DNA of 64,000 nt from a virus. A model generated the notes under the pieces. It did no database searches. It was given only the letters and a program-made list of their open reading frames with translations, and had not been told where the DNA came from. Shown here piece after piece: positions 1 through 64,000 of this stretch. The DNA lies in the IMG/VR virus record IMGVR_UViG_3300025870_000008, positions 1 through 64,000 of that record, one strand, 5' to 3'. The translations under genes and the position numbers were made by a program. Numbering within the stretch: the first letter of the stretch is position 1; each line of letters begins with the position of its first letter.

Positions 1-104
1 TCCATTATTATTCGGTACTTGAATTAATTCTTACAGAATGGGCAGACAATAAGGATTTAATTGATATAGCAAAGTTTCTTAAAGAAAGACTTGACACTCA
101 ATAA
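1..104 (+). CDS. 3' end of a truncated hypothetical gene
   Basis: An open frame enters from the left edge and stops with TAA at 102-104. About 33 residues are visible and end in KFLKERLDTQ. The fragment is charged and probably helical. It is too short to assign. It precedes the first visible promoter of the small-gene cluster. Confidence 0.5.
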   Translation, partial: HYYSVLELILTEWADNKDLIDIAKFLKERLDTQ

Positions 105-179
105 TCGCATGATAAAAGATGCAAAATCTTTGTTTAACTATATAAACACAAACTTTTTATTAAAAAACCATCACAATGC

Positions 180-208
180 TTGACATATCATGCAAATTAG
201 CCTAGTTT
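180..208 (+). promoter_or_regulatory. leaderless-type promoter for the gene at 215
   Basis: TTGACA (180-185), a 17-bp spacer and TAGTTT (203-208). The ATG starts 6 nt after the -10 and no Shine-Dalgarno fits between them, so the transcript should begin at or next to the start codon. Confidence 0.75.
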
Positions 209-214
209 AAAAAT

Positions 215-439
215 ATGAAAAAATTTAGATTATCAATAACAGAAGAGATCGGTGGATATATCGAAGTAAATGCGCAGGATTCAACTGACGCAGAAACTCT
301 CGTTCAAGACTTATTGGATGAGTATGGTGCAGATAGATTGTTTTATCCAATACTCGAAGATAAAGAAGAATTAGGGAAATATCATACTCGCCACACTCAT
401 GGTGATAGGGGAGTTTTTAGTTGTGAGGAAATAAAATGA
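215..439 (+). CDS. small acidic phage protein
   Basis: A 74-residue acidic protein and the first gene of the chain. The start is fixed by the promoter just upstream, whose -10 ends 6 nt before the ATG. The N-terminus (FRLSITEEIGGYIEVNA) alternates like a beta strand pair and recalls small DpnD/PcfM-like phage proteins. That similarity is weak and is not used for the name. The TGA stop overlaps the ATG of a 5-codon mini-frame leading to the next gene. Confidence 0.75.
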   Translation: MKKFRLSITEEIGGYIEVNAQDSTDAETLVQDLLDEYGADRLFYPILEDKEELGKYHTRHTHGDRGVFSCEEIK

Positions 440-453
440 AATTACCAACATGA
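436..453 (+). other. 5-codon mini-frame bridging two genes
   Basis: ATG at 436 overlaps the previous TGA as ATGA. Five codons later its own TGA overlaps the ATG at 450, again as ATGA. It may carry terminating ribosomes across the 10-nt gap to a gene that has no clear Shine-Dalgarno. Function is inferred only from geometry. Confidence 0.4.
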
Positions 454-632
454 TTATACATAAACAAGACGTCACAAACTTAGAAGACATTCTTAAATTC
501 TTACAAGATTATATTCTTAGCGAGGATTTAGCAGAAAAATATACAGAACTTGAATTGGAATGGTTGAAATTATCCGTTTCTCAATTTGAGATGTTTAAAG
601 AAAGAGTTAGAGAGGAGTATTTAAACACATGA
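450..632 (+). CDS. hypothetical small protein
   Basis: 60 residues, mixed charge, predicted mostly helical (LEDILKFLQDYILSEDLAEK). No family is recognised. There is no good Shine-Dalgarno. Translation is probably coupled to the gene before it, and its TGA overlaps the next ATG (ATGA). Confidence 0.7.
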   Translation: MIIHKQDVTNLEDILKFLQDYILSEDLAEKYTELELEWLKLSVSQFEMFKERVREEYLNT

Positions 633-895
633 AACAACCAATATACGATGGCGCAAACGAAGATGAGTGCGAATATTATGATAATGTAATCATGGAATTA
701 CCAACATACGAAGAGTACATAAAAGATATGTCTTTAGAGGATCAAATCAAATTCTATTATGATGTTGACATTGACAACTTTATAGGTGATCCTTGGAAGA
801 TTGTCGCAGAAATGGCAGAAGATTGCCCTAATTTTCTTAATAATTTTCGCACAGAATTTGAAGAATATTTAAGAGAAAGAGAATACATAAAATGA
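629..895 (+). CDS. hypothetical acidic protein
   Basis: 88 residues, strongly acidic and tyrosine-rich (ECEYYDNV, IKFYYDVDIDNF). Joined to both neighbours by ATGA stop-start overlaps, which supports one translationally coupled message. Very acidic small early proteins in phages often bind or mimic nucleic-acid partners, but nothing here proves that. Not recognised. Confidence 0.75.
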   Translation: MKQPIYDGANEDECEYYDNVIMELPTYEEYIKDMSLEDQIKFYYDVDIDNFIGDPWKIVAEMAEDCPNFLNNFRTEFEEYLREREYIK

Positions 896-1119
896 AAGTG
901 CAAAAAGTATGGAATATTGAGCCACAAAAAATGTTAGATTATATTCTTCAAGCAGACAAATCAAATGGTTTGCACAAAGAAGGAGATTATACTCCTGCGT
1001 TTTATGTTGGAAAAGATTTAGAGTACATTCGTGAAGTTTATGAAGACTACAATGGTCTTGATAGTCTTACCGAAGCAGAGCAAATAGAGAACGGATATTA
1101 TAGATTGGAGATAGCATGA
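892..1119 (+). CDS. hypothetical small protein
   Basis: 75 residues, acidic C-terminal half (IREVYEDYNGLDSLTEAEQ), opening with KVQKVWNIEPQKMLDYIL. Linked at both ends by ATGA overlaps. No recognised domain. Confidence 0.75.
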   Translation: MKVQKVWNIEPQKMLDYILQADKSNGLHKEGDYTPAFYVGKDLEYIREVYEDYNGLDSLTEAEQIENGYYRLEIA

Positions 1120-1346
1120 AAGAATTGAAGGAAAAATTAAATCAAATTATTAATAAACAAATTGAGCTTGCAAATAAATATGGTTCAAATACACTATCTA
1201 CTTGTGACCATTATAATTGGGATAAAGATATTTGGAATCATAGACATTCTATCGTTGACAAGTTAATTGACTTAGGTTTTAATGTTGATAGTCAAATGAA
1301 TCATGGAGTATTAGATATAACAATAACTGCAAATTTAGAATTATGA
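1116..1346 (+). CDS. hypothetical small protein
   Basis: 76 residues. The lysine- and asparagine-rich first third is likely helical (ELKEKLNQIINKQIELANKY). It is followed by a His/Trp-containing stretch (HYNWDKDIWNHRHS). Coupled on both sides by ATGA overlaps. Not recognised. Confidence 0.75.
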   Translation: MKELKEKLNQIINKQIELANKYGSNTLSTCDHYNWDKDIWNHRHSIVDKLIDLGFNVDSQMNHGVLDITITANLEL

Positions 1347-1549
1347 AAGTAACAAGCATAAGATATTTTGAAACTAATAAAGGTTTAGTTGGTTATCAAT
1401 GTAAAACTGATGTAAATGGCGTCGAAATATGTAACGATGGCGTAGGTGGAGCAACCTATTTAGATGGAGCATTTAAATACACAAAAAATTTCGAGCATTT
1501 ATCTGAATGGCAACTAGAAGAATTGATTGACAAATATGAAAGACTATAA
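1343..1549 (+). CDS. hypothetical small protein
   Basis: 68 residues, probably beta-rich (VTSIRYFETNKGLVGYQCK), with two cysteines and a glycine run VGGATYLDG. It starts in an ATGA overlap and its last codons overlap the next gene by 14 nt. No family recognised. Confidence 0.7.
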   Translation: MKVTSIRYFETNKGLVGYQCKTDVNGVEICNDGVGGATYLDGAFKYTKNFEHLSEWQLEELIDKYERL

Positions 1550-1730
1550 TATTCAATTAGGTTTAACTCACGAAGACATAATGTTATTATTGAGTGGAGA
1601 AATTAATACATTTAACTTTGTACCAACAGAAGATACAGATTACAATGATCGTATCTCTGTATCAATTAGGGAAGTAGACGAAGATACTCCATTATCAGAA
1701 TCCATGAATTTAAGTGTTGACAATGGATAG
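1536..1730 (+). CDS. small acidic protein, paralogue of the next gene
   Basis: 64 residues from the ATG at 1536, which is preferred over an upstream in-frame TTG. The opening pattern YNIQLGLTHEDIMLLLSGEI resembles YNIVIDLDKNELNDLLYGEI in the gene that follows. Both then run into an acidic strand-like segment and end near VDN. This looks like an old tandem duplication. It overlaps both neighbours. Function unknown. Confidence 0.7.
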   Translation: MKDYNIQLGLTHEDIMLLLSGEINTFNFVPTEDTDYNDRISVSIREVDEDTPLSESMNLSVDNG

Positions 1731-1923
1731 TTATCAATACAATATAGTTATTGACTTAGATAAGAATGAATTAAATGATTTATTATATGGAGAAATAGAA
1801 ATAGATAAAGAATATTTATCAATAGAAGAAGATAAATCAATTAAAATTAAAGTTAATTTAAAATACAAAGAGATTGAAGATTGGTCAGATAATAATGTTG
1901 ACAATGATAAAAAAAATGTTTAA
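1723..1923 (+). CDS. small acidic protein, paralogue of the previous gene
   Basis: 66 residues starting at the ATG inside the 8-nt overlap ATGGATAG with the preceding gene. It shares the layout of that gene: YNI, a helical DxxELxDLLxGEI segment, then charged strands. Very acidic, with an asparagine/aspartate-rich tail. Function unknown. Confidence 0.7.
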   Translation: MDSYQYNIVIDLDKNELNDLLYGEIEIDKEYLSIEEDKSIKIKVNLKYKEIEDWSDNNVDNDKKNV

Positions 1924-1932
1924 GGTGCAAAT

Positions 1933-2127
1933 ATGAATGATACAGAAGAGGTAGTTTACCACAAAGATCAAATGTCTCTTGATTTTAATTGGGAAGAAAT
2001 TGATAACGAATTAATTAAACGAGAAGCAACTCTTGCAGTTGAATGTGGCGATTTTGATAATTGGGATAATGCTTATGAAACCTTATGGGATACATGGGAA
2101 GATTCATCCTTGACAGGCATGAGTTAA
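1933..2127 (+). CDS. hypothetical acidic protein
   Basis: 64 residues, acidic, with several tryptophans (FNWEEID, DNWDNAYETLWDTWED). A weak Shine-Dalgarno AAGG lies about 7 nt upstream. Last tightly spaced gene of the coupled chain. Not recognised. Confidence 0.7.
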   Translation: MNDTEEVVYHKDQMSLDFNWEEIDNELIKREATLAVECGDFDNWDNAYETLWDTWEDSSLTGMS

Positions 2128-2185
2128 TACGTTTAATATATCGACATATTAATAAAATACGTTTACAAAAGGGGGAAATATCGAC

Positions 2186-2416
2186 ATGAATTACATCACA
2201 GAAAAAATTAGTTTTAATGTTCCACAAAATGGTGGATTCCAATATAGATTTTATGAGTGCGCCGATCAAATAGCAGATTTGATAGATATGTATTTTGGTA
2301 TTCAAATAGAAGATGTGAGTGGAATAACAGATTTAATTGATGATGAAATTAAAATTGCTCAAGATAAGCAAGCACAATATAATAGATTAGATAATATAAA
2401 TGGGGGAAGCAAATAG
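2186..2416 (+). CDS. hypothetical small protein
   Basis: 76 residues. Unlike the genes before it, it has a strong Shine-Dalgarno (GGGGGA at 2171-2176) behind a 58-nt spacer. That spacer repeats TACGTTTA and ATCGACAT twice. The protein is acidic with a likely helical end (DDEIKIAQDKQAQYNRL). No recognised domain. Confidence 0.75.
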   Translation: MNYITEKISFNVPQNGGFQYRFYECADQIADLIDMYFGIQIEDVSGITDLIDDEIKIAQDKQAQYNRLDNINGGSK

Positions 2417-2498
2417 AAATAAAATATAATTATTTAAAATTATATAAAGAGTTAAAATAATTTTTAGAAAATTATTTCTTTCATATATAAAAAAAGTG

Positions 2499-2526
2499 TT
2501 GACATACGAACAACGTCTGTCATACT
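2499..2526 (+). promoter_or_regulatory. promoter of the rIIA-like gene
   Basis: TTGACA (2499-2504) with CATACT (2521-2526) at a 16-bp spacing. Transcription would start near 2533 and leave a leader of about 28 nt with an AGGA Shine-Dalgarno at 2551. This is a conventional, leadered promoter, unlike the leaderless class in the small-gene units. Confidence 0.65.
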
Positions 2527-2560
2527 AGGAACATAATTCAATCACAAACAAGGAAAAAAA

Positions 2561-4876
2561 ATGATTATCGCAGAAAAAACCAAGGAACAAGTAGTACAAT
2601 CTCACGACTTTGAACAAGTCAACTGCACGATAGATGCAGAAGATATGAGATATGTTGCTAGTCTTTTAAGAAACAATTATTCCAACACACAACTTGCAGT
2701 TGTACGTGAGATAAGTGCCAATGCACTCGATGCGAATAAAGAAGCAAATTCTACTCGCCCTATCGAGATCAAGTTGCCAACCAAACTTAATCCCACATTT
2801 AGTGTGCGCGATTTCGGGGGTGGACTTAGCGAGGAAGATGTTTTTGGTCTTTACTCTAAGTATGGTAAGTCAACCAAACGTGAATCTAACAATTACATTG
2901 GCGCGTTCGGTATTGGCAAGTTTGCTCCATTATCTTATGGTGACAACTTTACTTGTGTTTCTTATCATGGTGGAATAAAGAAATCTTACAATGTATTTGT
3001 CAATGATGATGACGATACAAAGATTGCAAAGTTGTTTGAAGAACCAAGCAACGAACCAACAGGTTTATCTATTGAAGTTGCAGTTGCAGATAGTGACTTA
3101 ACTAATTTCAGAGGAATTGTAATGAAGTTCTTTCGTTTCTTTGACGATTCAGAAATGCCAAAGTTTATTGGTTTTGAGGAAAACGAGGCGGTTGTCAAGC
3201 CTAAAAATTCCCTTGAGAGCGATAAAGGTAATTGGTTTGTAACTGAAGATGATGGTGGACACAATTATTATTACAATAGTAAAGCTCATATTGTTATGGG
3301 TAGAGTTGTATATCCTCTTGATCCCGAAGCGATAAATGTAGACAATTTCATTTCAAATGAAAAATCATGTCGCATTGTTAAGGAAATGATTAAAGAAGGT
3401 AATTTCTATCTTCGTATGCCAATCGGTTCTATTAAACTTCACCACTCACGTGAAGCATTAGAATACAATAAGTCAACACAAAAAGCATTGTGTCGAGCAT
3501 TGTTTGTGGCAAGTGAAGATATTCTTGAAATTGCCAAGCTCAAACTTGCAGATAGCGCCGACTTATTTGAAGCAAAAGTAAATCATGCTAGAATTGTAAA
3601 TAGTTTGAATCGTTCTTTGCGCAATTTATTTGACAATGCTTTTGAGTGGAATGGTGTAAAAATTAATAATGCTCGATTTAATCGTGATTACGATAGGCAT
3701 GATGATCTTATTCTTACTCAAATGAGCAAAGAAAAAGATGATGATTCTCGCAATGGTTACAGAGTTAAAAGTCAAAAAGTGTCAAGCATATATTGTCAAG
3801 AAGATGGTGTTTTTATGATTCAAAACATTGCTTCTGCTCATGGCAACAATCTACGTGCTAGAACAATTTTCAACGAGAATGAGCATATCAATCAAGTTTA
3901 TGTCATTTATCCTGTTAACGATGAAGGTTGGGATTACATCAATCAAGAGTGGGATTTTAATTTGATTGCAGATGAACACAAGTTATTCTCTGATAATGTA
4001 GAGAAAGAAAAACTTGTTCGCAATAAAGTTAGCAATGGTGCTAGTCGCGCATCAATTCCATTATTCAAAATGAAGCACGATACTAGGCATCTTTATCGCA
4101 ATGCAGATTATTGGGCAAATTGCAACGATCCAATCAATTCATTGGAAGCAGGTGAGATCGAAGGTTCAGTAGAAGGTAAACTTATATATGTTCCAATCAC
4201 TCGTTTTACTATTGACCAAGATTTGGTTGAAGGTTGGGATTTAGATAGAGTTGCTTCAACTGCAAAGTTTATTCGTAAGGAAGCTGAAGAAGATTCTGAG
4301 TTAAGTAAATTTACCATCATGGGTGTTCGCAAGGGTGATGTAAAGAAACTTGGTGATAATTGGATTTCTTGGCTTGACTTTTTATTAGATCACTACAAGC
4401 AAATCATTGAGGACAATATGGCAGATATGACTGATTGCTACATCAGAAACTCTATTAGTAGTGCAGAACATGAAAAAACCACTAAAATTGTAGATATATT
4501 AAATGCTCATCATGGCATTTTAACTTGCGACCAAATTGATTGGAGTAAATTTGCAGACGATCATTTGCTTCTTACTACACGTTCGTACAAACGTGTTATG
4601 GATTCCGCTAGAATCGACAATCATTACAATAAACTCAAGTTTGTTGCTCATCACGATGCAAAATGGTTGGAAGAAAAATTCAGTTCAGTAAAAGTTGACA
4701 TTGATAGCGTTGTTTCTAATGCAGAAAAATTTGTATCAAATTACCCTCATCTTTCGATGCTTAATGATGCTTACCATAATTACAACAAACGTCAGCACCA
4801 CACACATGGTGACATGACAACCAAAATTCAAGATTATATTTCCTTGTGTGATAATCAAAAGGAAGAGGGGGAGTGA
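2561..4876 (+). CDS. rIIA: rIIA-like GHKL-fold ATPase protein
   Basis: A 771-residue protein with an N-terminal GHKL (Bergerat) ATP-binding fold. Visible motifs are the N box E50-x3-N54-x2-D57, the G1 box D84-F-G-G-G88 and the G2 box GAFGIGK near 114-120. T4 rIIA has this architecture and similar size. Together with rIIB it acts at the host membrane in the rapid-lysis and exclusion phenotypes, though its biochemistry is poorly known. The next gene is rIIB-like, which supports the call. Own TTGACA promoter and AGGA Shine-Dalgarno. The last codons lie in a strong hairpin (4860-4891). Other GHKL ATPases are possible, but the gene pair favours rIIA. Confidence 0.85.
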   Translation: MIIAEKTKEQVVQSHDFEQVNCTIDAEDMRYVASLLRNNYSNTQLAVVREISANALDANKEANSTRPIEIKLPTKLNPTFSVRDFGGGLSEEDVFGLYSKYGKSTKRESNNYIGAFGIGKFAPLSYGDNFTCVSYHGGIKKSYNVFVNDDDDTKIAKLFEEPSNEPTGLSIEVAVADSDLTNFRGIVMKFFRFFDDSEMPKFIGFEENEAVVKPKNSLESDKGNWFVTEDDGGHNYYYNSKAHIVMGRVVYPLDPEAINVDNFISNEKSCRIVKEMIKEGNFYLRMPIGSIKLHHSREALEYNKSTQKALCRALFVASEDILEIAKLKLADSADLFEAKVNHARIVNSLNRSLRNLFDNAFEWNGVKINNARFNRDYDRHDDLILTQMSKEKDDDSRNGYRVKSQKVSSIYCQEDGVFMIQNIASAHGNNLRARTIFNENEHINQVYVIYPVNDEGWDYINQEWDFNLIADEHKLFSDNVEKEKLVRNKVSNGASRASIPLFKMKHDTRHLYRNADYWANCNDPINSLEAGEIEGSVEGKLIYVPITRFTIDQDLVEGWDLDRVASTAKFIRKEAEEDSELSKFTIMGVRKGDVKKLGDNWISWLDFLLDHYKQIIEDNMADMTDCYIRNSISSAEHEKTTKIVDILNAHHGILTCDQIDWSKFADDHLLLTTRSYKRVMDSARIDNHYNKLKFVAHHDAKWLEEKFSSVKVDIDSVVSNAEKFVSNYPHLSMLNDAYHNYNKRQHHTHGDMTTKIQDYISLCDNQKEEGE

Positions 4877-4891
4877 TTGCTCCCTCTTCCT
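4860..4891 (+). terminator. hairpin over the stop codon of the rIIA-like gene
   Basis: AGGAAGAGGG...GAG pairs with CTCCCTCTTCCT across the loop TGATTG, giving a stem of about 12 bp with a 2-nt bulge. The stop codon lies in it. There is no T-tract directly after the stem, so it may be an mRNA 3'-end stabiliser or weak terminator rather than a classical intrinsic terminator. Confidence 0.5.
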
Positions 4892-4909
4892 AATCTTTAA
4901 AAAAAAACA

Positions 4910-4938
4910 TTGACAATACATAGAAAAAATTCTATACT
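4910..4938 (+). promoter_or_regulatory. promoter of the rIIB-like gene
   Basis: TTGACA (4910-4915), a 17-bp spacer and TATACT (4933-4938), close to the sigma-70 consensus. It leaves a leader of about 27 nt with Shine-Dalgarno AGGAGA (4959-4964). Confidence 0.75.
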
Positions 4939-4971
4939 ACTATTATAATAATTAAAACAGGAGAACATAAA

Positions 4972-6174
4972 ATGAGCAACATACCATATATTCTAAGCGA
5001 AAATTCACTTACCATCTTTCTTGATGGTAAACCTCACACACTTCGTAAAGATCATGCGAACTTTCATCTTGCTAGAAAAGCGATTCTCAATGGGGAAACT
5101 GATAAACTTGGTGATCTTGTTGATATTCAACGTGCGGTTGAAGATTTCGTTCAAGGCGACATTGAAGTCAAAGATGAAGTTATTTATTACAAAGGTCATC
5201 GTTTGCATGGTGTTGTGGTAGACAAATTGCTTGAAATGCTTCGTGCAGGTTTAAAAGATTCTGCACCAATCACTAATTTTATTGCACGATTGCAAGCCAA
5301 TCCAAGTGCTAATAGTGTTGCAGAATTGTACACATTCTTGGGGTACAAAAATTTACCAACAACTGCTGAGGGTAAATGCCTTGGTTATAAAGGTGTTCGA
5401 GGTGATTATTGGAGTTCAACAGGTAATGCAGATACCATTGTTGTCCAAGGCGAAACCAATGAACATTATCAAATTCTCAATGAGGTTGATGCAACTATCG
5501 AAGTTGCACGTCGTTGTGTGGATGATAACAAAGACAATCATTGTTCTTTCGGTCTTCATGTTGGTAGTTATGATTATGCCAATGATTGGGCGGGAGAAAA
5601 TGGCAGATTACTTGTTGTAGAGTTTGATCCTGCTGATGCAGTTTCAGTTCCAACTGATTGTGGTTTTCAAAAACTTCGCGTTTCTAAGTATAAGGTGATA
5701 TCTGATATTACTGACACTAGAAAAGAGTTAAATAGACCTGTCTACGAGGCTAATAAGCCTATTTACGGATCAGATACAGATGATGAATTTGTCGATGATG
5801 AAGATTATGATGATTCTGACGATGATTTTGTCGATCAAGATGATTGGAATGACGATCCCGAAGATTCAGAATCTGAAGATAATTGGGTCAAAGTTGATGA
5901 AAATGTATTGGATGAAGACGATGAAGAATTAGATACTTATGATCTTGTAAAACTTTCTGTTGAAAAATACATAAGAAAGAAACATGATAAAGATGTGAAC
6001 CCAACAATCAAAAACATTGCGGATTTAAGAATTTGTAAAGAAAATAGTTTTGGAGTTAAAAGAGTTGTAGAGCTTGTTGGTGAAATTTATGGAGTTAGAT
6101 TGGATAATAGATATGCTTCTAATCTTCTTCCGTTAGGGGCAAAACAAGTTGTGTCTAATGACGTACCTTTTTAA
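4972..6174 (+). CDS. rIIB: rIIB-like protein
   Basis: A 400-residue protein matching the layout of phage rIIB-like proteins. An N-terminal region is followed by a conserved central block with TFLGYKNLPTTAEGKCLGYK, CSFGLHVGSYDYA and LLVVEFDPADAVSVP. Next comes a very acidic linker (about residues 263-325, rich in DD/DE) and a basic C-terminal domain (DLVKLSVEKYIRKKHDKDV onward). It sits directly after the rIIA-like gene, as in T4. Strong Shine-Dalgarno AGGAGA. The long acidic linker is an elaboration, and what the C-terminal domain binds cannot be told. Confidence 0.85.
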   Translation: MSNIPYILSENSLTIFLDGKPHTLRKDHANFHLARKAILNGETDKLGDLVDIQRAVEDFVQGDIEVKDEVIYYKGHRLHGVVVDKLLEMLRAGLKDSAPITNFIARLQANPSANSVAELYTFLGYKNLPTTAEGKCLGYKGVRGDYWSSTGNADTIVVQGETNEHYQILNEVDATIEVARRCVDDNKDNHCSFGLHVGSYDYANDWAGENGRLLVVEFDPADAVSVPTDCGFQKLRVSKYKVISDITDTRKELNRPVYEANKPIYGSDTDDEFVDDEDYDDSDDDFVDQDDWNDDPEDSESEDNWVKVDENVLDEDDEELDTYDLVKLSVEKYIRKKHDKDVNPTIKNIADLRICKENSFGVKRVVELVGEIYGVRLDNRYASNLLPLGAKQVVSNDVPF

Positions 6175-6176
6175 TT

Positions 6177-6341
6177 ATGTTAAAAAATAAAAATAAAAAT
6201 AAAAATATTGCAAAAGATTCAAAAGATAGCAATAATGATTATAAACAAATTTTTGCTAATCCGATGAAAACATATTCAGATAAAGAAGTAAAAGCAATAA
6301 ATGTTTACCTCAAAAATCTACAAAAGAAAAAGAGGAATTAG
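6177..6341 (+). CDS. small basic protein
   Basis: 54 residues, lysine/asparagine-rich, opening with a KNKNKNK run and ending KNLQKKKRN. It starts 2 nt after the rIIB-like stop and has no separate promoter, so it is probably a downstream partner on the same message. The KN run reflects a short AAAAAT tandem repeat in the DNA. Function unknown. Confidence 0.55.
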   Translation: MLKNKNKNKNIAKDSKDSNNDYKQIFANPMKTYSDKEVKAINVYLKNLQKKKRN

Positions 6342-6688
6342 TTGACTTTTTCTCCTATGGGTATTGTGGCGAGGGTTTCTCATTCTTCCTTTGGTTAATT
6401 TCATCACCCGATTCGTAACCACATAAAAGCGAATCGCTCTTTATAATTTCAAGCAACCCTTGAAAATCGCGTTCCACACAACAAAACGATAGTTTCAAAT
6501 AGTTTTTACTTTATTCTTGCTTCTATTATCATTATCCATTAGTATATATAACATAATACAATATATATAGAGAGAGAATATAAGAGATAATATAACAAAT
6601 CACACAAGAAATAATAATTTATATTGAAATTTACTATAATAATAATATTATGAATGTAGAGTACGCGAATTAATTATCTCCAAATAAA
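6342..6688. other. AT-rich stretch with two hairpins, no gene recognised
   Basis: About 350 bases with no convincing frame. CGATTCG (6409-6415) pairs with CGAATCG (6430-6436). TTTCAAG (6447-6453) pairs with CTTGAAA (6458-6465 region) around a short loop. This 6342-6500 part is less AT-rich than what follows and might be a small RNA or structured leader. The rest is nearly pure A/T with a TATATA/GAGAGA run. Confidence 0.35.
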
Positions 6689-6832
6689 ATGCAAATTAAA
6701 ATATTAGAAAAAATAAAAAATATAGTTAAGCCTAAAATAAAGCAAAATAAAAAAAATAATTACAAACAAAATTTAGTTGAATATGAACGAAATAAATATG
6801 GTTTTATTTCAGTTAAAAATAAACAAAAATAA
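6689..6832 (+). CDS. small basic protein (tentative)
   Basis: 47 residues, very lysine-rich (ILEKIKNIVKPKIKQNKKNN), ending YERNKYGFISVKNKQK. No Shine-Dalgarno is visible and the area is extremely A-rich, so a chance frame is possible. The ordered C-terminal third with mixed residues argues for a real gene. Confidence 0.4.
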   Translation: MQIKILEKIKNIVKPKIKQNKKNNYKQNLVEYERNKYGFISVKNKQK

Positions 6833-6944
6833 AAAATTATAATTAAAAATAAAATAAATAACAATAAAATATAATAATTTACAAAAATAAAATATTGAAT
6901 TAAATTCGGGCGAAATAATTGAAATAAAAAAAAGAGTAAATAAT

Positions 6945-7157
6945 ATGAACGCGGGAGAGCAAAGTGTTGAGTTTATCGAAAAACAAATGGACAAAAATTT
7001 TAGTCAAATAACGTCCGAAATGATTGTTGAAGATATGTATTGGATAGAAACAGAAATTGGCGCTCGTTGTGTTGCCAAAATGTATAACTTAGATAAAAAG
7101 AAAAAAAAATTAAATAATTTATTTGTTTTATTTCCGCCTTTTATCCCTATCGACTAA
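6945..7157 (+). CDS. hypothetical small protein
   Basis: 70 residues, N-terminal two thirds acidic and helical (EQSVEFIEKQMDKNF), then a lysine run and the hydrophobic end LFVLFPPFIPID. Its last 30 nt overlap the 3' end of a minus-strand gene, so the two converge. No promoter recognised. The odd C-terminus may simply reflect the sequence it shares with that gene. Confidence 0.55.
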   Translation: MNAGEQSVEFIEKQMDKNFSQITSEMIVEDMYWIETEIGARCVAKMYNLDKKKKKLNNLFVLFPPFIPID

Positions 7158-7319
7158 CCTCTCGTAGTGCTTATATCGCTCGTCACTCATATTTGTTAAT
7201 AAGTACCAAGCATACTCTTTAATTCTTGCATACCTTTTTTCGGGGCATCCTGTTGTCCAATAAAAAGCATTGGAAGACAATAAATCTCTAATAATATAAT
7301 TATGTATTTCCCTATTCAT
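7128..7319 (-). CDS. hypothetical small basic protein
   Basis: 63 residues, basic, aromatic-rich and probably helical (KRYARIKEYAWYLLTNMSDE). It is a lone minus-strand gene in a plus-strand area and overlaps the 3' end of the previous gene by 30 nt. A TACAAT box lies 8 nt before the ATG, but no good -35 is seen. Not recognised. Confidence 0.55.
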   Translation of the reverse strand: MNREIHNYIIRDLLSSNAFYWTTGCPEKRYARIKEYAWYLLTNMSDERYKHYERLVDRDKRRK

Positions 7320-7403
7320 CCCAATATATTGTACACTATTAAAATAATAACGCCGAAAATAAAATGTAATAAATTTTAAATAAATATAATAAAATAATTT
7401 TAA

Positions 7404-7432
7404 TTGACATGATTACTTGTTTCCGCTAAGAT
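7404..7432 (+). promoter_or_regulatory. promoter of the gene at 7465
   Basis: TTGACA (7404-7409), a 17-bp spacer and TAAGAT (7427-7432). It gives a leader of about 25 nt with Shine-Dalgarno AGGAGG (7453-7458). Confidence 0.7.
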
Positions 7433-7464
7433 AGTGAAATAATCAAATCAACAGGAGGAAAAAT

Positions 7465-7764
7465 ATGAGTACCGCAAAGGAAATAAACAATAGACTAGAT
7501 GAGTTGCTAAATCTTCGCGCTGAAATAAAGCGCATAAACAATGATCTTGAGGATGGGCAAGTTCTAAATAATGTTGAAGATGGAACTAAGACAAATAAAG
7601 AAGGAGTTATAAAGATTGCCGAGGCAATGATAGATCAAATTAAAAATGATTTAAATAAAATAACAAATAATGGTAAGAATGTAACAGGGTTATATAATAA
7701 CGAGTATTATGTAAATGATATGATACAAGACAAAATAATTGTAGAAAATAATTTATTAAATTAA
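7465..7764 (+). CDS. hypothetical helical protein
   Basis: 99 residues, predicted largely helical or coiled-coil (EINNRLDELLNLRAEIKRIN), ending NDMIQDKIIVENNLLN. Perfect Shine-Dalgarno AGGAGG 6 nt before the ATG and a strong promoter, so it is probably well expressed. Not recognised. Confidence 0.8.
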   Translation: MSTAKEINNRLDELLNLRAEIKRINNDLEDGQVLNNVEDGTKTNKEGVIKIAEAMIDQIKNDLNKITNNGKNVTGLYNNEYYVNDMIQDKIIVENNLLN

Positions 7765-7783
7765 TTAAATTATAATTTTATAT

Positions 7784-7812
7784 TTGACAAATAATATTTT
7801 ATACATTAGATA
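7784..7812 (+). promoter_or_regulatory. leaderless-type promoter for the gene at 7820
   Basis: TTGACA (7784-7789), a 17-bp spacer and TAGATA (7807-7812), then 7 nt to the ATG. The TTG of this -35 is in frame with the gene and could be mistaken for a start codon. Confidence 0.7.
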
Positions 7813-7819
7813 TATTAAC

Positions 7820-8038
7820 ATGATAGTAAAAGTAATAGAAAATCCCAATATAAAAGGTTGGTTTCAAATATTCCAACTTGATATGTTAATTGATGAAATA
7901 AGAAGTCAGTCGTTGGCAATGAGGAAAGCCCAACGTATTGCAAGAAAAAATGGTTGCAGTAATTTTTCGCTTGAAAAAGATGGACGAGAGAAATTAATTA
8001 ATGCAAATACCTTGACATCAACACTTGACTCCATATAG
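7820..8038 (+). CDS. hypothetical small protein
   Basis: 72 residues from the ATG at 7820 (MIVKVIENPNIKGW). This start is chosen because a promoter ends 7 nt upstream. An earlier in-frame TTG is part of its -35 box. Basic middle (RKAQRIARKNG). It contains the next gene's promoter in its last codons. Not recognised. Confidence 0.7.
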   Translation: MIVKVIENPNIKGWFQIFQLDMLIDEIRSQSLAMRKAQRIARKNGCSNFSLEKDGREKLINANTLTSTLDSI

Positions 8039-8039
8039 T
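8012..8039 (+). promoter_or_regulatory. leaderless-type promoter for the gene at 8047
   Basis: TTGACA (8012-8017), a 16-bp spacer and TATAGT (8034-8039), then 7 nt to the ATG. It lies inside the 3' end of the preceding gene. Confidence 0.65.
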
Positions 8040-8046
8040 AGGTAGT

Positions 8047-8304
8047 ATGAAAGAAATTAAAAATATAGCTAAACAACTCAACATCAACAATGCAGGTCTA
8101 TTCGATTCAAAAGAAGAAATGTATGATAAATTAACTTCAAAAGAAATTACTTTAATTAATTTAGTTAAAGCTGAAGAGTTTGTAGAAGATTTATATCGCT
8201 CGACCACTTCTGAAACTAACGCTAAGTTGTTTCCGCCCGAACAATCTTTCTTTAAATTGAAAGAAATTCTAAGAGAATGCAGGTTATTGCAAAAAGGGGG
8301 TTGA
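8047..8304 (+). CDS. hypothetical small protein
   Basis: 85 residues, predicted helical (MKEIKNIAKQLNINNAG, LVKAEEFVEDLYRS). It has a leaderless-type promoter and no Shine-Dalgarno. Its TGA stop lies within the -35 box of the next gene (GGTTGACA). Not recognised. Confidence 0.7.
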   Translation: MKEIKNIAKQLNINNAGLFDSKEEMYDKLTSKEITLINLVKAEEFVEDLYRSTTSETNAKLFPPEQSFFKLKEILRECRLLQKGG

Positions 8305-8329
8305 CATTACTTCTTAGCTCAACTATGGT
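8301..8329 (+). promoter_or_regulatory. promoter of the 8369-9204 pair
   Basis: TTGACA (8301-8306), a 17-bp spacer and TATGGT (8324-8329). Leader of about 33 nt with an AAAGGA Shine-Dalgarno near 8358-8363. Confidence 0.65.
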
Positions 8330-8368
8330 AGTCTTATATTAATCACCAATCACAACAAAAGGAAAATT

Positions 8369-8566
8369 ATGAATATCGCAAAATGTGCTCAAGCAACCGC
8401 AATTATGAACAACGTCCGCAATGGAAACTATGTAAGGGGTATGAAGTTTGCAAACTTTGGATCAGTAACAGAAGATAGTTTAATAGCTCAACAAAAAGAA
8501 GCGGACAGAAGATTGCGCGAAATACAAGCATTGCGAGCAAAACAAAAAGTTGCTAAATTTGTATGA
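8369..8566 (+). CDS. hypothetical small basic protein
   Basis: 65 residues, basic C-terminal helix (EADRRLREIQALRAKQKVAK). Leadered promoter and AAAGGA Shine-Dalgarno. The stop overlaps the ATG of the thioredoxin-like gene (ATGA), so the two proteins are made together. Not recognised. Confidence 0.75.
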   Translation: MNIAKCAQATAIMNNVRNGNYVRGMKFANFGSVTEDSLIAQQKEADRRLREIQALRAKQKVAKFV

Positions 8567-9204
8567 AATATTTTATTTTATTTTTAGCTTCGTTTGTTTC
8601 TAGTTATGGAAATAAATTTATGCAACATCTTATTAATCCTTGGTATACAACCCAAGATTTAGATGAAAAAAGAGAAATTGGTAATAAAATTATTAACTTA
8701 ATGCATAAACATAATTATGGCAAAATCGGCAGGGATGGAATTAGATATAATGATGGAGGATGGTCGAAGGCGATCACCCTCAACCTTAGACAATTCGACA
8801 AAATAAATAAACCATTTAATCTAAAACTAAAAACAATAGATGGCAGAGTATACAATACGAAAGATCATTTAGGTAAAATAGTTTTTATTGATTTTTTTGC
8901 CACTTTCTGCAGTCCATGCAAAATAAACACAAATAATCTTATTAAAATAAAAGATAAATACGAAGACGAAGTATCTGTGTTGATAATATCAACAGATAGA
9001 AATAAAAATAATATAATTCAATATCAATCTCAATTAAAACATAAATTTGCAACCCATTTCGACTCAAAAGGTAGAAATAATAAATATAGTAAAGAATGGG
9101 GGGCAACTCTTGGAACTATATATATTATAAATAAAGATGGAACATTGCATGATATACATGGACACAAAAATATTTTTCATAAAGTTGAAAAACTTATACT
9201 ATAA
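8563..9204 (+). CDS. exported thioredoxin-like (TlpA/ResA-type) protein
   Basis: 213 residues. The first about 20 (MKYFILFLASFVSSYGNKF) look like a signal peptide or membrane anchor. A thioredoxin fold of the TlpA/ResA type follows. The redox motif C-S-P-C lies near residue 115, in the FIDFFATFCSPCK context, and is followed by VLIISTDRNKNN and a later TIYIINKDG strand. Members of this family act as disulfide reductants or oxidants outside the cytoplasm. It is translationally coupled to the small basic protein upstream. A phage could use it to change redox state in the envelope or to help fold cysteine-rich proteins. The target is unknown. Confidence 0.8.
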   Translation: MKYFILFLASFVSSYGNKFMQHLINPWYTTQDLDEKREIGNKIINLMHKHNYGKIGRDGIRYNDGGWSKAITLNLRQFDKINKPFNLKLKTIDGRVYNTKDHLGKIVFIDFFATFCSPCKINTNNLIKIKDKYEDEVSVLIISTDRNKNNIIQYQSQLKHKFATHFDSKGRNNKYSKEWGATLGTIYIINKDGTLHDIHGHKNIFHKVEKLIL

Positions 9205-9244
9205 TATATAATATATAATATATAAAATGAAATGTAAATAATAC

Positions 9245-9273
9245 TTGACAAATAACCAAATAAATAGTATTAT
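9245..9273 (+). promoter_or_regulatory. promoter of the structured ncRNA
   Basis: TTGACA (9245-9250), a 17-bp spacer and TATTAT (9268-9273). The predicted start is near 9280. No gene follows within 490 nt. Confidence 0.7.
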
Positions 9274-9279
9274 ATATAC

Positions 9280-9743
9280 ATAATCAAAATTGAGAACCAA
9301 ACTCAAGTAAATAAAATAAATTGATCTTTTACATTTTAATTTGAGCCTAGTCTAATCTCGCAAGAGAAGGGAATCATCGTTTAAATGCCTAAGCTAGACT
9401 CAATTCATTTTAATTCCTACAAGTAGCTAACATTAATCTTAGCGGACAAATAAAACTATTTGTAGGAAAACTTTGGAAGGGCTTATAATCCTTCCTGTGG
9501 GTGACTGAAATAACCTGTTGTGAGCGGGTTAAGGTATACGATTCTCTGTGGTGGAGTACCGATGGGCAAATGTCTGAGGTAGGATTTTCCCAATCCAATT
9601 GTAGTACGAGTAGGCACATAATGAACTAATGTTCACACCGAAAGTTGGGAGTATGTAGTAATCTCCCCCCACATCTATTTCTCCTATCCCACCCCTCGCC
9701 CGTTCTCAGTTACTCCTTTTGTGCTGAGAGCGGGCTTTTTATT
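9280..9743 (+). ncRNA. structured non-coding RNA of about 460 nt, unassigned
   Basis: A stretch with no plausible protein, bounded by a consensus promoter and an intrinsic terminator, and visibly richer in G/C than its flanks. Paired segments: TTGAGCCTAG (9341-9350) with CTAGACTCAA (9394-9403), enclosing TCTC-GCAA-GAGA (9356-9367), a GNRA tetraloop hairpin; a 13-nt arm at 9414-9426 with 9456-9468 (one wobble), enclosing CTAA/TTAG; GGAAGG (9475) with CCTTCC (9490); AACCTG (9512) with CGGGTT (9525); GGGAG (9647) with CTCCC (9663). No match to tmRNA, RNase P RNA or group I/II intron core sequences was seen. In size and setting it recalls the large ornate phage RNAs (GOLLD, ROOL). Identity with either is not claimed. 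Confidence 0.75.
9698..9743 (+). terminator. intrinsic terminator of the ncRNA
   Basis: GCCCGTTCTCAG (9698-9709) pairs with CTGAGAGCGGGC (9724-9735) through 12 positions including one G-T wobble, with a 14-nt loop. TTTTTATTT follows. The T-tract runs into the -35 box of the next promoter. Confidence 0.85.
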
Positions 9744-9771
9744 TGACACGGTAGGGAAACTAGACTAGTAT
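9743..9771 (+). promoter_or_regulatory. leaderless-type promoter for the gene at 9778
   Basis: TTGACA (9743-9748), a 17-bp spacer, TAGTAT (9766-9771), then 6 nt to the ATG. Confidence 0.8.
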
Positions 9772-9777
9772 ACCATC

Positions 9778-10068
9778 ATGAATACATTATTAAAGATATT
9801 ATCGAAAGACCAATTTGGTTTTGTTACTAAAAACGACCTTGATATTCTTGAGGAGGAAATGCCTAATTTACCATTACTACTTCGTTTTGGGTGCGGACGC
9901 AAAGTTATTCAGTCGTATCAAGTTCGTGCAGCTGTTGAAAGCACTGAGCGAGACGGCGATTATCTTCGTGATGTTTCTATCGCTAGCCAAACTATAGATG
10001 AGATGGCCAAGTCTCCCTTTATACCTTTTGCTGTTAAACAAGCAATTGAGAATATGAGGTCTTGGTAA
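9778..10068 (+). CDS. hypothetical protein
   Basis: 96 residues, mixed charge, with a likely helical C-terminus (FAVKQAIENMRSW) and a central LLRFGCGRKVIQSYQV. Leaderless-type promoter directly after the ncRNA terminator. No recognised family. Confidence 0.75.
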   Translation: MNTLLKILSKDQFGFVTKNDLDILEEEMPNLPLLLRFGCGRKVIQSYQVRAAVESTERDGDYLRDVSIASQTIDEMAKSPFIPFAVKQAIENMRSW

Positions 10069-10131
10069 TAGAATTTTCACACACGGGATCATTATGAACC
10101 CTTAACACAATAACTATATGGAGATTATAAT

Positions 10132-10176
10132 ATGTTTATCAATATACCTAGGACTCAAATTACTTTTAGATTATGA
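10132..10176 (+). CDS. 14-residue leader-like peptide (tentative)
   Basis: MFINIPRTQITFRL, with GGAG about 8 nt before the ATG. Its stop overlaps the ATG of the next gene as ATGA. The ribosome site in front of this mini-frame is better than that of the next gene, so it may load ribosomes for it. Too short to be certain. Confidence 0.4.
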   Translation: MFINIPRTQITFRL

Positions 10177-10364
10177 TTCTAATTAAATTTATAAAAAAAA
10201 TATTTTATTATTCTTTATCTTTGTTTCTATTATTTTATGCTAGCTTATTAGCTAAAGAATGGTTAATACCATGGTATCTAAATGCATATGATAAAGAAGC
10301 CTCCTGGGAAAATATGTATGAAGATAATAATAACTTACTTCCCAACCCTGTATATAATAAATAA
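10173..10364 (+). CDS. small single-pass membrane protein
   Basis: 63 residues: a short basic start (MILIKFIKKIF), a hydrophobic segment (YYSLSLFLLFYASLLA, about residues 12-27), then KEWLIPWY and an acidic, asparagine-rich tail. The order of hydrophobic stretch and PWY resembles the N-terminus of the exported thioredoxin-like protein (FLASFVSS...INPWY). Probably sits in the inner membrane. Function unknown. Confidence 0.65.
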   Translation: MILIKFIKKIFYYSLSLFLLFYASLLAKEWLIPWYLNAYDKEASWENMYEDNNNLLPNPVYNK

Positions 10365-10490
10365 CAGTATATAGAAATATACAATAGAGTATAATACAAA
10401 TAAAAACAATTCAAATAAAATAATAAATAAACTAAATAAATTTAAAATATATTTATAATGTAGTATCATAATGTCATATACTAGGCCCCC

Positions 10491-10563
10491 TAAGTCCTTA
10501 AGTATCAAGCACTTACGGCGGGCCGCCGCCATGCTATCTAAGTGTTTGGTATTCAGGCATTTA
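10491..10563. repeat. double-palindrome boundary element, copy 1
   Basis: 73 bp: left arm 10491-10515, GC-rich centre of 23 bp with GGGCCGCCGCC, right arm 10539-10563. Each arm reads TAAGT...CACTTA or its complement around a TTGAT-n-ATCAA-like core. The -35 of the next promoter begins 27 bp after the right arm. Confidence 0.9.
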
Positions 10564-10590
10564 GGCGATAAAAATTATTTAACTTTTTTC

Positions 10591-10619
10591 TTGCTATAAC
10601 TAACAAACCGCCTTATTGT
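10591..10619 (+). promoter_or_regulatory. element-linked leaderless promoter for the gene at 10626
   Basis: TTGCTA (10591-10596), 17 bp, TATTGT (10614-10619), 6 nt to the ATG. Preceded by the AT-rich and T-tract sequence (AATTATTTAAC then TTTTTTC) shared by the other copies. Confidence 0.8.
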
Positions 10620-10625
10620 AGTTAT

Positions 10626-11027
10626 ATGATTAAGAGAAACCAACACGACCCACGATACATCATCAAGAAGAATCGTCCCGTATATGTTTACAAGAATCTA
10701 CACAAAGATTGTTGGAGCATCAAGCAACATGGTTTAGTTAAGGCTCATATTCCCAGGGGAGAAAGTATTGGGCTTTGGGATTGCTATTTTCATGTTGACA
10801 TCAAGGGTAGAGAAAAGGTTCTTCGTGAGAAGCGTAAGAATGTTCATGCTTTTGTTAAGGGTTATCTTCAGGATGCTGAGAACGTTAACATAGATAAGCC
10901 CGCCACAGAGGTAACCTATAACCCATATAAGTATGAAACTTTTGTTGACAAGAACACCGAGAAGTTTGTATACTATGCAGATGAAGTTTTATTATCACAC
11001 AACCAAGTAACCGCCTATATACCATGA
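10626..11027 (+). CDS. hypothetical basic protein
   Basis: 133 residues, basic and aromatic (RPVYVYKNLHKDCWSIKQHG, then GREKVLREKRKNVHAFVKGY). Its second half reads like a small beta/alpha domain. The start is fixed by the promoter 6 nt upstream and lies 135 bp after the start of boundary element copy 1. The stop overlaps the next ATG. Not recognised. Confidence 0.8.
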   Translation: MIKRNQHDPRYIIKKNRPVYVYKNLHKDCWSIKQHGLVKAHIPRGESIGLWDCYFHVDIKGREKVLREKRKNVHAFVKGYLQDAENVNIDKPATEVTYNPYKYETFVDKNTEKFVYYADEVLLSHNQVTAYIP

Positions 11028-11221
11028 GAATAGAAGAAAGAATGATAGATTATGCCCAAAAGTGGTATAAAGTGAACGACTTAGAGACAGAGAAAAAGAA
11101 CGGATCCGATCTTTATCTTCGTGTCAATGACAATGTATTTACTGAAGTCTCACACTGTGACATCAGACAAAAAGCCATTTTATGGTTGCAATCAGAACTA
11201 GAAGGAGTAATGTATAGTTAA
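11024..11221 (+). CDS. hypothetical small protein
   Basis: 65 residues (MRIEERMIDYAQKWYKVNDL), mixed charge, predicted helix-strand-helix. Coupled to the gene before by ATGA. It ends immediately before the next ATG. Not recognised. Confidence 0.75.
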   Translation: MRIEERMIDYAQKWYKVNDLETEKKNGSDLYLRVNDNVFTEVSHCDIRQKAILWLQSELEGVMYS

Positions 11222-11425
11222 ATGAAAGAAGAATTAAAAGCAATTAGATGTGCCATTGACGGAGTCGCTGACGAGATTTTAGAAGATCGTAGACATGCAA
11301 ACATGGGAGACCTCGTCAAGGCAATGGAGAATATCAGCAGTACTCTCTGCACTATCAGCTATGACTTAAAAGATTTAGTTGAAGCAAAAAAGTTTCAGAA
11401 TGAATTAACGACAGCCTTAAGATAG
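11222..11425 (+). CDS. hypothetical helical protein
   Basis: 67 residues, nearly all predicted helix with heptad-like hydrophobics (MKEELKAIRCAIDGVADEIL, CTISYDLKDLVEAKKF). It could form a small coiled-coil dimer. It directly abuts the preceding stop, closes its unit and is followed by boundary element copy 2. Confidence 0.75.
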   Translation: MKEELKAIRCAIDGVADEILEDRRHANMGDLVKAMENISSTLCTISYDLKDLVEAKKFQNELTTALR

Positions 11426-11430
11426 TTTTG

Positions 11431-11503
11431 TAAGTCGCTCACTCTTAACCACTTAGGGTGAGCGGCGGCAATTTGCCTTAAGTGCTTAGTGTACAAAGAC
11501 TTA
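11431..11503. repeat. double-palindrome boundary element, copy 2
   Basis: 73 bp: arms 11431-11455 and 11479-11503, centre with GAGCGGCGGC. The left arm is the most diverged of the set but keeps TAAGTC at one end and CACTTA at the other. Again 27 bp to the -35. Confidence 0.9.
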
Positions 11504-11530
11504 TGGAAGTAAAATTAATTAGCTTTTTTC

Positions 11531-11559
11531 TTGTGTTATTTTGGAAACGGGTTTAGTAT
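11531..11559 (+). promoter_or_regulatory. element-linked leaderless promoter for the gene at 11566
   Basis: TTGTGT (11531-11536), 17 bp, TAGTAT (11554-11559), 6 nt to the ATG. Confidence 0.8.
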
Positions 11560-11565
11560 TATATT

Positions 11566-11730
11566 ATGAATACGATTGATATAACTCCTACATGGTCAGC
11601 GCTCGTTCCTATTATGATCGAGGTGTTGAAAAACCCAAAAGCTAACAAAACAGCAAAAGCGGAAGTAACACAAGAATTACTTCGCCTCGCAAAGATCGTA
11701 GACGACCAAAACAAAAAAGTCGTCAAATGA
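11566..11730 (+). CDS. hypothetical small basic protein
   Basis: 54 residues: MNTIDITPTWSALVPIMIEV then a basic helix (KTAKAEVTQELLRLAKIVDD). The start is given by the leaderless promoter, exactly 135 bp from the start of boundary element copy 2. The arrangement of a hydrophobic first half and basic helix is unassigned. Its stop is followed at once by another promoter. Confidence 0.75.
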   Translation: MNTIDITPTWSALVPIMIEVLKNPKANKTAKAEVTQELLRLAKIVDDQNKKVVK

Positions 11731-11731
11731 T

Positions 11732-11760
11732 TTGACACCAACCCGTAATTAGTATAGTTT
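11732..11760 (+). promoter_or_regulatory. leaderless-type promoter for the gene at 11767
   Basis: TTGACA (11732-11737), 17 bp, TAGTTT (11755-11760), 6 nt to the ATG. No boundary element precedes this one. Confidence 0.8.
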
Positions 11761-11766
11761 AGTATT

Positions 11767-11991
11767 ATGACACAAGACAAGATATTACAAACCATTCGTC
11801 AAATTTGCGAAGGCAACATGAGGTATGCCGATGCCATGGATCGAGTCAATCTCGAACGCGGCAAAGAACTTGGCGTAGATGGATTCACTGTTCAATCGGC
11901 TGAAGAAGCTCTTGCGGATCTCATTTGCTCTCTACAAGACTTTGAACACGAACTATGTATCAATGGCTCAATGGAGGGGGCATCATTATGA
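11767..11991 (+). CDS. hypothetical acidic protein
   Basis: 74 residues, acidic and helical (QDKILQTIRQICEGNMRYAD, EEALADLICSLQDFEHEL). First gene of a run of six overlapping or abutting genes. It ends in an ATGA overlap. Not recognised. Confidence 0.75.
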   Translation: MTQDKILQTIRQICEGNMRYADAMDRVNLERGKELGVDGFTVQSAEEALADLICSLQDFEHELCINGSMEGASL

Positions 11992-12194
11992 TAGTATTAG
12001 ATACACCAACACAAATCGAGGCATTTAGACTTCGTACATTACTCAAAGGCTTAAAACTTGAAACCATGGGCATGAAGATGTCGAGAGGTGCAAGTTGTTA
12101 TCAAATTGTCAAAGAAGATTTTGGCTTCAAAGGTAACAAGCAAAAAGTCTACGAACAATTCAAAGAATTATTAAAAAAGGAGAAATTAGCATGA
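11988..12194 (+). CDS. hypothetical small basic protein
   Basis: 68 residues from the ATG in the ATGA overlap (MIVLDTPTQIEAFRLRTLLK). A strong GGAGGGGG Shine-Dalgarno lies 7-15 nt upstream, so this start is preferred to an earlier in-frame ATG. The motif IEAFRLRTLLKGLKLETMGM recalls small phage proteins that begin the same way, but the family has no known function. Confidence 0.75.
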   Translation: MIVLDTPTQIEAFRLRTLLKGLKLETMGMKMSRGASCYQIVKEDFGFKGNKQKVYEQFKELLKKEKLA

Positions 12195-12391
12195 CACAAG
12201 CACAAGTAGAATCACGAGTAGAATCTTGGAATTGGAACATGAACATATTTGAAATTTATGATGAACTTAGAGATAATCACACCTCACAACAACAAGAACA
12301 ATTACTCACACATGCTTACAAATTTTTTAATAAAGATTCTAACATTTTAGAGCTTGCAAACCACTTCGGAATATATAGTATAGAAGAATGA
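12191..12391 (+). CDS. hypothetical small protein
   Basis: 66 residues, helical and glutamine-rich (DELRDNHTSQQQEQLLTHAY). ATGA overlaps at both ends. Not recognised. Confidence 0.7.
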   Translation: MTQAQVESRVESWNWNMNIFEIYDELRDNHTSQQQEQLLTHAYKFFNKDSNILELANHFGIYSIEE

Positions 12392-12645
12392 AAAACAATT
12401 ATATAGAAGCAACCTGCATCGGCAGACCACTAGACTTACCAACTTGGGACGAACCAAGCGAGCTTTGGGAACTTTTCTTTGAAGAATCTCCAACCCCTTA
12501 TCATCCTTATGAGGATAGAGATATTATTTCCGTAAGTTTTGAATCGGCACAAGAGGTGACTAATGCTTACAATTATTACAACCAAAACCCATCCAAAGGA
12601 GGTGCATATGAAGAGTCTATTGAAGAAAATTTATCATTGGTTTAA
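12388..12645 (+). CDS. hypothetical acidic protein
   Basis: 85 residues, acidic and aromatic/proline-rich (LPTWDEPSELWELFFEESP). Begins in an ATGA overlap. Its last 38 nt are shared out of frame with the next gene. Not recognised. Confidence 0.7.
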   Translation: MKNNYIEATCIGRPLDLPTWDEPSELWELFFEESPTPYHPYEDRDIISVSFESAQEVTNAYNYYNQNPSKGGAYEESIEENLSLV

Positions 12646-12841
12646 TCCGATATACAAAATTGTTTATAAAACAATGGACGGGCGAATAGAAATGTACACT
12701 ATAGAACAACCTCGCCACCGCCACGAATTTGGCAATATGAAAGAAGGGAAATCCGTGGTGGGTTTTCGATCATTTTGCATCAATCGTGATGCCGTACGTT
12801 CATTTCGTTACGATAGAATCGTCTCACTTAACAAAATTTAA
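12608..12841 (+). CDS. hypothetical basic protein
   Basis: 77 residues, basic, starting with a possible amphipathic or hydrophobic helix (MKSLLKKIYHWFNPIYKIVY). The ATG at 12608 is chosen for its excellent Shine-Dalgarno AAAGGAGG 5 nt upstream. It overlaps the preceding gene by 38 nt. Not recognised. Confidence 0.7.
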   Translation: MKSLLKKIYHWFNPIYKIVYKTMDGRIEMYTIEQPRHRHEFGNMKEGKSVVGFRSFCINRDAVRSFRYDRIVSLNKI

Positions 12842-12842
12842 T

Positions 12843-13001
12843 ATGAAACAAAAAACGGAACAATTAACCCTTCCTGAAATAGTCCGCAGATTAGGACATA
12901 TGCTCGCTCAAAGAGAGCGACGTGGAGATAGCTCACAAGATTATCTTGAAAGAAAAAAGATGCACGATAATTTATTGAGAAAGCTTTATAAGAGCTCCTA
13001 A
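12843..13001 (+). CDS. hypothetical small basic protein
   Basis: 52 residues, highly charged (LPEIVRRLGHMLAQRERRG, SQDYLERKKMHDNLLRKLY), predicted helical. It starts 1 nt after the preceding stop. Its TAA is the first three bases of boundary element copy 3, so gene end and element are fused. Confidence 0.65.
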   Translation: MKQKTEQLTLPEIVRRLGHMLAQRERRGDSSQDYLERKKMHDNLLRKLYKSS

Positions 13002-13071
13002 GTCATTGATGGTTAAGCACTTAGGTGCTTGGCCCGCCGCGCGCTCTAAGTGTTTGATATTCAGTGGTTTA
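12999..13071. repeat. double-palindrome boundary element, copy 3
   Basis: 73 bp: arms 12999-13023 and 13047-13071, centre with GGCCCGCCGCGCGC. The left arm begins inside the stop codon of the upstream gene. The -35 begins 27 bp after the right arm. Confidence 0.9.
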
Positions 13072-13098
13072 GGTAAGTAAAATTAATTCTTTTTTTTC

Positions 13099-13127
13099 TT
13101 GTGTTATTTTGTTTTTTGGATTACTAT
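13099..13127 (+). promoter_or_regulatory. element-linked leaderless promoter for the gene at 13134
   Basis: TTGTGT (13099-13104), 17 bp, TACTAT (13122-13127), 6 nt to the ATG. Confidence 0.8.
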
Positions 13128-13133
13128 ATATAT

Positions 13134-13250
13134 ATGAAAGCAAGAGAATTAAAAGTAAGAAAACCAATCCTTTTTACCAAATCGCGTCCACACAAGGTGA
13201 GCGTCAAAACAATCCACAGAAAACTCAAACACAAGGAGGCATTAGCATGA
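13134..13250 (+). CDS. 38-residue very basic peptide
   Basis: A 38-residue frame (MKARELKVRKPILFTKSRPH onward) rich in K, R and H. It is supported by the leaderless promoter 6 nt upstream, the 135-bp distance from element copy 3 and an ATGA overlap with the next gene. It contains the next gene's Shine-Dalgarno near its end. Net charge strongly positive, so nucleic-acid binding is possible. Not recognised. Confidence 0.7.
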   Translation: MKARELKVRKPILFTKSRPHKVSVKTIHRKLKHKEALA

Positions 13251-13486
13251 ACATCAATCCCGAATTTAATTCCAAAGAAACCCCGTCTGCCGTTGGAGCA
13301 ATGCAAACATCTATGCAATGGTTATGGGAGAATTTTGTCGAGCCTCGTAAGCATGAACTTGATGGCGATGATACCGATATGCTTGCAATGGTTGGTTCAG
13401 TTTTGCTAGACATCGCAAGCGATGCCGAAGCATACCATGAAGTTCAAGGGGAAAAATTTATCGAAAGTCCATATTCTCGCAATTAA
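13247..13486 (+). CDS. hypothetical acidic protein
   Basis: 79 residues from the ATG at 13247 (MNINPEFNSKETPSAVGAMQ). This start is supported by AGGAGG 7 nt upstream and the ATGA overlap. A longer in-frame TTG start at 13109 lies inside the promoter and is rejected. Acidic, with a likely long helix (DTDMLAMVGSVLLDIASDAE). Unknown function. Confidence 0.75.
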   Translation: MNINPEFNSKETPSAVGAMQTSMQWLWENFVEPRKHELDGDDTDMLAMVGSVLLDIASDAEAYHEVQGEKFIESPYSRN

Positions 13487-13489
13487 CTC

Positions 13490-13517
13490 TTGACAAAAAC
13501 AATCACTACTATATTAT
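13490..13517 (+). promoter_or_regulatory. leaderless-type promoter for the DUF932 gene
   Basis: TTGACA (13490-13495), 16 bp, TATTAT (13512-13517), then 7 nt to the ATG, so the -35 to ATG distance is again 29 nt. Confidence 0.75.
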
Positions 13518-13524
13518 AGACATT

Positions 13525-14394
13525 ATGAATAACGAAGAAAATACCACTATCGCTCCTCGCAAATCCGTTAACCTTAACATCTGCGGAGGTAATCACTCAC
13601 TTGTACCACTTGAAGAAATCGCTAATGTGCCAACTCCGCCCGTAGAGTATCGCCAAAAAGAAAATGCTAATGGCGAGCGCACAGTTTCTTATCAACCAAT
13701 CGCTCACCATGAATTGGTGAATCGTACCAAGGGATTCCTTGCGGGTAATGGTTTCACCATTCAAGATGAAGTTCACTCGCTCGCTCGCAACAACAACCAT
13801 TATTTTGGATTGTTCTCTGTTGAGCATCCTAATCGTGAAGCTACTGATCGTGGAACTGTTGTGGGTATTCGCAACTCTCACGACAAAACTTTTCCTGCGG
13901 GATTGTGTGCGGGTGATGCCCCATTCGTTTGCGACAATCTTATTTTTACAAACACGATCAAACTTGCGCGTCGTCACACTCGCAACATTTTGAACGATTT
14001 AGATTTTACTATCAACCGCGCTCTTGGTAAGTTGTTTGGCTTTTGGCATGGTCAAGATGCTCGCATCGAAGCATACAAAAATCGCTCTATCGGGAATGTA
14101 TATGCTAACGATTTGATTGTCAAAGCTGCGCAGGTAGGAGCGCTTCCCAAATCAAAAATCATTGATGTTGTCAATCAATGGGAATCTTCCGATCATCCCG
14201 AATTTCATTCTCGTGATGTGAACTCTCTTTATAATGCTTTCACCGAAGTATATAAAGGTAACTTAACTCAACTTCCAAATCGTTCGGAGGCTTTACATTC
14301 GGTGCTAGATGGTTATGTCGATTTTAATATCGACTCTCACGTTGACAATGTTTTAGATATGGAGGTAGTCGAAGGCGAATTGGTAGAGGTGTAA
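13525..14394 (+). CDS. DUF932 family (phage/plasmid-like) protein
   Basis: 289 residues matching the DUF932 layout. There is an N-terminal YQPIAHHELVNR block, then an FGLFSV segment. The core around residues 110-165 holds VVGIRNSHDKTFPAGLCAG and PFVCDNLIFTNTIKLARRHT, the family's 'R-NSHD...G...FVC-N' signature. The C-terminus is acidic. DUF932 proteins are common in phages and plasmids. Roles near DNA metabolism or anti-defence have been suggested, but none is firmly set. Single-gene unit: leaderless-type promoter in front, intrinsic terminator behind. Confidence 0.85.
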   Translation: MNNEENTTIAPRKSVNLNICGGNHSLVPLEEIANVPTPPVEYRQKENANGERTVSYQPIAHHELVNRTKGFLAGNGFTIQDEVHSLARNNNHYFGLFSVEHPNREATDRGTVVGIRNSHDKTFPAGLCAGDAPFVCDNLIFTNTIKLARRHTRNILNDLDFTINRALGKLFGFWHGQDARIEAYKNRSIGNVYANDLIVKAAQVGALPKSKIIDVVNQWESSDHPEFHSRDVNSLYNAFTEVYKGNLTQLPNRSEALHSVLDGYVDFNIDSHVDNVLDMEVVEGELVEV

Positions 14395-14415
14395 ATAACC
14401 TCATTTGTGTAGCTA

Positions 14416-14444
14416 ACCCCACCCTTTCGGGTGGGGTTTTTTTT
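14416..14444 (+). terminator. intrinsic terminator after the DUF932 gene
   Basis: CCCCACCC (14417-14424), loop TTTC, GGGTGGGG (14429-14436) and a run of eight T. A textbook rho-independent terminator, followed by boundary element copy 4. Confidence 0.95.
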
Positions 14445-14463
14445 GGCTTGGATTGTTGTTTCA

Positions 14464-14536
14464 CAAGTGATTGATTATCAAGCACTTAGAGGGCGCCGCC
14501 GTCACGCGACTTAACTGCTTGGCGGATAACGACTTA
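14464..14536. repeat. double-palindrome boundary element, copy 4
   Basis: 73 bp: arms 14464-14488 and 14512-14536, centre with GGGCGCCGCCGTCACGCG. It follows a proven-looking terminator, so the element is not needed for termination here. Confidence 0.9.
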
Positions 14537-14563
14537 CGAAAGCGAAATTAATTCACTTTTTCC

Positions 14564-14592
14564 TTGTGTTTATTTAGCCTACGCCTTATTGT
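14564..14592 (+). promoter_or_regulatory. element-linked promoter of the ParB-like gene
   Basis: TTGTGT (14564-14569), 17 bp, TATTGT (14587-14592). The codon 6 nt downstream, where all sister promoters have ATG, is ATA (14599), in frame with the gene. Confidence 0.8.
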
Positions 14593-14643
14593 TTATGTAT
14601 AAAGATTATTAAACCTAAACAATCACAATCACAATCACACATT

Positions 14644-15651
14644 ATGAAAGTTAAAGCGAGTAACAAACCAAAACTCAACTCTAAATCAGCTTCTGTTATA
14701 AAATTACAAAACTTAAGGAGTAAATTTGCTCAAAAACTTACAGAGGATGAATCTCTAATTATTTCCCTACAATTCGACGCAGAGTTCAAGAGGGATAATT
14801 TCGAGCATAAAGTGGTCGCTCTTACTGCTGATGATCTACCTTTAATTAATTACATGAGGTCTGAAAAAATTAACAACAACAACAGAAGTAAAGATGTTGA
14901 TAATGTCAAAAGGTTATTTCGTTGCCTCAAGGGAGAGGCATGGCATTACGAAACGGACGATATTAAAATTTGCTCCAATGGTTACCTATTAAATGGTCAG
15001 CACACATTGGAAGCTATATCTCAATATTTTAATGATGCTAGCACGTCGGAGGGAACAGAAGTTCTTTTAGGTTTCAAGTTGGGTGTTAGCGCGGGGGCGA
15101 TGCCTTATTTCGACACCCAAAAGAAAAGAAGTCCCGAGCAAAACCTTAAAATTAAGGGTGTTGCTCTCAACCCAATACAAAAGCAAATTGTTTTAGCTGA
15201 GGGCAGATATTCTATACTTGGCAACCCCTTTCCTCAAAGAGGTCAAATTAACTACTTTGAATATGAAAATGTAATTAAAGCCAATCAAGGTATACTAGAT
15301 AGAGTTTTTGATGCGATAAGTTTATCGACAGATTTTCCATGCAAAGCTATTGGCTACGCCTTATTCTTATTAGCTAAAAAAAACGAAGAGCTTGCTCAAG
15401 AGATAATGGACGATATTAGAGAACAACACTCTGAAGCGTTAAAAGACGGATCGATAAAATCTAGGTATAAAGTAAATTTAGGTCAAGAACATAGCTTGGT
15501 AGAACTCTTTCGAGAAGAAAAGCATCTCAAAATGTCCCATATGACAAGTAAGACATCTAGAGATTGTTATCGACAAGAAGAGTTCTTTCCTATTGCGGTG
15601 AATTGGTTGCTTGAAAACTACAAAATTGACAGAAAGACGTTTTCCCTATGA
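14644..15651 (+). CDS. ParB/sulfiredoxin-fold-like protein
   Basis: 335 residues. The block PLINYMRSEKINNNNRSKDV, then ICSNGYLLNGQHTLEAISQY with N-G-Q-H-T near residues 117-121, resembles ParB/Srx-fold proteins of phages and actinobacteria. In those an 'NGQHR' motif lies in the nucleotide-binding site. The C-terminal two thirds are helical and unassigned. The first ATG is at 14644. The promoter geometry points instead to ATA at 14599, which would add 15 residues (KIIKPKQSQSQSH...), so the true start is uncertain. A CAATCA triplicate repeat lies between them. The stop overlaps the next gene as ATGA. Confidence 0.7.
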   Translation: MKVKASNKPKLNSKSASVIKLQNLRSKFAQKLTEDESLIISLQFDAEFKRDNFEHKVVALTADDLPLINYMRSEKINNNNRSKDVDNVKRLFRCLKGEAWHYETDDIKICSNGYLLNGQHTLEAISQYFNDASTSEGTEVLLGFKLGVSAGAMPYFDTQKKRSPEQNLKIKGVALNPIQKQIVLAEGRYSILGNPFPQRGQINYFEYENVIKANQGILDRVFDAISLSTDFPCKAIGYALFLLAKKNEELAQEIMDDIREQHSEALKDGSIKSRYKVNLGQEHSLVELFREEKHLKMSHMTSKTSRDCYRQEEFFPIAVNWLLENYKIDRKTFSL

Positions 15652-15986
15652 GTTGTTACATTAAACAAGCGATCACTTATTCAAAAGCGCTAGCGTACTA
15701 CATTGGCAACACTAGGCGATGTGCGGAAATTGAGAGGGGTGACCCTAAAAACCAACTAATCTCTAATTTTGAAAAAGAACATGGTAAAATATTTTGGAAG
15801 CTTGTGTTAGTAATCTCCGAAAATGAAACTCATCCCGAATTCGGGGAGTCTTTTTTAATCAATTGTTTCAAGCAAAAATTAAATCAACTTACTTTACTCA
15901 ATAAAAACATACCAAATATTATGGCTCTTACTTATGATAAAAAATCAGAGTCTATTATTGACAAATTTTCTAGATTGATTGTTTAG
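15648..15986 (+). CDS. hypothetical protein
   Basis: 112 residues, slightly basic, mixed helix (KQAITYSKALAYYIGNTRRC, FEKEHGKIFWKLVLVISENE). Coupled to the ParB-like gene by ATGA, so the two probably act together. Not recognised. Confidence 0.75.
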   Translation: MSCYIKQAITYSKALAYYIGNTRRCAEIERGDPKNQLISNFEKEHGKIFWKLVLVISENETHPEFGESFLINCFKQKLNQLTLLNKNIPNIMALTYDKKSESIIDKFSRLIV

Positions 15987-15998
15987 GTTTAAACTGCG

Positions 15999-16071
15999 TA
16001 AGTTGCTGGTCTTCAGTGACTTACGTCAGTCTGCCGCCGCGCCGCTTAACTGCTTGATAAGCAACAACTTA
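15999..16071. repeat. double-palindrome boundary element, copy 5
   Basis: 73 bp: arms 15999-16023 and 16047-16071, centre with CTGCCGCCGCGCCGC. 27 bp to the -35. Confidence 0.9.
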
Positions 16072-16098
16072 CGAAAGTAAATTTAATTCACTTTTTTC

Positions 16099-16127
16099 TT
16101 GTGTTCGGTTGGGTTTGGTAGTACTTT
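16099..16127 (+). promoter_or_regulatory. element-linked leaderless promoter for the gene at 16134
   Basis: TTGTGT (16099-16104), 17 bp, TACTTT (16122-16127), 6 nt to the ATG. Confidence 0.8.
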
Positions 16128-16133
16128 ATACTT

Positions 16134-16334
16134 ATGAAAAGAATAATTAAAATCTTAATGGAGCGTGACGGGTTTTCTCATGAAGACGCTGAATTGCAAG
16201 TAAGCGCTTTTTTCTCTGAAATGGCTCTCCACTTAAATCAAGGCGGTGACCCTTTCGAGTGGGAAACTTTATTTGTTGACGAGTTCGGTTTAGAGCCTGA
16301 CTTTTTTGAAGATTTAGTGTTTGCATTACTTTAA
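16134..16334 (+). CDS. hypothetical acidic protein
   Basis: 66 residues: a basic opening (MKRIIKILMERDGFSHEDAE) then acidic (DPFEWETLFVDEFGLEPDFF). The pattern 'I-x2-L-M-E-RDGxSxEDA' is known from small phage proteins of unknown role. Exactly 135 bp after the start of element copy 5. It carries the next promoter in its end. Confidence 0.8.
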   Translation: MKRIIKILMERDGFSHEDAELQVSAFFSEMALHLNQGGDPFEWETLFVDEFGLEPDFFEDLVFALL

Positions 16335-16349
16335 AAATTAGTTTACTTT
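16321..16349 (+). promoter_or_regulatory. leaderless-type promoter for the gp88-like gene
   Basis: TTGCAT (16321-16326), 17 bp, TACTTT (16344-16349), 6 nt to the ATG. Confidence 0.75.
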
Positions 16350-16355
16350 ATTATT

Positions 16356-17084
16356 ATGATTAACCTACTATCCAATCCAAGCAAGATGCCTTGCTATTCG
16401 TTCAACATTCCTGCTTTCAAGTATTGCCCTGCCGCGCAGCTATTAGCAAAGATTAAAGAAGCGGGCAAAAAGTTTATTTGTGATTCTTGCTATGCTTGCA
16501 AAGGTTTTTATATGTTTTCCAATGTAAAGGCTAGCTTGCAAGGTAAAGCGGATCTTATCACAAAATCTTTACATCAAGACAACGGGCAAACCTTTATTGA
16601 CGCAATGTGCAAGCAAATTCGCGCAAAGTATTTTGACAAGCACGGCAACAAGAAAAAGCTTAAAAAGACCAACACCGATTTATTTCGCGTTCATGATTCG
16701 GGCGACCTCTTTTCCCCTAAGTATATTGCCGCGTGGGTTAAGATTTGCGAGCAATTCCCAACTATTAAATTTTGGTTTCCAACTAGGGAATGGAAGCGTG
16801 ACTCTCAACTTCCACACTTGCAAAAGTTAGCTAGTCTCAAAAACGTTTGCATTAAGCCAAGCGCTATTTATGTTGACGAGACAGCCCCTCAAGTGGACGG
16901 ACTTGACGCGGGAACTTCAGTTTATACTAGCAAAGAGAAAGCCGAGCAAGACGGACATTTTGTTTGCCCCGCAACTTATGTAAAGGGCGAGGACGGCAAG
17001 ATTCTTGCAACTTGTCAAGCCCATAATTGCAATCTTTGTTTCATTAAGGGTTGCAAGAAAGGTATTGCATATTTAGCTCATTAA
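16356..17084 (+). CDS. gp88-like cysteine-rich phage protein
   Basis: 242 residues with the cysteine layout of the phage 'gene product 88' family. YCPAAQ and ICDSCYACKGFY lie in the first 50 residues, then a central segment with FRVHDSGDLFSPKYIAAWVK and KFWFPTREWKRD, and a C-terminal CPATY...TCQAHNCNLCFIKGCK cluster. Family members are widespread in phages. The many cysteines suggest metal or cluster binding, and the biochemical role is not established. Leaderless-type promoter, then another gene after 15 nt. Confidence 0.8.
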   Translation: MINLLSNPSKMPCYSFNIPAFKYCPAAQLLAKIKEAGKKFICDSCYACKGFYMFSNVKASLQGKADLITKSLHQDNGQTFIDAMCKQIRAKYFDKHGNKKKLKKTNTDLFRVHDSGDLFSPKYIAAWVKICEQFPTIKFWFPTREWKRDSQLPHLQKLASLKNVCIKPSAIYVDETAPQVDGLDAGTSVYTSKEKAEQDGHFVCPATYVKGEDGKILATCQAHNCNLCFIKGCKKGIAYLAH

Positions 17085-17092
17085 ACTATACT
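17065..17092 (+). promoter_or_regulatory. leaderless-type promoter for the gene at 17100
   Basis: TTGCAT (17065-17070), 16 bp, TATACT (17087-17092), 7 nt to the ATG. Confidence 0.65.
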
Positions 17093-17099
17093 TAAAACC

Positions 17100-17309
17100 A
17101 TGAAGACAGAAAATTACCAACTATTATTCGAGAGCGGGGATACTTATTACGATTCAGCCTATGGAGTTGATATTGACCAAGACCGAGCAATTCAGGAGTT
17201 GAAAGCTCACGGGGTTGATTTAGAAAAAGAATTGCAAAATTTTTATGATGATTTAGGCGACAAAGAAGGGTACGCAGCGCAAGACGTCTTAGAGTGGTTA
17301 GGGTACTGA
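17100..17309 (+). CDS. hypothetical acidic protein
   Basis: 69 residues, acidic (YQLLFESGDTYYDSAYGVDI, then LQNFYDDLGDKEGYAAQDVL). Leaderless-type promoter inside the end of the gp88-like gene. It ends at boundary element copy 6. Not recognised. Confidence 0.75.
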   Translation: MKTENYQLLFESGDTYYDSAYGVDIDQDRAIQELKAHGVDLEKELQNFYDDLGDKEGYAAQDVLEWLGY

Positions 17310-17311
17310 CA

Positions 17312-17384
17312 TAAGTACCTAACCACCAAGCACTTAGAGAGCGCGGCGGCGGCGGTGCCTAACTGCTTGATATTCAACGATTTA
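17312..17384. repeat. double-palindrome boundary element, copy 6
   Basis: 73 bp: arms 17312-17336 and 17360-17384, centre with GCGCGGCGGCGGCGG. 27 bp to the -35. Confidence 0.9.
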
Positions 17385-17411
17385 AAGAATTAAAATTAAT
17401 TCACTTTTTTC

Positions 17412-17440
17412 TTGTGTTTATTTGGTGTCGGGGTTATGTT
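17412..17440 (+). promoter_or_regulatory. element-linked leaderless promoter for the gene at 17447
   Basis: TTGTGT (17412-17417), 17 bp, TATGTT (17435-17440), 6 nt to the ATG. Confidence 0.8.
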
Positions 17441-17446
17441 GTTAGT

Positions 17447-17653
17447 ATGAATCATTCAGAAAGCGGAACACGAAAAGTATTAAAACAACTGCGCAAATGC
17501 GCAGAAATTACCGAGATCAAACAAACCGCCAAAGGGCACATGGTTCTCGCTGATAACGGAGCGCAAATTCTTGTTCATTTAAGCGCTCGTGCTTTTCACC
17601 CATTACGTCGTTGGCTCAAAGCTAACACTTCACTAAAATCATTAAAATTCTAA
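17447..17653 (+). CDS. small basic protein, weakly HicA-like
   Basis: 68 residues from the ATG placed by the leaderless promoter. An earlier in-frame TTG lies in the -35. The pattern TAKGHMVLADNGAQILVHLS, then FHPLRRWLKANTSLK, recalls the short dsRBD-like fold of HicA-type proteins, where a GH-containing strand pair precedes a basic helix. No HicB-like partner follows, so a toxin-antitoxin role is not supported. Confidence 0.7.
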   Translation: MNHSESGTRKVLKQLRKCAEITEIKQTAKGHMVLADNGAQILVHLSARAFHPLRRWLKANTSLKSLKF

Positions 17654-17655
17654 TT

Positions 17656-17838
17656 ATGACAGCAAAAGAACTAATCGAACTTATCAATTCAACCCAGGAC
17701 GGAGAGATTTGGCTCTACAGTAGTAAACTTAGAGACCATCTTGCCACAGTCGAGCAAGCATTGGAGGAGGATTTAATCCACTTCATCCGCGCTGACGTAG
17801 GGAACAGCACCACAGAATTCATTCGTGTTTCTATTTGA
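17656..17838 (+). CDS. hypothetical acidic protein
   Basis: 60 residues (MTAKELIELINSTQDGEIWL), probably winged-helix-like in size, but no firm match. It starts 2 nt after the previous stop. The next promoter overlaps its 3' end. Confidence 0.65.
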   Translation: MTAKELIELINSTQDGEIWLYSSKLRDHLATVEQALEEDLIHFIRADVGNSTTEFIRVSI

Positions 17839-17863
17839 CACAGAGCAAAAATTAAACTACTTT
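17835..17863 (+). promoter_or_regulatory. leaderless-type promoter for the gene at 17870
   Basis: TTGACA (17835-17840), 17 bp, TACTTT (17858-17863), 6 nt to the ATG. Overlaps the upstream stop codon. Confidence 0.8.
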
Positions 17864-17869
17864 ATACTT

Positions 17870-18109
17870 ATGACAATTAAAGACAACGGAAAAGAATTCT
17901 ACTTCGAGCGCTTACCTAATGGCTTGCTCAGAACTTATGACTATGAATCAAAGTGGGATATTACATTCCAACGAGTTGACGGAGTATGGGAAGGACACCA
18001 TCGAGGCGACTATATCGGCTACAAAGGCTTACTCAACAAACTCAACTTATTACAACAACAAGTAGATGCAGAAAGAGCATTAGCAAAAGATTTAGCCGAA
18101 GTAGCTTGA
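17870..18109 (+). CDS. hypothetical protein
   Basis: 79 residues from the ATG set by the promoter. The longer in-frame reading from 17825 would begin upstream of the promoter. Beta-rich first half (FYFERLPNGLLRTYDYESKW), then a helix (LNKLNLLQQQVDAERALAKD). Its TGA lies in the next -35 (CTTGACA). Not recognised. Confidence 0.75.
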   Translation: MTIKDNGKEFYFERLPNGLLRTYDYESKWDITFQRVDGVWEGHHRGDYIGYKGLLNKLNLLQQQVDAERALAKDLAEVA

Positions 18110-18134
18110 CAAACAAAACAAACTAATTTAGTTT
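18106..18134 (+). promoter_or_regulatory. near-leaderless promoter for the gene at 18143
   Basis: TTGACA (18106-18111), 17 bp, TAGTTT (18129-18134), 8 nt to the ATG. Confidence 0.75.
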
Positions 18135-18142
18135 ATTATTAT

Positions 18143-18529
18143 ATGAAAACATTCGATGATTTAAAATTCACACACCATAAAGATATTCAAAGATGGACTG
18201 CATCGCTTGAGCTTGACAACGGATATTTATTTTCTGTTATTGCGGGCGACAAAGAAGACGATTGGTCTTTACCTTATGGTACTTATCAGAATGAAACTTT
18301 TGAAGTTGCAGTATTTGGTACTCAATTTGACGACAACGGAGACAGAAAGAAAGTTCCTCTTTCTTTACATGATGATGTGCTAGGATGGCAAAAGCCTATT
18401 GACATTTCTAAACTCATGAGGCAATTTCAACTTGACGGAAAAGCTCACGAAGATTTGCTTATAGCAATTCGAGTAGACTTCAATGAAAAACTTGTTTCGC
18501 ATCACGATGACAAACCTTTAGTCATTTAA
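18143..18529 (+). CDS. hypothetical acidic protein
   Basis: 128 residues. N-terminal beta-rich segment with FSVIAGDKEDDWSLPYGTYQ and FEVAVFGTQFDD, C-terminal helix (HEDLLIAIRVDFNEKLVSHH). The pattern resembles small phage proteins of unknown role. Single-gene unit between two leaderless-type promoters. Confidence 0.8.
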   Translation: MKTFDDLKFTHHKDIQRWTASLELDNGYLFSVIAGDKEDDWSLPYGTYQNETFEVAVFGTQFDDNGDRKKVPLSLHDDVLGWQKPIDISKLMRQFQLDGKAHEDLLIAIRVDFNEKLVSHHDDKPLVI

Positions 18530-18530
18530 T

Positions 18531-18559
18531 TTGACAAACCTTAAAAACTACATTACCTT
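18531..18559 (+). promoter_or_regulatory. leaderless-type promoter for the gene at 18566
   Basis: TTGACA (18531-18536), 17 bp, TACCTT (18554-18559), 6 nt to the ATG. Confidence 0.8.
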
Positions 18560-18565
18560 ATTATT

Positions 18566-18832
18566 ATGACATTAACACAAGAACAAAGAATATCGGTTAT
18601 CAAACACGCGCACGAAAATTCTCGTAAAGTTTCTCCGACTCAATCAGTCGAGGATTTTATTGCAGACATCAAGTCAGAGCAAGTTTTGGGCGAGCATGGT
18701 TTAGTAGATGCTCAAGTCCACGACGTGGAGGATGAGATGTCTTTATTCGCTTATAATCCTTGCGCTGAAGATATTGACGAGGAAGAAGATGGCTTTGGAA
18801 TTAGCGATGAAATGAAAGGGCTTTACTCATGA
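18566..18832 (+). CDS. hypothetical acidic protein
   Basis: 88 residues with a very acidic second half (EDEMSLFAYNPCAEDIDEEE). Leaderless-type promoter. The stop overlaps the ATG of a 19-residue membrane peptide. Not recognised. Confidence 0.75.
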   Translation: MTLTQEQRISVIKHAHENSRKVSPTQSVEDFIADIKSEQVLGEHGLVDAQVHDVEDEMSLFAYNPCAEDIDEEEDGFGISDEMKGLYS

Positions 18833-18888
18833 GTTTATTTGCAATCGCTATACTTGCATTAGTTTTATACTTGACAATTCAAGATTAA
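18829..18888 (+). CDS. 19-residue hydrophobic membrane peptide
   Basis: MSLFAIAILALVLYLTIQD: almost entirely one transmembrane-length hydrophobic run with a short polar end. It starts in an ATGA overlap with the acidic protein upstream. It has no promoter of its own, so if made it is translationally coupled. Could be a tiny membrane regulator. Too short for homology. Confidence 0.5.
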   Translation: MSLFAIAILALVLYLTIQD

Positions 18889-18971
18889 AACTATAAACAG
18901 CGAAATACCAAATACCCAAATATTTTGTTTGTCGAAGGTGTGATATGCAGTAGTTACTAAAACCCCCGCCC

Positions 18972-19043
18972 TAAGTCTTTGATTATCAAGCACTTAGGCG
19001 GGCGGCTGCCGAAGCACCTAAGTGCTTCAGTATCAACGACTTA
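18972..19043. repeat. double-palindrome boundary element, copy 7 (convergent boundary)
   Basis: 72 bp: arms 18972-18996 and 19019-19043, centre with GGCGGGCGGCTGCCG. Left arm core TTGATTATCAA is complete. It lies between the 3' ends of a plus-strand unit and a minus-strand gene, with no promoter on either side. Its right arm touches the minus gene's stop codon. Confidence 0.9.
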
Positions 19044-19283
19044 TTAAAAGTCGTATTGGTCGTGATAGCCGTAGTCGATGTCCTCGTAATGGTCTTCCCA
19101 TACGGGGGAATCTTCAGCCTCGTACATTTCAGCGAGAAGAGGTTGCTCCTCAAGGTAGCGCTCTTCCGCAAGGGCTTGGTTTGCTCGAGCAATATCTCTA
19201 TTGATCTCCTGCATTTGGTGGGCTTGCTGGTTTGCAAGGGCGGCGTGATCGTTGCGGTCGAAGTGTGAGTATTTACTAATCAT
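19044..19283 (-). CDS. hypothetical acidic protein
   Basis: 79 residues (MISKYSHFDRNDHAALANQQ), helical middle (DIARANQALAEERYLEEQPL) and a very acidic, tyrosine-rich tail (DHYEDIDYGYHDQYDF). The start at 19283 is set by its promoter. A longer reading through that promoter is rejected. Divergent from the unit at 19483 across boundary element copy 8. Not recognised. Confidence 0.75.
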   Translation of the reverse strand: MISKYSHFDRNDHAALANQQAHQMQEINRDIARANQALAEERYLEEQPLLAEMYEAEDSPVWEDHYEDIDYGYHDQYDF

Positions 19284-19291
19284 ATATAAAC

Positions 19292-19320
19292 AACATAAAG
19301 GGAGTGGCAACGGATAGCAA
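19292..19320 (-). promoter_or_regulatory. element-linked minus-strand promoter for the gene ending at 19044
   Basis: On the minus strand: TTGCTA (19320-19315), 17 bp, TATGTT (19297-19292), 8 nt to the ATG. The -35 is 27 bp from boundary element copy 8, the same spacing as the plus-strand copies. Confidence 0.75.
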
Positions 19321-19347
19321 GAAAAAAAGCGATTTATTTTTATTTTT

Positions 19348-19420
19348 TAAATCCTTGGTTATCAAGCACTTAGAGCTCGCGGCGGCGGGCCGATATAACT
19401 CTTTGATTATCAACATTTTA
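19348..19420. repeat. double-palindrome boundary element, copy 8 (divergent boundary)
   Basis: 73 bp: arms 19348-19372 and 19396-19420, centre with CGCGGCGGCGGGCCG. It sits between two promoters pointing away from it, 27 bp (minus) and 28 bp (plus) from their -35 boxes. Confidence 0.9.
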
Positions 19421-19448
19421 CACAAGATAAAAAAACTAAAGATTTTTC

Positions 19449-19477
19449 TTGCTTTATTATACAGAACATGGCATATT
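19449..19477 (+). promoter_or_regulatory. element-linked leaderless promoter for the gene at 19483
   Basis: TTGCTT (19449-19454), 17 bp, CATATT (19472-19477), 5 nt to the ATG. Confidence 0.7.
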
Positions 19478-19482
19478 AAAGT

Positions 19483-19587
19483 ATGAAAAGAAAAAAACTA
19501 AAAATTATTAAAATTAAACACGCTAAATCGTATAACAAATTTATGATTGTTAAAATGCCTAAATTCTCACTTCTTAAATCTGCTTAA
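19483..19587 (+). CDS. 34-residue very basic peptide
   Basis: MKRKKLKIIKIKHAKSYNKF and a further 14 residues ending LLKSA, about one third lysine. It is the first gene after an element-linked leaderless promoter and 2 nt before the next ATG. A role as a nucleic-acid-binding peptide is possible but unsupported. Confidence 0.6.
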   Translation: MKRKKLKIIKIKHAKSYNKFMIVKMPKFSLLKSA

Positions 19588-19589
19588 TT

Positions 19590-19814
19590 ATGAATTGCAA
19601 AAGAGTACCATACCCAGAACTAGACTGCTCCCTTAAAATGAGTAAAGTGGAGGGGCTGCTTCAATTCCTTAAAGGTCAGACTATGATGGGTTGGAGAGGA
19701 AGCGAGACAGAAAAAGAAGCAATTTGCGAAGCTCTTGACAACTTACGAGAAGCTCAAGATGAATATCAAAAAGTCTTGACATTACTTAGAAAAACCAACA
19801 AAATAGAATTATGA
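19590..19814 (+). CDS. hypothetical small protein
   Basis: 74 residues. It starts with a cysteine-containing segment (MNCKRVPYPELDCSLKMSKV), then a long helix (EKEAICEALDNLREAQDEYQ). The stop overlaps the next ATG. Not recognised. Confidence 0.7.
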   Translation: MNCKRVPYPELDCSLKMSKVEGLLQFLKGQTMMGWRGSETEKEAICEALDNLREAQDEYQKVLTLLRKTNKIEL

Positions 19815-20041
19815 CGGATACAACATATAATGGATGGAAAAACTGGGCAACCTGGAACGTAGCGCTATGGCTAGGTAATGATGAGGGTCTTTATAAGATA
19901 GCTCGAAGATGTGTGAGGTATGCTGACCTCGTGGATAGGTTAGAAGAAGCTGAAGCATTCAGGACTCCTGACGGGGCGAGCTACAATGACCCCGACCTTG
20001 ATACCTACGCACTTGATGAGTTGTTAATGGACGAATTCTGA
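19811..20041 (+). CDS. small 'NGWKNxATWNVALWL' family phage protein
   Basis: 76 residues. The N-terminal signature YNGWKNWATWNVALWLGNDE marks a small family found in many phages and plasmids, of unknown function. The remainder is an acidic helical region. Last gene of its unit, followed by boundary element copy 9 and a converging minus-strand gene. Confidence 0.85.
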   Translation: MTDTTYNGWKNWATWNVALWLGNDEGLYKIARRCVRYADLVDRLEEAEAFRTPDGASYNDPDLDTYALDELLMDEF

Positions 20042-20046
20042 TAACC

Positions 20047-20118
20047 TAACCCGCTGACTATCAAGCACTTACGAAGCGGGCTGCCGAGCCCTCTAAGTGC
20101 TTGATTATTAGTGACTTA
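20047..20118. repeat. double-palindrome boundary element, copy 9 (convergent boundary)
   Basis: 72 bp: arms 20047-20071 and 20094-20118, centre with GCGGGCTGCCGAGCC. It lies between the 3' ends of a plus-strand and a minus-strand gene. No promoter adjoins it. Confidence 0.85.
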
Positions 20119-20126
20119 GGAGGTTG

Positions 20127-20279
20127 TTATTTATTTTTGAATTCGTTAATGATTTGGTTAAAAGTCCAAACGTTGTTTCCAACGTCCAAGAATAGTTCTG
20201 CGCCTTCGAGTGGTTCAAAGCCTAGGCGGTCAATGATGCCTAGCTCTTCCGTCATGAATTTTTCGAGTTCTTCTGTCAT
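20127..20279 (-). CDS. hypothetical small acidic protein
   Basis: 50 residues (MTEELEKFMTEELGIIDRLG, ending IINEFKNK), with a strand-like centre. Shine-Dalgarno AGGAGA before the ATG. Second gene of a minus-strand pair, 31 nt after its partner. Not recognised. Confidence 0.7.
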   Translation of the reverse strand: MTEELEKFMTEELGIIDRLGFEPLEGAELFLDVGNNVWTFNQIINEFKNK

Positions 20280-20310
20280 GTTTTTATTCTCCTAAATTAA
20301 AGGGTTTATG

Positions 20311-20655
20311 TCAAATTAAATCGTAATATTTTGGTGAACAATTTACTGAATGAGAAACTGAATCAATTCCCTCATCCATGTTTTTTTTCAAATATGCTTT
20401 GATTTTGTTTGCAATTTCGAGGTCAATTTTTTCAAGCTTTTTTCCGTCTTCGTCAAATATGTCCATATTTTCCAAAGTGTCGAAATATGCTATCAGGTGA
20501 GTCTCTGAGACTTGGTCGCCATAGAGCGAGTCGATTTCGTCTGTCCATGTCGTGCCTTCAATTTCACAAGTTAAATTTTCAATTTCCACATAGGCAGAAA
20601 AAGTTTCTTCGTTAATTTCGTCAAAGTTTAATTCTAGTTTTTTATTTTCTGTCAT
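20311..20655 (-). CDS. hypothetical acidic protein, related in layout to the 22443 gene
   Basis: 114 residues, very acidic (LELNFDEINEETFSAYVEIE, LENMDIFDEDGKKLEKIDLE). The order 'N-terminal leader, strand, acidic middle, helical end' resembles the minus-strand gene at 22123-22443 (KELELDTIDCID..., EDEDEKEISLTYDVEELENI). A distant paralogy is possible. Near-leaderless promoter. Function unknown. Confidence 0.75.
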   Translation of the reverse strand: MTENKKLELNFDEINEETFSAYVEIENLTCEIEGTTWTDEIDSLYGDQVSETHLIAYFDTLENMDIFDEDGKKLEKIDLEIANKIKAYLKKNMDEGIDSVSHSVNCSPKYYDLI

Positions 20656-20660
20656 ACCTT

Positions 20661-20689
20661 ACTATCTTCTATTTTTTAACTAAAGTCAA
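20661..20689 (-). promoter_or_regulatory. near-leaderless minus-strand promoter for the gene ending at 20311
   Basis: Minus strand: TTGACT (20689-20684), 17 bp, GATAGT (20666-20661), 5 nt to the ATG. Confidence 0.75.
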
Positions 20690-20769
20690 ACATATAGCCG
20701 ATTATTTTACATAAAGTTATTCACAATTATCTTGGCTAGAGTTGGCACGATTCCTGTACAAGGCTTTCA

Positions 20770-20840
20770 TAAGTCGTTGATTATCAAGCTGTTACGAGAG
20801 CCGCAGCGCGTTCCCTAAGTGCTTGACTATAAGGAACTTA
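20770..20840. repeat. double-palindrome boundary element, copy 10
   Basis: 71 bp: arms 20770-20794 and 20816-20840, centre with GAGAGCCGCAGCGCG. The left arm is nearly the consensus (TAAGTCGTTGATTATCAAG...). It lies just past the stop of one minus-strand unit and about 80 bp before the promoter of the next. Confidence 0.9.
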
Positions 20841-20845
20841 CAACG

Positions 20846-21016
20846 CTATCTTTGAGTCATAGCCTCTAGCTCTCGGATCTTAAAGTCAAGCTGAATTTGC
20901 ATGGCTTGCAAGCGATTGACTGATTCGGTTTTATTTAGACGTTTTGCTTTTATCCTTTGGATATTGATATCCATGATTTGCTTATTTAAGAATTTGATTT
21001 GTTCTACTATATTCAT
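20846..21016 (-). CDS. hypothetical helical protein
   Basis: 56 residues, basic and helical throughout (MNIVEQIKFLNKQIMDINIQ, RLQAMQIQLDFKIRELEAMT), likely a coiled coil. ATG overlaps the upstream stop (ATGA). It ends 5 bp from boundary element copy 10. Not recognised. Confidence 0.65.
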   Translation of the reverse strand: MNIVEQIKFLNKQIMDINIQRIKAKRLNKTESVNRLQAMQIQLDFKIRELEAMTQR

Positions 21017-21129
21017 TTTCTTGACACGTCTTGGAAAAGGTCGATTTGATCGCTAGTCATATCTCTATACATAAGATAGAAAACAACTAACCAATTTGAG
21101 AACATAAGTATTTCAAGTATTGTATTCAT
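21013..21129 (-). CDS. 38-residue membrane-type protein
   Basis: MNTILEILMFSNWLVVFYLM then YRDMTSDQIDLFQDVSRK: one hydrophobic segment and a polar tail, consistent with a small inner-membrane protein. Leaderless-type promoter. The FSNWL motif also occurs in the gene at 21184-21351, with similar DNA around it. Confidence 0.6.
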   Translation of the reverse strand: MNTILEILMFSNWLVVFYLMYRDMTSDQIDLFQDVSRK

Positions 21130-21135
21130 GATTAT

Positions 21136-21164
21136 AGATTAAGGAAGTAGTAAACAAAAGACAA
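21136..21164 (-). promoter_or_regulatory. leaderless-type minus-strand promoter for the gene ending at 21013
   Basis: Minus strand: TTGTCT (21164-21159), 17 bp, TAATCT (21141-21136), 6 nt to the ATG. Confidence 0.65.
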
Positions 21165-21183
21165 GCATATTATTGTAAGCATA

Positions 21184-21351
21184 TTATTTTTCTTTTATTT
21201 GGTTTACGATTTGCAAGTGTGGATTCTCGCGTTTGATTGCCCTTGCTTTTTCTAAGGCTTTTGCTATATTCTTTTGATTGTCTACTAGCTCGCCCCAAAG
21301 ACGAATATCTAACCAATTTGAGAAGTTTACGTTTTTTGTGATTGTTATCAT
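21184..21351 (-). CDS. hypothetical small basic protein
   Basis: 55 residues (MITITKNVNFSNWLDIRLWG, then a basic helix AKALEKARAIKRENPHLQIV). Perfect Shine-Dalgarno AAGGAGG 5 nt before the ATG. Second gene of the 21556 unit. Shares FSNWL with the next gene downstream. Not recognised. Confidence 0.7.
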   Translation of the reverse strand: MITITKNVNFSNWLDIRLWGELVDNQKNIAKALEKARAIKRENPHLQIVNQIKEK

Positions 21352-21361
21352 TATTGCCTCC

Positions 21362-21556
21362 TTATCTTGTGAAGTATTCTTTTACTTGTCCATTGTTAGC
21401 TTTAACCAAGTCAGAGAGGTAAACCTCTTCTGATTCGTTGTGATGCTTTACTAAAGCTAAGCGCATTCTGTTGCTCAGTTCAGTTACTCTTACGACTTTG
21501 CCTAATGACTTCGAGAAGTACAGGCTTCCGACTTTGTATCCTTTTTCAATCTTCAT
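21362..21556 (-). CDS. hypothetical small basic protein
   Basis: 64 residues. 'KGYKVGSLYFSKSLGKVVRV' reads like a small beta-barrel (SH3/KOW-like) opening, then LALVKHHNESEEVYLSDLVK. Only the strand pattern supports that. Leaderless-type promoter. First gene of a two-gene minus-strand unit. Confidence 0.75.
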   Translation of the reverse strand: MKIEKGYKVGSLYFSKSLGKVVRVTELSNRMRLALVKHHNESEEVYLSDLVKANNGQVKEYFTR

Positions 21557-21562
21557 ACTATT

Positions 21563-21591
21563 ACTATCGTATATTTTAGCCTCTACGTCAA
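21563..21591 (-). promoter_or_regulatory. leaderless-type minus-strand promoter for the gene ending at 21362
   Basis: Minus strand: TTGACG (21591-21586), 17 bp, GATAGT (21568-21563), 6 nt to the ATG. Confidence 0.8.
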
Positions 21592-21628
21592 ACTTTTTAA
21601 CGATTTATTTTAGCTGTTTTTGCTTTCT

Positions 21629-21699
21629 TAAGTCGTTGATTATTAGGCACTTATGACGCGGGCGGCGCGACCCCTAAGTGCTTGAATATCAGGTGTTTA
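21629..21699. repeat. double-palindrome boundary element, copy 11
   Basis: 71 bp: arms 21629-21653 and 21675-21699, centre with GACGCGGGCGGCGCG. The right arm overlaps the stop codon of the minus-strand gene at 21697. The next -35 on the minus strand is 37 bp away. Confidence 0.9.
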
Positions 21700-21921
21700 G
21701 GAATGCCGAGCTTCTAACTTATCAAGGAACTTTTCAAACCTTTTGTGCTTGACTTTTAGTTCGGCAAGTCTCTTTTCTGCTCTCCTTAGCTCGGGCATGG
21801 CAAGCATTTCGATTGCCATTTCATCTGCCTTTGGATTTGTCGAGTTCTTACGGGTGTTATCTATTACGGATTTGATTTGCTTGATCCGTGCTTCGGTGTG
21901 GATTATATCTAATTCTGTCAT
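21697..21921 (-). CDS. hypothetical helical basic protein
   Basis: 74 residues, helical almost throughout (ARIKQIKSVIDNTRKNSTNP, ELRRAEKRLAELKVKHKRFE). Likely coiled coil. Leaderless-type promoter. Its stop codon lies in boundary element copy 11. Not recognised. Confidence 0.75.
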   Translation of the reverse strand: MTELDIIHTEARIKQIKSVIDNTRKNSTNPKADEMAIEMLAMPELRRAEKRLAELKVKHKRFEKFLDKLEARHS

Positions 21922-21927
21922 GCTATT

Positions 21928-21956
21928 ACTATCGTTTATTTTTTAATTAATTGCAA
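21928..21956 (-). promoter_or_regulatory. leaderless-type minus-strand promoter for the gene ending at 21697
   Basis: Minus strand: TTGCAA (21956-21951), 17 bp, GATAGT (21933-21928), 6 nt to the ATG. Confidence 0.75.
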
Positions 21957-21959
21957 ACT

Positions 21960-22121
21960 TTATTTGATAAAGTTTACCCAAGATTCAACTCTTTGATTCC
22001 AAGTTAGTTGGGCTTTCGCTTCTGCATCCCATATATCTATTAGAGCGTCGAGTATCCAAACTTGACGCTTTTGCAAGCGCGCTTTTCTCATCACCTTTGT
22101 TATTCTTTCTAGTCTTGTCAT
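21960..22121 (-). CDS. hypothetical basic protein
   Basis: 53 residues, basic, tryptophan-rich (MTRLERITKVMRKARLQKRQ, then LTWNQRVESWVNFIK). It follows the 22443 gene by 1 nt and so is probably coupled to it. Not recognised. Confidence 0.65.
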   Translation of the reverse strand: MTRLERITKVMRKARLQKRQVWILDALIDIWDAEAKAQLTWNQRVESWVNFIK

Positions 22122-22122
22122 A

Positions 22123-22443
22123 TTAGCTAAGTGCTTTGATTAATTCGTTTTCGTTTGTGTTACTAACAAGCGAGCGGTTAAGTACATTGTACAGAAAGCT
22201 TTCGATTATGTTTTCCAATTCTTCAACATCATAAGTTAAGGAGATTTCCTTTTCGTCTTCATCTTCGATAGATTCGACCTCGATGGAATCGACAAGCACG
22301 TTGCCATCTTCTGTCTCTAAAGTAGCGTTTACACTCATGCCACCCTCAAAGTAGTTTTTACCTGTGTTAAAGTTTAGGTATACGTTTACAACGTTGTCGT
22401 CGATGCAGTCGATGGTGTCTAGTTCTAGTTCTTTAATGTTCAT
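22123..22443 (-). CDS. hypothetical acidic protein
   Basis: 106 residues, very acidic and probably beta-rich (VVNVYLNFNTGKNYFEGGMS, VDSIEVESIEDEDEKEISLT), with a helical end. Leaderless-type promoter. Its final codons (CAAAGCACTTAGC) resemble the inner half of a boundary-element arm. Layout similar to the acidic protein at 20311-20655. Function unknown. Confidence 0.75.
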   Translation of the reverse strand: MNIKELELDTIDCIDDNVVNVYLNFNTGKNYFEGGMSVNATLETEDGNVLVDSIEVESIEDEDEKEISLTYDVEELENIIESFLYNVLNRSLVSNTNENELIKALS

Positions 22444-22449
22444 ACTATT

Positions 22450-22478
22450 ACTATCGTCTATTTACAGGTTGAAGTCAA
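22450..22478 (-). promoter_or_regulatory. leaderless-type minus-strand promoter for the gene ending at 22123
   Basis: Minus strand: TTGACT (22478-22473), 17 bp, GATAGT (22455-22450), 6 nt to the ATG. Confidence 0.8.
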
Positions 22479-22516
22479 ATTTATTTACGATTATTATTCA
22501 ACTAAGTTTTTGCACG

Positions 22517-22578
22517 ATCCCGCCCCCATTTTTTGAATTTTTTTTACAGGGTATGGTTCATTTTTAGCGGGGGGGTGG
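22517..22578. other. C-run/G-run inverted pair in the early-late divergent gap
   Basis: CCCGCCCCC near 22520 and GCGGGGGGG near 22569 can pair across an AT-rich loop. T/A runs lie inside the arms. It lies between the divergent minus-strand early genes and the late block and might terminate or insulate transcription. Confidence 0.35.
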
Positions 22579-22623
22579 TTTTTCTCAAAAAGTCAAGACG
22601 AATTTCTCTGTGCAATTACATAT

Positions 22624-25600
22624 GTGAAAAAAAAACCGACAAACCTTTTTTTTACTGTACTCATATGTATGTCCCTAATAGATTCACTGGAAGAATTCCG
22701 CGAGCAATATTTCCCGAAAATTTCGCCGCAAGCAGAATACAAGATTATTAAAAAAAACGACTCTCCTCAAAATAATGGTATATTTAATGATGCGAGATTG
22801 CTCTCTCTAAAGGAGTCTACCCGCACTCGCACGGGAAAAGAGAAAACTTCTTTGTTCGATAAATACAACCCAAATCCTGACCAAAGCATAAGTTTAGAAG
22901 ATTATGCGTTAGCGAAAGAATCGATGGGAGAGGAGCCGTTTGCGCAACTTTACAGACAGCACGTCTTAGAAATACTTAACCCTACTTCTTATGAGTCGCA
23001 AGCTAGTTTTAGATATAAGGCTACAGCTAGTGACGATACATCCTCATGTGATAGCATGAAACCACAGCAGGTTTCAAATGACACATGGGACTTCGTTAAG
23101 TCGATCTATGATGATATTTGCGACGATGGTGGTGGCTGTGACGAGGGAGTCGTAACAGATTGCGAAGGAACTTGCGGGGGCGGAAAAACCTTCGATTGTC
23201 TTGGTGTTTGCGGCGGAACCGCCGCAACTGATTCTGTAGGACAATGTTGTGAGCCTTCAGAAATGGGATGCGATGGCAAGTGCGCAGGTGAACTTGGGAT
23301 ATCTTTTCAGAGAACGGATGCGAAAGGTGCTAGCGAATGCTGTGAAACCACTAATGTAGAATGTGTAAAGTGTACCAGAGAATCTGGAGAATCCTATACG
23401 ATGTGTCCAGAACATGAATCACCTGGAGGTAATGACGGTGGTGGTAGCGGTGGTGGTAGTAGCAACAACGCTTCTACGAAGATATGCGAATCGATGTATT
23501 TGCCACCCTCTAACATTTTCGAAAAAGAAGGAAAAGCTGTAAAAATAAATTTTGAGTCTGTGCCAGAATTAAGCGGGGTATATATTCCTAAAAGCAATCT
23601 AGCAGACTCTTGGATTCTAAATAGTAACGGGATTAATATAGCCAAAATTGAAACTTTGAAAAGTTTCGAAGGAACTTGTTTGATTCATTGGGAACTTTCT
23701 TTTAAAACTCAAAACGGAGAATTGGTAGATGTCGACAGCTCAGAAGAGGAGTGGGACCGCAAAATTTCAGTTTTATCAAAAAAATTCAGTGTATCTTACC
23801 CTAATAAGATTTTACAAAAATTTGTTTCTACAGCGGAATCTTTAATAAAAACCAACCCATCAGAGGTAGAAATACGCGCGGCTGTCAACGAATTAAGAGA
23901 ATACTTTGATTTTTGGCCTGACAAAAAAAATATTTTAGATTTCACTACTTCAAATATAAGTGCACGTGATTCGCTTGCCAACGCTTTAGATTTTGTTACT
24001 AATACATTAAGTGGTGCATATGAAACCCAAGCATCAAAAATCCGAGCAGAGGTCATTGACTACGACTATAATGTGCCTAGTGATGATACAAGTTCAGAAT
24101 TTTGTGCAACTTCTTTATCTGGAGGGAAAACGGCTTTCCACTGGAAAGCTCCATTAAGAACCAACCAAACTGGATGGAGAATTGCCATCAAGATTGTTGA
24201 TGGCATTGTTGATATTAATCATGATGTAAGTGCAGACAGATGTGGTCACACAGTAACCAGAAATGATTCGTGGGAGCAAATTGAGCTCATGAGGCGTTAT
24301 AGTAATGGCAATACTGATACTGCAAAAACTTTACTGGTGAATCAAATGGATTCTTGCTTAGAGTCTACTATATGCCCTTCATCGGACACTAAGTTAATTC
24401 AGAAAAAACTATCTTTTCGATGGGGCTGTAATTCAGTTTTCAGTTCTGAAGTTGTTACGGTTGATTTCTCAATAGAAAAAGATGCTATAGAAAATTATAT
24501 AGATGTAAAAGTTTTAAGCTCATCAACTGAGTATTGCGACGGAGCAGATAATATTTATTTTGATAATGTAAAAATATTAGACGATAATTCAAATATTGAG
24601 GTTGACTATACTAGTCAAGTAGAAAAATATAAATATATTAAAAATGACGAACAATCTTCTACTTTTGAAGTATGGCTACGTATCAAGCATCCAACTATCA
24701 CAAATGGAGCATTTGAGGATTTCATAGTTATTCAGCCAGCTCCAACCCCAACCGAAACTCAAACTCAAACTCAAACTCAAACTAACTTTCAATCTTCCTC
24801 CTTAGGTAATTTTAAGTTTTACGCAATGAAAGAAGACTTGGGGTATTTAGAAACTTGTTCGGCTGGATATTTTGTTTTATCTCTGAAGAAGTATAATGAA
24901 AATAATTTCGTACAACAAGGAACAAATAAAGTTTTTTCCAGCGGCTCTTCGGGGTCAAATATGTACAATGTTCCATTTTTAACTCTTGGAGACGAAGGTT
25001 CAGAGATTGCAATTGACGCTGGAGACACTATTAAATTAAGGTATAGAGCTATGCCTCTGTCAGGCAGTCCTTACCTGGGTACAGGATGTTATTCTTTTTA
25101 TCAAAAACCCAATAAGATTTCTATTGAACATGGAAATGTTGAAGATACTGGTGCTACGTCCAATCCAGTTATTACTGGATGGTTAAAAAATGCTGAATTA
25201 GCTAATTCTAGCAGTGAGGCATTTACTGATTTTGAATATACATTCTCGGAATCCGACGGGGACAAATTGACCTGGTGTGCAGTAATGAAAAGTGCCCCAA
25301 TTACTGACTTTAAGGTTTCTGGAGGGGGCCTCGGGTCACCTTTCTATAATTTTATATTCCAGCATCCATATGGTAATGAAATTACCACATCTAGCTTACG
25401 GCTAGTCCCTGGGCTTACCTATACTTTCACTGCAGATGGAATAAGTGCATCTCACCCGTTCTCGATTGGGCCTAGCTATGGTAATACTTCTCTAGGGTGG
25501 GTCAGCGGCTCTGCTTTAACAGGTAGTTCGGGGACTATAACGGTTGATGTTCCTTCTGATTACAGTGGTGATCTTTATTATTTTTGCAAACATCACACTA

Positions 25601-25632
25601 GCATGATGTCTGAAATACAAATTTTAAATTAA
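22624..25632 (+). CDS. large Cys/Thr-rich structural protein with cupredoxin-like C-terminus
   Basis: 1002 residues from a GTG at 22624. An in-frame ATG at 22669 (MSLIDSLEEF) is an equally good start. Visible parts: a Cys-rich segment of 'DCxGxCGG' repeats (about residues 179-245), a GGGSGGGSS linker, beta-rich domains, a short Thr linker from CAAACT repeats (TETQTQTQTQT), and a C-terminal beta domain with GLTYTFTADGISASHPFSIG and YYFCKHHTSMM. The C-x2-H-x3-M pattern is the metal-ligand layout of plastocyanin-like cupredoxins. Domains like this recur in structural proteins of marine phages. Probably a virion surface or adsorption protein. First gene of the late block. Confidence 0.8.
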   Translation: MKKKPTNLFFTVLICMSLIDSLEEFREQYFPKISPQAEYKIIKKNDSPQNNGIFNDARLLSLKESTRTRTGKEKTSLFDKYNPNPDQSISLEDYALAKESMGEEPFAQLYRQHVLEILNPTSYESQASFRYKATASDDTSSCDSMKPQQVSNDTWDFVKSIYDDICDDGGGCDEGVVTDCEGTCGGGKTFDCLGVCGGTAATDSVGQCCEPSEMGCDGKCAGELGISFQRTDAKGASECCETTNVECVKCTRESGESYTMCPEHESPGGNDGGGSGGGSSNNASTKICESMYLPPSNIFEKEGKAVKINFESVPELSGVYIPKSNLADSWILNSNGINIAKIETLKSFEGTCLIHWELSFKTQNGELVDVDSSEEEWDRKISVLSKKFSVSYPNKILQKFVSTAESLIKTNPSEVEIRAAVNELREYFDFWPDKKNILDFTTSNISARDSLANALDFVTNTLSGAYETQASKIRAEVIDYDYNVPSDDTSSEFCATSLSGGKTAFHWKAPLRTNQTGWRIAIKIVDGIVDINHDVSADRCGHTVTRNDSWEQIELMRRYSNGNTDTAKTLLVNQMDSCLESTICPSSDTKLIQKKLSFRWGCNSVFSSEVVTVDFSIEKDAIENYIDVKVLSSSTEYCDGADNIYFDNVKILDDNSNIEVDYTSQVEKYKYIKNDEQSSTFEVWLRIKHPTITNGAFEDFIVIQPAPTPTETQTQTQTQTNFQSSSLGNFKFYAMKEDLGYLETCSAGYFVLSLKKYNENNFVQQGTNKVFSSGSSGSNMYNVPFLTLGDEGSEIAIDAGDTIKLRYRAMPLSGSPYLGTGCYSFYQKPNKISIEHGNVEDTGATSNPVITGWLKNAELANSSSEAFTDFEYTFSESDGDKLTWCAVMKSAPITDFKVSGGGLGSPFYNFIFQHPYGNEITTSSLRLVPGLTYTFTADGISASHPFSIGPSYGNTSLGWVSGSALTGSSGTITVDVPSDYSGDLYYFCKHHTSMMSEIQILN

Positions 25633-25657
25633 TAAAAATCATTTGTATTGAAAAATA

Positions 25658-25662
25658 GTGTA
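25658..25662 (+). promoter_or_regulatory. candidate late promoter motif before phoH
   Basis: GTGTA in TAGTGTAAATAG, 24 nt before the ATG. One of nine such motifs before late genes. Confidence 0.35.
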
Positions 25663-25686
25663 AATAGAATTATACTATAATTAAAT

Positions 25687-26415
25687 ATGCCAAGAAAGAA
25701 AAAACCTGAAATTGATAATGATCAGGATATAGATAGAATAGTTGGTTCAATCAGAAAAACAAAAATTAAAACACATAAATTTGAGTTTTCTGAAAAGCAA
25801 AGCGAGCTATTAAAAATTATTTTTGACAAAGATACAAAAGTAGTATTTATATCTGGCCCAGCGGGAACAAGTAAAACGTTTATGACGATTTATGCAGCGA
25901 TTCACTTGTTTAACATGAACAATGATTACTCCATCGGATACGTGAGATCAATCATTGAGAGTGCTGACAGAGGAATGGGAGCACTTCCTGGAACTGTAGA
26001 TGAAAAGTTTTGTCCATTCATGATGCCTTTAAACGATAAGCTGCATGAGCTCACAAGCTCTTCTGAAGCTAAAACGATGGTAGACAAAGGTATTGTATCC
26101 GCAATGCCAATAAACTACCTCAGGGGGGCTAGTTTTAAAGATCAGATAATTATCGCCGACGAATCTCAAAACTTCACATCGAAAGAACTCATAACTCTAT
26201 TAACAAGAATTGGAGAAAACACAAAAATGTTAATTTGCGGTGATCCAATGCAAAGTGATATCAATGGAAAAAGCGGTTACCAGCCCATTATGAATATTTT
26301 TGATGATGAGCATAGTAAAAAACTAGGTATACATAATTTTCATTTTGACCATAGAGATATTAAGCGTAGTGAAATATTAAAATTTATTGTTAAAAAGTTA
26401 GAAAAACTAAAATAA
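25687..26415 (+). CDS. phoH: PhoH-like P-loop ATPase
   Basis: 242 residues, the usual size of phage PhoH. Walker A GPAGTSKT (residues 57-64) after KVVFIS, Walker B IIIADESQN (154-162), then a sensor-like LICGDPMQ near 190. PhoH-family ATPases are RNA/DNA-linked NTPases common in aquatic phages. Their job in infection is not settled. A basic start (PRKKKPE) precedes the domain. It has a GTGTA late-type motif upstream and stands alone before the protease gene. Confidence 0.92.
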   Translation: MPRKKKPEIDNDQDIDRIVGSIRKTKIKTHKFEFSEKQSELLKIIFDKDTKVVFISGPAGTSKTFMTIYAAIHLFNMNNDYSIGYVRSIIESADRGMGALPGTVDEKFCPFMMPLNDKLHELTSSSEAKTMVDKGIVSAMPINYLRGASFKDQIIIADESQNFTSKELITLLTRIGENTKMLICGDPMQSDINGKSGYQPIMNIFDDEHSKKLGIHNFHFDHRDIKRSEILKFIVKKLEKLK

Positions 26416-26536
26416 AGTTGTAATTTAATAATAAATTAACTTCTTTAAAAGGGTATTTTTATTGAAATAGAGGGTTTTAAGCTTCTGTGTGGACTATATT
26501 TTTTTACACAATGAAGGTTTATTTTTTGGTCTAAAA

Positions 26537-26541
26537 GTGTA
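26537..26541 (+). promoter_or_regulatory. candidate late promoter motif before the protease gene
   Basis: AAGTGTATAATTT: GTGTA that also reads as an extended -10 (TG then TATAAT), 15 nt before the ATG. Confidence 0.45.
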
Positions 26542-26556
26542 TAATTTAATACTGGC

Positions 26557-27738
26557 ATGATTGACCAAATGCAAATTATAAAACATATAAAAACTAACTT
26601 ACCTATAGTTTGTTTAGATCAAATAATAAAATACGAGGATAGCCAAATAGTGGACTGGGGCTTAGTACAAAATAAAATTCCAGAAACCTGGAAGGTTACA
26701 AAGGGCGAGGGCGTAAAAGTTATGGTGATTGATACTGGCCACCCAGTCCACTCAGATATAGGCGGCAATGTGATTATAGGAGATAACTTTGTAGAAGATG
26801 AGCCTCATGAAGATCTTAATGGGCATCAAACTCATTGCACTGGAATTATATGCGCTAAAAACAATAAATTTGGCATGGTTGGGGTTGCTCCAGAGGTTCA
26901 ATGTATATCAGTTAAAGCATTAAATAAAAACGGCTCTGGTAGCTTTAATGGTTTAGCTAAAGCTTTAGACTATGCGGTAAAAATAAAACCAGATATAGTT
27001 TCCATGAGTTTAGGGTCTCCAACTTACAGTGCATTAATCCATAAAAAAATAAAAACTTTATATAATTTAAATATTCCTGTAGTATGTGCAGCGGGAAACT
27101 CTGGTAATGGCGGTGTTAATTATCCAGCGGCGTTTGAGGAAACGATAGCGGTAGCTTCCTACAATAAGCGGGGTGGAATATCTTTTTTTTCATCAAAGGG
27201 CGAAGAGGTTGATTGGGCAGCTCCAGGGGAAAAAATATATAGTACATATTTAGGCAATAAGTATTCTGTGCTAAGCGGAACTTCTATGGCTTGCCCATTT
27301 TTGGTTGGAATTATAGCTTTAATGTTGTCGAAACACAGGTTGGAAGAGTCTCAGACTGGATACAATGACTGTAAAACAATTTCCCAAATCAAAGAGCATT
27401 TATTGAAGTATACACAAGATAAGGGGGCTAAGGGAAAAGATAATCAATGGGGATATGGAGTAATAAATACAAAGGAAATGATCCTAGATAAAAATCCCGA
27501 TGATGAATTTCCCGAGCCCCCTTTGGCACCCAAACCCAAGCCTGAACCTAAGCCTGAACCCGCCCCAAGCTTCTTAAAAAAGCATTTAGCATGGGTTGTA
27601 CTCGGATTTTTCTTGTTAACAGTTGTGGCGTTTTATATTGCATCGACTATTCAAGATGATAGCAATATAGATATTCCATACATTGATGAACAAGGAAATG
27701 TAGACTGGGACAAAAAATTTAAACTAGAAACACAATGA
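26557..27738 (+). CDS. subtilisin-like serine protease with C-terminal membrane anchor
   Basis: 393 residues with a complete S8 catalytic set: D59 (VMVIDTG), H93 (NGHQTHCTG), oxyanion N181 (CAAGNSG) and S243 (LSGTSMACP). The first about 45 residues may be a short prosegment. No signal peptide. After the domain (about residue 310) come a proline/lysine-rich spacer (PKPKPEPKPEPAP) and one transmembrane helix (AWVVLGFFLLTVVAFYIA, about 345-365), leaving a short acidic tail. The protease domain would face the cytoplasm if the N-terminus stays inside. Subtilases are unusual in phage late operons. Processing of virion or host-membrane proteins is the simplest guess. The next gene starts in the stop codon. 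Confidence 0.9.
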   Translation: MIDQMQIIKHIKTNLPIVCLDQIIKYEDSQIVDWGLVQNKIPETWKVTKGEGVKVMVIDTGHPVHSDIGGNVIIGDNFVEDEPHEDLNGHQTHCTGIICAKNNKFGMVGVAPEVQCISVKALNKNGSGSFNGLAKALDYAVKIKPDIVSMSLGSPTYSALIHKKIKTLYNLNIPVVCAAGNSGNGGVNYPAAFEETIAVASYNKRGGISFFSSKGEEVDWAAPGEKIYSTYLGNKYSVLSGTSMACPFLVGIIALMLSKHRLEESQTGYNDCKTISQIKEHLLKYTQDKGAKGKDNQWGYGVINTKEMILDKNPDDEFPEPPLAPKPKPEPKPEPAPSFLKKHLAWVVLGFFLLTVVAFYIASTIQDDSNIDIPYIDEQGNVDWDKKFKLETQ

Positions 27739-27926
27739 AAGAAGGTAAAACAATTCATTTTCATTATAATAACGAGGTTAAAACAGGGTTGATTTTAAAA
27801 ATTTATACCCAAATAGGTGGGGAAAACCATCGGGAAGTAATGGTGGTAATTAGAATAAATGAGGAAAGCGGTCTTTTCGAGCAGGGTACGATAAATATAA
27901 AACATTCCGACTTACACTTAATTTAA
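27735..27926 (+). CDS. hypothetical small protein
   Basis: 63 residues, probably beta-rich (KTIHFHYNNEVKTGLILKIY, then HREVMVVIRINEESGLFEQG). ATGA overlap with the protease gene, so co-translated. It could be a partner or inhibitor of the protease, but only position suggests it. Confidence 0.75.
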   Translation: MKEGKTIHFHYNNEVKTGLILKIYTQIGGENHREVMVVIRINEESGLFEQGTINIKHSDLHLI

Positions 27927-27968
27927 TTAAAATAGAAAAAAACCAAAATTATCCGTATAATATGTTAT

Positions 27969-28211
27969 ATGGACATGGTAATATCTTCTTTAGTTGGCGC
28001 TGTTTCAGCTATTATTGTGGCATTTATACATTTAAAAAATGCTAAGAAACAAAAAGACAAAACTTGCGAAAAAATAATCAATAGTTTAAATGTTGATCGG
28101 GGTAATATAATTATTATTGATTCTGATAGCCGAAAGGGTTTTGATTTTAAAGGTAAAATCAAACATTTCTCAAAAGGGAGTGAAAGTAAGGTGTACATTC
28201 TAATAAGATGA
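27969..28211 (+). CDS. small membrane protein
   Basis: 80 residues: N-terminal transmembrane segment (MVISSLVGAVSAIIVAFIHL), a basic stretch (KNAKKQKDK), then a compact beta-rich region ending SKVYILIR. ATGA overlap with the zinc-ribbon gene. Not recognised. Confidence 0.75.
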   Translation: MDMVISSLVGAVSAIIVAFIHLKNAKKQKDKTCEKIINSLNVDRGNIIIIDSDSRKGFDFKGKIKHFSKGSESKVYILIR

Positions 28212-28501
28212 GTGTTAAATATTGCCCCCACTGCGGAGAAAAAAATACTTTCGTTGGGAAAGCTCCTAATTTTTGTAACTATTGCGGTTCCAGCTTTAGC
28301 TCTAAAAGTATTAGTTTAAATAATCGATCTAACTCCACAACCAATACTGAACAAATTGAAACTTTTGATGCTGATTATACGGATGCAAATTACGTGCCTA
28401 ATATAACTAAATTAAGTTATGAAACAGAAGGTTTTCAAAAGAAAACTTTTAAATTTGACGAGTTAATCAGTGAAGAACAACGAAAAACCCAAGAAACCTA
28501 G
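28208..28501 (+). CDS. zinc-ribbon protein
   Basis: 97 residues. The N-terminus carries a zinc ribbon: C6-x2-C9 (YCPHCGEKN) and C23-x2-C26 (FCNYCGSS). The rest is a low-complexity, asparagine/threonine-rich and acidic region without clear fold. It overlaps the sigma-like gene by 32 nt. It may be an adaptor for transcription or packaging, but the target is unknown. Confidence 0.8.
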   Translation: MSVKYCPHCGEKNTFVGKAPNFCNYCGSSFSSKSISLNNRSNSTTNTEQIETFDADYTDANYVPNITKLSYETEGFQKKTFKFDELISEEQRKTQET

Positions 28502-29210
28502 AGGCAGGCCTAGGAAAAAAACTTTTGAGGATAATCAAGATTTTATATTTGAAAAAATAAATCTTAGAAAAAACTCTTGGTTTTTAAGTTCCGTAAGTTG
28601 GATATCGTGGGAGGATGTCAGCCAGATTGTTGCTCAACACATTTATACAAAATGGCACCTTTGGGACCAAAAGAGACCTTTAACACCTTGGGTAAACAGA
28701 ATTATAACCAATCAAATCAAAAATTTATTAAGAAATTACTATGGTAATTTTTTAAGACCCTGTTCTCAGTGCCCTTTCAATAACACGGGGTCTATAGACT
28801 ACTTAAACGAAAAAGAAAATGGGTGCTCTTGGACTAAATCTGGTAAGCAAGACTGCACATGCCCTTTGTTTAAAAAATGGAATAATACAAAAAAACATTC
28901 TTTTCATATAAATACTGCTAGTAGTATAGAAAGTTTAACCACGGAGCAATCCTCTAGGGATAAAAATTTCAATATTGATCGTTCAACTGAAAAACTGCAC
29001 GTTTATATGAAATCCCATTTAAACCCAAAGCAATACAAAATATACAAAATGCTTTACATAGAACATAAAAGCCCTCAGGAGACAGCTCAATCTTTAGGCT
29101 ACAAGAGTAGTGAAAAGGGTAGGCATGCTGGATATAAACAAATTAAAAATTTTGAAAAACAGTTTAAAGAACAAGCTAAAAAAATAATTAAAAAATATGA
29201 CATTATCTAA
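28470..29210 (+). CDS. sigma-factor-like protein with internal cysteine cluster
   Basis: 246 residues from a GTG. An AT-hook-like start (KKPRGRPRKK) is followed by a segment resembling sigma-70 region 2 (DVSQIVAQHIYTKWHLWD, then PWVNRIITNQIKNLLRNYY). Next is a cysteine cluster (CSQCP...GCSW...DCTCP, about residues 97-133). The C-terminal HTH-like segment resembles region 4 (LNPKQYKIYKMLYIEHKSPQ, ETAQSLGYKSSEKG). Phage-encoded sigma factors direct host RNA polymerase to late promoters. Zinc-like insertions between regions 2 and 4 are unusual. It is the natural candidate to read the GTGTA motif of the late genes. Overlaps both neighbours. Confidence 0.7.
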   Translation: MKNNEKPKKPRGRPRKKTFEDNQDFIFEKINLRKNSWFLSSVSWISWEDVSQIVAQHIYTKWHLWDQKRPLTPWVNRIITNQIKNLLRNYYGNFLRPCSQCPFNNTGSIDYLNEKENGCSWTKSGKQDCTCPLFKKWNNTKKHSFHINTASSIESLTTEQSSRDKNFNIDRSTEKLHVYMKSHLNPKQYKIYKMLYIEHKSPQETAQSLGYKSSEKGRHAGYKQIKNFEKQFKEQAKKIIKKYDII

Positions 29211-30246
29211 GGAGCAAAAACAATTTATTATTGATAATTTTAATAAAACACCCGATTTGATTGAACTTACTAGGCAAGTATTTGATAACGAAGAGTTGGA
29301 CGGTAGGACAAAAGAAGGTCGAGCGGTTCGTAAGTTTTTGGTTGAAAGAGGTTTGAAATTCAATACAACACAAAAACAAAAGAAAGAGGAGATTGAGTTC
29401 TCTCAGGAACAAAAAGAATTTATGATTCAGTATGCCAAAGAAGGTATGACGGCATATGAAATTTCAAAAATATTATTTCCTGAAGTTAATGTTACAAACT
29501 TAAGCAAGGAAGTTACAGAAGTTGCTAAGTTTATAGAAGATGTTGATTTTAGGCTTATGCATCCATCTGAAAACGCATTAAATGCTCAATATTTCCCTCC
29601 AAAATCAAATTCTAGAGTCATTAAAAAGATTAACGAATACTGCCAAGAAGAAATCGATGAAAAGCAGGTGAGTCGCGGGGAAATGGACAATATAGAGAGC
29701 ACGATGAAGTTTTTGGCGGCACCTCGGTTTATTCAGGTTATTAACACTTATACATCTGTAGATGATAGAAAACTCTTTGAAGCTGAATATACAAGATCTG
29801 TATGGGATAAACCAGACTTAACAAGTGATGAATTAAATTTATATATCAATGTTTGTATGGATTATATACATTTAAAAAATATAAGTAAAGCTATTAATAA
29901 ATTAAATAGAATGTTTGAAGATTGTGAAGATCAACAAGATATGACTGTTAGATTAGCAGAACTATTAAAAACAAAGAGTGAAGAATATAATCAATGTGAA
30001 AAGAGACAAGAAACATTGATAGCTAGATTAAATGGAGATAGAAAAGAAAGAATAAAGAATAAACATAAAGATAATGCATCTATATTATCGTTAGTAAGAT
30101 TGTTTCAAAATGAAGCTGATAGAAACAGGATGATAGACATGGCTGAGAAGCAAAAAATGCTAATCGCCCAAGAAGTTGATAATATAGAGAGGATGGATGT
30201 CTGGAAGGCTAGAGTACTCGGAATCGCTAAAGATGATGTTTTATAG
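29197..30246 (+). CDS. HTH-containing protein, candidate small terminase
   Basis: 349 residues. The N-terminus has two similar helical modules that look like helix-turn-helix units (LSKEQKQFIIDNFNKTPDLI and FSQEQKEFMIQYAKEGMTAY, each followed by 'EIS/ELT' helices). The remainder is helical and ends in a coiled-coil-like segment. It lies between the sigma-like gene and the nuclease/TerL pair. That position and the DNA-binding start suggest a small terminase or packaging regulator. No direct family match. Confidence 0.75.
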   Translation: MTLSKEQKQFIIDNFNKTPDLIELTRQVFDNEELDGRTKEGRAVRKFLVERGLKFNTTQKQKKEEIEFSQEQKEFMIQYAKEGMTAYEISKILFPEVNVTNLSKEVTEVAKFIEDVDFRLMHPSENALNAQYFPPKSNSRVIKKINEYCQEEIDEKQVSRGEMDNIESTMKFLAAPRFIQVINTYTSVDDRKLFEAEYTRSVWDKPDLTSDELNLYINVCMDYIHLKNISKAINKLNRMFEDCEDQQDMTVRLAELLKTKSEEYNQCEKRQETLIARLNGDRKERIKNKHKDNASILSLVRLFQNEADRNRMIDMAEKQKMLIAQEVDNIERMDVWKARVLGIAKDDVL

Positions 30247-30331
30247 CCTAGACGGGGGTTTTCGCGGTACTTCTATCTCTTGTTGCCATTTAAGGCAATT
30301 GGAGAGAAAGGAACAATTTCTTTTTTAAAAA

Positions 30332-31261
30332 ATGAGCATACAATGTAAAATATGTGATTCTACTTTTAAATCAGAAAGATCTTTGCATACCCATATCAAA
30401 GCTCATGGAATTTATTTATCAGATTATTATATAACATACTATCCTAGATATAATTTATATACAAATGAATTAATTCCTTTTAAAAATAAAGGGCAATATT
30501 TTAATACGTTTTTTTCAAATAATGTTGAATTGGAAAAGTGGTTGGCGACAGCCGACTACGAACATGCACAACAAATTTTATTATTAATGCTTAAAAATAG
30601 AATAATTAGTAAAAATTTACAATATGCTCCTAATCATTTAGAATTAAAACTGCTTGACTTACCAGAAATAAAAATATATAAAGAATTTTTTGGGTCATAT
30701 AATGAAGCCTGTCGAAGGCTTCAGGTTGAGCCTTTATTCAACCAAAGCATAAAAAGTAAATTTTTAGAAAAAAATAAAAATTTAAAAATTTTAGAGATAT
30801 TAATTGATACTAGAGAGCAGCAACCTTTAAAATTCGAAAAAAGTCGTTCTATGAAATTAGATTTCGGGGACTATACTGTTGCAGGTCAAGATTACACAGC
30901 TACATACATAGACAGAAAATCAGAAACAGATTTTAAATCAACAATGACTGTAGGATTCGAAAGATTCAATAGGGAAATGCAAAGATGTATGGATATTAAT
31001 GCTTTTATGTATATAGTAATAGAAAGCTCTATAGATAAAATAAAAAGAAATAACAATTCTGGGATCCATAAATCAAATTTAAAATTTATATGGCACCAAA
31101 TGAGAGTTATGTCTCATAATTATGCCAGGAGATGCCAATTTGTTTTTTCTGGAGGGAGAAAAAGATCTCAAAACTTAATTGAACTTCTCTTAAGAGGCGG
31201 GGAAGACTTATGGAATGTTGACTTGCAATACTATATCGACAATAGAATATTAAAATTATGA
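30332..31261 (+). CDS. C2H2 zinc finger fused to ERCC4-type nuclease
   Basis: 309 residues. Residues 5-25 form a canonical C2H2 finger (C5-x2-C8-x12-H21-x3-H25) starting CKICDSTFKSERSLHTH. A middle helical region resembles homing-endonuclease-associated repeats (YKEFFGSYNEACRRLQV). From about 158 the ERCC4/XPF nuclease fold begins: LIDTREQQPLKF, FGDYTV, then the catalytic-type DRKSETDF near 194, replacing the usual ERKxxxD. The stop overlaps the TerL ATG, so it is co-translated with terminase. It may cut or resolve branched DNA before packaging. Confidence 0.85.
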   Translation: MSIQCKICDSTFKSERSLHTHIKAHGIYLSDYYITYYPRYNLYTNELIPFKNKGQYFNTFFSNNVELEKWLATADYEHAQQILLLMLKNRIISKNLQYAPNHLELKLLDLPEIKIYKEFFGSYNEACRRLQVEPLFNQSIKSKFLEKNKNLKILEILIDTREQQPLKFEKSRSMKLDFGDYTVAGQDYTATYIDRKSETDFKSTMTVGFERFNREMQRCMDINAFMYIVIESSIDKIKRNNNSGIHKSNLKFIWHQMRVMSHNYARRCQFVFSGGRKRSQNLIELLLRGGEDLWNVDLQYYIDNRILKL

Positions 31262-33117
31262 GCTGGGAAAAAGGCAATCAAAAAAGAAACGAAAAAATCG
31301 ACATTAATTCTTTAATTAGGTCGAAAGAAGGGTTTTTACCTGAGAAGGAGGCTAAACTTCTTTTGTATCAATTCTTGCGAGAAAATGTCACATTTACCAC
31401 TAACCTTTTAGCTGGAGTGGATTTATTTCCTTTTCAGCACATGGCGGTTAAATCGATGTTTGAATCTGATTATTTCTTGGGCATATGGTCTAGAGGTATG
31501 TCCAAGTCTTGGACAACGGGGATTTTTGCATTTATGGATGCTATTATGAATCAAGGTGTTGACATAGGAATATTATCAAAATCCTTTAGGCAAGCCAAAA
31601 TGATTTTTAAAAAAATTGAAGATATAGCTGCAAAACCTGAAGCTAAATATTTATCCAACTGCATTACAAGAGTATCAAAACAAAACGATGAGTGGGTAAT
31701 GGAAATTGGTGAAAGTTCAATACGGGCACTGCCCTTGGGGGACGGATCGAAATTAAGAGGTTTTAGGTTTCACAGGATTATCATTGACGAAATGCTATTG
31801 ATGCCAGAAAGAGTTTATAATGAAGTTATCGTACCGTTTCTGTCTGTAGTGCAAAACCCAAAAGAAAGAGAGGATATGCACAATTTAGAAACAAAACTTA
31901 TCTCAGAAGGAAAAATGAAAGAAGAAGATAGGTATAAATGGCCGAACAATAAACTAATAATGCTATCTTCTGCCAGTTACAAGTTTGAATACCTCTACAA
32001 ACTATACGAAAATTTTGAAAATCTTATCGTTAAAGAGGGGCAAACTGGAGGAGCGTCTCGATCTATAATGCACTTTTCATACGATTGTGCTCCCAAGCAG
32101 TTATACGATCAAAATCTAGTTGAACAAGCTAGATCCACAATGAGTCAGAGTCAATATGATAGAGAATTTGGTGCGGTATTCACAGATGACAGTTCTGGAT
32201 ATTTCAAGATATCGACGATGGAGAGGTGCACGGTAAAAGAGGGCGATAGCCCTCATGTAGAAGTAAAGGGTAGCGAAAATGATTCGTATATAATTTCTTT
32301 CGATCCAAGTTGGGCGGAATCAGAAAGCTCTGATGATTTTGCTATACAAGTGTTTAAAATACATAAAAAATCGAACCAAGCTACTTTGGTTCATGTATAT
32401 GCAATGGCTGGAGAAAATTTAAAAAATCATATTAATTATTTTCATTATTTACTAACTAGTTTTAATGTGGTTGCTATGGTGGGAGATTACAATGGCGGTG
32501 TCCAATTTATCAATGCTGTAAAAGAAAGCTCTTTATTTAAATCTTCAAATATAAAATTAAATATAATCGAGACAGAGTTTGATGATCTAGAAAATTATCA
32601 AAAATCTTTAATGTCCGCTAAGAGGGAATTTTCCAAAGATGGCATTCCGTGTTGCCTTAGGAAACCTACTTCCGAATGGATTAGAAGGGCAAACGAATTA
32701 CTACAAGCTAATTTTGATCATCGAAGAGTATGGTTTGCATCGCAAGCGGTCGATGATAGTTTTCAATCTCAAAGAAGAAAGAAAGTACCGATCAAAAATT
32801 TGCGATTCATGAATTTTACAGATGTTGACGAGAATCAATCTGAAGGAGCTAGAATGATTGACTTCATAGAGCATCAACAAGAAATGATAATATATACAAA
32901 ATCTCAATGCGCTCTAATAGAAGTTAGATCCTCACCCCAAGGAACACAAACTTTTGATTTACCTTTAACACTGAAAAAAACCACTGGGCCTAGTAAGGTA
33001 AGAAAAGACTGCTACTCGGCTCTGATTCTAGGATCTTGGATGGTTAAAATTTACAACGATATTAATAATTCAAAAGAAGAAGCTTTTAATAGCTTTGTTC
33101 CAATGTTTATAAAGTAA
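31258..33117 (+). CDS. terL: terminase large subunit
   Basis: 619 residues. The ATPase domain has an adenine-motif region PFQHMAVKSM, a Walker A-like SRGMSKSWTT (78-87) and Walker B RIIIDE (173-178), followed by the coupling segment LIMLSSAS. The nuclease domain has IISFDPSW near 348 as first metal-ligand strand and VGDYNGG further on. Terminase packages DNA into the procapsid through the portal using ATP and cuts concatemers. The ATGA overlap with the nuclease gene and the portal gene 50 nt downstream support the call. The P-loop departs from the standard form (S-K-S instead of G-K-S/T). Confidence 0.93.
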   Translation: MSWEKGNQKRNEKIDINSLIRSKEGFLPEKEAKLLLYQFLRENVTFTTNLLAGVDLFPFQHMAVKSMFESDYFLGIWSRGMSKSWTTGIFAFMDAIMNQGVDIGILSKSFRQAKMIFKKIEDIAAKPEAKYLSNCITRVSKQNDEWVMEIGESSIRALPLGDGSKLRGFRFHRIIIDEMLLMPERVYNEVIVPFLSVVQNPKEREDMHNLETKLISEGKMKEEDRYKWPNNKLIMLSSASYKFEYLYKLYENFENLIVKEGQTGGASRSIMHFSYDCAPKQLYDQNLVEQARSTMSQSQYDREFGAVFTDDSSGYFKISTMERCTVKEGDSPHVEVKGSENDSYIISFDPSWAESESSDDFAIQVFKIHKKSNQATLVHVYAMAGENLKNHINYFHYLLTSFNVVAMVGDYNGGVQFINAVKESSLFKSSNIKLNIIETEFDDLENYQKSLMSAKREFSKDGIPCCLRKPTSEWIRRANELLQANFDHRRVWFASQAVDDSFQSQRRKKVPIKNLRFMNFTDVDENQSEGARMIDFIEHQQEMIIYTKSQCALIEVRSSPQGTQTFDLPLTLKKTTGPSKVRKDCYSALILGSWMVKIYNDINNSKEEAFNSFVPMFIK

Positions 33118-33143
33118 CTTTAATTTTACTTTTTAACTTTTAT

Positions 33144-33148
33144 GTGTA
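33144..33148 (+). promoter_or_regulatory. candidate late promoter motif before the portal gene
   Basis: ATGTGTACTATTAATA: GTGTA followed by TACTAT overlap, 18 nt before the ATG. Confidence 0.4.
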
Positions 33149-33166
33149 CTATTAATATACACAGCT

Positions 33167-35242
33167 ATGAGCGAAAAAACAAAACGAAAGTACATTAAGA
33201 AGTCCCAATACTGGAACAATATTAAAAAAGAAAACCCTCAATCAGGCGGCGGGGGAAAACATATAGAGCCTGTTAGCTGCGGGGATAACTACTATATTAG
33301 TAATGCTAGTTATAGTAATAGTTTGAAGCCAGAATTTACTTCGACCACCTCCGCTAGCAATGTAGTCAGCGATGCTTTAAGAAATGTTGACTCTTCCACT
33401 ACGAGAACTAGAGGCAGAGCTGGAATCAAGAATTTAGCTCATAAATATAAAAATATTTCTGATGGAGTACTACCTTATAATGTAAGCTCTGACGGTGTAG
33501 ATGTTCGGGAGAGTATTGAGTTATGCCAAAAAGCATATGCCAATATACCTATATTTAGAAACGCTATAGATGTTATGTCTGAGTTTTCAAATTCTGAAAT
33601 ATATCTTGAAGGCGGCAGTGAAAGTGCTAGAAATTTTATATACAAATGGTTTGAGAAAATAAACTTATGGAAATTAAAAGATCAGTATTTTAGAGAATAT
33701 TATAGATCTGGAAATATATTTTTATATAGAATTGATGGGACTTTTAATAAAAATGATATTATTAATTTAAATAAAGTTTATGGAGCTGAATATAATAAAT
33801 ATCTAAACCCTGGTAAAATACCAGTAAGATATATACTACTCAATCCTTACGATATATCTTCAAATAGAGCAACTTCGTTTGAATCAGGAGCGTATAAAAA
33901 AGTTTTATCAGAATACGAGTTAGAAAGGTTAAAAAACCCTACAACTCAAGAAGACCAGGATATATTCGATTCGCTAGACGATAAAACAAAAAAATTGATA
34001 AAAAAAGGTGGGTTTCATAGAACTGGAGTGTTAATGCCTCTAGATCCAGAAAAGTTAATATACTCGTTTTACAAAAAACAAGATTACGAACCTTTTGCTG
34101 TACCATTTGGGTTTCCAGTTTTAGATGACTTGAATTGGAAAATAGAGCTTAAAAAAATTGATCAAGCAATTAGCAGAACTATTGAAAATGTAGTACTATT
34201 AATTACTATGGGAGCTGAACCTGACAAAGGAGGGGTCAACCCGCATAGTTTAACTGCTATGCAATGTTTGTTTCAAAACGAAAGTGTTGGTAGGGTGTTA
34301 GTCAGCGACTATACAACAAAAGCAGACTTCGTAATGCCAGATGTTAATAAAATTTTAGGCCCTCAAAAATACGAAATAGTCAATCAAGATATTCGAGAGG
34401 GCTTGCAAAATATTATAGTAGGTAAAGAAAATTATTCTAGCACTCAAATAAAAGCTCAAATATTTTTAGAAAGATTAAAAGAAGCTAGAAATGCATTTAT
34501 AAATGATTTCATCATGCCGCAGGTAAAAATATTATGCAAAAGCATGGGTTTTAGAAAATACCCAACGGTTAAATTTCAAGAAATAGATATCAAAGATGAA
34601 GTTCAATTCCAAAGAGTGATAACTAGATTGCTAGAGATTGGAATTATTACACCTGAGCAGGGTATGAATGCAATTCGAACAGGGTTGTTTCCTCATGCAG
34701 ACGATTTAGAACAAGCTCAAGAAAAATATATAGAAGATAGAGAAAAGGGGATGTATAATCCTTTAGTTGGCGGAGTACCTTTGGTTGAAGCTGCAGGGGC
34801 TGAAGAGGATCGGGGATTACAAAAACAACAAATAAAAGAATCAACCAAACAGCAGAAAATAAACCAAAACAAGCCAGAGCAACAAGCTGTGAAAAAAGAG
34901 CCTGGCAGACCTACGGGAGCTACAGCAAGTAAAAATTATTCAAGAAAAAATATTCAAAATATTATTTATGAAATAGAAAAATTACGATCATTAGCTTCTG
35001 ATAAGATTAAAAAAACTCATAAAGTTAAAAGGCTAAACAAAGAACAAAATAAAATTATAGATACTCTTACGGAATCTATAGTTATATCAACTCAAAAAAC
35101 AGAATGGGGTAAACAATTAGATAGTTGTATAAAAAAACCAGAAACCTTAGAAAAGCTAAACAGCTTAAGAGAGGTTGCAGAAGTTGGTAGCAAGCACGGC
35201 CTTCCCGAGTATCCAGCTGCAATATTATATCACAGCCAATAA
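33167..35242 (+). CDS. portal protein
   Basis: 691 residues, large for a portal but with the expected layout. After a disordered glycine/serine-rich start there is a clip/stem-like core (SIELCQKAYANIPIFRNAID, WKLKDQYFREYYRSGNIFLY). The typical late segment FINDFIMPQVKILCKSMGFR, then GIITPEQGMNAIRTGLFP, is followed by a charged, glutamine-rich C-terminal extension. The portal forms the dodecameric ring at one capsid vertex for DNA entry and tail joining. It follows TerL directly. Confidence 0.88.
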   Translation: MSEKTKRKYIKKSQYWNNIKKENPQSGGGGKHIEPVSCGDNYYISNASYSNSLKPEFTSTTSASNVVSDALRNVDSSTTRTRGRAGIKNLAHKYKNISDGVLPYNVSSDGVDVRESIELCQKAYANIPIFRNAIDVMSEFSNSEIYLEGGSESARNFIYKWFEKINLWKLKDQYFREYYRSGNIFLYRIDGTFNKNDIINLNKVYGAEYNKYLNPGKIPVRYILLNPYDISSNRATSFESGAYKKVLSEYELERLKNPTTQEDQDIFDSLDDKTKKLIKKGGFHRTGVLMPLDPEKLIYSFYKKQDYEPFAVPFGFPVLDDLNWKIELKKIDQAISRTIENVVLLITMGAEPDKGGVNPHSLTAMQCLFQNESVGRVLVSDYTTKADFVMPDVNKILGPQKYEIVNQDIREGLQNIIVGKENYSSTQIKAQIFLERLKEARNAFINDFIMPQVKILCKSMGFRKYPTVKFQEIDIKDEVQFQRVITRLLEIGIITPEQGMNAIRTGLFPHADDLEQAQEKYIEDREKGMYNPLVGGVPLVEAAGAEEDRGLQKQQIKESTKQQKINQNKPEQQAVKKEPGRPTGATASKNYSRKNIQNIIYEIEKLRSLASDKIKKTHKVKRLNKEQNKIIDTLTESIVISTQKTEWGKQLDSCIKKPETLEKLNSLREVAEVGSKHGLPEYPAAILYHSQ

Positions 35243-35248
35243 TTTATT

Positions 35249-35253
35249 GTGTA
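35249..35253 (+). promoter_or_regulatory. candidate late promoter motif before the gene at 35265
   Basis: TTGTGTACAAG, GTGTA 11 nt before the ATG. Confidence 0.35.
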
Positions 35254-35264
35254 CAAGTTGAATA

Positions 35265-35849
35265 ATGAAGAATTTTATTACTATTGACTTATCAAACTTA
35301 ATAAACGAAAAAGATTTATTCTGCAAAGACTGTGGAAACTCTGAAGAAATATCCATGGAGTCATGGGCAGAAGAAAAAAATAAAGGTAAAACATTAAACA
35401 AGCCCTTTAGAACCCCAAAGGGTCCAAAAAAGTTTTCAGTATATGTGAAAAACGAAAAGGGTAACATTGTTAAGGTTAACTTTGGAGATCCCAATATGTC
35501 AATAAAGCGAGATAGTCCAGAAAGAAGAAAGTCTTTCAGGGCTCGGCATAACTGCGCTAATCCTGGACCAAAAACAAAAGCTAGGTATTGGTCTTGCAGG
35601 CAGTGGAGAGCTGGCTCAAAAGTCGAAGGTTCGGATAAAAGTTTTTCAGAAGAAGATCTTGAGAAGCTATTATTAGAAGAGCTAGACGAGTCAGAAGCTA
35701 AAGACAGTAAACCAGGATTGTGGGAAAATATTAGAAAAAAGAAAAAAAGGGAGGGAAAAAATTACCAACCAGCAAAACCTGGAGATAAAGATAGGCCGTC
35801 AAAAGATGCTTACAAAAAAGCTCAAAAATCTAAAAAGGATAAAAAATAA
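35265..35849 (+). CDS. basic capsid-region protein (DUF5872-like)
   Basis: 194 residues. The conserved block KKFSVYVKNEKGNIVKVNFG, then RRKSFRARHNCANPGPKTKA and YWSCRQW, resembles a domain (DUF5872-like) repeatedly found in capsid-region proteins of large aquatic phages. A CKDC pair lies near the start and the C-terminus is a lysine-rich, disordered tail. Probably a virion or assembly protein. No reaction can be assigned. It abuts the dehydratase gene. Confidence 0.8.
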   Translation: MKNFITIDLSNLINEKDLFCKDCGNSEEISMESWAEEKNKGKTLNKPFRTPKGPKKFSVYVKNEKGNIVKVNFGDPNMSIKRDSPERRKSFRARHNCANPGPKTKARYWSCRQWRAGSKVEGSDKSFSEEDLEKLLLEELDESEAKDSKPGLWENIRKKKKREGKNYQPAKPGDKDRPSKDAYKKAQKSKKDKK

Positions 35850-36902
35850 ATGAGTGTTAAAAAAGTTTTCATAAGTGGAATTACTGGTCAAGATGGAAGT
35901 AATATGTGCGATTATTTATTGCAAAATCATGATTTAGAAATCTTTGGCGGTATACGAAGGATAAGTGTTAAAAACTATAAAAATATTAAACACTTAAAAG
36001 ATAACCCCAAAATAGAACTTGTAAATTTTGATTTAAGTGATCCTTATAGTATTAGAAATGCTATAGAAAATATTAAACCAGATTACTTTATAAATTTTGC
36101 GGCTCAATCTTTCGTGCAGTCTAGTTGGGATTTCCCAATTCAAACTATGACTGATAATGCGGTCAGTATTACTCATATGTTAGAGTCGATAAGGTTGTTC
36201 GCTCCTAAGTGTAGATTTTATAATGCAGGATCTTCCGAAGAGTTTGGCGATGTAATTTCAGAGATGCAAGACGAAGAGCATCCATTAAGACCGCAATCTC
36301 CTTATGGAGCTTCTAAATGTGCCGCGAGGCATATTGTTAGAGTGTACAGAGAATCTTATGACCTTTATGCTATACAAGGTTGGCTATTCAACCACGAGGG
36401 AAGCCGAAGAGGAACAGAGTTTGTAACAAGAAAAATCAGTAAAAATATAGCTAAATTTGTTTTTGACTTAGAGAATGGAGAAGATCCCAAACACCTAGAA
36501 CTAGGCAATCTTGACGCGTTAAGAGATTGGACTGATTCTATTGACTTCATGTCGGGAGTATGGTTAATGCTAAACCAGAAAGCAGACCCTAAGGAGTATG
36601 TCCTAGCAAGTGGAAAAACATATTCCATAAGAACTTTTCTAGAAGAAACTTTAAAACATGCAAAAATAAACTTTAAAACAGAAGGGGAAGGTTTAGAAGA
36701 AAAATATTACACTTCAGACGGAAAATTAATTGTATCTATTAATCCAGTATTTTATAGACATGCTGAAGTTAAACTTTTATGCGGAAACCCTAAAAAGGCT
36801 GAAAAAGAATTGGGTTGGAGAAGAAAAATTAAATTTAAACAGTTAGTTCGAAAGATGTTTGATAGTGATTATAACTTTTTTAAAAATAGGTGTATATATT
36901 AA
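35850..36902 (+). CDS. gmd: GDP-mannose 4,6-dehydratase
   Basis: 350 residues, the normal length for GMD, a short-chain dehydrogenase-fold enzyme. It converts GDP-D-mannose to GDP-4-keto-6-deoxymannose, the precursor of GDP-fucose, rhamnose and perosamine. NADP-binding ISGITGQDGSN at residues 8-18, the S-S-E-E catalytic region near 126-130, and Y152-x3-K156 (SPYGASKCA). RDWTDSIDFM is also typical of GMD. It lies without gap between two head genes, so it is a metabolic gene inserted into the morphogenesis operon. Likely used to decorate virion or host glycans. No downstream epimerase/reductase is visible. Confidence 0.92.
   Translation: MSVKKVFISGITGQDGSNMCDYLLQNHDLEIFGGIRRISVKNYKNIKHLKDNPKIELVNFDLSDPYSIRNAIENIKPDYFINFAAQSFVQSSWDFPIQTMTDNAVSITHMLESIRLFAPKCRFYNAGSSEEFGDVISEMQDEEHPLRPQSPYGASKCAARHIVRVYRESYDLYAIQGWLFNHEGSRRGTEFVTRKISKNIAKFVFDLENGEDPKHLELGNLDALRDWTDSIDFMSGVWLMLNQKADPKEYVLASGKTYSIRTFLEETLKHAKINFKTEGEGLEEKYYTSDGKLIVSINPVFYRHAEVKLLCGNPKKAEKELGWRRKIKFKQLVRKMFDSDYNFFKNRCIY
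36890..36894 (+). promoter_or_regulatory. candidate late promoter motif before the protease-scaffold gene
   Basis: GGTGTATATATTAATA in the last codons of gmd, 11 nt before the next ATG. Confidence 0.35.
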
Positions 36903-36905
36903 TAT

Positions 36906-38471
36906 ATGAATTTTAAATACAAAACATCATTTTCCGATCATTTAAAAATAAATAATTTTTTTTCGTCAAACTCTTCTTTTACAAGTCAAGCTTCTATTGA
37001 TAATCTACAATCTTTGATTCCTGAAGAGATAGATTTTGAAAAAAATATAGATTTAATTGGAACTGCATTTAACGCTGCAGTTATAAATTCTTTTAATAAA
37101 AATGGAGATGGTATCAATACTTCCACAGCAAAACAAATAAAAGATTTTTTTATTCATAAGCCTACTAATATAGAACACAATAAAAGAAAAGTAGTTGGAC
37201 ATATTATTTCTAGTGGGTATTCAGAATATAACTCCGACAAGATACTGGAAGATGTTCCAGATGATTTTTCTGAAAAATTTAACATTGCATTAGGAGCATT
37301 GGTTTATTCAAATTCTTTTCCTGAGTTCGCCGATCTTTTACTTAAATCTAATGATCAAGCTAATACATTATATCACAGTATTTCTGCGAGTTGGGAGCTT
37401 GGTTTTAATGAATATCATATTGCTGTTGGCAGTCAAGATTTAAAAGATGCAGAAATTGTAACCGATTCAAAACAGATTGAAGAGCTAAGTGAATACCTAT
37501 CGTCTTTTGATGGCGATGGAACTTTAGAAGATGGAACCCCTGTATTTAGGTTAGTAGTTGGTGAGGTTTATCCTCTTGGAATTGGGTTTACTTCTAATCC
37601 CGCTGCAGATGTAAAAGGTTTAATTATTAAAAAAAATAACTCTGAAAATACAGAGGAGATAGAAGCTGAAAATGAAACTTATAAAAAAAAAGAAATAAAA
37701 AAAATTTCCCAAAACGAAAAAATTGATGTAAATAACAATATTAACCAAATTTCAAATATGCAAAATCAAGAACTCATTGAACAATTTAAGTCTCTCTTAG
37801 AGGAAAAAATGCCAGAGCATAATTTCTCTCAAGAGGCAGTTGCTAATATCGGACGCGTGATTGGAGATGCTATCAAATCCAAAAGCGAACAGTACGAAAA
37901 AGAACTTTCCGATATCAACTCCCAAAAAGAGGAGCTTGCTGCTGTTGAGGCAAAAATGAAAGAAGACATCGAGTCTTTAAAAAGTCAGCTGACAGCTTCC
38001 GAAGAAAAAGTGCAAGAGTTAGCCCAACAAATCGAAGCGAAACAAAAAGAAGAAGCTTTTAATTCAAGAATGGAACTTATTGAATCAATATACGAATTAT
38101 CTGCGGATGACAAAACAATGTTAGCTAAAGAAGTTCAAGGTCTTTCTACTGAAGGTTCTGGTTTTGACGAATATCAAGACAAATTAAAGGTCATGTGGGC
38201 TCATAAGAATAAAGAGCATATCACTGAACAAGAAAAACTTTTCAATGAAAAAGTTGAAGCTGAAATCGCAAAACGCGCTCAAGAAAAAACAAGCTCTAAG
38301 GAAGAGGTTGTTGAGAACACTTCGGTAGTTGAAGAAGCTCTTGCTAATACCGAAGAAGAGCAAAGCGAAGTTTCAACAAACAACAATTTAGAATCTGCAG
38401 TTGAAGAACTATCCTTTAGGGAAAAGTTTGCAAACGCATTTGCTAAAGAAACTGTAACAATTAAATTTTAA
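36906..38471 (+). CDS. prohead maturation protease fused to scaffold
   Basis: 521 residues in two parts. The N-terminal about 250 residues resemble phage prohead proteases. A His region lies near 91-99 (NIEHNKRKVVGHI) and a Ser region near 157-164 (YHSISASWEL), with conserved GLGFTSNPAAD-like LGIGFTSNPAAD near the domain end. The C-terminal half is acidic and coiled-coil (EQYEKELSDINSQKEELAAV, ESLKSQLTASEEKVQELAQQ), as expected of a scaffold. Protease-scaffold fusions assemble inside procapsids and then cut themselves and the capsid protein. The position before the capsid genes agrees. Confidence 0.82.
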   Translation: MNFKYKTSFSDHLKINNFFSSNSSFTSQASIDNLQSLIPEEIDFEKNIDLIGTAFNAAVINSFNKNGDGINTSTAKQIKDFFIHKPTNIEHNKRKVVGHIISSGYSEYNSDKILEDVPDDFSEKFNIALGALVYSNSFPEFADLLLKSNDQANTLYHSISASWELGFNEYHIAVGSQDLKDAEIVTDSKQIEELSEYLSSFDGDGTLEDGTPVFRLVVGEVYPLGIGFTSNPAADVKGLIIKKNNSENTEEIEAENETYKKKEIKKISQNEKIDVNNNINQISNMQNQELIEQFKSLLEEKMPEHNFSQEAVANIGRVIGDAIKSKSEQYEKELSDINSQKEELAAVEAKMKEDIESLKSQLTASEEKVQELAQQIEAKQKEEAFNSRMELIESIYELSADDKTMLAKEVQGLSTEGSGFDEYQDKLKVMWAHKNKEHITEQEKLFNEKVEAEIAKRAQEKTSSKEEVVENTSVVEEALANTEEEQSEVSTNNNLESAVEELSFREKFANAFAKETVTIKF

Positions 38472-38483
38472 CAAAAACGAAAA

Positions 38484-39158
38484 ATGCATAAACTATTACC
38501 ATTTAGACAATATGATGAAAAAGATGTTATTAATCTTTTCTCCCTTGAGATTACTAGTGCCGAGAAAGCACTTAAGTATATAAACCTAGTTCCTGGCGGG
38601 GAAACCTATTCAACTGGAGCTAACTGGTCTGGTACTGCTGTATCAGTTAGATCAACCGACATTGGAAAATTCGGAGGTGACCAACCAGGTAGAGTAAACG
38701 ATCCTTATTTAGGAGCCATTGGTTCAGGAAACCAAGGCGATTATGCATTACAGCAAGGAAGTTTTTACCCAGAAACCCAAGGTAAAATAGCTCTAGCAGC
38801 TGACAACGCAGCAGCTCTAGGTATCACTATCAGGCCAACTCTCGCATGGGACGAAAATGCAACCAAGTTGTTGGATTACCCAGTAAAGAAAGACGAGCTT
38901 CAATGTGTGCTTCCTGGAGAAGCAGTGCCTGTAGCCACTAAAGGATTCTTTACACTTACAGTGGGAACAGCAGCAACTGATTCTGTTGGTATTTGGCATG
39001 GTTCAGGAATTGCAGCTGGAGGAATTGTTCCAGGCTCTAAATTAAAAGTCTCAAGCAATGGAAAGCTTACTTTGGATGATAGCAAGGTTGTTGTAGCAAC
39101 AGTTGTTGCCACAGGAAAAAATGCTGGCAAAGATGTTGCCTTAGTACAAATTGGATAA
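38484..39158 (+). CDS. capsid-associated (decoration-type) protein
   Basis: 224 residues, glycine/alanine/valine-rich and beta-like (TGANWSGTAVSVRSTDIGKF, LTVGTAATDSVGIWHGSGIA). It contains no catalytic signature. It lies between the scaffold and the major capsid gene, where decoration, stabilising or head-fibre proteins commonly lie. Assignment is by position and composition. Confidence 0.75.
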   Translation: MHKLLPFRQYDEKDVINLFSLEITSAEKALKYINLVPGGETYSTGANWSGTAVSVRSTDIGKFGGDQPGRVNDPYLGAIGSGNQGDYALQQGSFYPETQGKIALAADNAAALGITIRPTLAWDENATKLLDYPVKKDELQCVLPGEAVPVATKGFFTLTVGTAATDSVGIWHGSGIAAGGIVPGSKLKVSSNGKLTLDDSKVVVATVVATGKNAGKDVALVQIG

Positions 39159-39175
39159 GAAAGGAATTTAAAATT

Positions 39176-40375
39176 ATGAACATTACCTTAAAACGAACAC
39201 AAGAACAAGTCGAGCTCATTAAGGCTATGGCTTCGAAGAATCGCAATGTTGCGCATGAAGCCCAAGCTGCCGCCGCAGAGTTTATTGCTCCAGTACTCGC
39301 TGAAGTAATAAATAATGCTCCCACGCTGAGCAATATGTTCACAAGCTTTACTTTTAATGAAGATGATAACCCTTCTATTCCATTAGATCTTTATCATGAT
39401 ATCACTGATGAAGACTACTTGAATGTATATGTGCAAAATGTAGCAGGAGGTCTTCCTTCCAACACTGTGATTCCAACGCATAGTGAACTTAAGTTTACTA
39501 CTTACCGACTGGAAACAGCTCTGGATTTTGATCGTCGATATGCTGCTCGCTCACGACTTGATGTTGTGAGTAAAACATTCTCCAGGTTAGCTCAAGAGCT
39601 CATGCTTAAACAAGAGACAACTTCTGCTAATCTTTTACTCGGAGTACTTGCAGCTGCACAGACTAATGGTAAGGACCATGTTATTAAATCTGGTGTTGAG
39701 AATCGATTTCTTATTGATGATGTTAATCGCTTGATTACACATGCTAAGCGTATTAATACAGCTTGGAACAGAGGAACTCCTGTTACCGCTAACCGTGGTG
39801 TGACCGACCTCTTGATCTCTCCTGAAATCATGGGTGAAATTCGCGCAATGGCTTACAACCCAATCAATACTCGTGGTATCGCTGGAAACAATCTTACTGG
39901 TACGATTGACGGAACTAGTGCAGCGGCAGGTGATGCAACTAAAGGCGATCCTGTTACTGTAAGTAACGATTCTGCTGGAGGTGTTATCCCCGCAACCGAG
40001 CAAATGCGTAATGCATTGTATCAAAACGCAGGAGCCTCCGAGCTTTATGGAATCAATTTCACTGAGATTCATGAACTTGGTAAGGGTCAGAGATTCAATG
40101 ATGTATTCGAATCTTACGATAGCTCAAGTAAGTTTGGACACAACGGAAAGTTTAGTAACCATGAGACTACTGGAGACGAGATCATTATTGGTATCGACAG
40201 GTCCAGAGAGTCTCTAATGAGAGCTGTATCGACAGACTCAGAGACAGGAGCAGAATTAAGATTGGCGGCTGATGATCAATATACAGTTCGTCAACAAAAG
40301 ATTGGTTATTATGGCTCGATTGAAGAAGGAAGAATGGTTCTTGATTCGCGTGCTATCACTGGTATTGTGGTGTAA
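39176..40375 (+). CDS. major capsid protein (HK97 fold)
   Basis: 399 residues. It begins with a helical N-arm (EQVELIKAMASKNRNVAHEA), followed by the extended and beta-rich body (YRLETALDFDRRYAARSRLD, then the A-domain region NRGVTDLLISPEIMGEIRAM) and ends in a strand GRMVLDSRAITGIVV. Size, composition, position after scaffold/protease and AAAGGA Shine-Dalgarno fit an HK97-type major capsid protein. Codon use looks more GC-rich than neighbouring genes, as expected for a highly expressed gene. An intrinsic terminator follows. Confidence 0.88.
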   Translation: MNITLKRTQEQVELIKAMASKNRNVAHEAQAAAAEFIAPVLAEVINNAPTLSNMFTSFTFNEDDNPSIPLDLYHDITDEDYLNVYVQNVAGGLPSNTVIPTHSELKFTTYRLETALDFDRRYAARSRLDVVSKTFSRLAQELMLKQETTSANLLLGVLAAAQTNGKDHVIKSGVENRFLIDDVNRLITHAKRINTAWNRGTPVTANRGVTDLLISPEIMGEIRAMAYNPINTRGIAGNNLTGTIDGTSAAAGDATKGDPVTVSNDSAGGVIPATEQMRNALYQNAGASELYGINFTEIHELGKGQRFNDVFESYDSSSKFGHNGKFSNHETTGDEIIIGIDRSRESLMRAVSTDSETGAELRLAADDQYTVRQQKIGYYGSIEEGRMVLDSRAITGIVV

Positions 40376-40409
40376 TAATTTTACAAAACAAACCGTAACC
40401 AAATTAAAA

Positions 40410-40435
40410 AATCCACCTACTCGGTGGATTTTTTT
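40410..40435 (+). terminator. intrinsic terminator after the capsid gene
   Basis: ATCCACC (40411-40417), loop TACTC, GGTGGAT (40423-40429), then a run of T to 40435. A GTGTA late motif follows 22 nt later, so a new unit begins here. Confidence 0.92.
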
Positions 40436-40456
40436 GTTCCCAGAATTAATATAAAA

Positions 40457-40461
40457 GTGTA
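40457..40461 (+). promoter_or_regulatory. candidate late promoter motif after the capsid terminator
   Basis: AAGTGTAACCATACAAT, GTGTA 16 nt before the ATG at 40478. Confidence 0.4.
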
Positions 40462-40477
40462 ACCATACAATATATCT

Positions 40478-40861
40478 ATGAGCCCAAAAACAAAAAAGAA
40501 AACAACAAAAAAAATTGAAAATTTCGCAGATGGTAAAATTCAAGAAAGAAATCATATCGAAAAAGTAAGAGACCTAGAAGATCTTATGAGGGGATCTTTA
40601 CATAGTCCATTTAAAATCAAAACCCAGGAAGAATTTGAAAGAACAATGGCTTCCATGAATCTTATAGACATGCAAGGCATGGCGGTGGCCGCAGGCATCT
40701 TCCCCTCTGGAAACAAAACTACATTAAGAAAAAAATTAAAAAAAGAATTTGAAAGATACCAAAAGGGTGGTAAGGGTCGAGTGTTTTCGACTACCCAACC
40801 AATTGTTGATTACGATAGTTTAAGCGAAGATCAAAAAAAACTTTTTAATATAAACGGTTAA
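40478..40861 (+). CDS. basic head-region protein with HeH/SAP-like segment
   Basis: 127 residues, lysine-rich start (SPKTKKKTTKKIENF). The segment LIDMQGMAVAAGIFPSGNKT then LRKKLKKEF has the helix-extended loop-helix pattern of HeH/SAP/Rho-N-like DNA-binding motifs. Located between the capsid and connector genes, where an adaptor would be expected. Function inferred from place only. Confidence 0.75.
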   Translation: MSPKTKKKTTKKIENFADGKIQERNHIEKVRDLEDLMRGSLHSPFKIKTQEEFERTMASMNLIDMQGMAVAAGIFPSGNKTTLRKKLKKEFERYQKGGKGRVFSTTQPIVDYDSLSEDQKKLFNING

Positions 40862-40887
40862 ATCTGACTATACCATGCGGATAAGAT

Positions 40888-42774
40888 ATGTCAGGGTGCA
40901 ATAATAGTCAAATACCCGTAATTGCAAAAAAAATATTTGATTCTGAATTTTACGATCAATTTGACGAAACAGATAGCAATTACGAAAAATCCGTAGCCAA
41001 TTTTCTGTTAAGAATTGAAGCTTGGTTAGAAACGAATATTGGACAGCTTAATATACTTATTCATTCTGGATATAGAGTAACTCATAGCGAGCATATTTGC
41101 CCACAGATAAACCCAGAAGAGATAGCTATTTTCATACAGCTATACTTAAAGGAGTACTATAAGAGACAAGCCCACAATTCTTTAAAGAATGTGAGCTCAA
41201 GTTCTACGAAAACTACATCTGGAGAATCTACTGTCTTTATGACGGATTGGGTGGAATTACGCGAAGGAGATTCTTCAATAAAAAGACAATCTTTAATATC
41301 TACGCCGCAGCAAAAAATACAAGCTGCTCAAGCATTTAAAGGTATTTCTCAAGATGCTAACATAAAGCTTCAGGAGATGGTTCAGTATTATAATTTGCAT
41401 AAAGCTTTACCCAGGCAAGTTGTTGCTAGGTATACAGGAGATTCTGATTGTAGTCAAAAACCAAACGGTTGTGATGAGCAAATAAACTCGTGCCCCCCAG
41501 AGGTAACCCCGACGATAACTTATACAATCATATCAACGCCTACAACAACTAAAACCGCTACAGTTACCGAAACGGCTACAATCACACCAACTGATACAGT
41601 CACAAAAACGGCTACGATCACTAAAACTGCTACAATTACCCCAACAACTACAGCTACCGAAACGGCTACAGTTACCGAAACAGCTACGGCTACCGAAACA
41701 GCTACGGCTACCGAAACAGCTACGGCTACCGAAACAGCTACGGCTACCGAAACAGCTACGGCTACCGAAACAGCTACAGCTACTGAAACCATTACAGCAA
41801 CGGAGACAACTACGACTACCGAAACCATTACAGCAACGGAGACAACTACGACTACCGAAACCATTACAGCAACGGAGACAACTACGACTACCGAAACAGC
41901 TACAGCGACCGAAACGGCTACGATCACACCAACTGCTACAGTCACGCCGACACTTACAATAACTAAAACAACAACCCATACTTCAACTTTTGATGAATGC
42001 TGTGGTGAGGTAAACAATTTAATAGACATCGTTAACACTAGTGATATAGTAGAAAGCGATAGAAGAACTGGAGAAGAAATATTAATTCAAGATATATCAA
42101 ATCTAATGCGAGATTCCTCTGTTTGTATTGGTAGAGTATCAGAATCAGTAGACCTTAAAACGGTAAATATTAAAGTAGGAAATGTAGATCCAACAAAAGA
42201 ATTTTCCTTGGCTACAGTAAAATTCGAAGGAGATCTTAATAATCAAACAATTTTTATTAAAAAGAGGTATGGAGATGTAAACTCTGGCGTAGACCCAGTA
42301 GATCAATTTTTTAGTACAGAGTCCACCCCTACAGAAACCAATAATCCATGTGGCTATGGATATTGTGTAGAGTATACCCCTTGTCAAGAAGGAGATGTTG
42401 ACCCGTCAAAATGTATTGACAGATTAGTTTGTAGTAGAGCTCTAGACATTGCAAATGTGCATATTGCTTTCAGACCTGGGCAAATCCCTCCTGAAGTTTT
42501 CGTAGATGTGGGAAGATGTTATCGCAAAGTAGGAGAGTCTCAAGCTAAAGATTGTAGTTTCTTTATTGATGACAATACAGACTGCGGAGGAACTGGAGAT
42601 AAATTTTTAAATGAAACAGAATTTAATAAAAATTTTGTTAAAAAACTAAATGATACCGTAGCTATCGCAGATGATTGCAATCAATGTTGTGCGTGCTCTC
42701 AGGATACGACATGTTTTAGTTGCGATATACAGTGGTCTGGAAACTCTGGAGATTGTGACGTCTCGAACTCTTGA
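40888..42774 (+). CDS. virion protein with long Thr-rich tandem repeat and Cys-rich C-terminus
   Basis: 628 residues. An N-terminal helical domain of about 170 residues (ANFLLRIEAWLETNIGQLNI) is followed by about 180 residues of T/A/E repeat, units of TATATE and TTTTTETITATE. The underlying DNA repeats (18-bp GCTACCGAAACAGCTACG units, then 36-bp units) lie at about 41520-41970. A beta-rich, cysteine-rich domain (CCGEV, then CQCCACSQDTTCFSC at the end) follows. Located among connector genes. The repeat probably forms an extended stalk on the virion. Repeat number may vary between isolates. Confidence 0.8.
   Translation: MSGCNNSQIPVIAKKIFDSEFYDQFDETDSNYEKSVANFLLRIEAWLETNIGQLNILIHSGYRVTHSEHICPQINPEEIAIFIQLYLKEYYKRQAHNSLKNVSSSSTKTTSGESTVFMTDWVELREGDSSIKRQSLISTPQQKIQAAQAFKGISQDANIKLQEMVQYYNLHKALPRQVVARYTGDSDCSQKPNGCDEQINSCPPEVTPTITYTIISTPTTTKTATVTETATITPTDTVTKTATITKTATITPTTTATETATVTETATATETATATETATATETATATETATATETATATETITATETTTTTETITATETTTTTETITATETTTTTETATATETATITPTATVTPTLTITKTTTHTSTFDECCGEVNNLIDIVNTSDIVESDRRTGEEILIQDISNLMRDSSVCIGRVSESVDLKTVNIKVGNVDPTKEFSLATVKFEGDLNNQTIFIKKRYGDVNSGVDPVDQFFSTESTPTETNNPCGYGYCVEYTPCQEGDVDPSKCIDRLVCSRALDIANVHIAFRPGQIPPEVFVDVGRCYRKVGESQAKDCSFFIDDNTDCGGTGDKFLNETEFNKNFVKKLNDTVAIADDCNQCCACSQDTTCFSCDIQWSGNSGDCDVSNS
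41680..41910 (+). repeat. in-frame tandem repeats coding for the Thr-rich stalk
   Basis: First six near-identical 18-bp units (GCTACGGCTACCGAAACA and close forms), then three 36-bp units built on ACCATTACAGCAACGGAG. All units are multiples of three, so copy-number changes keep the frame. Confidence 0.9.
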
Positions 42775-42780
42775 TAGAAA

Positions 42781-43227
42781 ATGTCAGATTTAATACCCAG
42801 CAATGATAAAATTAAATATGATAAAATATTTGATGATATCCATGATACTTTTGCTAGAGAGATAACCATTTTCAAAAAAGAGAAAAAAATTTTTATAGCA
42901 ACTGACTCTACATATAACGCCTTATACTCAAGGATAAAAAATCAGGCGGGGTCAGATAAAGTAGTAGAAGTAATCAAGATGAAAGCTAGAGTAGCATATG
43001 CAGGAAATTTCGAATTCTTGAGGCAAAATACAGAAAATGAAATATTAGGAATAGATATACCTTCAGATCATATAAGGATAAAATTAAACGAAGAGGGATA
43101 TAATATTATTAGGCAAGCTAGTGATATAGAAGTTGATGGAGAATTATTTAATGTTAATTCCGATGCTGCTAAATCTGGAATGTTTAGTGTGAAATACTAT
43201 AATTTATTACTAAAAAGAAGAGGGTAA
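42781..43227 (+). CDS. head-tail connector (stopper-like) protein
   Basis: 148 residues. The second half (EGYNIIRQASDIEVDGELFN, then AAKSGMFSVKYYNLLLKR) has the beta-hairpin and terminal strand pattern of head-closure/stopper proteins that cap the portal. Order portal, capsid, this gene, gp10-like gene, tail tube supports a connector. Sequence similarity is weak. Confidence 0.75.
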   Translation: MSDLIPSNDKIKYDKIFDDIHDTFAREITIFKKEKKIFIATDSTYNALYSRIKNQAGSDKVVEVIKMKARVAYAGNFEFLRQNTENEILGIDIPSDHIRIKLNEEGYNIIRQASDIEVDGELFNVNSDAAKSGMFSVKYYNLLLKRRG

Positions 43228-43228
43228 A

Positions 43229-43825
43229 ATGAATGTAAAAATTAACAATAACGCTTTGAATAAGATTACTAATCAACAAGTCGGACCTATAGTTGGAAAA
43301 AAAATTGAGAAATCTTTAATTCAAAATGTTCAAAAAGCCCAAAGAGAAATGATACAGGAGCTTGAAAGCCATCCTGTGACCAAAGAAATAGAATCAGGGC
43401 CAAATGGAACAAACCAAAGTGGAACATTGGGTGGTTATGGTAATTTGTTTTCTTTTATAGGTTTTGAACGTGGAATGAGCCCAATCAACCCAATTAGAAA
43501 AATAATTAAAAAAACCCTAGCGATTAGATCTGTACCAGCAAGCCAGAAATCTTTAACGCTAAAGTTTGAAGTTGAGGTCCCAGATAAAGAGGAGTTGTTT
43601 CAAAATTCTCCCATGCCATGGCAAGAAGGTCGAAGCTGGGCAGAAGGAATTGAAAGAGGTATTTCTGGTTTAGGTAATTATATAAACAAATCAAGCTCTA
43701 GCAGTAGATCTTCACAAGGCGTGCAAGTTAAAAATCGAATAAGAGGTGGGCAATTTAGAAATACAAAGTATTTATCATCAATAATAAACAACTTTAAGAA
43801 AAATGTTTTAAATTTTATAAAATGA
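43229..43825 (+). CDS. HK97 gp10-like tail-completion protein
   Basis: 198 residues. N-terminal helices (VGKKIEKSLIQNVQKAQREM), then GYGNLFSFIGFERGMSPINP and a basic, serine-rich end. Layout and place recall the gp10-like / tail-completion family, which joins tail to connector. It starts 1 nt after the previous stop and overlaps the next gene by 4 nt. Confidence 0.72.
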   Translation: MNVKINNNALNKITNQQVGPIVGKKIEKSLIQNVQKAQREMIQELESHPVTKEIESGPNGTNQSGTLGGYGNLFSFIGFERGMSPINPIRKIIKKTLAIRSVPASQKSLTLKFEVEVPDKEELFQNSPMPWQEGRSWAEGIERGISGLGNYINKSSSSSRSSQGVQVKNRIRGGQFRNTKYLSSIINNFKKNVLNFIK

Positions 43826-44703
43826 AAACTTCTTTTGATCATGAATTATTGTCTAGTTTTTATCTTTGGTGTGAAGATAGATTGGTTTATTTTGCAGAAG
43901 CTTATGAACCTGCCGTAAATCATACATTTGAATATATAGACTCACTAGATGTCCCTGCTGATTACAATGGTTATTACAGTCCTTATAGACAATTTGTTTC
44001 TTCTTCCGATAAGTTTAATGTCAATGATTTTATTAATGTGGAAGGAACGAATATCAACGATAAAGATGGGATATATATTGACTATAACAGCGGTAGGGTT
44101 CTGGTAGACACCAACGATGTAAGGTTCGGAACTAGTACTGCATTGAATATTACAGGTGAATTTGCATATAAAACAGTAAATTTATATATAACAGACGAAA
44201 CTGAAGAAAGCGTGATTTTAAATAGCGATTTTATTATCAGCCCTACAAATCAAACATATCTACAAACGAACGGAGGTTTTTCTGAAAAGATTTATACCGT
44301 ACCAGCTATGTTTATAACATTAGAGAATTCAGAAAATGTACCTTTTGCTATGGGAGGCATGGATTGTACGAAATTTTACATGAGGGCGGTTGTTGTGGCT
44401 GATTCAAATTATACGTTAGATGGTGTACTCTCTATATTTAGAGACTCTGCGAGAACTAGTTTTCCTTTAATTGATTATGAAGATTTTCCTTATGGAGAGT
44501 TTTCTCATATAAAACTTCACCCCTATAAATATATGGATTTGGCAAGCGCTAGCTCAAAGTCTATATTTATAGATGATTCGAAGTCTTCAAAGTTAACAGA
44601 TAGATCTAGGGAGAAAATCACCTCGTCAAAAGACTATAAAATCGGGTTTTTAGACTTTACATTATCAATACCAAGAATTCCAAGGGCTATTTTCAGTAGG
44701 TAA
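43822..44703 (+). CDS. tail/neck structural protein
   Basis: 293 residues, beta-rich and acidic (IDSLDVPADYNGYYSPYRQF, DGIYIDYNSGRVLVDTNDVR). The strand-rich design 'GIYIDYNSGRVLV' is common in phage neck and tail proteins. Exact family unknown. Between the gp10-like and tail-tube genes, so a tail terminator or neck role is likely. Confidence 0.75.
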   Translation: MKTSFDHELLSSFYLWCEDRLVYFAEAYEPAVNHTFEYIDSLDVPADYNGYYSPYRQFVSSSDKFNVNDFINVEGTNINDKDGIYIDYNSGRVLVDTNDVRFGTSTALNITGEFAYKTVNLYITDETEESVILNSDFIISPTNQTYLQTNGGFSEKIYTVPAMFITLENSENVPFAMGGMDCTKFYMRAVVVADSNYTLDGVLSIFRDSARTSFPLIDYEDFPYGEFSHIKLHPYKYMDLASASSKSIFIDDSKSSKLTDRSREKITSSKDYKIGFLDFTLSIPRIPRAIFSR

Positions 44704-44765
44704 AAATAATTTCACATTCATTGGTTTTTACTGTATATAGGTTTATAACTTAAATTTTATAAATT

Positions 44766-46043
44766 ATGGCAACAGACAGAGTATTATATCAAAGTGAATC
44801 GTTATACGTCAGTAAACTAGAAGGAACAGGCCCTGTTAGCGGGAATGGCAAACTTATTGACTCAGACGACATAGAAGAAATTAACAGAGTGCAAGATATG
44901 AGTTACAATTTAGAAGTAACTCGTACCGATGTAAATGAATTTGGACAGCTAGCTGCATTATCTAGAGAAGTTACAGAGCCGCCCACGGTTTCTTTAGATT
45001 TTTCTTACTATTTAACAGATGGCACTCAAGAGGGGCAGTTAGGTTTTAACCGTAACGAGGCTGGGCAATTTACTCTGTCCAACGCCACACCAATGACTAA
45101 AGACTTATTGACTGGGGACGATAACAAGGACGAATTAAATTACTACATTGTTACCGTGCCAGAAGGAGAAGATGTACATGGACAAAAATCAGCGTTACCT
45201 GGTGGGGGAGAAACAGTAGCAAAATCAACTAATGGGGTAATTGCAGTTGGCAATGGTTTTATGACGAGTTATGGAATTTCAGCCGCTGTTGGAGAATTAG
45301 CTACAGCAAGTGTCTCTGTAGAGGCATCTAACATTGTTTTCAAGAATGACCTCAGTGGCAAGTTTACAAACCCCTCCATTGACGTAGAGTCAGCTACAGG
45401 AGGTAGGCTAGACAATCAAGTTGATTTTGCAAGTGTGGGTTCTTCAGATGGAGATATTAAGGTTGACGGAAACGAAGTTTTTGCTATCAGGCCTGGAGAT
45501 ATTTCTATAGATTTTGACGCTAAAGGATATTTAGACTCCACCGAAGCAGGAAAACTACAGACTGGAGGAGCCATACTTCCAGGTGTGAATGACACAAGCT
45601 TAAAAACCTCTATTCACGTACAAAATATTTCCTTGGATATACCAGTGTCTCGAAGCCCATTAAATAGACTTGGTAGTTTGTATCCATTTTCGAGAAAGGT
45701 TGATTTTCCTTTGAATATGACCTTGAGTGTTTCCGCATTGATGACCGAGTTTTCAGACGGAAGTTTGGATGAATTGTTATGTGGTGAAGAAAAAGGTAGA
45801 GATATTGCAATCGTACTCAACACAAGATGTGGAGCAGCTAACGCAATGGTATTCATTATGAGAAATGCTATTCTTGACACCCAGGCTTTTTCAGCATCTA
45901 TTGGGGACAATAAAACTGTAGATCTTACTTTCTCCTCTCAAGTTGGAGGAGCTAACGATAGTGACAACGGAATTTTCTTAATTACAGAAGCTAAGAATAA
46001 AGTTGGCTCTAACGACGGAGCTCCTACAACTCCAACCCCTTAA
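44766..46043 (+). CDS. major tail tube protein
   Basis: 425 residues, acidic, serine/glycine-rich and beta-rich. The start MATDRVLYQSESLYVSKLEG and internal EVTRTDVNEFGQLAALSREV, SLDFSYYLTDG suit a tail-tube fold, with added domains that account for the extra length. It is preceded by a 62-nt leader with a GTATATAGG sequence in place of GTGTA and followed by a strong terminator, as expected for an abundant protein. Absence of a sheath gene favours a non-contractile tail. Confidence 0.78.
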   Translation: MATDRVLYQSESLYVSKLEGTGPVSGNGKLIDSDDIEEINRVQDMSYNLEVTRTDVNEFGQLAALSREVTEPPTVSLDFSYYLTDGTQEGQLGFNRNEAGQFTLSNATPMTKDLLTGDDNKDELNYYIVTVPEGEDVHGQKSALPGGGETVAKSTNGVIAVGNGFMTSYGISAAVGELATASVSVEASNIVFKNDLSGKFTNPSIDVESATGGRLDNQVDFASVGSSDGDIKVDGNEVFAIRPGDISIDFDAKGYLDSTEAGKLQTGGAILPGVNDTSLKTSIHVQNISLDIPVSRSPLNRLGSLYPFSRKVDFPLNMTLSVSALMTEFSDGSLDELLCGEEKGRDIAIVLNTRCGAANAMVFIMRNAILDTQAFSASIGDNKTVDLTFSSQVGGANDSDNGIFLITEAKNKVGSNDGAPTTPTP

Positions 46044-46066
46044 TATAAAAATTATATTAAAACAAA

Positions 46067-46098
46067 AACCTCAGGTTTCACACCTGGGGTTTTTTTGT
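46067..46098 (+). terminator. intrinsic terminator after the tail tube gene
   Basis: AACCTCAGGT (46067-46076), loop TTCAC, ACCTGGGGTT (46082-46091), ten pairs including one T-G wobble, then TTTTTT. A GTGTA motif begins at 46097, inside the end of the T-tract. Confidence 0.92.
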
Positions 46099-46101
46099 GT
46101 A
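46097..46101 (+). promoter_or_regulatory. candidate late promoter motif after the tail tube terminator
   Basis: TTGTGTAAATACAC, 30 nt before the ATG at 46132, leaving a leader with AAAGG. Confidence 0.4.
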
Positions 46102-46131
46102 AATACACGAAAAGGTAAAAGGTAAATACAC

Positions 46132-46416
46132 ATGAATAAAGATAAAGAACTCTTAGAGTTTCAAGTGGTCAGATCAATAACGATGGTTTATAAGAATTGT
46201 TTAAATCTTATAGAGGGTTTACAACAAGAACATGACATACAATTCGGCAAACTTAAAAAGTCTATGCCAGAAAAAAAAGAACTATTAAGTCAAGCAGAAT
46301 ACTTAGATCGCGCTCAATTTAACTTCTTGAGAAAAAAGATATTAGATTCTGGTAACGATGTAAAAAGAGAGTTAATTTCCTATATGGAAAATTTTGATAT
46401 AAAAACGAAAGAATAA
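46132..46416 (+). CDS. hypothetical helical tail-region protein
   Basis: 94 residues, all predicted helix (VRSITMVYKNCLNLIEGLQQ, ELLSQAEYLDRAQFNFLRKK). AAAGG Shine-Dalgarno. It precedes the sulfotransferase gene. Not recognised. Confidence 0.78.
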   Translation: MNKDKELLEFQVVRSITMVYKNCLNLIEGLQQEHDIQFGKLKKSMPEKKELLSQAEYLDRAQFNFLRKKILDSGNDVKRELISYMENFDIKTKE

Positions 46417-46431
46417 CTTTATAATAAAGTT

Positions 46432-47154
46432 ATGGCTAAAATTTGTTTTAAAAGTAAATCAATTTTTTTTCATGTTCCTAAAAATGCGGGAACATCACTG
46501 ACTGTATTTTTCGGTCGGTGTGGGTGGAATACATTTCGGTATTCTCCGATAGATGGACCTTCTGACACAATAAGTCCTGATTATAAATACTCGAAAGGTT
46601 GCTGTATTAGAGTTCGGGAAAACATGAAACAAATTGCAGCTCATAATGATTTAGAGAGAGAGCAGGGTAAAACTATCCCATACTTTGTAAAAAATATGAA
46701 TTCATCAGAACTTCAAATGGTAAAAAAAATCGACCATAATACTTGGGGTGATTTTTATAAATTTGCTTTTGTAAGAAACCCTTGGGATAGATTAATTTCG
46801 GCTTGGAAAAATAGAGTAACAAGCATACCCACTTTTGAAAAGTTTCTTGACTGTTTACCATTTGATAAAAGATTAACAGATATTTATTGGCATACTATGC
46901 CCCAGTATGATCATTTGTACGACGAACAAGGAAAACGATTGGTGCAAGATATATTTAAGTATGAAGAACTTGATGTGTATATGGACCACATTAAGTTAAA
47001 ATTAGCATTGCCAGATTTTTCTATTGATAAAAAATGGAATTCAAGCGGAGCAAGAAAGCGTTACTCAGAATATTATACTAAAACTGAACAAATTGAAAAA
47101 GTAGCAAAAATTTACGAAAAGGATATAAATCAATTTAATTATAAATACAGGTAA
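46432..47154 (+). CDS. sulfotransferase family protein
   Basis: 240 residues with both PAPS-binding elements of the carbohydrate sulfotransferase (Sulfotransfer_2-type) fold. The 5'-phosphosulfate loop is FHVPKNAGTSLT (residues 13-24) and the 3'-phosphate motif is FAFVRNPWDRLISAW (about 111-125). The C-terminal YTKTEQIEKVAKIYEKDINQ then FNYKY is also typical. Such enzymes move sulfate from PAPS to glycans or other hydroxyls. It lies alone among tail genes and may modify virion or host-surface glycans. With gmd it makes a second sugar-modifying gene in the structural block. Confidence 0.9.
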   Translation: MAKICFKSKSIFFHVPKNAGTSLTVFFGRCGWNTFRYSPIDGPSDTISPDYKYSKGCCIRVRENMKQIAAHNDLEREQGKTIPYFVKNMNSSELQMVKKIDHNTWGDFYKFAFVRNPWDRLISAWKNRVTSIPTFEKFLDCLPFDKRLTDIYWHTMPQYDHLYDEQGKRLVQDIFKYEELDVYMDHIKLKLALPDFSIDKKWNSSGARKRYSEYYTKTEQIEKVAKIYEKDINQFNYKYR

Positions 47155-47160
47155 AAGGTT

Positions 47161-48021
47161 ATGAAAATAAATGAAAAAAATATACTCTACTCGTTCTCTT
47201 TAAACTTAAATAAAGAAGTTGAAGAAGAAGTAGAAAAGAAAACTAAACGAAAAAATAAAGAAACTGGAAAAATGGAAGTGGTAACTTCTATCGAGAAGGT
47301 TAAAGTGGATAAGGAAATTCCTTATAGAATGGTAATCAAGAAGCCAAATAGAACGGAACTTGAAGAAGGGGATATGTTTTATAGTTTGGAGCTGAATAAG
47401 TTTATTAAAATGGGATTGCTTACGAAAGCGATGCTAGCTAAACAATACGGAAATCAAGGAGGAATATGGTCTGAAAAGGAGCAAAAGATATATGCTGAAT
47501 TATTATACAAAATGCATCAAAAGCAGTTAGAAGTTCAACAGTTTTCCATACTTGGAGAAAATAATAGTTTATCTAATAGACAAAAAGAAAAATTAAACGA
47601 GTCAATAAGAGATTTATCTTTCTTGAAAAGAGAGTTAACTGAATACGAAATGCTTCAAAACTCTTTGTTTGATCATACTGCGGATGTAAAAGCCAGAAAC
47701 CGAGCTATAATGTGGTATGTTTTAAATTTAAGTTACTTCCAAGAAGGCGAAGGCAAGGATAGGCCTTTTGAAAAAATGTTTGATGGGGATAATTTTGAAT
47801 CAAAATATGAATCCTATCAAGACAAGGAAGACTCAGAAAACGAATTGTACCAAAAGAGTATTGATAAAATTTCATCTATAGTTACAATATGGTATGTTAG
47901 TGGAAACCAAGATGCTGAAAGTATAGAGGCGATATTTGAAGAAATGAAAAACAACCTCAAGGAAGACGAATCTTCAGAGGAAAATTTAGAAGAGAATTTG
48001 GAAGAAGAAGCAAGTGGATAA
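47161..48021 (+). CDS. tail assembly protein in the chaperone position
   Basis: 286 residues, charged and helical (EEVEKKTKRKNKETGKMEVV, QKEKLNESIRDLSFLKRELT), with a very acidic end (SSEENLEENLEEEASG). Immediately upstream of another helical protein and the tape measure, the usual place of tail assembly chaperones. Its end overlaps the next frame by 8 nt. No family match. Confidence 0.78.
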   Translation: MKINEKNILYSFSLNLNKEVEEEVEKKTKRKNKETGKMEVVTSIEKVKVDKEIPYRMVIKKPNRTELEEGDMFYSLELNKFIKMGLLTKAMLAKQYGNQGGIWSEKEQKIYAELLYKMHQKQLEVQQFSILGENNSLSNRQKEKLNESIRDLSFLKRELTEYEMLQNSLFDHTADVKARNRAIMWYVLNLSYFQEGEGKDRPFEKMFDGDNFESKYESYQDKEDSENELYQKSIDKISSIVTIWYVSGNQDAESIEAIFEEMKNNLKEDESSEENLEENLEEEASG

Positions 48022-49003
48022 TAGAGAAGCATCTTTGTTGTTTCAAGAAATATGCGAAGGCTTCTCTGTTTCAAAAATAAATTCGAAAAAAATTTATGTA
48101 AAACATTTAACATTAAAAGAATTTAATATTGTTAACAGTATTTATGAAGATTATTATTCTAATGCTATAAAAAAAAACATTCCTAATAGTAAAGATTTGT
48201 TTGAAAGCTTAAAGGAAACAGGTCAATGGACAGAAAAAGACGAAGAGAATTTATCTAACCAAGAGTTGGAGATAAAAAATCTAAAGCAGACTTTAAAAAA
48301 AGTATTCAGAGGGTTTGAAAAAGAGTCTATATCAAAAAGATTAAAAGAACTTGAACCTGAATTTAAAGAATCTTTAAAGTTAAAGAAATCTTTTTTACGC
48401 GTTACGGCTGAACACTACGCTGAAAAAAAAAGCAACGAAGAGGTGTTAAGACTGTGCACATTTAAAGATGCAAAATTAGAAGAAAAATTATGGACAGAAG
48501 AAGAGTTTCAAGATTTAGATTATTTTGAATTAAATAGTTTTTTTAATTTGTACTCGCAAGCTATAGAAAAGTTTTCGGACAAAAATATAATGCAAACTTC
48601 TCTTTTTAGTTCTTTTAAAAATTTAACATCCATTTTTGATAAAGATTTGTCTAGTTTTTTTAATAAACCAGTATTGCAACTAAGTTTTTACCAAACTAAT
48701 TTACTGAATTACTCTAAAATGTTTCAGGCTATTTTTGAGAATAGAGAAATCCCTAAAGATATACAAGGAGATGCGGAAAAAATCATTAATTTCATAGAGG
48801 AAGCGGATGCCAAAAAAGATAAAGCCGAAAAGATAATTAAAAAATCTCAAGAATCAGATGGGTTTTCATTTGCAAAATTGTCAAACGAAGAGATGAAGGA
48901 ACTTGGTGTTGAAAAACCTAAAGGTAAAGATATTCACAAGTTAGCCCAAGAAAAAGGGGGGGAGTTAACCATGGAGGACTTCATGAAAATGCATAAAAAA
49001 TAG
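48014..49003 (+). CDS. tail assembly protein, second chaperone-position gene
   Basis: 329 residues from a GTG within the 8-nt overlap. The first half has IYVKHLTLKEFNIVNSIYED and basic helices. The end (GFSFAKLSNEEMKELGVEKP, then MEDFMKMHKK) is charged. It might also be reached by frameshift from the preceding frame, as with lambda gpG/gpGT, but no classic slippery heptamer was seen in the overlap. Precedes the tape measure. Confidence 0.72.
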   Translation: MDNREASLLFQEICEGFSVSKINSKKIYVKHLTLKEFNIVNSIYEDYYSNAIKKNIPNSKDLFESLKETGQWTEKDEENLSNQELEIKNLKQTLKKVFRGFEKESISKRLKELEPEFKESLKLKKSFLRVTAEHYAEKKSNEEVLRLCTFKDAKLEEKLWTEEEFQDLDYFELNSFFNLYSQAIEKFSDKNIMQTSLFSSFKNLTSIFDKDLSSFFNKPVLQLSFYQTNLLNYSKMFQAIFENREIPKDIQGDAEKIINFIEEADAKKDKAEKIIKKSQESDGFSFAKLSNEEMKELGVEKPKGKDIHKLAQEKGGELTMEDFMKMHKK

Positions 49004-49007
49004 TGTA
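49003..49007 (+). promoter_or_regulatory. candidate late promoter motif before the tape measure gene
   Basis: TAGTGTACTTAAAG, 23 nt before the ATG at 49031. AAAAGGA acts as Shine-Dalgarno. Confidence 0.4.
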
Positions 49008-49030
49008 CTTAAAGTTAAGGTAAAAGGAAA

Positions 49031-52000
49031 ATGAGCGTCATACAAATACCAACCAGTTCGACTGGGTTTAAAGAAAGCATTGTTAGAGATGCTAGAGCGG
49101 CTCAAGCTGCTGTAAATAGGATGCAAATGACACCTCAGTTGAACCCTAAAGGAATGGTTCAACCATTAGGTAAAATAACAAATGCTGCAAGCGAGTTTCA
49201 GAAATCAATGGATGCATCTGCAGCTCGTGTTTTTGCTTTCGGAGCGGCTGTTGGAGTAATTAATGGAATATCTGATGCTTTCAAGGGTATGGTGTTGGCT
49301 ACCGCTCAAGTTGAAAAATCCCTAAAGGATATTCAAGTTGTAATGGAAGTTTCTGACCAAGCAATGAGAAAGTTTGGAGACGGATTGTTTGATGTAGCTA
49401 GAAACACAGCAACATCTTTAAAAGATGTTGCGGAGTCGGCCACAGAATTAGCTAGGCAAGGTTTAAGTGCTGAAGAAACTTTAGCAAGGGTAAACTCAGC
49501 GTTAGTGTTAAGTAGGTTGTCGGGATTAGACGCCGTAAAGTCAACAGAAACTTTAACAGCAGCAATAAACTCGTTTAACAAAGAGGGTATCACTCACGAG
49601 CAAATTGTTAATAGAATGGCAAATGTTGATGCTGCTTTTGCTGTGTCATCAGCTGATTTAGCTGAGGCAATATCTAGAGCAGGAGCCGTTGCTCAGTCAT
49701 CTGGGGTTTCATTTAATGAATTGTCAGCGGTAATAACCGCTGTTCAACAAAGAACAGCTAGAGGAGGATCCGTAATAGGAAATGGATTCAAGAGTATATT
49801 TACTAGGATTAAAAGGAGCGGTGTTAGAGAATCTTTAGAAGAAATTGGGGTAGCAACAAAAAATTTAGACGGGTCTTTTCGTAGTGGAATGGATGTAATA
49901 TTAGATTATGCAGATGTATACAAGACTTTGTCAGATAGTCAGAAAGCTTATACATCTGAGCAATTAGCGGGAGTTTACCAAATTCAAAATCTACAAGCAT
50001 TGTTGCAAGATTTAAACAGTGGGTTCTCTATATATAATAAAGCTCTTGGAGTTGCGAATAATACAACAAATGAGGCCGTGCAAAGAAACGAACAATTAAA
50101 TACAACTTTAGACGCTTTATTTAAACAAACGACTTTAAGCTCTCAAGAGCTAGCAGCCTCAATTGGGGACTTAGCCCTATCTGGAAACTTTAAAGAAATT
50201 CTAAAATTCCTAGACAGTTTAGCTCAAAAACTAAATTCTCTTTTTTCAGACGAAGGAGGGTCTGATATAGCTAAAAATCTCATCAGGGGCATTGGTAGCT
50301 TTTTAACTGGGCCAGGAATGGTTATTTTAGGAGCTGCTTTTATAAAAATATTCGGGCTAGTAACAAAGTTCGCAAAAGAAGCCTTTGCGGATATACTAGG
50401 GTTAAATTCGGAAACTAAAAGACAACAATCTTTACAAGCCGCAATTGGGCAAATATTAAGTTCAAACGCTGGGATCTATCAAAAAATACTTGCGGCGGGA
50501 AGTAATACAGCGAAACAAGAGCAGATAATTTTAAACATTATAAAACAAGAAACAGCGGAACGTTTAAAACAAGAAGCTTTAATTAAGAGAATTTCGGCTG
50601 GATCAAGGCTAGCGGGGATTGGAGCTTCTGATGCTGGTTTTGTGCCTATGGGAAAAAGACCCTCTAGGAATCAAGGGAAGCGAGCACTAGGAATGGCTAG
50701 CGGTTTCTTGCCAGCTTTCGCTAGAGAATCCAGAGATATATACAAGGGAGTAGGGGGAGCTAGGAAAACCGACTCGCCAGTTTCAACAAAAATAAAAACG
50801 ACCCCTGGGAAGACCGAAGATGTTGTGGTAAATACTGGAGAATGGATAGTTAGAAACTATGAAGGGTCGGGGGCTGATGCTGTTTTTAATCGAAATATGG
50901 CAAAAGCATATGGGTTGCCAAATGGCTCTCAAAAAGTAAATGCAGCCTCTGGAATAATACCAAACTTTTCAAAAGGGGGATTTGGGTCTGGTAAAACAAT
51001 TAGCTATACCGCCAGACAACTTGGGGGGAGTGGCAATATGGGTGCAATATCAAAAATAAGTAAATACGCAGACTTAAGCGATAAGTTTACTGGAAAAGTA
51101 AAAATAGAAAGAATGCCGCAAAATAATTCGTATTTTGAAAAAAAGGCGGCCTTACTAAAAGATAAATTAATTCAGAGAGACTCAGGTCAAAAAGATGGAA
51201 GAGTAAAATATGCGGTCAATCAAGATTATAAAAAATTTTTAGAGCGAAGGTATAAAGGTTTGATAGACAACGGGGTTTACCGAGGAATTTTTACAAGTGC
51301 GGAAAATATAGCTAAACAGCCAGCGTATTCTGGTAAGCAGCCAGCGAAAACGAGGAACCTGTTTGCAAGTTTAGTGGCTAAATCAAAAGGGCTAGTCGGA
51401 GAAAGTAAGGGTAGGTTCTATTTAGCTGGTAAACCTGGTAGTCAGAAAGCGTCATACATAAAAGGAAACGATCCTTTTGATATAACTGTTGAGTCTATGA
51501 CATCAAAGGGTCAAAGAAGATTTAAAAAATACGAGCAAAAAACTAAAAACGAACAAAATATTACCGCAGTCCTTAAAAAGGGAGCTTCGTCGTTTTTAGA
51601 TAATTTAATAAATCGTCAACAAAAGTCTGGACGTCAAGCGATTGGGATAAAAGATGGTAATTTTCAGAATATTAACTTAACCCAAGGTTCGGCAGCTATG
51701 TTTAGAGGTGGGCTAAACATGCTAGTACCAAAAGATACAAAAATTAAGAATTCTCCATTAAAAAAAGACAAAGGATACACCATTCAAAAAAATCAAGACC
51801 CTGGGCAAGGGCAATTTGGTTTCTTGAATGCTTCGAGTGGTTATGTTCCTAATTTTGTTGACCGCAGAAATAAATATCAAAAAATAAAAGATGTTTTAGC
51901 TGACCCAGCTAATAAAAATATTAAATTTAATTCGCCAACTTTTAAAAAATTAAGCATTGAAACGGTTAAAAAAGGCATGGGTGGAGAATTTCAGAAGATG

Positions 52001-55000
52001 TGGTTGGAAAACTATTTCAAAAAAGGTCTATCGGGGGATTATAAAATGCTAATGAGAATGGGTTATGATCAAGACCAGCTTTTAAAACTAAGGAAGCATT
52101 ACACAAGAGGTGGAAAAATAAATATAAAAACTTTGTCCAAAGGTTTTATTCCAAACTTTGGTAAGACATTGGCAACAAGTCGTGGTGCTATAACCGCCCA
52201 GCAAATAAATAGATTAAAAGAGGGAAAGCTTATTAATAATAAAAAAACTGGAGAAAAACTTTATTTAAATCAATTTACTCCAGATGAGCAAACCGCAATT
52301 AAAACGTTTAAAGCTGCTAATAGTAAAGAAGCAATAGCTCAAAAAGAACAACGAGCAAAAAAGGCAAAAAATCAATTGAAAACGATTGACGCTTCAAGGC
52401 AAGCAACAATGCTTGTTGCTACAAAAAATTTCAGACAAAAAGTAGATACAACAACTCAGTCTGGAGAAAATAAAGTCCGACTAAAATATAGAGTAGAAGG
52501 AATCAAGGGTCAGAAAATAGGCGATCAAGAAACTGCATTAAGGAATAAAGCTGAAAAGTTTATGTTGAACCAAGCTCATTTAACCGCAATGAAAATGGCT
52601 GGAACTGGACAATTTGCGGCAAACACACCTATGCCTACTAAGGTTGCGAATGCTGGCAGTATAGGCTCTGCAGCTGGATCAATTTTTGAAACAGCTGTGC
52701 AATCAATTGGTAAGAACTCACTGTTTACTAAAAATAATGCAACATTTGACATTCAGGGATTTCCAGATAATTCATTAAAGAATTTATTTGGATATTATAG
52801 TCCTTTTGCGGACGCAAAAATCGGACTAACCCCAGGAACTAAAGCTGATTTTAATAAAAAACTGCTAAGTTTACCAGAGATTAAACAGAAAATCACAGGA
52901 AAACAAAGGAGAGAGCAGGGAGGAGTGGCTTTAAAATCTAGGAAGAATTTATCGAAAGGGTACATACCTAACTTTTCAAAATTTGCAGACTTCAGAGGTA
53001 CGAGCGGACTAGTGGGAGGTACGGCTTTAGCTGGTTTGTTTGCCGCAAACACCTATGAAGGAATGGGGGACGACCCTGGAACAGCAGCGTTAATGTCCTC
53101 GCTTATGTTTGGGGCGGGATCTTTTGGAGGTATTAAATCTGGAGATAAATTAAAAAGCATGTACGAAAATGATTATAAAAGATACAGCTCAACAATAGGC
53201 AATGTAACATATGATTTTTATAAAAAAGATCATTTAGAATACAATAAATTATCAAAAGATGTTAATCAGAGAATTAGAGCGGCAAACGAAAACTTGATAT
53301 CTGTTTTATCTGGAAGAACAGAAGGGGGAAATCTAGATGTATCAAATATAGAAAAAGAAATACAAGAGCTTAAAAAAGAAAAACAGGCTATAGATAAGAA
53401 ATATATTAAAAAAAGCGCTGGAGTTAAATCCGCTAGATTTAACCCAAGAATGATGTCGTTAATGAAAAAAAATGGAAGTAGGGGAAGACGTGGAAATATG
53501 TCTAAGGGTTATTTGCCAAACTATTCAAGTAAACCTTGGATGAGCAGCAAGCAGTTTGCGAGATTCAGCGGAAGTGTCGGTGGTTTTAACAAGCATGTAG
53601 TTCAATCAAAAGTGGGGTCTATAACAAGCTCACCATTGAGATCTCCTGGTAGAGATAAATTGTTTTCATTTTCTAGAAGAAGACAAAAAGAATCACTAGG
53701 AAATATAAAACAATATATAAACTCAGATTTTTTTAGATCTTTAGACCCAGATATACAATCAAGAGTTGTGAAGTTTTACAACAAAAGAATGTCTAGTTTT
53801 AAGACAAATCAGCAGCCTGAATACTTAAAGGACAATGCTAGATCTAATGCTAGAACAATGAACTTTGGAAGGGGGTATGTACCAAATTATGCAAACCCTT
53901 TAATGGATGCTCTATCTAGGGAAAAAGGAGCTTTAAGCGCTAGAGGTATTTCTTCTAGTGCTATTAGGGTAGAGCAGAGCTCTAAACTAAAAAGCTCGAT
54001 GAATCCAGAAGGTTTGGCTGTCACAAATAAAATAGATGAACCCTTGGGTGTTGACCAAGGCATATCAAGAGCGAAGAGAATAGGGGTAGACCCTAAAACT
54101 CATGGGGTGACACCAAATTTCGCCGTTTTCCCCGCGCTTATCCCGCTTTTAAAGCCGTTGGTAAGCGGTTTAAGTACTGCAGTTATGCTTGGAGTTGGGC
54201 CGCTACTAAAAGCTCTTAAAGGTACAGGTAAATTTGTTAAAAACCAAGGATCAAAAACTATAGGGGGGATGGGCGAAATGGGTGCAATGGAAATGGGTTT
54301 AATGTTTGGGGGTCCGATGATGGCGGAAATGTTGAAGAATGGTAGGGGTGAAGGACAATTGCCTGGATCTACAGGTGTAGCAACAGATACTCTAGAATAT
54401 GCATCAATGGGAGCCTTACTGGGCAAACGAGGAATGATTGCGGGTGCTGCTGGTGGTGCATTAGCAGGACTATCAAGAATGTCAGAAAGAGATCTTCAAG
54501 TAGAAGCATTTGAAAAAATAATAAAACAAAAAGAAAAATTAGATAAATCATTGCAAAATTCTCAAGCTATTCAAAATTATGCAACTGGAGTAGTTGGGTT
54601 AAACGAAGCTTTGAAAAAAGGAGATTTCGAGGGAGTTGCCAAGGCTCAAAATATGATTTATGAGGCTATGAGTAATGCAAGTGATCCAGAATTAATAAAG
54701 AAGTTTGGGGATTTACAAAATTCGTCAAAAACTGCTGAAGAAAAATTACAAGCTCTAAGTAAAGAAATGGATAATCTAGGAAAAAGAGCGAACAACTTAA
54801 AGGGTCTAATCGGAATTACTGAAGATTTGCCAACACAAAAAAGTTCTGGAGATGATTTAAGCCTAGGGGATAGAGCTCAGGAAGTCGCAACTCAGGTTGG
54901 AGCTAGGCTTTGGTCCGCGACTAAAGATGTAGTTGATTTAGAATTTGGTGGTATATTTGATAGAGCAAATAAAGCGGGAAATGAGGTCGCGGCGAGTAAT

Positions 55001-57427
55001 ACCGATAGGGACGCTTTCGTCGGAGAGGGTGGGGAAGAGAAGCGCACAAGTATTACAAATAAATTATTAGATTCCTTAAAAAATAGAATTAAAACAGAAG
55101 AAGGAGAAAGAACCGCATCTAGATTGAGTGGAAAGAATACCACCAGTAAATTAACAAGCGATTTAGGCACTACAGAAAAGCTTAGAAATTTGCTACTCAA
55201 AAGAGTTGAAAATGAGTCGAAAGGAGTTAGCGACCCAGATTCCTTAAAGAGAGAAATAAGGAACATGCAAGATTCAGATTTTGAATTTGGTGCTATTGGG
55301 GATAAAATTAAAGATATCGCAGATTGGGATATAGATGTTACTGATAAAGTAAATTTATTAAACCAAGAAATTAAACATTTAAGTGACACGATAAAGGTTA
55401 CAAGCGGATTAATTGGAAAGTCTCAAAAAGAGATTAAAGATGGGATGAGCACGGACATGGCAGTTAAAGCAGCTTCAGAAGTTGTAAAAAACTTAAATAT
55501 AGCCGAAGAGACCAGAAAAGAGATTGAACATCTAACAAGTGGAAAAATTTCAGATCCGACAGCAGAATTTAAAAACCAAGAAGATGTAAGATCGATTCAA
55601 AGATCTAAGACTATAAAAGAGTTAGGTAAAGAAGACAAAAAAAGTGCGAACAATTTAATGAACGAACTAGCTAACTCAAAAACATTACGAGCGCTCTTCA
55701 AAAAACGAGGTGGAGAAGAATCTGATAGAGCTAATACGCTTGCTCAAACTTCACTTTCATCTGTAGGTCAACAATCAGAGCTTGAAAAAAAATCTAATAA
55801 TGCATACGAAAAAGTAAAGTCTCAATTTGAACAAATGAAGAGTTCTCAAAGGCTTTTCGATGAAATGCAAGCTAACTATAAACAAGGGTCTTCGTTAAGA
55901 GATTTTGAAAACGATACAAGAAATCAAGCGAAAGTAAGCGCGAACGATTTTATGACTTCAAGAGGTTATCTTTCTGAGCGTAAATATGTAGATAGATCAA
56001 GTAAAATTCAAAAAGATTCAGTACTTCAAAACCAATCGAACAAACTAAACGATCAGCTATTAAATTTGGCATCTTCATTTACAAATATGTCATCATTGTT
56101 TGACCCCTCAAACTCACAAAGAACAGAGTTAGGGCTAGGGAAGGAACCTGGTAGAAAAGGTCTTGGTAAATTTGAAGACGAAGAGCAAAAAAGACTCAAA
56201 GGTGAAAGCCAGGAAATAGCAGTAATTATGCGGCAATTTGCTCAAGATAATCAAGATGGGAATATAACTTTATCAGAAACCAAAGGGGTAATTGAAAAAT
56301 TAAAAATGATCGGAGAAAAAGGAAACTTGATAGCTCAAACATCCTATAATCTAGAAAAAGCAAATGGAAGAGAAACGATAGCTCAATTAAATAGAATTGC
56401 GTTGGAATCTTTAGTGGCTCAGGCTAGAGCAGCTAGCAGTAGATTAGAACGTCAAGGCGGCGAAATACTTGGACCACAAGCTCGAAAAGCGAACACTGAA
56501 TTCAGTATGAAAGGAACTAAGAATATGCCAGAGATGGAAGCGACTGCTAGGTCTATAACATGGGATGTAAGAAATAATCAACGTCCATCTATGAATAATG
56601 ATGTATTTGATAATAAAGACCCTGGTGCAGAAACTACAGGGTCGATGGGGGCAGAGGCTATTAATGCATTTAGAAAATTAGCGGCTACACTTGGCGTGAA
56701 CGAAACAATGTTCACAGGGATGAATGAAGATATGGCTAATTATATAATATCCTTAGAAAATGCAAATAATTGGTTTAGTGACTTGCAGAAATTTGACCCA
56801 GAGTCAGCTGAAAAATTAAGACCAATATTTGAAAAACTAAAACAAAATTTAGATGAAGATTTGAAAACCACACAAAATTTTGCTGCAAATTTAAAAGAAA
56901 TAGCTGATAAAACAGGTAATATAAACCCTGAAGACTTGAAAGACCCAATGGACAAATTAGGTCAAACGATATCAAATAAATTAGACGCTGGTATTAATAT
57001 AGTGAATATGGAGGCCAATATAACAACCCCTTTGACCTCAATAAAAGAAGCGATAATAACTCAAACAGAAGAGATTATTAAACTGCAAGAAGGAAAGAGT
57101 AAAGGTGATGAAGGTGGTGAAGGTGGTGAAGGTGGTGAAGGGGTAGATTTTAAAGCGCTAGCCGCATCAGTAACTACTTTTTCTGAATCCATAAATCAAT
57201 TATCGGATTTCCCAAAAACATTAGTGGACACATTAAGTGGGTTGGCAATCAAACACGAGGTGACTGGTGGTATAAAATTTGATTTTAATTCTGATGTGGT
57301 AAGAGGGCAGTTAACTCCAGTAATGATGGAAACATTAAAAAATCTACTTCAAGATGGAGTAATTTTAGATTACTTGGCAAACGCCTTAGCCCCAAGAATA
57401 CAATTAAGAACTCAAGTCGAACCTTAA
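49031..57427 (+). CDS. tape measure protein with GxxPN[FY] motifs and embedded nuclease-like modules
   Basis: 2798 residues. Residues about 60-330 form a TP901-type tape-measure core (ATQVEKSLKDIQVVMEVSDQ, then SLKDVAESATELARQGLSAE). Eight GxxP[NA][FY] motifs lie at 558, 641, 937, 1038, 1310, 1493, 1615 and 1692 (for example SGIIPNFSKG, SKGYIPNFSK). Two PD-(D/E)xK-like sets lie between them: P815-F-D817 with E835-Q-K837, and E1220, D1240 with D1261-A-K1263. Hydrophobic stretches occur near 1700-1850. The last 900 residues are charged and helical, with a GEGGEGGEG run. At about 0.15 nm per residue the tail would be about 400 nm long. GTGTA motif 23 nt before the ATG. Confidence 0.88.
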   Translation: MSVIQIPTSSTGFKESIVRDARAAQAAVNRMQMTPQLNPKGMVQPLGKITNAASEFQKSMDASAARVFAFGAAVGVINGISDAFKGMVLATAQVEKSLKDIQVVMEVSDQAMRKFGDGLFDVARNTATSLKDVAESATELARQGLSAEETLARVNSALVLSRLSGLDAVKSTETLTAAINSFNKEGITHEQIVNRMANVDAAFAVSSADLAEAISRAGAVAQSSGVSFNELSAVITAVQQRTARGGSVIGNGFKSIFTRIKRSGVRESLEEIGVATKNLDGSFRSGMDVILDYADVYKTLSDSQKAYTSEQLAGVYQIQNLQALLQDLNSGFSIYNKALGVANNTTNEAVQRNEQLNTTLDALFKQTTLSSQELAASIGDLALSGNFKEILKFLDSLAQKLNSLFSDEGGSDIAKNLIRGIGSFLTGPGMVILGAAFIKIFGLVTKFAKEAFADILGLNSETKRQQSLQAAIGQILSSNAGIYQKILAAGSNTAKQEQIILNIIKQETAERLKQEALIKRISAGSRLAGIGASDAGFVPMGKRPSRNQGKRALGMASGFLPAFARESRDIYKGVGGARKTDSPVSTKIKTTPGKTEDVVVNTGEWIVRNYEGSGADAVFNRNMAKAYGLPNGSQKVNAASGIIPNFSKGGFGSGKTISYTARQLGGSGNMGAISKISKYADLSDKFTGKVKIERMPQNNSYFEKKAALLKDKLIQRDSGQKDGRVKYAVNQDYKKFLERRYKGLIDNGVYRGIFTSAENIAKQPAYSGKQPAKTRNLFASLVAKSKGLVGESKGRFYLAGKPGSQKASYIKGNDPFDITVESMTSKGQRRFKKYEQKTKNEQNITAVLKKGASSFLDNLINRQQKSGRQAIGIKDGNFQNINLTQGSAAMFRGGLNMLVPKDTKIKNSPLKKDKGYTIQKNQDPGQGQFGFLNASSGYVPNFVDRRNKYQKIKDVLADPANKNIKFNSPTFKKLSIETVKKGMGGEFQKMWLENYFKKGLSGDYKMLMRMGYDQDQLLKLRKHYTRGGKINIKTLSKGFIPNFGKTLATSRGAITAQQINRLKEGKLINNKKTGEKLYLNQFTPDEQTAIKTFKAANSKEAIAQKEQRAKKAKNQLKTIDASRQATMLVATKNFRQKVDTTTQSGENKVRLKYRVEGIKGQKIGDQETALRNKAEKFMLNQAHLTAMKMAGTGQFAANTPMPTKVANAGSIGSAAGSIFETAVQSIGKNSLFTKNNATFDIQGFPDNSLKNLFGYYSPFADAKIGLTPGTKADFNKKLLSLPEIKQKITGKQRREQGGVALKSRKNLSKGYIPNFSKFADFRGTSGLVGGTALAGLFAANTYEGMGDDPGTAALMSSLMFGAGSFGGIKSGDKLKSMYENDYKRYSSTIGNVTYDFYKKDHLEYNKLSKDVNQRIRAANENLISVLSGRTEGGNLDVSNIEKEIQELKKEKQAIDKKYIKKSAGVKSARFNPRMMSLMKKNGSRGRRGNMSKGYLPNYSSKPWMSSKQFARFSGSVGGFNKHVVQSKVGSITSSPLRSPGRDKLFSFSRRRQKESLGNIKQYINSDFFRSLDPDIQSRVVKFYNKRMSSFKTNQQPEYLKDNARSNARTMNFGRGYVPNYANPLMDALSREKGALSARGISSSAIRVEQSSKLKSSMNPEGLAVTNKIDEPLGVDQGISRAKRIGVDPKTHGVTPNFAVFPALIPLLKPLVSGLSTAVMLGVGPLLKALKGTGKFVKNQGSKTIGGMGEMGAMEMGLMFGGPMMAEMLKNGRGEGQLPGSTGVATDTLEYASMGALLGKRGMIAGAAGGALAGLSRMSERDLQVEAFEKIIKQKEKLDKSLQNSQAIQNYATGVVGLNEALKKGDFEGVAKAQNMIYEAMSNASDPELIKKFGDLQNSSKTAEEKLQALSKEMDNLGKRANNLKGLIGITEDLPTQKSSGDDLSLGDRAQEVATQVGARLWSATKDVVDLEFGGIFDRANKAGNEVAASNTDRDAFVGEGGEEKRTSITNKLLDSLKNRIKTEEGERTASRLSGKNTTSKLTSDLGTTEKLRNLLLKRVENESKGVSDPDSLKREIRNMQDSDFEFGAIGDKIKDIADWDIDVTDKVNLLNQEIKHLSDTIKVTSGLIGKSQKEIKDGMSTDMAVKAASEVVKNLNIAEETRKEIEHLTSGKISDPTAEFKNQEDVRSIQRSKTIKELGKEDKKSANNLMNELANSKTLRALFKKRGGEESDRANTLAQTSLSSVGQQSELEKKSNNAYEKVKSQFEQMKSSQRLFDEMQANYKQGSSLRDFENDTRNQAKVSANDFMTSRGYLSERKYVDRSSKIQKDSVLQNQSNKLNDQLLNLASSFTNMSSLFDPSNSQRTELGLGKEPGRKGLGKFEDEEQKRLKGESQEIAVIMRQFAQDNQDGNITLSETKGVIEKLKMIGEKGNLIAQTSYNLEKANGRETIAQLNRIALESLVAQARAASSRLERQGGEILGPQARKANTEFSMKGTKNMPEMEATARSITWDVRNNQRPSMNNDVFDNKDPGAETTGSMGAEAINAFRKLAATLGVNETMFTGMNEDMANYIISLENANNWFSDLQKFDPESAEKLRPIFEKLKQNLDEDLKTTQNFAANLKEIADKTGNINPEDLKDPMDKLGQTISNKLDAGINIVNMEANITTPLTSIKEAIITQTEEIIKLQEGKSKGDEGGEGGEGGEGVDFKALAASVTTFSESINQLSDFPKTLVDTLSGLAIKHEVTGGIKFDFNSDVVRGQLTPVMMETLKNLLQDGVILDYLANALAPRIQLRTQVEP

Positions 57428-57439
57428 TAATAAATTCAT

Positions 57440-60400
57440 ATGAATTTTAATAATGTAAATATACTAGGAATATCATATCAAAAAATTGATTTCGATTCTA
57501 ATTATGTATTTCAAAAAAAGAAAGCTATTACTTTAAGTGGAAATTTTTTAGATTTAGGAAACGATAGTGGAGTAAAAAATATTATTGAAGCTTATAGCGA
57601 TTTAATCGAAATTGAAAACGCCTTAAATTTAACAGACTCATCCATAACCCATAACCTTCAGGAAATTTTTATTAATAGTGTTTCTTATGGAGAAGGTACT
57701 GTAGAAAGCATTGCTATATCTGGGGAACACATACAAACAGCGGAGTTTCAAGCAAGTTTGATTTTTGTTGAAGAGGGAGATTTAAGTAAAATATTAATAT
57801 CTAAAAATTCTTCTAGTAGTGAAAGTTTTAACTCGTCAGGTTTAACAAACGAGGATTTGAAATATTTAGATTCTTTTGATGAAAATTTTAGTTTTGGAAT
57901 TTCTGGATCTCAACGATCCGTAGGTCATGAAATAAGCTGCTCGTTTAAAAAAAGAAAATCTTTAATACCTTATAGAAAAAACGTATGGAGCAACTCTTCA
58001 ATACAAAACTCTAAGTTAAAAAATTTAAATAATAAAGGCAAGGGTTCCATTAAGGTTTTAAACGGAGAAACCGCTAGTCATCAAATTTTTCTGGAATCTG
58101 GGGATTACATATTGGAGCTAGAATACCTTGGGCAGGATTCAGACGTATGGGGCCAAGCAAGTGTGCAATGCGAAAGTAAGACAGAAAATTTACCAGATAT
58201 ATACTCTCATAGAGAAATACAATTTAATGTAGATGTAGACAAGAATGTAAATATAAATTTAATCGCGAATACTACTAGCGATACTTTTTTTGATAATATT
58301 AAACTATTCAAAAAAAGCGAAATGCCTTTAGAAAAGGCGAGGCAATTTGTAAATTTTATTTTCTCAGAATCTCCAGAATACCCAATAATAAGTGATCAAT
58401 TTGGAGAAAACTATTCAGATGTAAGTTTATACGAAAGGTTAAATTCAGAGGAGTCGTTTGATAGTATAAATAACTCGTACTCTGTTGCTAAAAGCCTGCA
58501 GTATAACGAAACAGACTCTACAAAACAATACTCAAGGAGACTTTCTTCTTCTATTAATTTTGAAGGCAATGGTGTTGCTACTATTAAGGAATCTATAGAA
58601 ATTAAAATCTTAAAAGAGAAAACCGACACAAAATTAAAAAATTTTTTACAGCTAGAATTATCTGGTTCCAGGGCAAGAGGTCAAGCTTTACTCGATGAAT
58701 ACGGGCAGTTAAATGTGGTAACATGCCCAACTCCAACAATCACTGAGTTAATAGAAGGTCTGTTTGGTTTTTCGGAATCTTTGAGCGTACAATACGATTT
58801 TGATTCAGGTTTAGCAAGTGCAGAAATTTCTTATTCTAATAATCAAGAAAATGAAATCTACTCAGGCTCAGCATTTAAGGTTACACAATCTAGGATGATT
58901 GAGTTTAATGGAGGGTTTGAGATTGTTAGGTTGTCTGGTAATATTGTTGGTAAAGGCGACGATATTATAACTAGAAATAACCACGCTAAGAAAGGATTAC
59001 AGTTTATTGTAGAGGGCACCAACTCGACACTGAGAGAGATAGAAGGTAGATATAAATTAGACTATTATTCAACCCCAACGAAAACTTCCACGGAAATACA
59101 AACCAAGTTGTTGGAGACAAATAAAACTCTATCATTTGATGACGTAAGTGGGGTCATATCTTATTCTTACTCTTTTAGTAATGAGAGGGGTGTTGTTGAT
59201 TTACCTGAAGACCAAAAAGACAGAGTAAAAAAATATGAAATTAAAATAAGTCATCAAAATAGAATTAATTTATTTAACGAGTTTTCAATAAATTGCTTGA
59301 GGATAGCTCAGGTTATGGGAGACTTGTTTTCTCCAAAAGTTACAACGGTAGAAATATTAGTAAATGGTAGGGCTGGCACCACGTTACAAATGCTAAAACA
59401 AAGCGCTGTAAGTATATTGGGGCACAAGAATTTGTTGTTTGGAGAAATATCAAAAGGCGTAAAAGATGATGTTATAAATAGTAATGAAAATAAATTTTTA
59501 GTAGACGAAAGTTATTCTTATGACCCGACAGAAAATAGATTAAGTTACAGCAGATCGATATTAGATGTATCAGATTGCCCAACTTCAAACATAGGTGATG
59601 GATACCCGTGGACATACGAAGCAGATTTCGAAGAACCGACGGAGCCAACCAGAACCAGCTTTGAATATCAGCCTATAGAATATAATTTTAAAGAAACTCC
59701 GAGTGAAAGCGGGTTTGTGTTAGATCCAGATGACTACGAAATAGAATATCCAGAACCAACTTTGACGGATTTCTACTCTGAAGAAGTGCCACCGCCTACA
59801 TTTTTAACATCTCCAGCTGTTACTCGAACTAGTTTCCCTGAAACCACGCAAACACCAACAATCAGCGAAAGTCCAGAAGCTAACGATTCAGAAGATAGGT
59901 TGGTTGAAGTTTTTGTGCCAGAAGATTGGAATAAGACTATTAGTGAACTAGTTCCAGGGGGCACAATAATATCAGGAAGAAGATGTTTTGACGAAAGCGG
60001 AGGGCCGAATAATTTAATTCAAAATATTATTTCCACCTCTTATGCTTTTTCAACGGTAGTTAGAGATTGCATAAGAGGTGGAAGTGGTCAACCTTGGTAC
60101 AGTTTTACATTTTCTATACCAAGAGATCAAGGTTTCACTCCGCCGTACAGTGATAACTGTCAGTTTTTTAATGTGACAGTTCCAGATTTTTATGATGAAA
60201 ATTTAAACTGTTTATTAAAGGAGAATGGTGTTTGTATAGGAGATAGTAGTAACTTAATTGGATATCACATCGCTCCTGGAACTTTTATATATAGTGATTT
60301 ATATACTAGTGAAACATTTATTATAGCCGCTCAAACATATAATAATAACCACCCTTATTTTAATAAAGGGGAGGTTGTTAATGGAGAGGTAAGTTTTCAA

Positions 60401-61069
60401 ATATGTAAAGATGATAAAAGTGGAATAGTTAAAACCGAACAGGTTATACAAACAGTTTCGATACCATTTAACTCTGGTAAGACAGTAGTTCAAGAAATTA
60501 TAGATGGAGTACAGGGTTGGCAGGCGGGTAAGTGTTACGAAATGATAGGTTTAAAAGATTGCAGTTCAGGAGTGAGATTTAATTTAAACGACAGAAGGTA
60601 CTATAAGGGAGATGTTTTAGATAGATGCGGAGAGTTATCTTTTAATGATTTAGTTACAGATGTTTATGTTAGAGAATTTTCATGCTCTTCAACAGTGTTA
60701 GATGAAAGTGTAATATATGATTACGAATCTCCAGTTACACCAACGAGCACAGTCACTGAAACAGCTACGGTTACACCAACAGTCACTATAACTACAACAG
60801 CAACCCCAACAGTTACAATAACCACAACGATTACAGAAACAGAAACAATAGATTGTAGTGGTTGCTTTGCTTATTATGATTCTGATTGGGAAGATTATAG
60901 TAATACCAATTGCTTTGATGGAGTTCCAACTTGTTCAGACCCATGTGCGTGTTCAGTTGTGTTAAATGATAATGGTAACCCAGACGGATTTTTTGGGGGT
61001 GGAACAGGGCCTACTTTATCATGTTGTGACGACGAGGTGAGAGGAGATAATGATTGCAACACATGTTAG
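57440..61069 (+). CDS. large tail protein with repeated beta modules and Thr/Cys-rich end
   Basis: 1209 residues. Repeated beta modules share a 'SYSY...R...' strand and a following helix with NxL...A (for example SYSVAKSLQYNETD, ISYSYSFSNERG, YSYDPTENRLSYSR). The first domain (ITLSGNFLDLGNDSGVKNII) resembles the start of the next gene. Around residue 730 comes an acidic proline/threonine linker, then beta domains, a Thr stalk (TPTVTITTTATPTVTITTT) and a Cys-rich tail (CSGCFAYYDSDWEDY... CACSVV). Probably a tail-tip or fibre protein. It shares stalk and Cys features with the genes at 22624 and 40888. Confidence 0.78.
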   Translation: MNFNNVNILGISYQKIDFDSNYVFQKKKAITLSGNFLDLGNDSGVKNIIEAYSDLIEIENALNLTDSSITHNLQEIFINSVSYGEGTVESIAISGEHIQTAEFQASLIFVEEGDLSKILISKNSSSSESFNSSGLTNEDLKYLDSFDENFSFGISGSQRSVGHEISCSFKKRKSLIPYRKNVWSNSSIQNSKLKNLNNKGKGSIKVLNGETASHQIFLESGDYILELEYLGQDSDVWGQASVQCESKTENLPDIYSHREIQFNVDVDKNVNINLIANTTSDTFFDNIKLFKKSEMPLEKARQFVNFIFSESPEYPIISDQFGENYSDVSLYERLNSEESFDSINNSYSVAKSLQYNETDSTKQYSRRLSSSINFEGNGVATIKESIEIKILKEKTDTKLKNFLQLELSGSRARGQALLDEYGQLNVVTCPTPTITELIEGLFGFSESLSVQYDFDSGLASAEISYSNNQENEIYSGSAFKVTQSRMIEFNGGFEIVRLSGNIVGKGDDIITRNNHAKKGLQFIVEGTNSTLREIEGRYKLDYYSTPTKTSTEIQTKLLETNKTLSFDDVSGVISYSYSFSNERGVVDLPEDQKDRVKKYEIKISHQNRINLFNEFSINCLRIAQVMGDLFSPKVTTVEILVNGRAGTTLQMLKQSAVSILGHKNLLFGEISKGVKDDVINSNENKFLVDESYSYDPTENRLSYSRSILDVSDCPTSNIGDGYPWTYEADFEEPTEPTRTSFEYQPIEYNFKETPSESGFVLDPDDYEIEYPEPTLTDFYSEEVPPPTFLTSPAVTRTSFPETTQTPTISESPEANDSEDRLVEVFVPEDWNKTISELVPGGTIISGRRCFDESGGPNNLIQNIISTSYAFSTVVRDCIRGGSGQPWYSFTFSIPRDQGFTPPYSDNCQFFNVTVPDFYDENLNCLLKENGVCIGDSSNLIGYHIAPGTFIYSDLYTSETFIIAAQTYNNNHPYFNKGEVVNGEVSFQICKDDKSGIVKTEQVIQTVSIPFNSGKTVVQEIIDGVQGWQAGKCYEMIGLKDCSSGVRFNLNDRRYYKGDVLDRCGELSFNDLVTDVYVREFSCSSTVLDESVIYDYESPVTPTSTVTETATVTPTVTITTTATPTVTITTTITETETIDCSGCFAYYDSDWEDYSNTNCFDGVPTCSDPCACSVVLNDNGNPDGFFGGGTGPTLSCCDDEVRGDNDCNTC

Positions 61070-61078
61070 AATAAAAAA

Positions 61079-62740
61079 ATGAGTGCCGTTAAAATAGAAT
61101 ATAATAATACTGATGTATTTACCCAGCAAAACATTGGCTCCCCTAATGTTTCTAGAAGTACCCAACCTATTATAATGGGAGATATCAAGGGTGTAAAGGA
61201 GGTTGTTGACCTAGAAGGTATTATACATGTAGAGGGGGATATTGCTGGTTGTGATTATTTGGGAGTTTTAAAAGATAAGCAACAGGCAATAATTAATGGG
61301 TTCTCCGAGGATTACAAAAAACTAACAATAAAAGAAGATGGTTTAGATATATTAGAAAGAGATTTTTGCAAAGTATTAAACATTGATTTTCCAGATCAGA
61401 ATTATAATAAAATTTTATATTATAAAATAACTTTAGAGTGCTACGACGAGCTACTTCATAATGAATTTTACGGAATATCATCCCCTGTATACAATACAAC
61501 TATTGTAAAAAACGAAGATGAGACATATTCTATAACTAGAAGTATATCAGCTAAGGGAGAGAACACACAAGACGGAAACGCTGAGGGGAAAAACTCTAAC
61601 TCGTTAAGTAATTCGTTGGATAATGCCATTAGCTTTGTTAATTCAATAAAAATTAAAAATGTAATTATACCAGAAGGTCTAGATGATTCAAATTTAATAT
61701 TGATAGAAAGTTCTGAACAAATTGATAGGTTTAAAAATAATTTTTCAATAAATGAAACGTATATAATAGATTCAAAAAATAGAGCAAATCAAGATGCGAT
61801 ATATAGGTATACAATGTCTAGAAATAAAAGTTTTGGAGGGATATCTAGGGTAGATTTTTCAGGAACAATAAAGTATGGAAAAAATTCGAACATAACAAAT
61901 GTAAGAAATATAATAAATAAACAAGAGGCTTTCGAGAAAATAAAAGAAGCATTTGGCGAGTCAAATTATAATAGCCACCCGAAGGCAATGGTTATAAATG
62001 AAGACCAAAATGAAAGGGCGATTTCTTTTACATTTAATTTTGATAACGATGATTCTTATGACGAATGTGGGGTGGGGGAAATAATAAAAACATCTATAGA
62101 GGAGGGTGAGAATAGTATAGTTACAGTTTCTGTAGAAGGGACAATAACTAAACTTGGACACTCGACTCAAAAATGGGAAGATGTTGAAAGCTATTTCTTG
62201 AATAAAGATTATGATAATTCAAGTTATAGTAGCTGGATACAAGAAATTGCACAAGAAAAAGTTAATAATATTTTTATTGGAATAACATTAGCATCAGAAC
62301 CAGACACAAAAAATATAACAGAAAATAAAAAAGAGGGGGAGATTTCTTTTAACTATGTTTTTACAAATAAAGAAAAAGAAGATTTTAAAAATTTAAAGAA
62401 AAATGTTTCAATAAAAGATAGAGCTCCAAAATATGAAATTGGAATGAATTATGGAGGAACAATGGATGGGTATATAGTTACCAGGTCTGGGTTCCAAAAG
62501 GGGGTTGTTTCAGTGTCATTAGAGGGGGAGTATGTAAAATCGTCAAACAATGAAGAGTTGGATAGGTCTAACGCTCTTAACGCGCTAGGAAGCGAAGCTG
62601 ATTCAATTTTCACAGAGGTAGAGGGTCTGTTTTTTGGGGGACTAAGCGTTATAACAACCGAAAATTCAGAAAGATATAATATACATAATAATGTTACATC
62701 TATATCAATCACCAGAGAATATTTTGATGATATTGTGTAA
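61079..62740 (+). CDS. tail protein, partly paralogous to the previous gene
   Basis: 553 residues, beta-rich. It opens with a 'VKEVVDLEGIIHVEGDIAGC' domain like the opening of the gene before it. At least three internal modules follow, with strand pair, NxxA helix and 'VSVSLEGxxx' strands (SVEGTITKLG, VVSVSLEGEYVK). Located directly downstream with a 9-nt gap. Likely part of the distal tail or baseplate. Confidence 0.75.
   Translation: MSAVKIEYNNTDVFTQQNIGSPNVSRSTQPIIMGDIKGVKEVVDLEGIIHVEGDIAGCDYLGVLKDKQQAIINGFSEDYKKLTIKEDGLDILERDFCKVLNIDFPDQNYNKILYYKITLECYDELLHNEFYGISSPVYNTTIVKNEDETYSITRSISAKGENTQDGNAEGKNSNSLSNSLDNAISFVNSIKIKNVIIPEGLDDSNLILIESSEQIDRFKNNFSINETYIIDSKNRANQDAIYRYTMSRNKSFGGISRVDFSGTIKYGKNSNITNVRNIINKQEAFEKIKEAFGESNYNSHPKAMVINEDQNERAISFTFNFDNDDSYDECGVGEIIKTSIEEGENSIVTVSVEGTITKLGHSTQKWEDVESYFLNKDYDNSSYSSWIQEIAQEKVNNIFIGITLASEPDTKNITENKKEGEISFNYVFTNKEKEDFKNLKKNVSIKDRAPKYEIGMNYGGTMDGYIVTRSGFQKGVVSVSLEGEYVKSSNNEELDRSNALNALGSEADSIFTEVEGLFFGGLSVITTENSERYNIHNNVTSISITREYFDDIV
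62735..62739 (+). promoter_or_regulatory. candidate late promoter motif before the last gene
   Basis: TTGTGTAATATTGTATAAT, 19 nt before the ATG at 62759. Confidence 0.4.
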
Positions 62741-62758
62741 TATTGTATAATATAAAGT

Positions 62759-64000
62759 ATGAGCTGCACTTCAAAATACATAGAACGTTTCTGCACAAAA
62801 TATCTAGGTTTAGGTTTAGATTTTTCTGGTGGATCATCTCCAACTATAGAGGTTACCTTAATAGGTCATCAGAATCCAACAGCAGCACAAATTGCGTATG
62901 ATCTGAAAAAAATACATCTTCCAATTACTAGGGTTACAGATTGGGATATAGCTTCAATTGAGCATAGTAAGTCTTCATCAGGAGCTATAACCAAAGTTAA
63001 ATTAATTGATGCTATTTGGGTTGGTTATAATTCTATTTATGTTTCAGCTGGACAATTTAATGGATATGGAGACCACGGTTATATTTTAGGTAAAGAATTT
63101 TTCAATGTAACTGGGATTGCAATAGGAAAATATGATAACACACAAAGGAGTGTGATGATGGCTGCAAATGATTTAAGAAAACATTATCATAATCTAAACA
63201 GCGGAACATGGTATATTAATGCAGATGGACATATAGTGAAAAGACCAGCAAATATGTCTGTTGATGATTTTATTACAAATCATGCTCCAGGACTACCAAA
63301 CCCTTTTGTTGAATTTGGAGAGTGGAATTATTATAGCAATGAGCTTTTCGGGTTATTCCCAGTGAAAAACAGCTATGGAATAACTGGAATTCATAATGAT
63401 AGCGGAACCGCTTTTGATGTTCTTTCTTCTATAGGGTCTAAATTTGGTAAAATTTTTCATGCTAATAGTATATGGGGAGTTGGTTATGAAGATAATTTTA
63501 GTGACTATGGCAAACTTAGTGTTTTATCATCGGCTGGTATTGCTGTGCCAGATATAGCTGTTCAGTCATCTACAGCTAAAGACTATGCGGCTGGTTATTC
63601 AGCATCATTTATGAATGTAACGAAAGCTCCAGGGAGATATGTTAGAGACCTTAATAAAGCTGATACAACCATCGTTAATAATAATATTAATAATAATTAC
63701 TCAGCTGAGCCTAAAGGTCAATATGAAAATGGCAAGGTAATGTTAGGGAACAAATTAAATCTATCAGGATTTTACGAAGAAGATGCTTTAGCGTGGACTT
63801 TAGTTAAAGATCATCCTATAATGGAAGCATACGGAACAGCAGAATTAATCGCAGCTAATGCAACAAAGATAAAGGGCGATATATCAGATTTATATGGAGG
63901 AATAGGCGCGGGAAGAGTTTGGTATCAAGGGGTGGAGGACGTCATAAGAACTGGAGATTCAATAGCAGCCGCGAAATCACAACTGGATATATCAGATAGT
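62759..64000 (+). CDS. tail-region protein, truncated by the window end
   Basis: Open from ATG at 62759 (MSCTSKYIERFCTKYLGLGL) to the edge, 414 codons with no stop. N-terminal cysteines, then mixed alpha/beta sequence with many tyrosines and glycines (AIWVGYNSIYVSAGQFNGYG, FFNVTGIAIGKYD) and an asparagine run (TIVNNNINNNYS). No family recognised. Its place after two tail proteins and a GTGTA motif upstream suggest another late structural protein. Confidence 0.75.
   Translation, partial: MSCTSKYIERFCTKYLGLGLDFSGGSSPTIEVTLIGHQNPTAAQIAYDLKKIHLPITRVTDWDIASIEHSKSSSGAITKVKLIDAIWVGYNSIYVSAGQFNGYGDHGYILGKEFFNVTGIAIGKYDNTQRSVMMAANDLRKHYHNLNSGTWYINADGHIVKRPANMSVDDFITNHAPGLPNPFVEFGEWNYYSNELFGLFPVKNSYGITGIHNDSGTAFDVLSSIGSKFGKIFHANSIWGVGYEDNFSDYGKLSVLSSAGIAVPDIAVQSSTAKDYAAGYSASFMNVTKAPGRYVRDLNKADTTIVNNNINNNYSAEPKGQYENGKVMLGNKLNLSGFYEEDALAWTLVKDHPIMEAYGTAELIAANATKIKGDISDLYGGIGAGRVWYQGVEDVIRTGDSIAAAKSQLDISDS

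Follow-up and report, generated by a model that had tools for sequence, protein, structure and literature searches.

The window, a 64,000-nt stretch of DNA, is part of an 80.8-kb record of a marine virus of bacteria, which encodes a T4-type terminase, PhoH, rIIA/rIIB-like genes and a GDP-mannose dehydratase. Between ORFs at 8563-9204 and 9778-10068 lies a gap that holds no sense ORF, the sole ORF within it being antisense and 69 aa long. An initial annotation, made from the sequence alone, had assigned to this gene-free region (9245-9743) an orphan RNA, strongly structured and about 460 nt long, that is flanked by a promoter and a terminator of its own. All of the elements that it listed are present, and the features of the locus are as follows.

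9245..9273, + strand: sigma-70-type promoter of the RNA gene, TTGACA-17-TATTAT (11/12 consensus positions; equivalents in relatives)
9290..9306, + strand: boxB-like leader hairpin UUGAG-AACCAAA-CUCAA (in about 12 relatives the equivalent hairpin forms an H-type pseudoknot)
9321..9339, + strand: candidate boxA-like antitermination element TTGATCTTTTACATTTTAA, with its core GATCTTTTACA at 9323-9333 (conserved in leaders)
9341..9403, + strand: accessory cassette A, a closed hairpin domain with a GCAA tetraloop (common to the window, L002 and L074 only)
9414..9468, + strand: accessory cassette B, a 13-bp hairpin (only in the window's virus)
9475..9677, + strand: manA RNA core (RF01745), helices P1-P5 (Rfam match; 204 bits with our own model, R1; covariation)
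9497..9501, + strand: closing pseudoknot, 5' strand GUGGG (Rfam model, alignment, covariation)
9668..9672, + strand: closing pseudoknot, 3' strand CCCAC (Rfam model, alignment, covariation)
9698..9744, + strand: intrinsic terminator, 12-position stem and U tract (-24.6 kcal/mol)
9743..9771, + strand: separate promoter of the next gene (ORF 9778-10068), TTGACA-17-TAGTAT, directly behind the terminator

From the first promoter, which carries the boxes and spacing originally proposed, transcription of the RNA gene would be expected to start at about position 9280. The GNRA hairpin UCUC-GCAA-GAGA was found inside the UUGAGCCUAG/CUAGACUCAA stem at 9341-9403, as described, and the 13-nt stem at 9414-9426/9456-9468 (-15.7 kcal/mol, z -4.9). 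The terminator hairpin has the 12 positions and T-tract ascribed to it, with the stem GCCCGUUCUCAG/CUGAGAGCGGGC followed by UUUUU and a z of -5.65 for most of the hairpin; a simple terminator scan did not flag it because that scan admits loops of 3-8 only and the loop here is larger. Folding of the 466-nt stretch as a whole gives a z of -2.9 against shuffles, with one of 100 shuffles as good, and it is the recurrence of the architecture in homologues together with covariation of the stems that places the stretch above chance.

The manA core and its relatives

The description of the RNA as an orphan does not hold, since its 3' half is a full-length member of the Rfam manA family (RF01745), matching positions 1-192 of the 192-position model with 77.8 bits (cut-off 55.2, E 4.5e-18). 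This is the single Rfam match in the whole 64-kb window at the gathering threshold, and within 9245-9743 nothing besides manA was matched at E up to 5, the accessory cassettes included. At those same thresholds GOLLD and ROOL, with which the initial annotation had claimed no sequence match, are without a hit, and its failure to recognise a tmRNA, RNase P RNA or intron core is borne out, as neither the Rfam models nor ARAGORN returned a tmRNA, RNase P RNA, group I or II intron or 6S RNA. A coding explanation was also rejected: the alignment of homologues is full of 1-2 nt indels, with which a conserved reading frame does not fit.

Relatives were gathered with degenerate sequence patterns and comprise about 75 related manA-bearing virus fragments (numbered with an L), including 31 loci with classic viral manA RNAs or near relatives and about 45 viral loci of a divergent clade to which the window belongs. 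L011 is identical to the window (100%) over 10.4 kb, is thus the same virus and is not counted as independent. An Rfam scan of 18 further divergent loci found the complete RNA in 17, with scores of 76-93 bits; the remaining one, L075, was not listed, yet scores 175 bits with model R1. The divergent clade as a whole scores 76-93 bits with Rfam, against 118-187 bits for cyanophage copies. R1, which was built from the divergent clade alone, detects the classic RNAs with 34-62 bits (E about 1e-9 to 1e-19), so that the two clades recognise each other. Matches to manA occur in 47 records of the phage collection searched, some of them duplicate entries, and the isolates P-HM2, P-SSM2 and P-SSM4 carry the RNA. 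Direct DNA similarity to sequenced phages was not found, and a search of 84,980 bacterial species genomes with the clade pattern gave six matches, all of them chance occurrences without the rest of manA.

The homologues keep the stems through compensatory changes. In a MAFFT alignment of 35 divergent cores, which was not fitted to any structure, the manA structure is paired in 93.2% of cells as against 84.0% in shuffles, and 28 pairs show changes on both sides. The covariation score is 0.335 versus 0.157 for shuffled alignments, and when partners are slid by one, 51% of cells or less are paired and the score falls to 0.11 or less. With the classic copies included (90 sequences) the score is 0.535 versus 0.148, in an alignment that was fitted to the model and is biased towards it. 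Helices P1-P5 of the family model are kept by covariation in the divergent clade, and nearly all of the helices show compensatory changes; support is weak for P3c and for the outer stem of P4 (58-83% of cells paired). The closing pseudoknot GUGGG/CCCAC pairs in 35/35 rows and does not vary inside the divergent clade, and because GUGGG belonged to the search pattern for that clade, support for the pseudoknot comes from the change relative to the classic copies, where it is invariantly GGGAG/CUCCC.

Promoters, leaders and terminators of manA units

The transcription unit predicted in the window recurs across the divergent clade. Leaving aside truncated loci and duplicates, as well as the promoter rows of L064 and L077 (truncated-locus artefacts), about 26 of 36 divergent leaders (~74%) match a promoter at 11 or 12 of 12 positions, compared with 1.8% of dinucleotide shuffles, and the boxA-like motif is found in 34/36 compared with 2.0% of shuffles, although the relatives share ancestry and the recurrence of these motifs is thus not fully independent. 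A terminator, defined as a hairpin of -14 kcal/mol or better with a U tract within 160 nt of the core, follows 26/35 divergent copies but only 6/170 random sites (3.5%). It lies farther downstream in L045, L063 and L064, and narrowly misses the thresholds in L039 and L080; three of the 35 (L002, L016 and L057) have no terminator and instead an ORF start within about 30 nt. The terminators of different phages have largely unrelated sequences; what is conserved is thus the property and not the sequence. The next gene is often of one family in the divergent clade (22/39 loci).

Within the divergent leader the order is hairpin, A-rich linker, TTGATCTTTAACATTTTAA and then the core. In rRNA operons, boxA recruits NusB-S10 and protects RNA polymerase from Rho on untranslated RNA. 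For recruitment of the rRNA antitermination complex, boxA is enough by itself (PMC10250234). The core in the window, GATCTTTTACA, has two mismatches to the gammaproteobacterial boxA consensus GYTCTTTAANA (PMC5725501), and several relatives (L059, L062, L066 and L068) match it exactly with GTTCTTTAATA. Across the viral record the boxA core, which is short, shows no enrichment, with 16 matches as against 20 for the reversed pattern. The rRNA boxA pattern TTGATCTTTAACATTTT, used to look for a host rRNA leader, gave one match, away from any rRNA, in 289 Roseovarius-class genomes and none in 274 Pseudomonas-class genomes.

Just upstream of the boxA-like motif, about 12 loci (L059, L060, L062, L065-L069, L073, L080, L081 and L043) carry a covarying H-type pseudoknot, in which the hairpin loop pairs with the strand ahead of boxA through compensatory pairs such as GGAU/AUCC, GAGGC/GCCUC, GGGU/ACCC, GGGGC/GCCCC, GGGC/GCCC and AAGCU/AGCUU. 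It was not seen in the window's copy. A preQ1-like or other known riboswitch was considered for this element and rejected, the L068 stretch matching only manA in Rfam and the rest being noise. Directly 3' of the boxA-like motif is a slot that holds only a 10-11 nt spacer in about 20 loci and, in the remaining loci, self-closed hairpin domains of 50-210 nt that belong to at least ten unrelated sequence families.

Among the classic cyanophage copies, a promoter pattern that would place the start at P1 precedes 30 of the 31 outside tRNA arrays, and the remaining copy, L020, scores 11/12. In 16/31 a terminator-like element just upstream of the RNA, which would stop transcription coming from upstream, contains the -35 box within its hairpin. 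In this composite element, seen for example in L094, L097 and L009, TTGACA occupies the loop and 3' arm of the hairpin (AAGAGGGTGCTTGACACCCTCTT and a T run), with TATAAT following. Behind the classic core, a run of at least five U within 14 nt is found in 15/31, and four copies pass a relaxed terminator test. Among 16 annotated isolates the downstream neighbours are unrelated (talC, gp32, purL, a carbamoyltransferase, small hypotheticals, an opposite-strand gene and tRNA-Gly); in several classic copies gp32 or talC follows at a distance of 40-80 nt. In four loci manA sits inside a tRNA array, flush with the tRNA genes:

L001, 12434-12634: manA inside a tRNA array
L012, 1934-2131: manA inside a tRNA array
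L017, 4558-4754: manA inside a tRNA array
L022, 2686-2886: manA inside a tRNA array

In these, tRNA genes (tRNA-Thr/Ala/Asn) are found within about 1-12 nt on both sides and the position in the array differs, and in S-SSM7 manA abuts tRNA-Gly. The 5' and 3' ends of the RNA as given by covariation, promoter position and flanking tRNAs nearly coincide. In L017 a cyanobacterial-type tmRNA / permuted tmRNA match adjoins manA. Hypothetical proteins annotated across manA in the cyanophage records L091, L093, L094, L095 and L100 (e.g. YP_004030778.1 and YP_004322546.1) are probably misannotated RNA.

A free-standing RNA gene or a cis-regulator

We consider it likely that the window carries a manA-family noncoding RNA gene that stands by itself, neither a riboswitch leader nor an orphan. 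Since 2010 the family has appeared in catalogues as a probable riboswitch, and annotation in phage papers such as that on S-CREM1 (PMC9964418) still calls it cis-regulatory. In the window and in the related fragments, however, it looks like an independent RNA, which the cis-regulatory label does not fit; the label is probably wrong. A cis-regulator would be part of the 5' UTR and of the transcript of its target gene, and in the window the terminator at 9698-9744 and a new promoter from 9743 intervene between the RNA and the gene that it would then control, ORF 9778-10068.

That manA is nevertheless a riboswitch or cis-regulator of the downstream gene is the reading of Rfam, which catalogues its type as Cis-reg (a label that is not part of the family model), and of Weinberg et al. 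(2010; PMC2864571), who found it often in the 5'-UTR of mannose/fructose, nucleotide, ibpA and photosynthesis genes. The ORFs directly downstream in L002, L016 and L057 favour it as well, and with the classic copies near gp32 and talC mean that manA may have a cis effect in some phages. The recurrence of one gene family behind the RNA in the divergent clade also counts against a free-standing gene. As a general account we regard it as unlikely, given that terminators of largely unrelated sequence recur in most divergent copies and that the neighbours in the isolates are unrelated to one another, one lying on the opposite strand and some being tRNAs. Still harder to sustain is a decoy function as the RNA's main task, by which an abundant boxA leader would titrate host NusB-S10 and weaken rRNA synthesis while the core merely stabilises it: the strong promoter and the conserved boxA-like site close to the 5' end of divergent leaders would suit such a role, but classic cyanophage manA would start at P1, with no space for a boxA leader, and both clades have kept the core. 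That the stretch is an intergenic region without function, in which hairpins happen to follow one another by chance, would accord with its moderate folding z as a whole; this is refuted by the compensatory changes that nearly all helices show, and with the Rfam match and the conserved promoter and terminator against it as well we give it practically no credence.

According to the model that we favour for the free-standing gene, host RNA polymerase with the housekeeping sigma factor would initiate at about 9280 and make the leader first, with its hairpin and boxA-like site. By analogy with rRNA operons, the latter would recruit NusB-S10 and shield the polymerase from Rho while it passes the two accessory hairpin domains and then the manA core, the ends of which would be tied by the pseudoknot. 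Transcription would halt at the intrinsic terminator, the next gene using its own promoter. The product, probably a stable folded molecule or an RNA-protein particle, would then act in trans in the infected cell. More tentatively, and with somewhat less than even confidence, we suggest that manA is a widespread, independent class of phage noncoding RNA built like a miniature rRNA operon, the divergent clade combining a leader for Nus-type antitermination with a slot in which varied RNA domains dock, and the cyanophages a bare core that starts at P1 or is released from tRNA arrays, with action in trans on the host gene-expression machinery.

With the manA family as described in 2010, the window copy shares the full-length model match, the same helices and closing pseudoknot and the conserved loops GUGACUGAA, GGUGGUG and GUAU..AGUAAUC; it differs from that riboswitch candidate in standing as a transcription unit of its own, in which a boxA-like leader comes first, accessory domains are inserted and a terminator follows the core. 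As in the boxB-boxA-boxC leader of rRNA operons, which serves Nus antitermination, a hairpin and then a boxA-like UCUUUAACA stand between the promoter and a long untranslated RNA, whereas the window leader is phage-borne, precedes manA instead of 16S rRNA and has a putative role in antitermination. GOLLD and ROOL are likewise ornate noncoding RNAs of phages and bacteria, but the manA core, at about 200 nt, is related to them in neither sequence nor structure model. The wcaG, manA and abiF RNAs of S-CREM1 are no more than about 0.8 kb apart (PMC9964418, Table 4), which suggests that cyanophages have clusters of structured RNAs; phage manA there too stands beside other structured RNAs, although it is of the classic cyanophage type and was described as cis-regulatory.

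If manA is a gene in its own right, efforts to find its ligand are misdirected, and a trans-acting function is needed for an RNA that is among the common structured RNAs of marine cyanophages. With a boxA-like leader on a noncoding RNA of a phage, the reach of Nus antitermination would go beyond operons of the rRNA and lambda types.

Some further observations concern the virus and its kin. The rIIA- and rIIB-like genes (window 2561-6174) lie a few kb upstream of the RNA gene, amid many small genes. A GDP-mannose 4,6-dehydratase (35850-36902) and a sulfotransferase (46432-47154), possibly with functions in sugar modification, are found among structural genes. The protein encoded at 40888-42774 has a long Thr/Ala/Glu-rich repeat (TATETATATETA...), the antisense strand of which yields long spurious ORFs. 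Finally, L016, a close relative of the window's virus, encodes at 10941-11374 a tmRNA with an unusually long tag (GAKKHVRALGFKNRIAAKRFGYKSRKLALAA).
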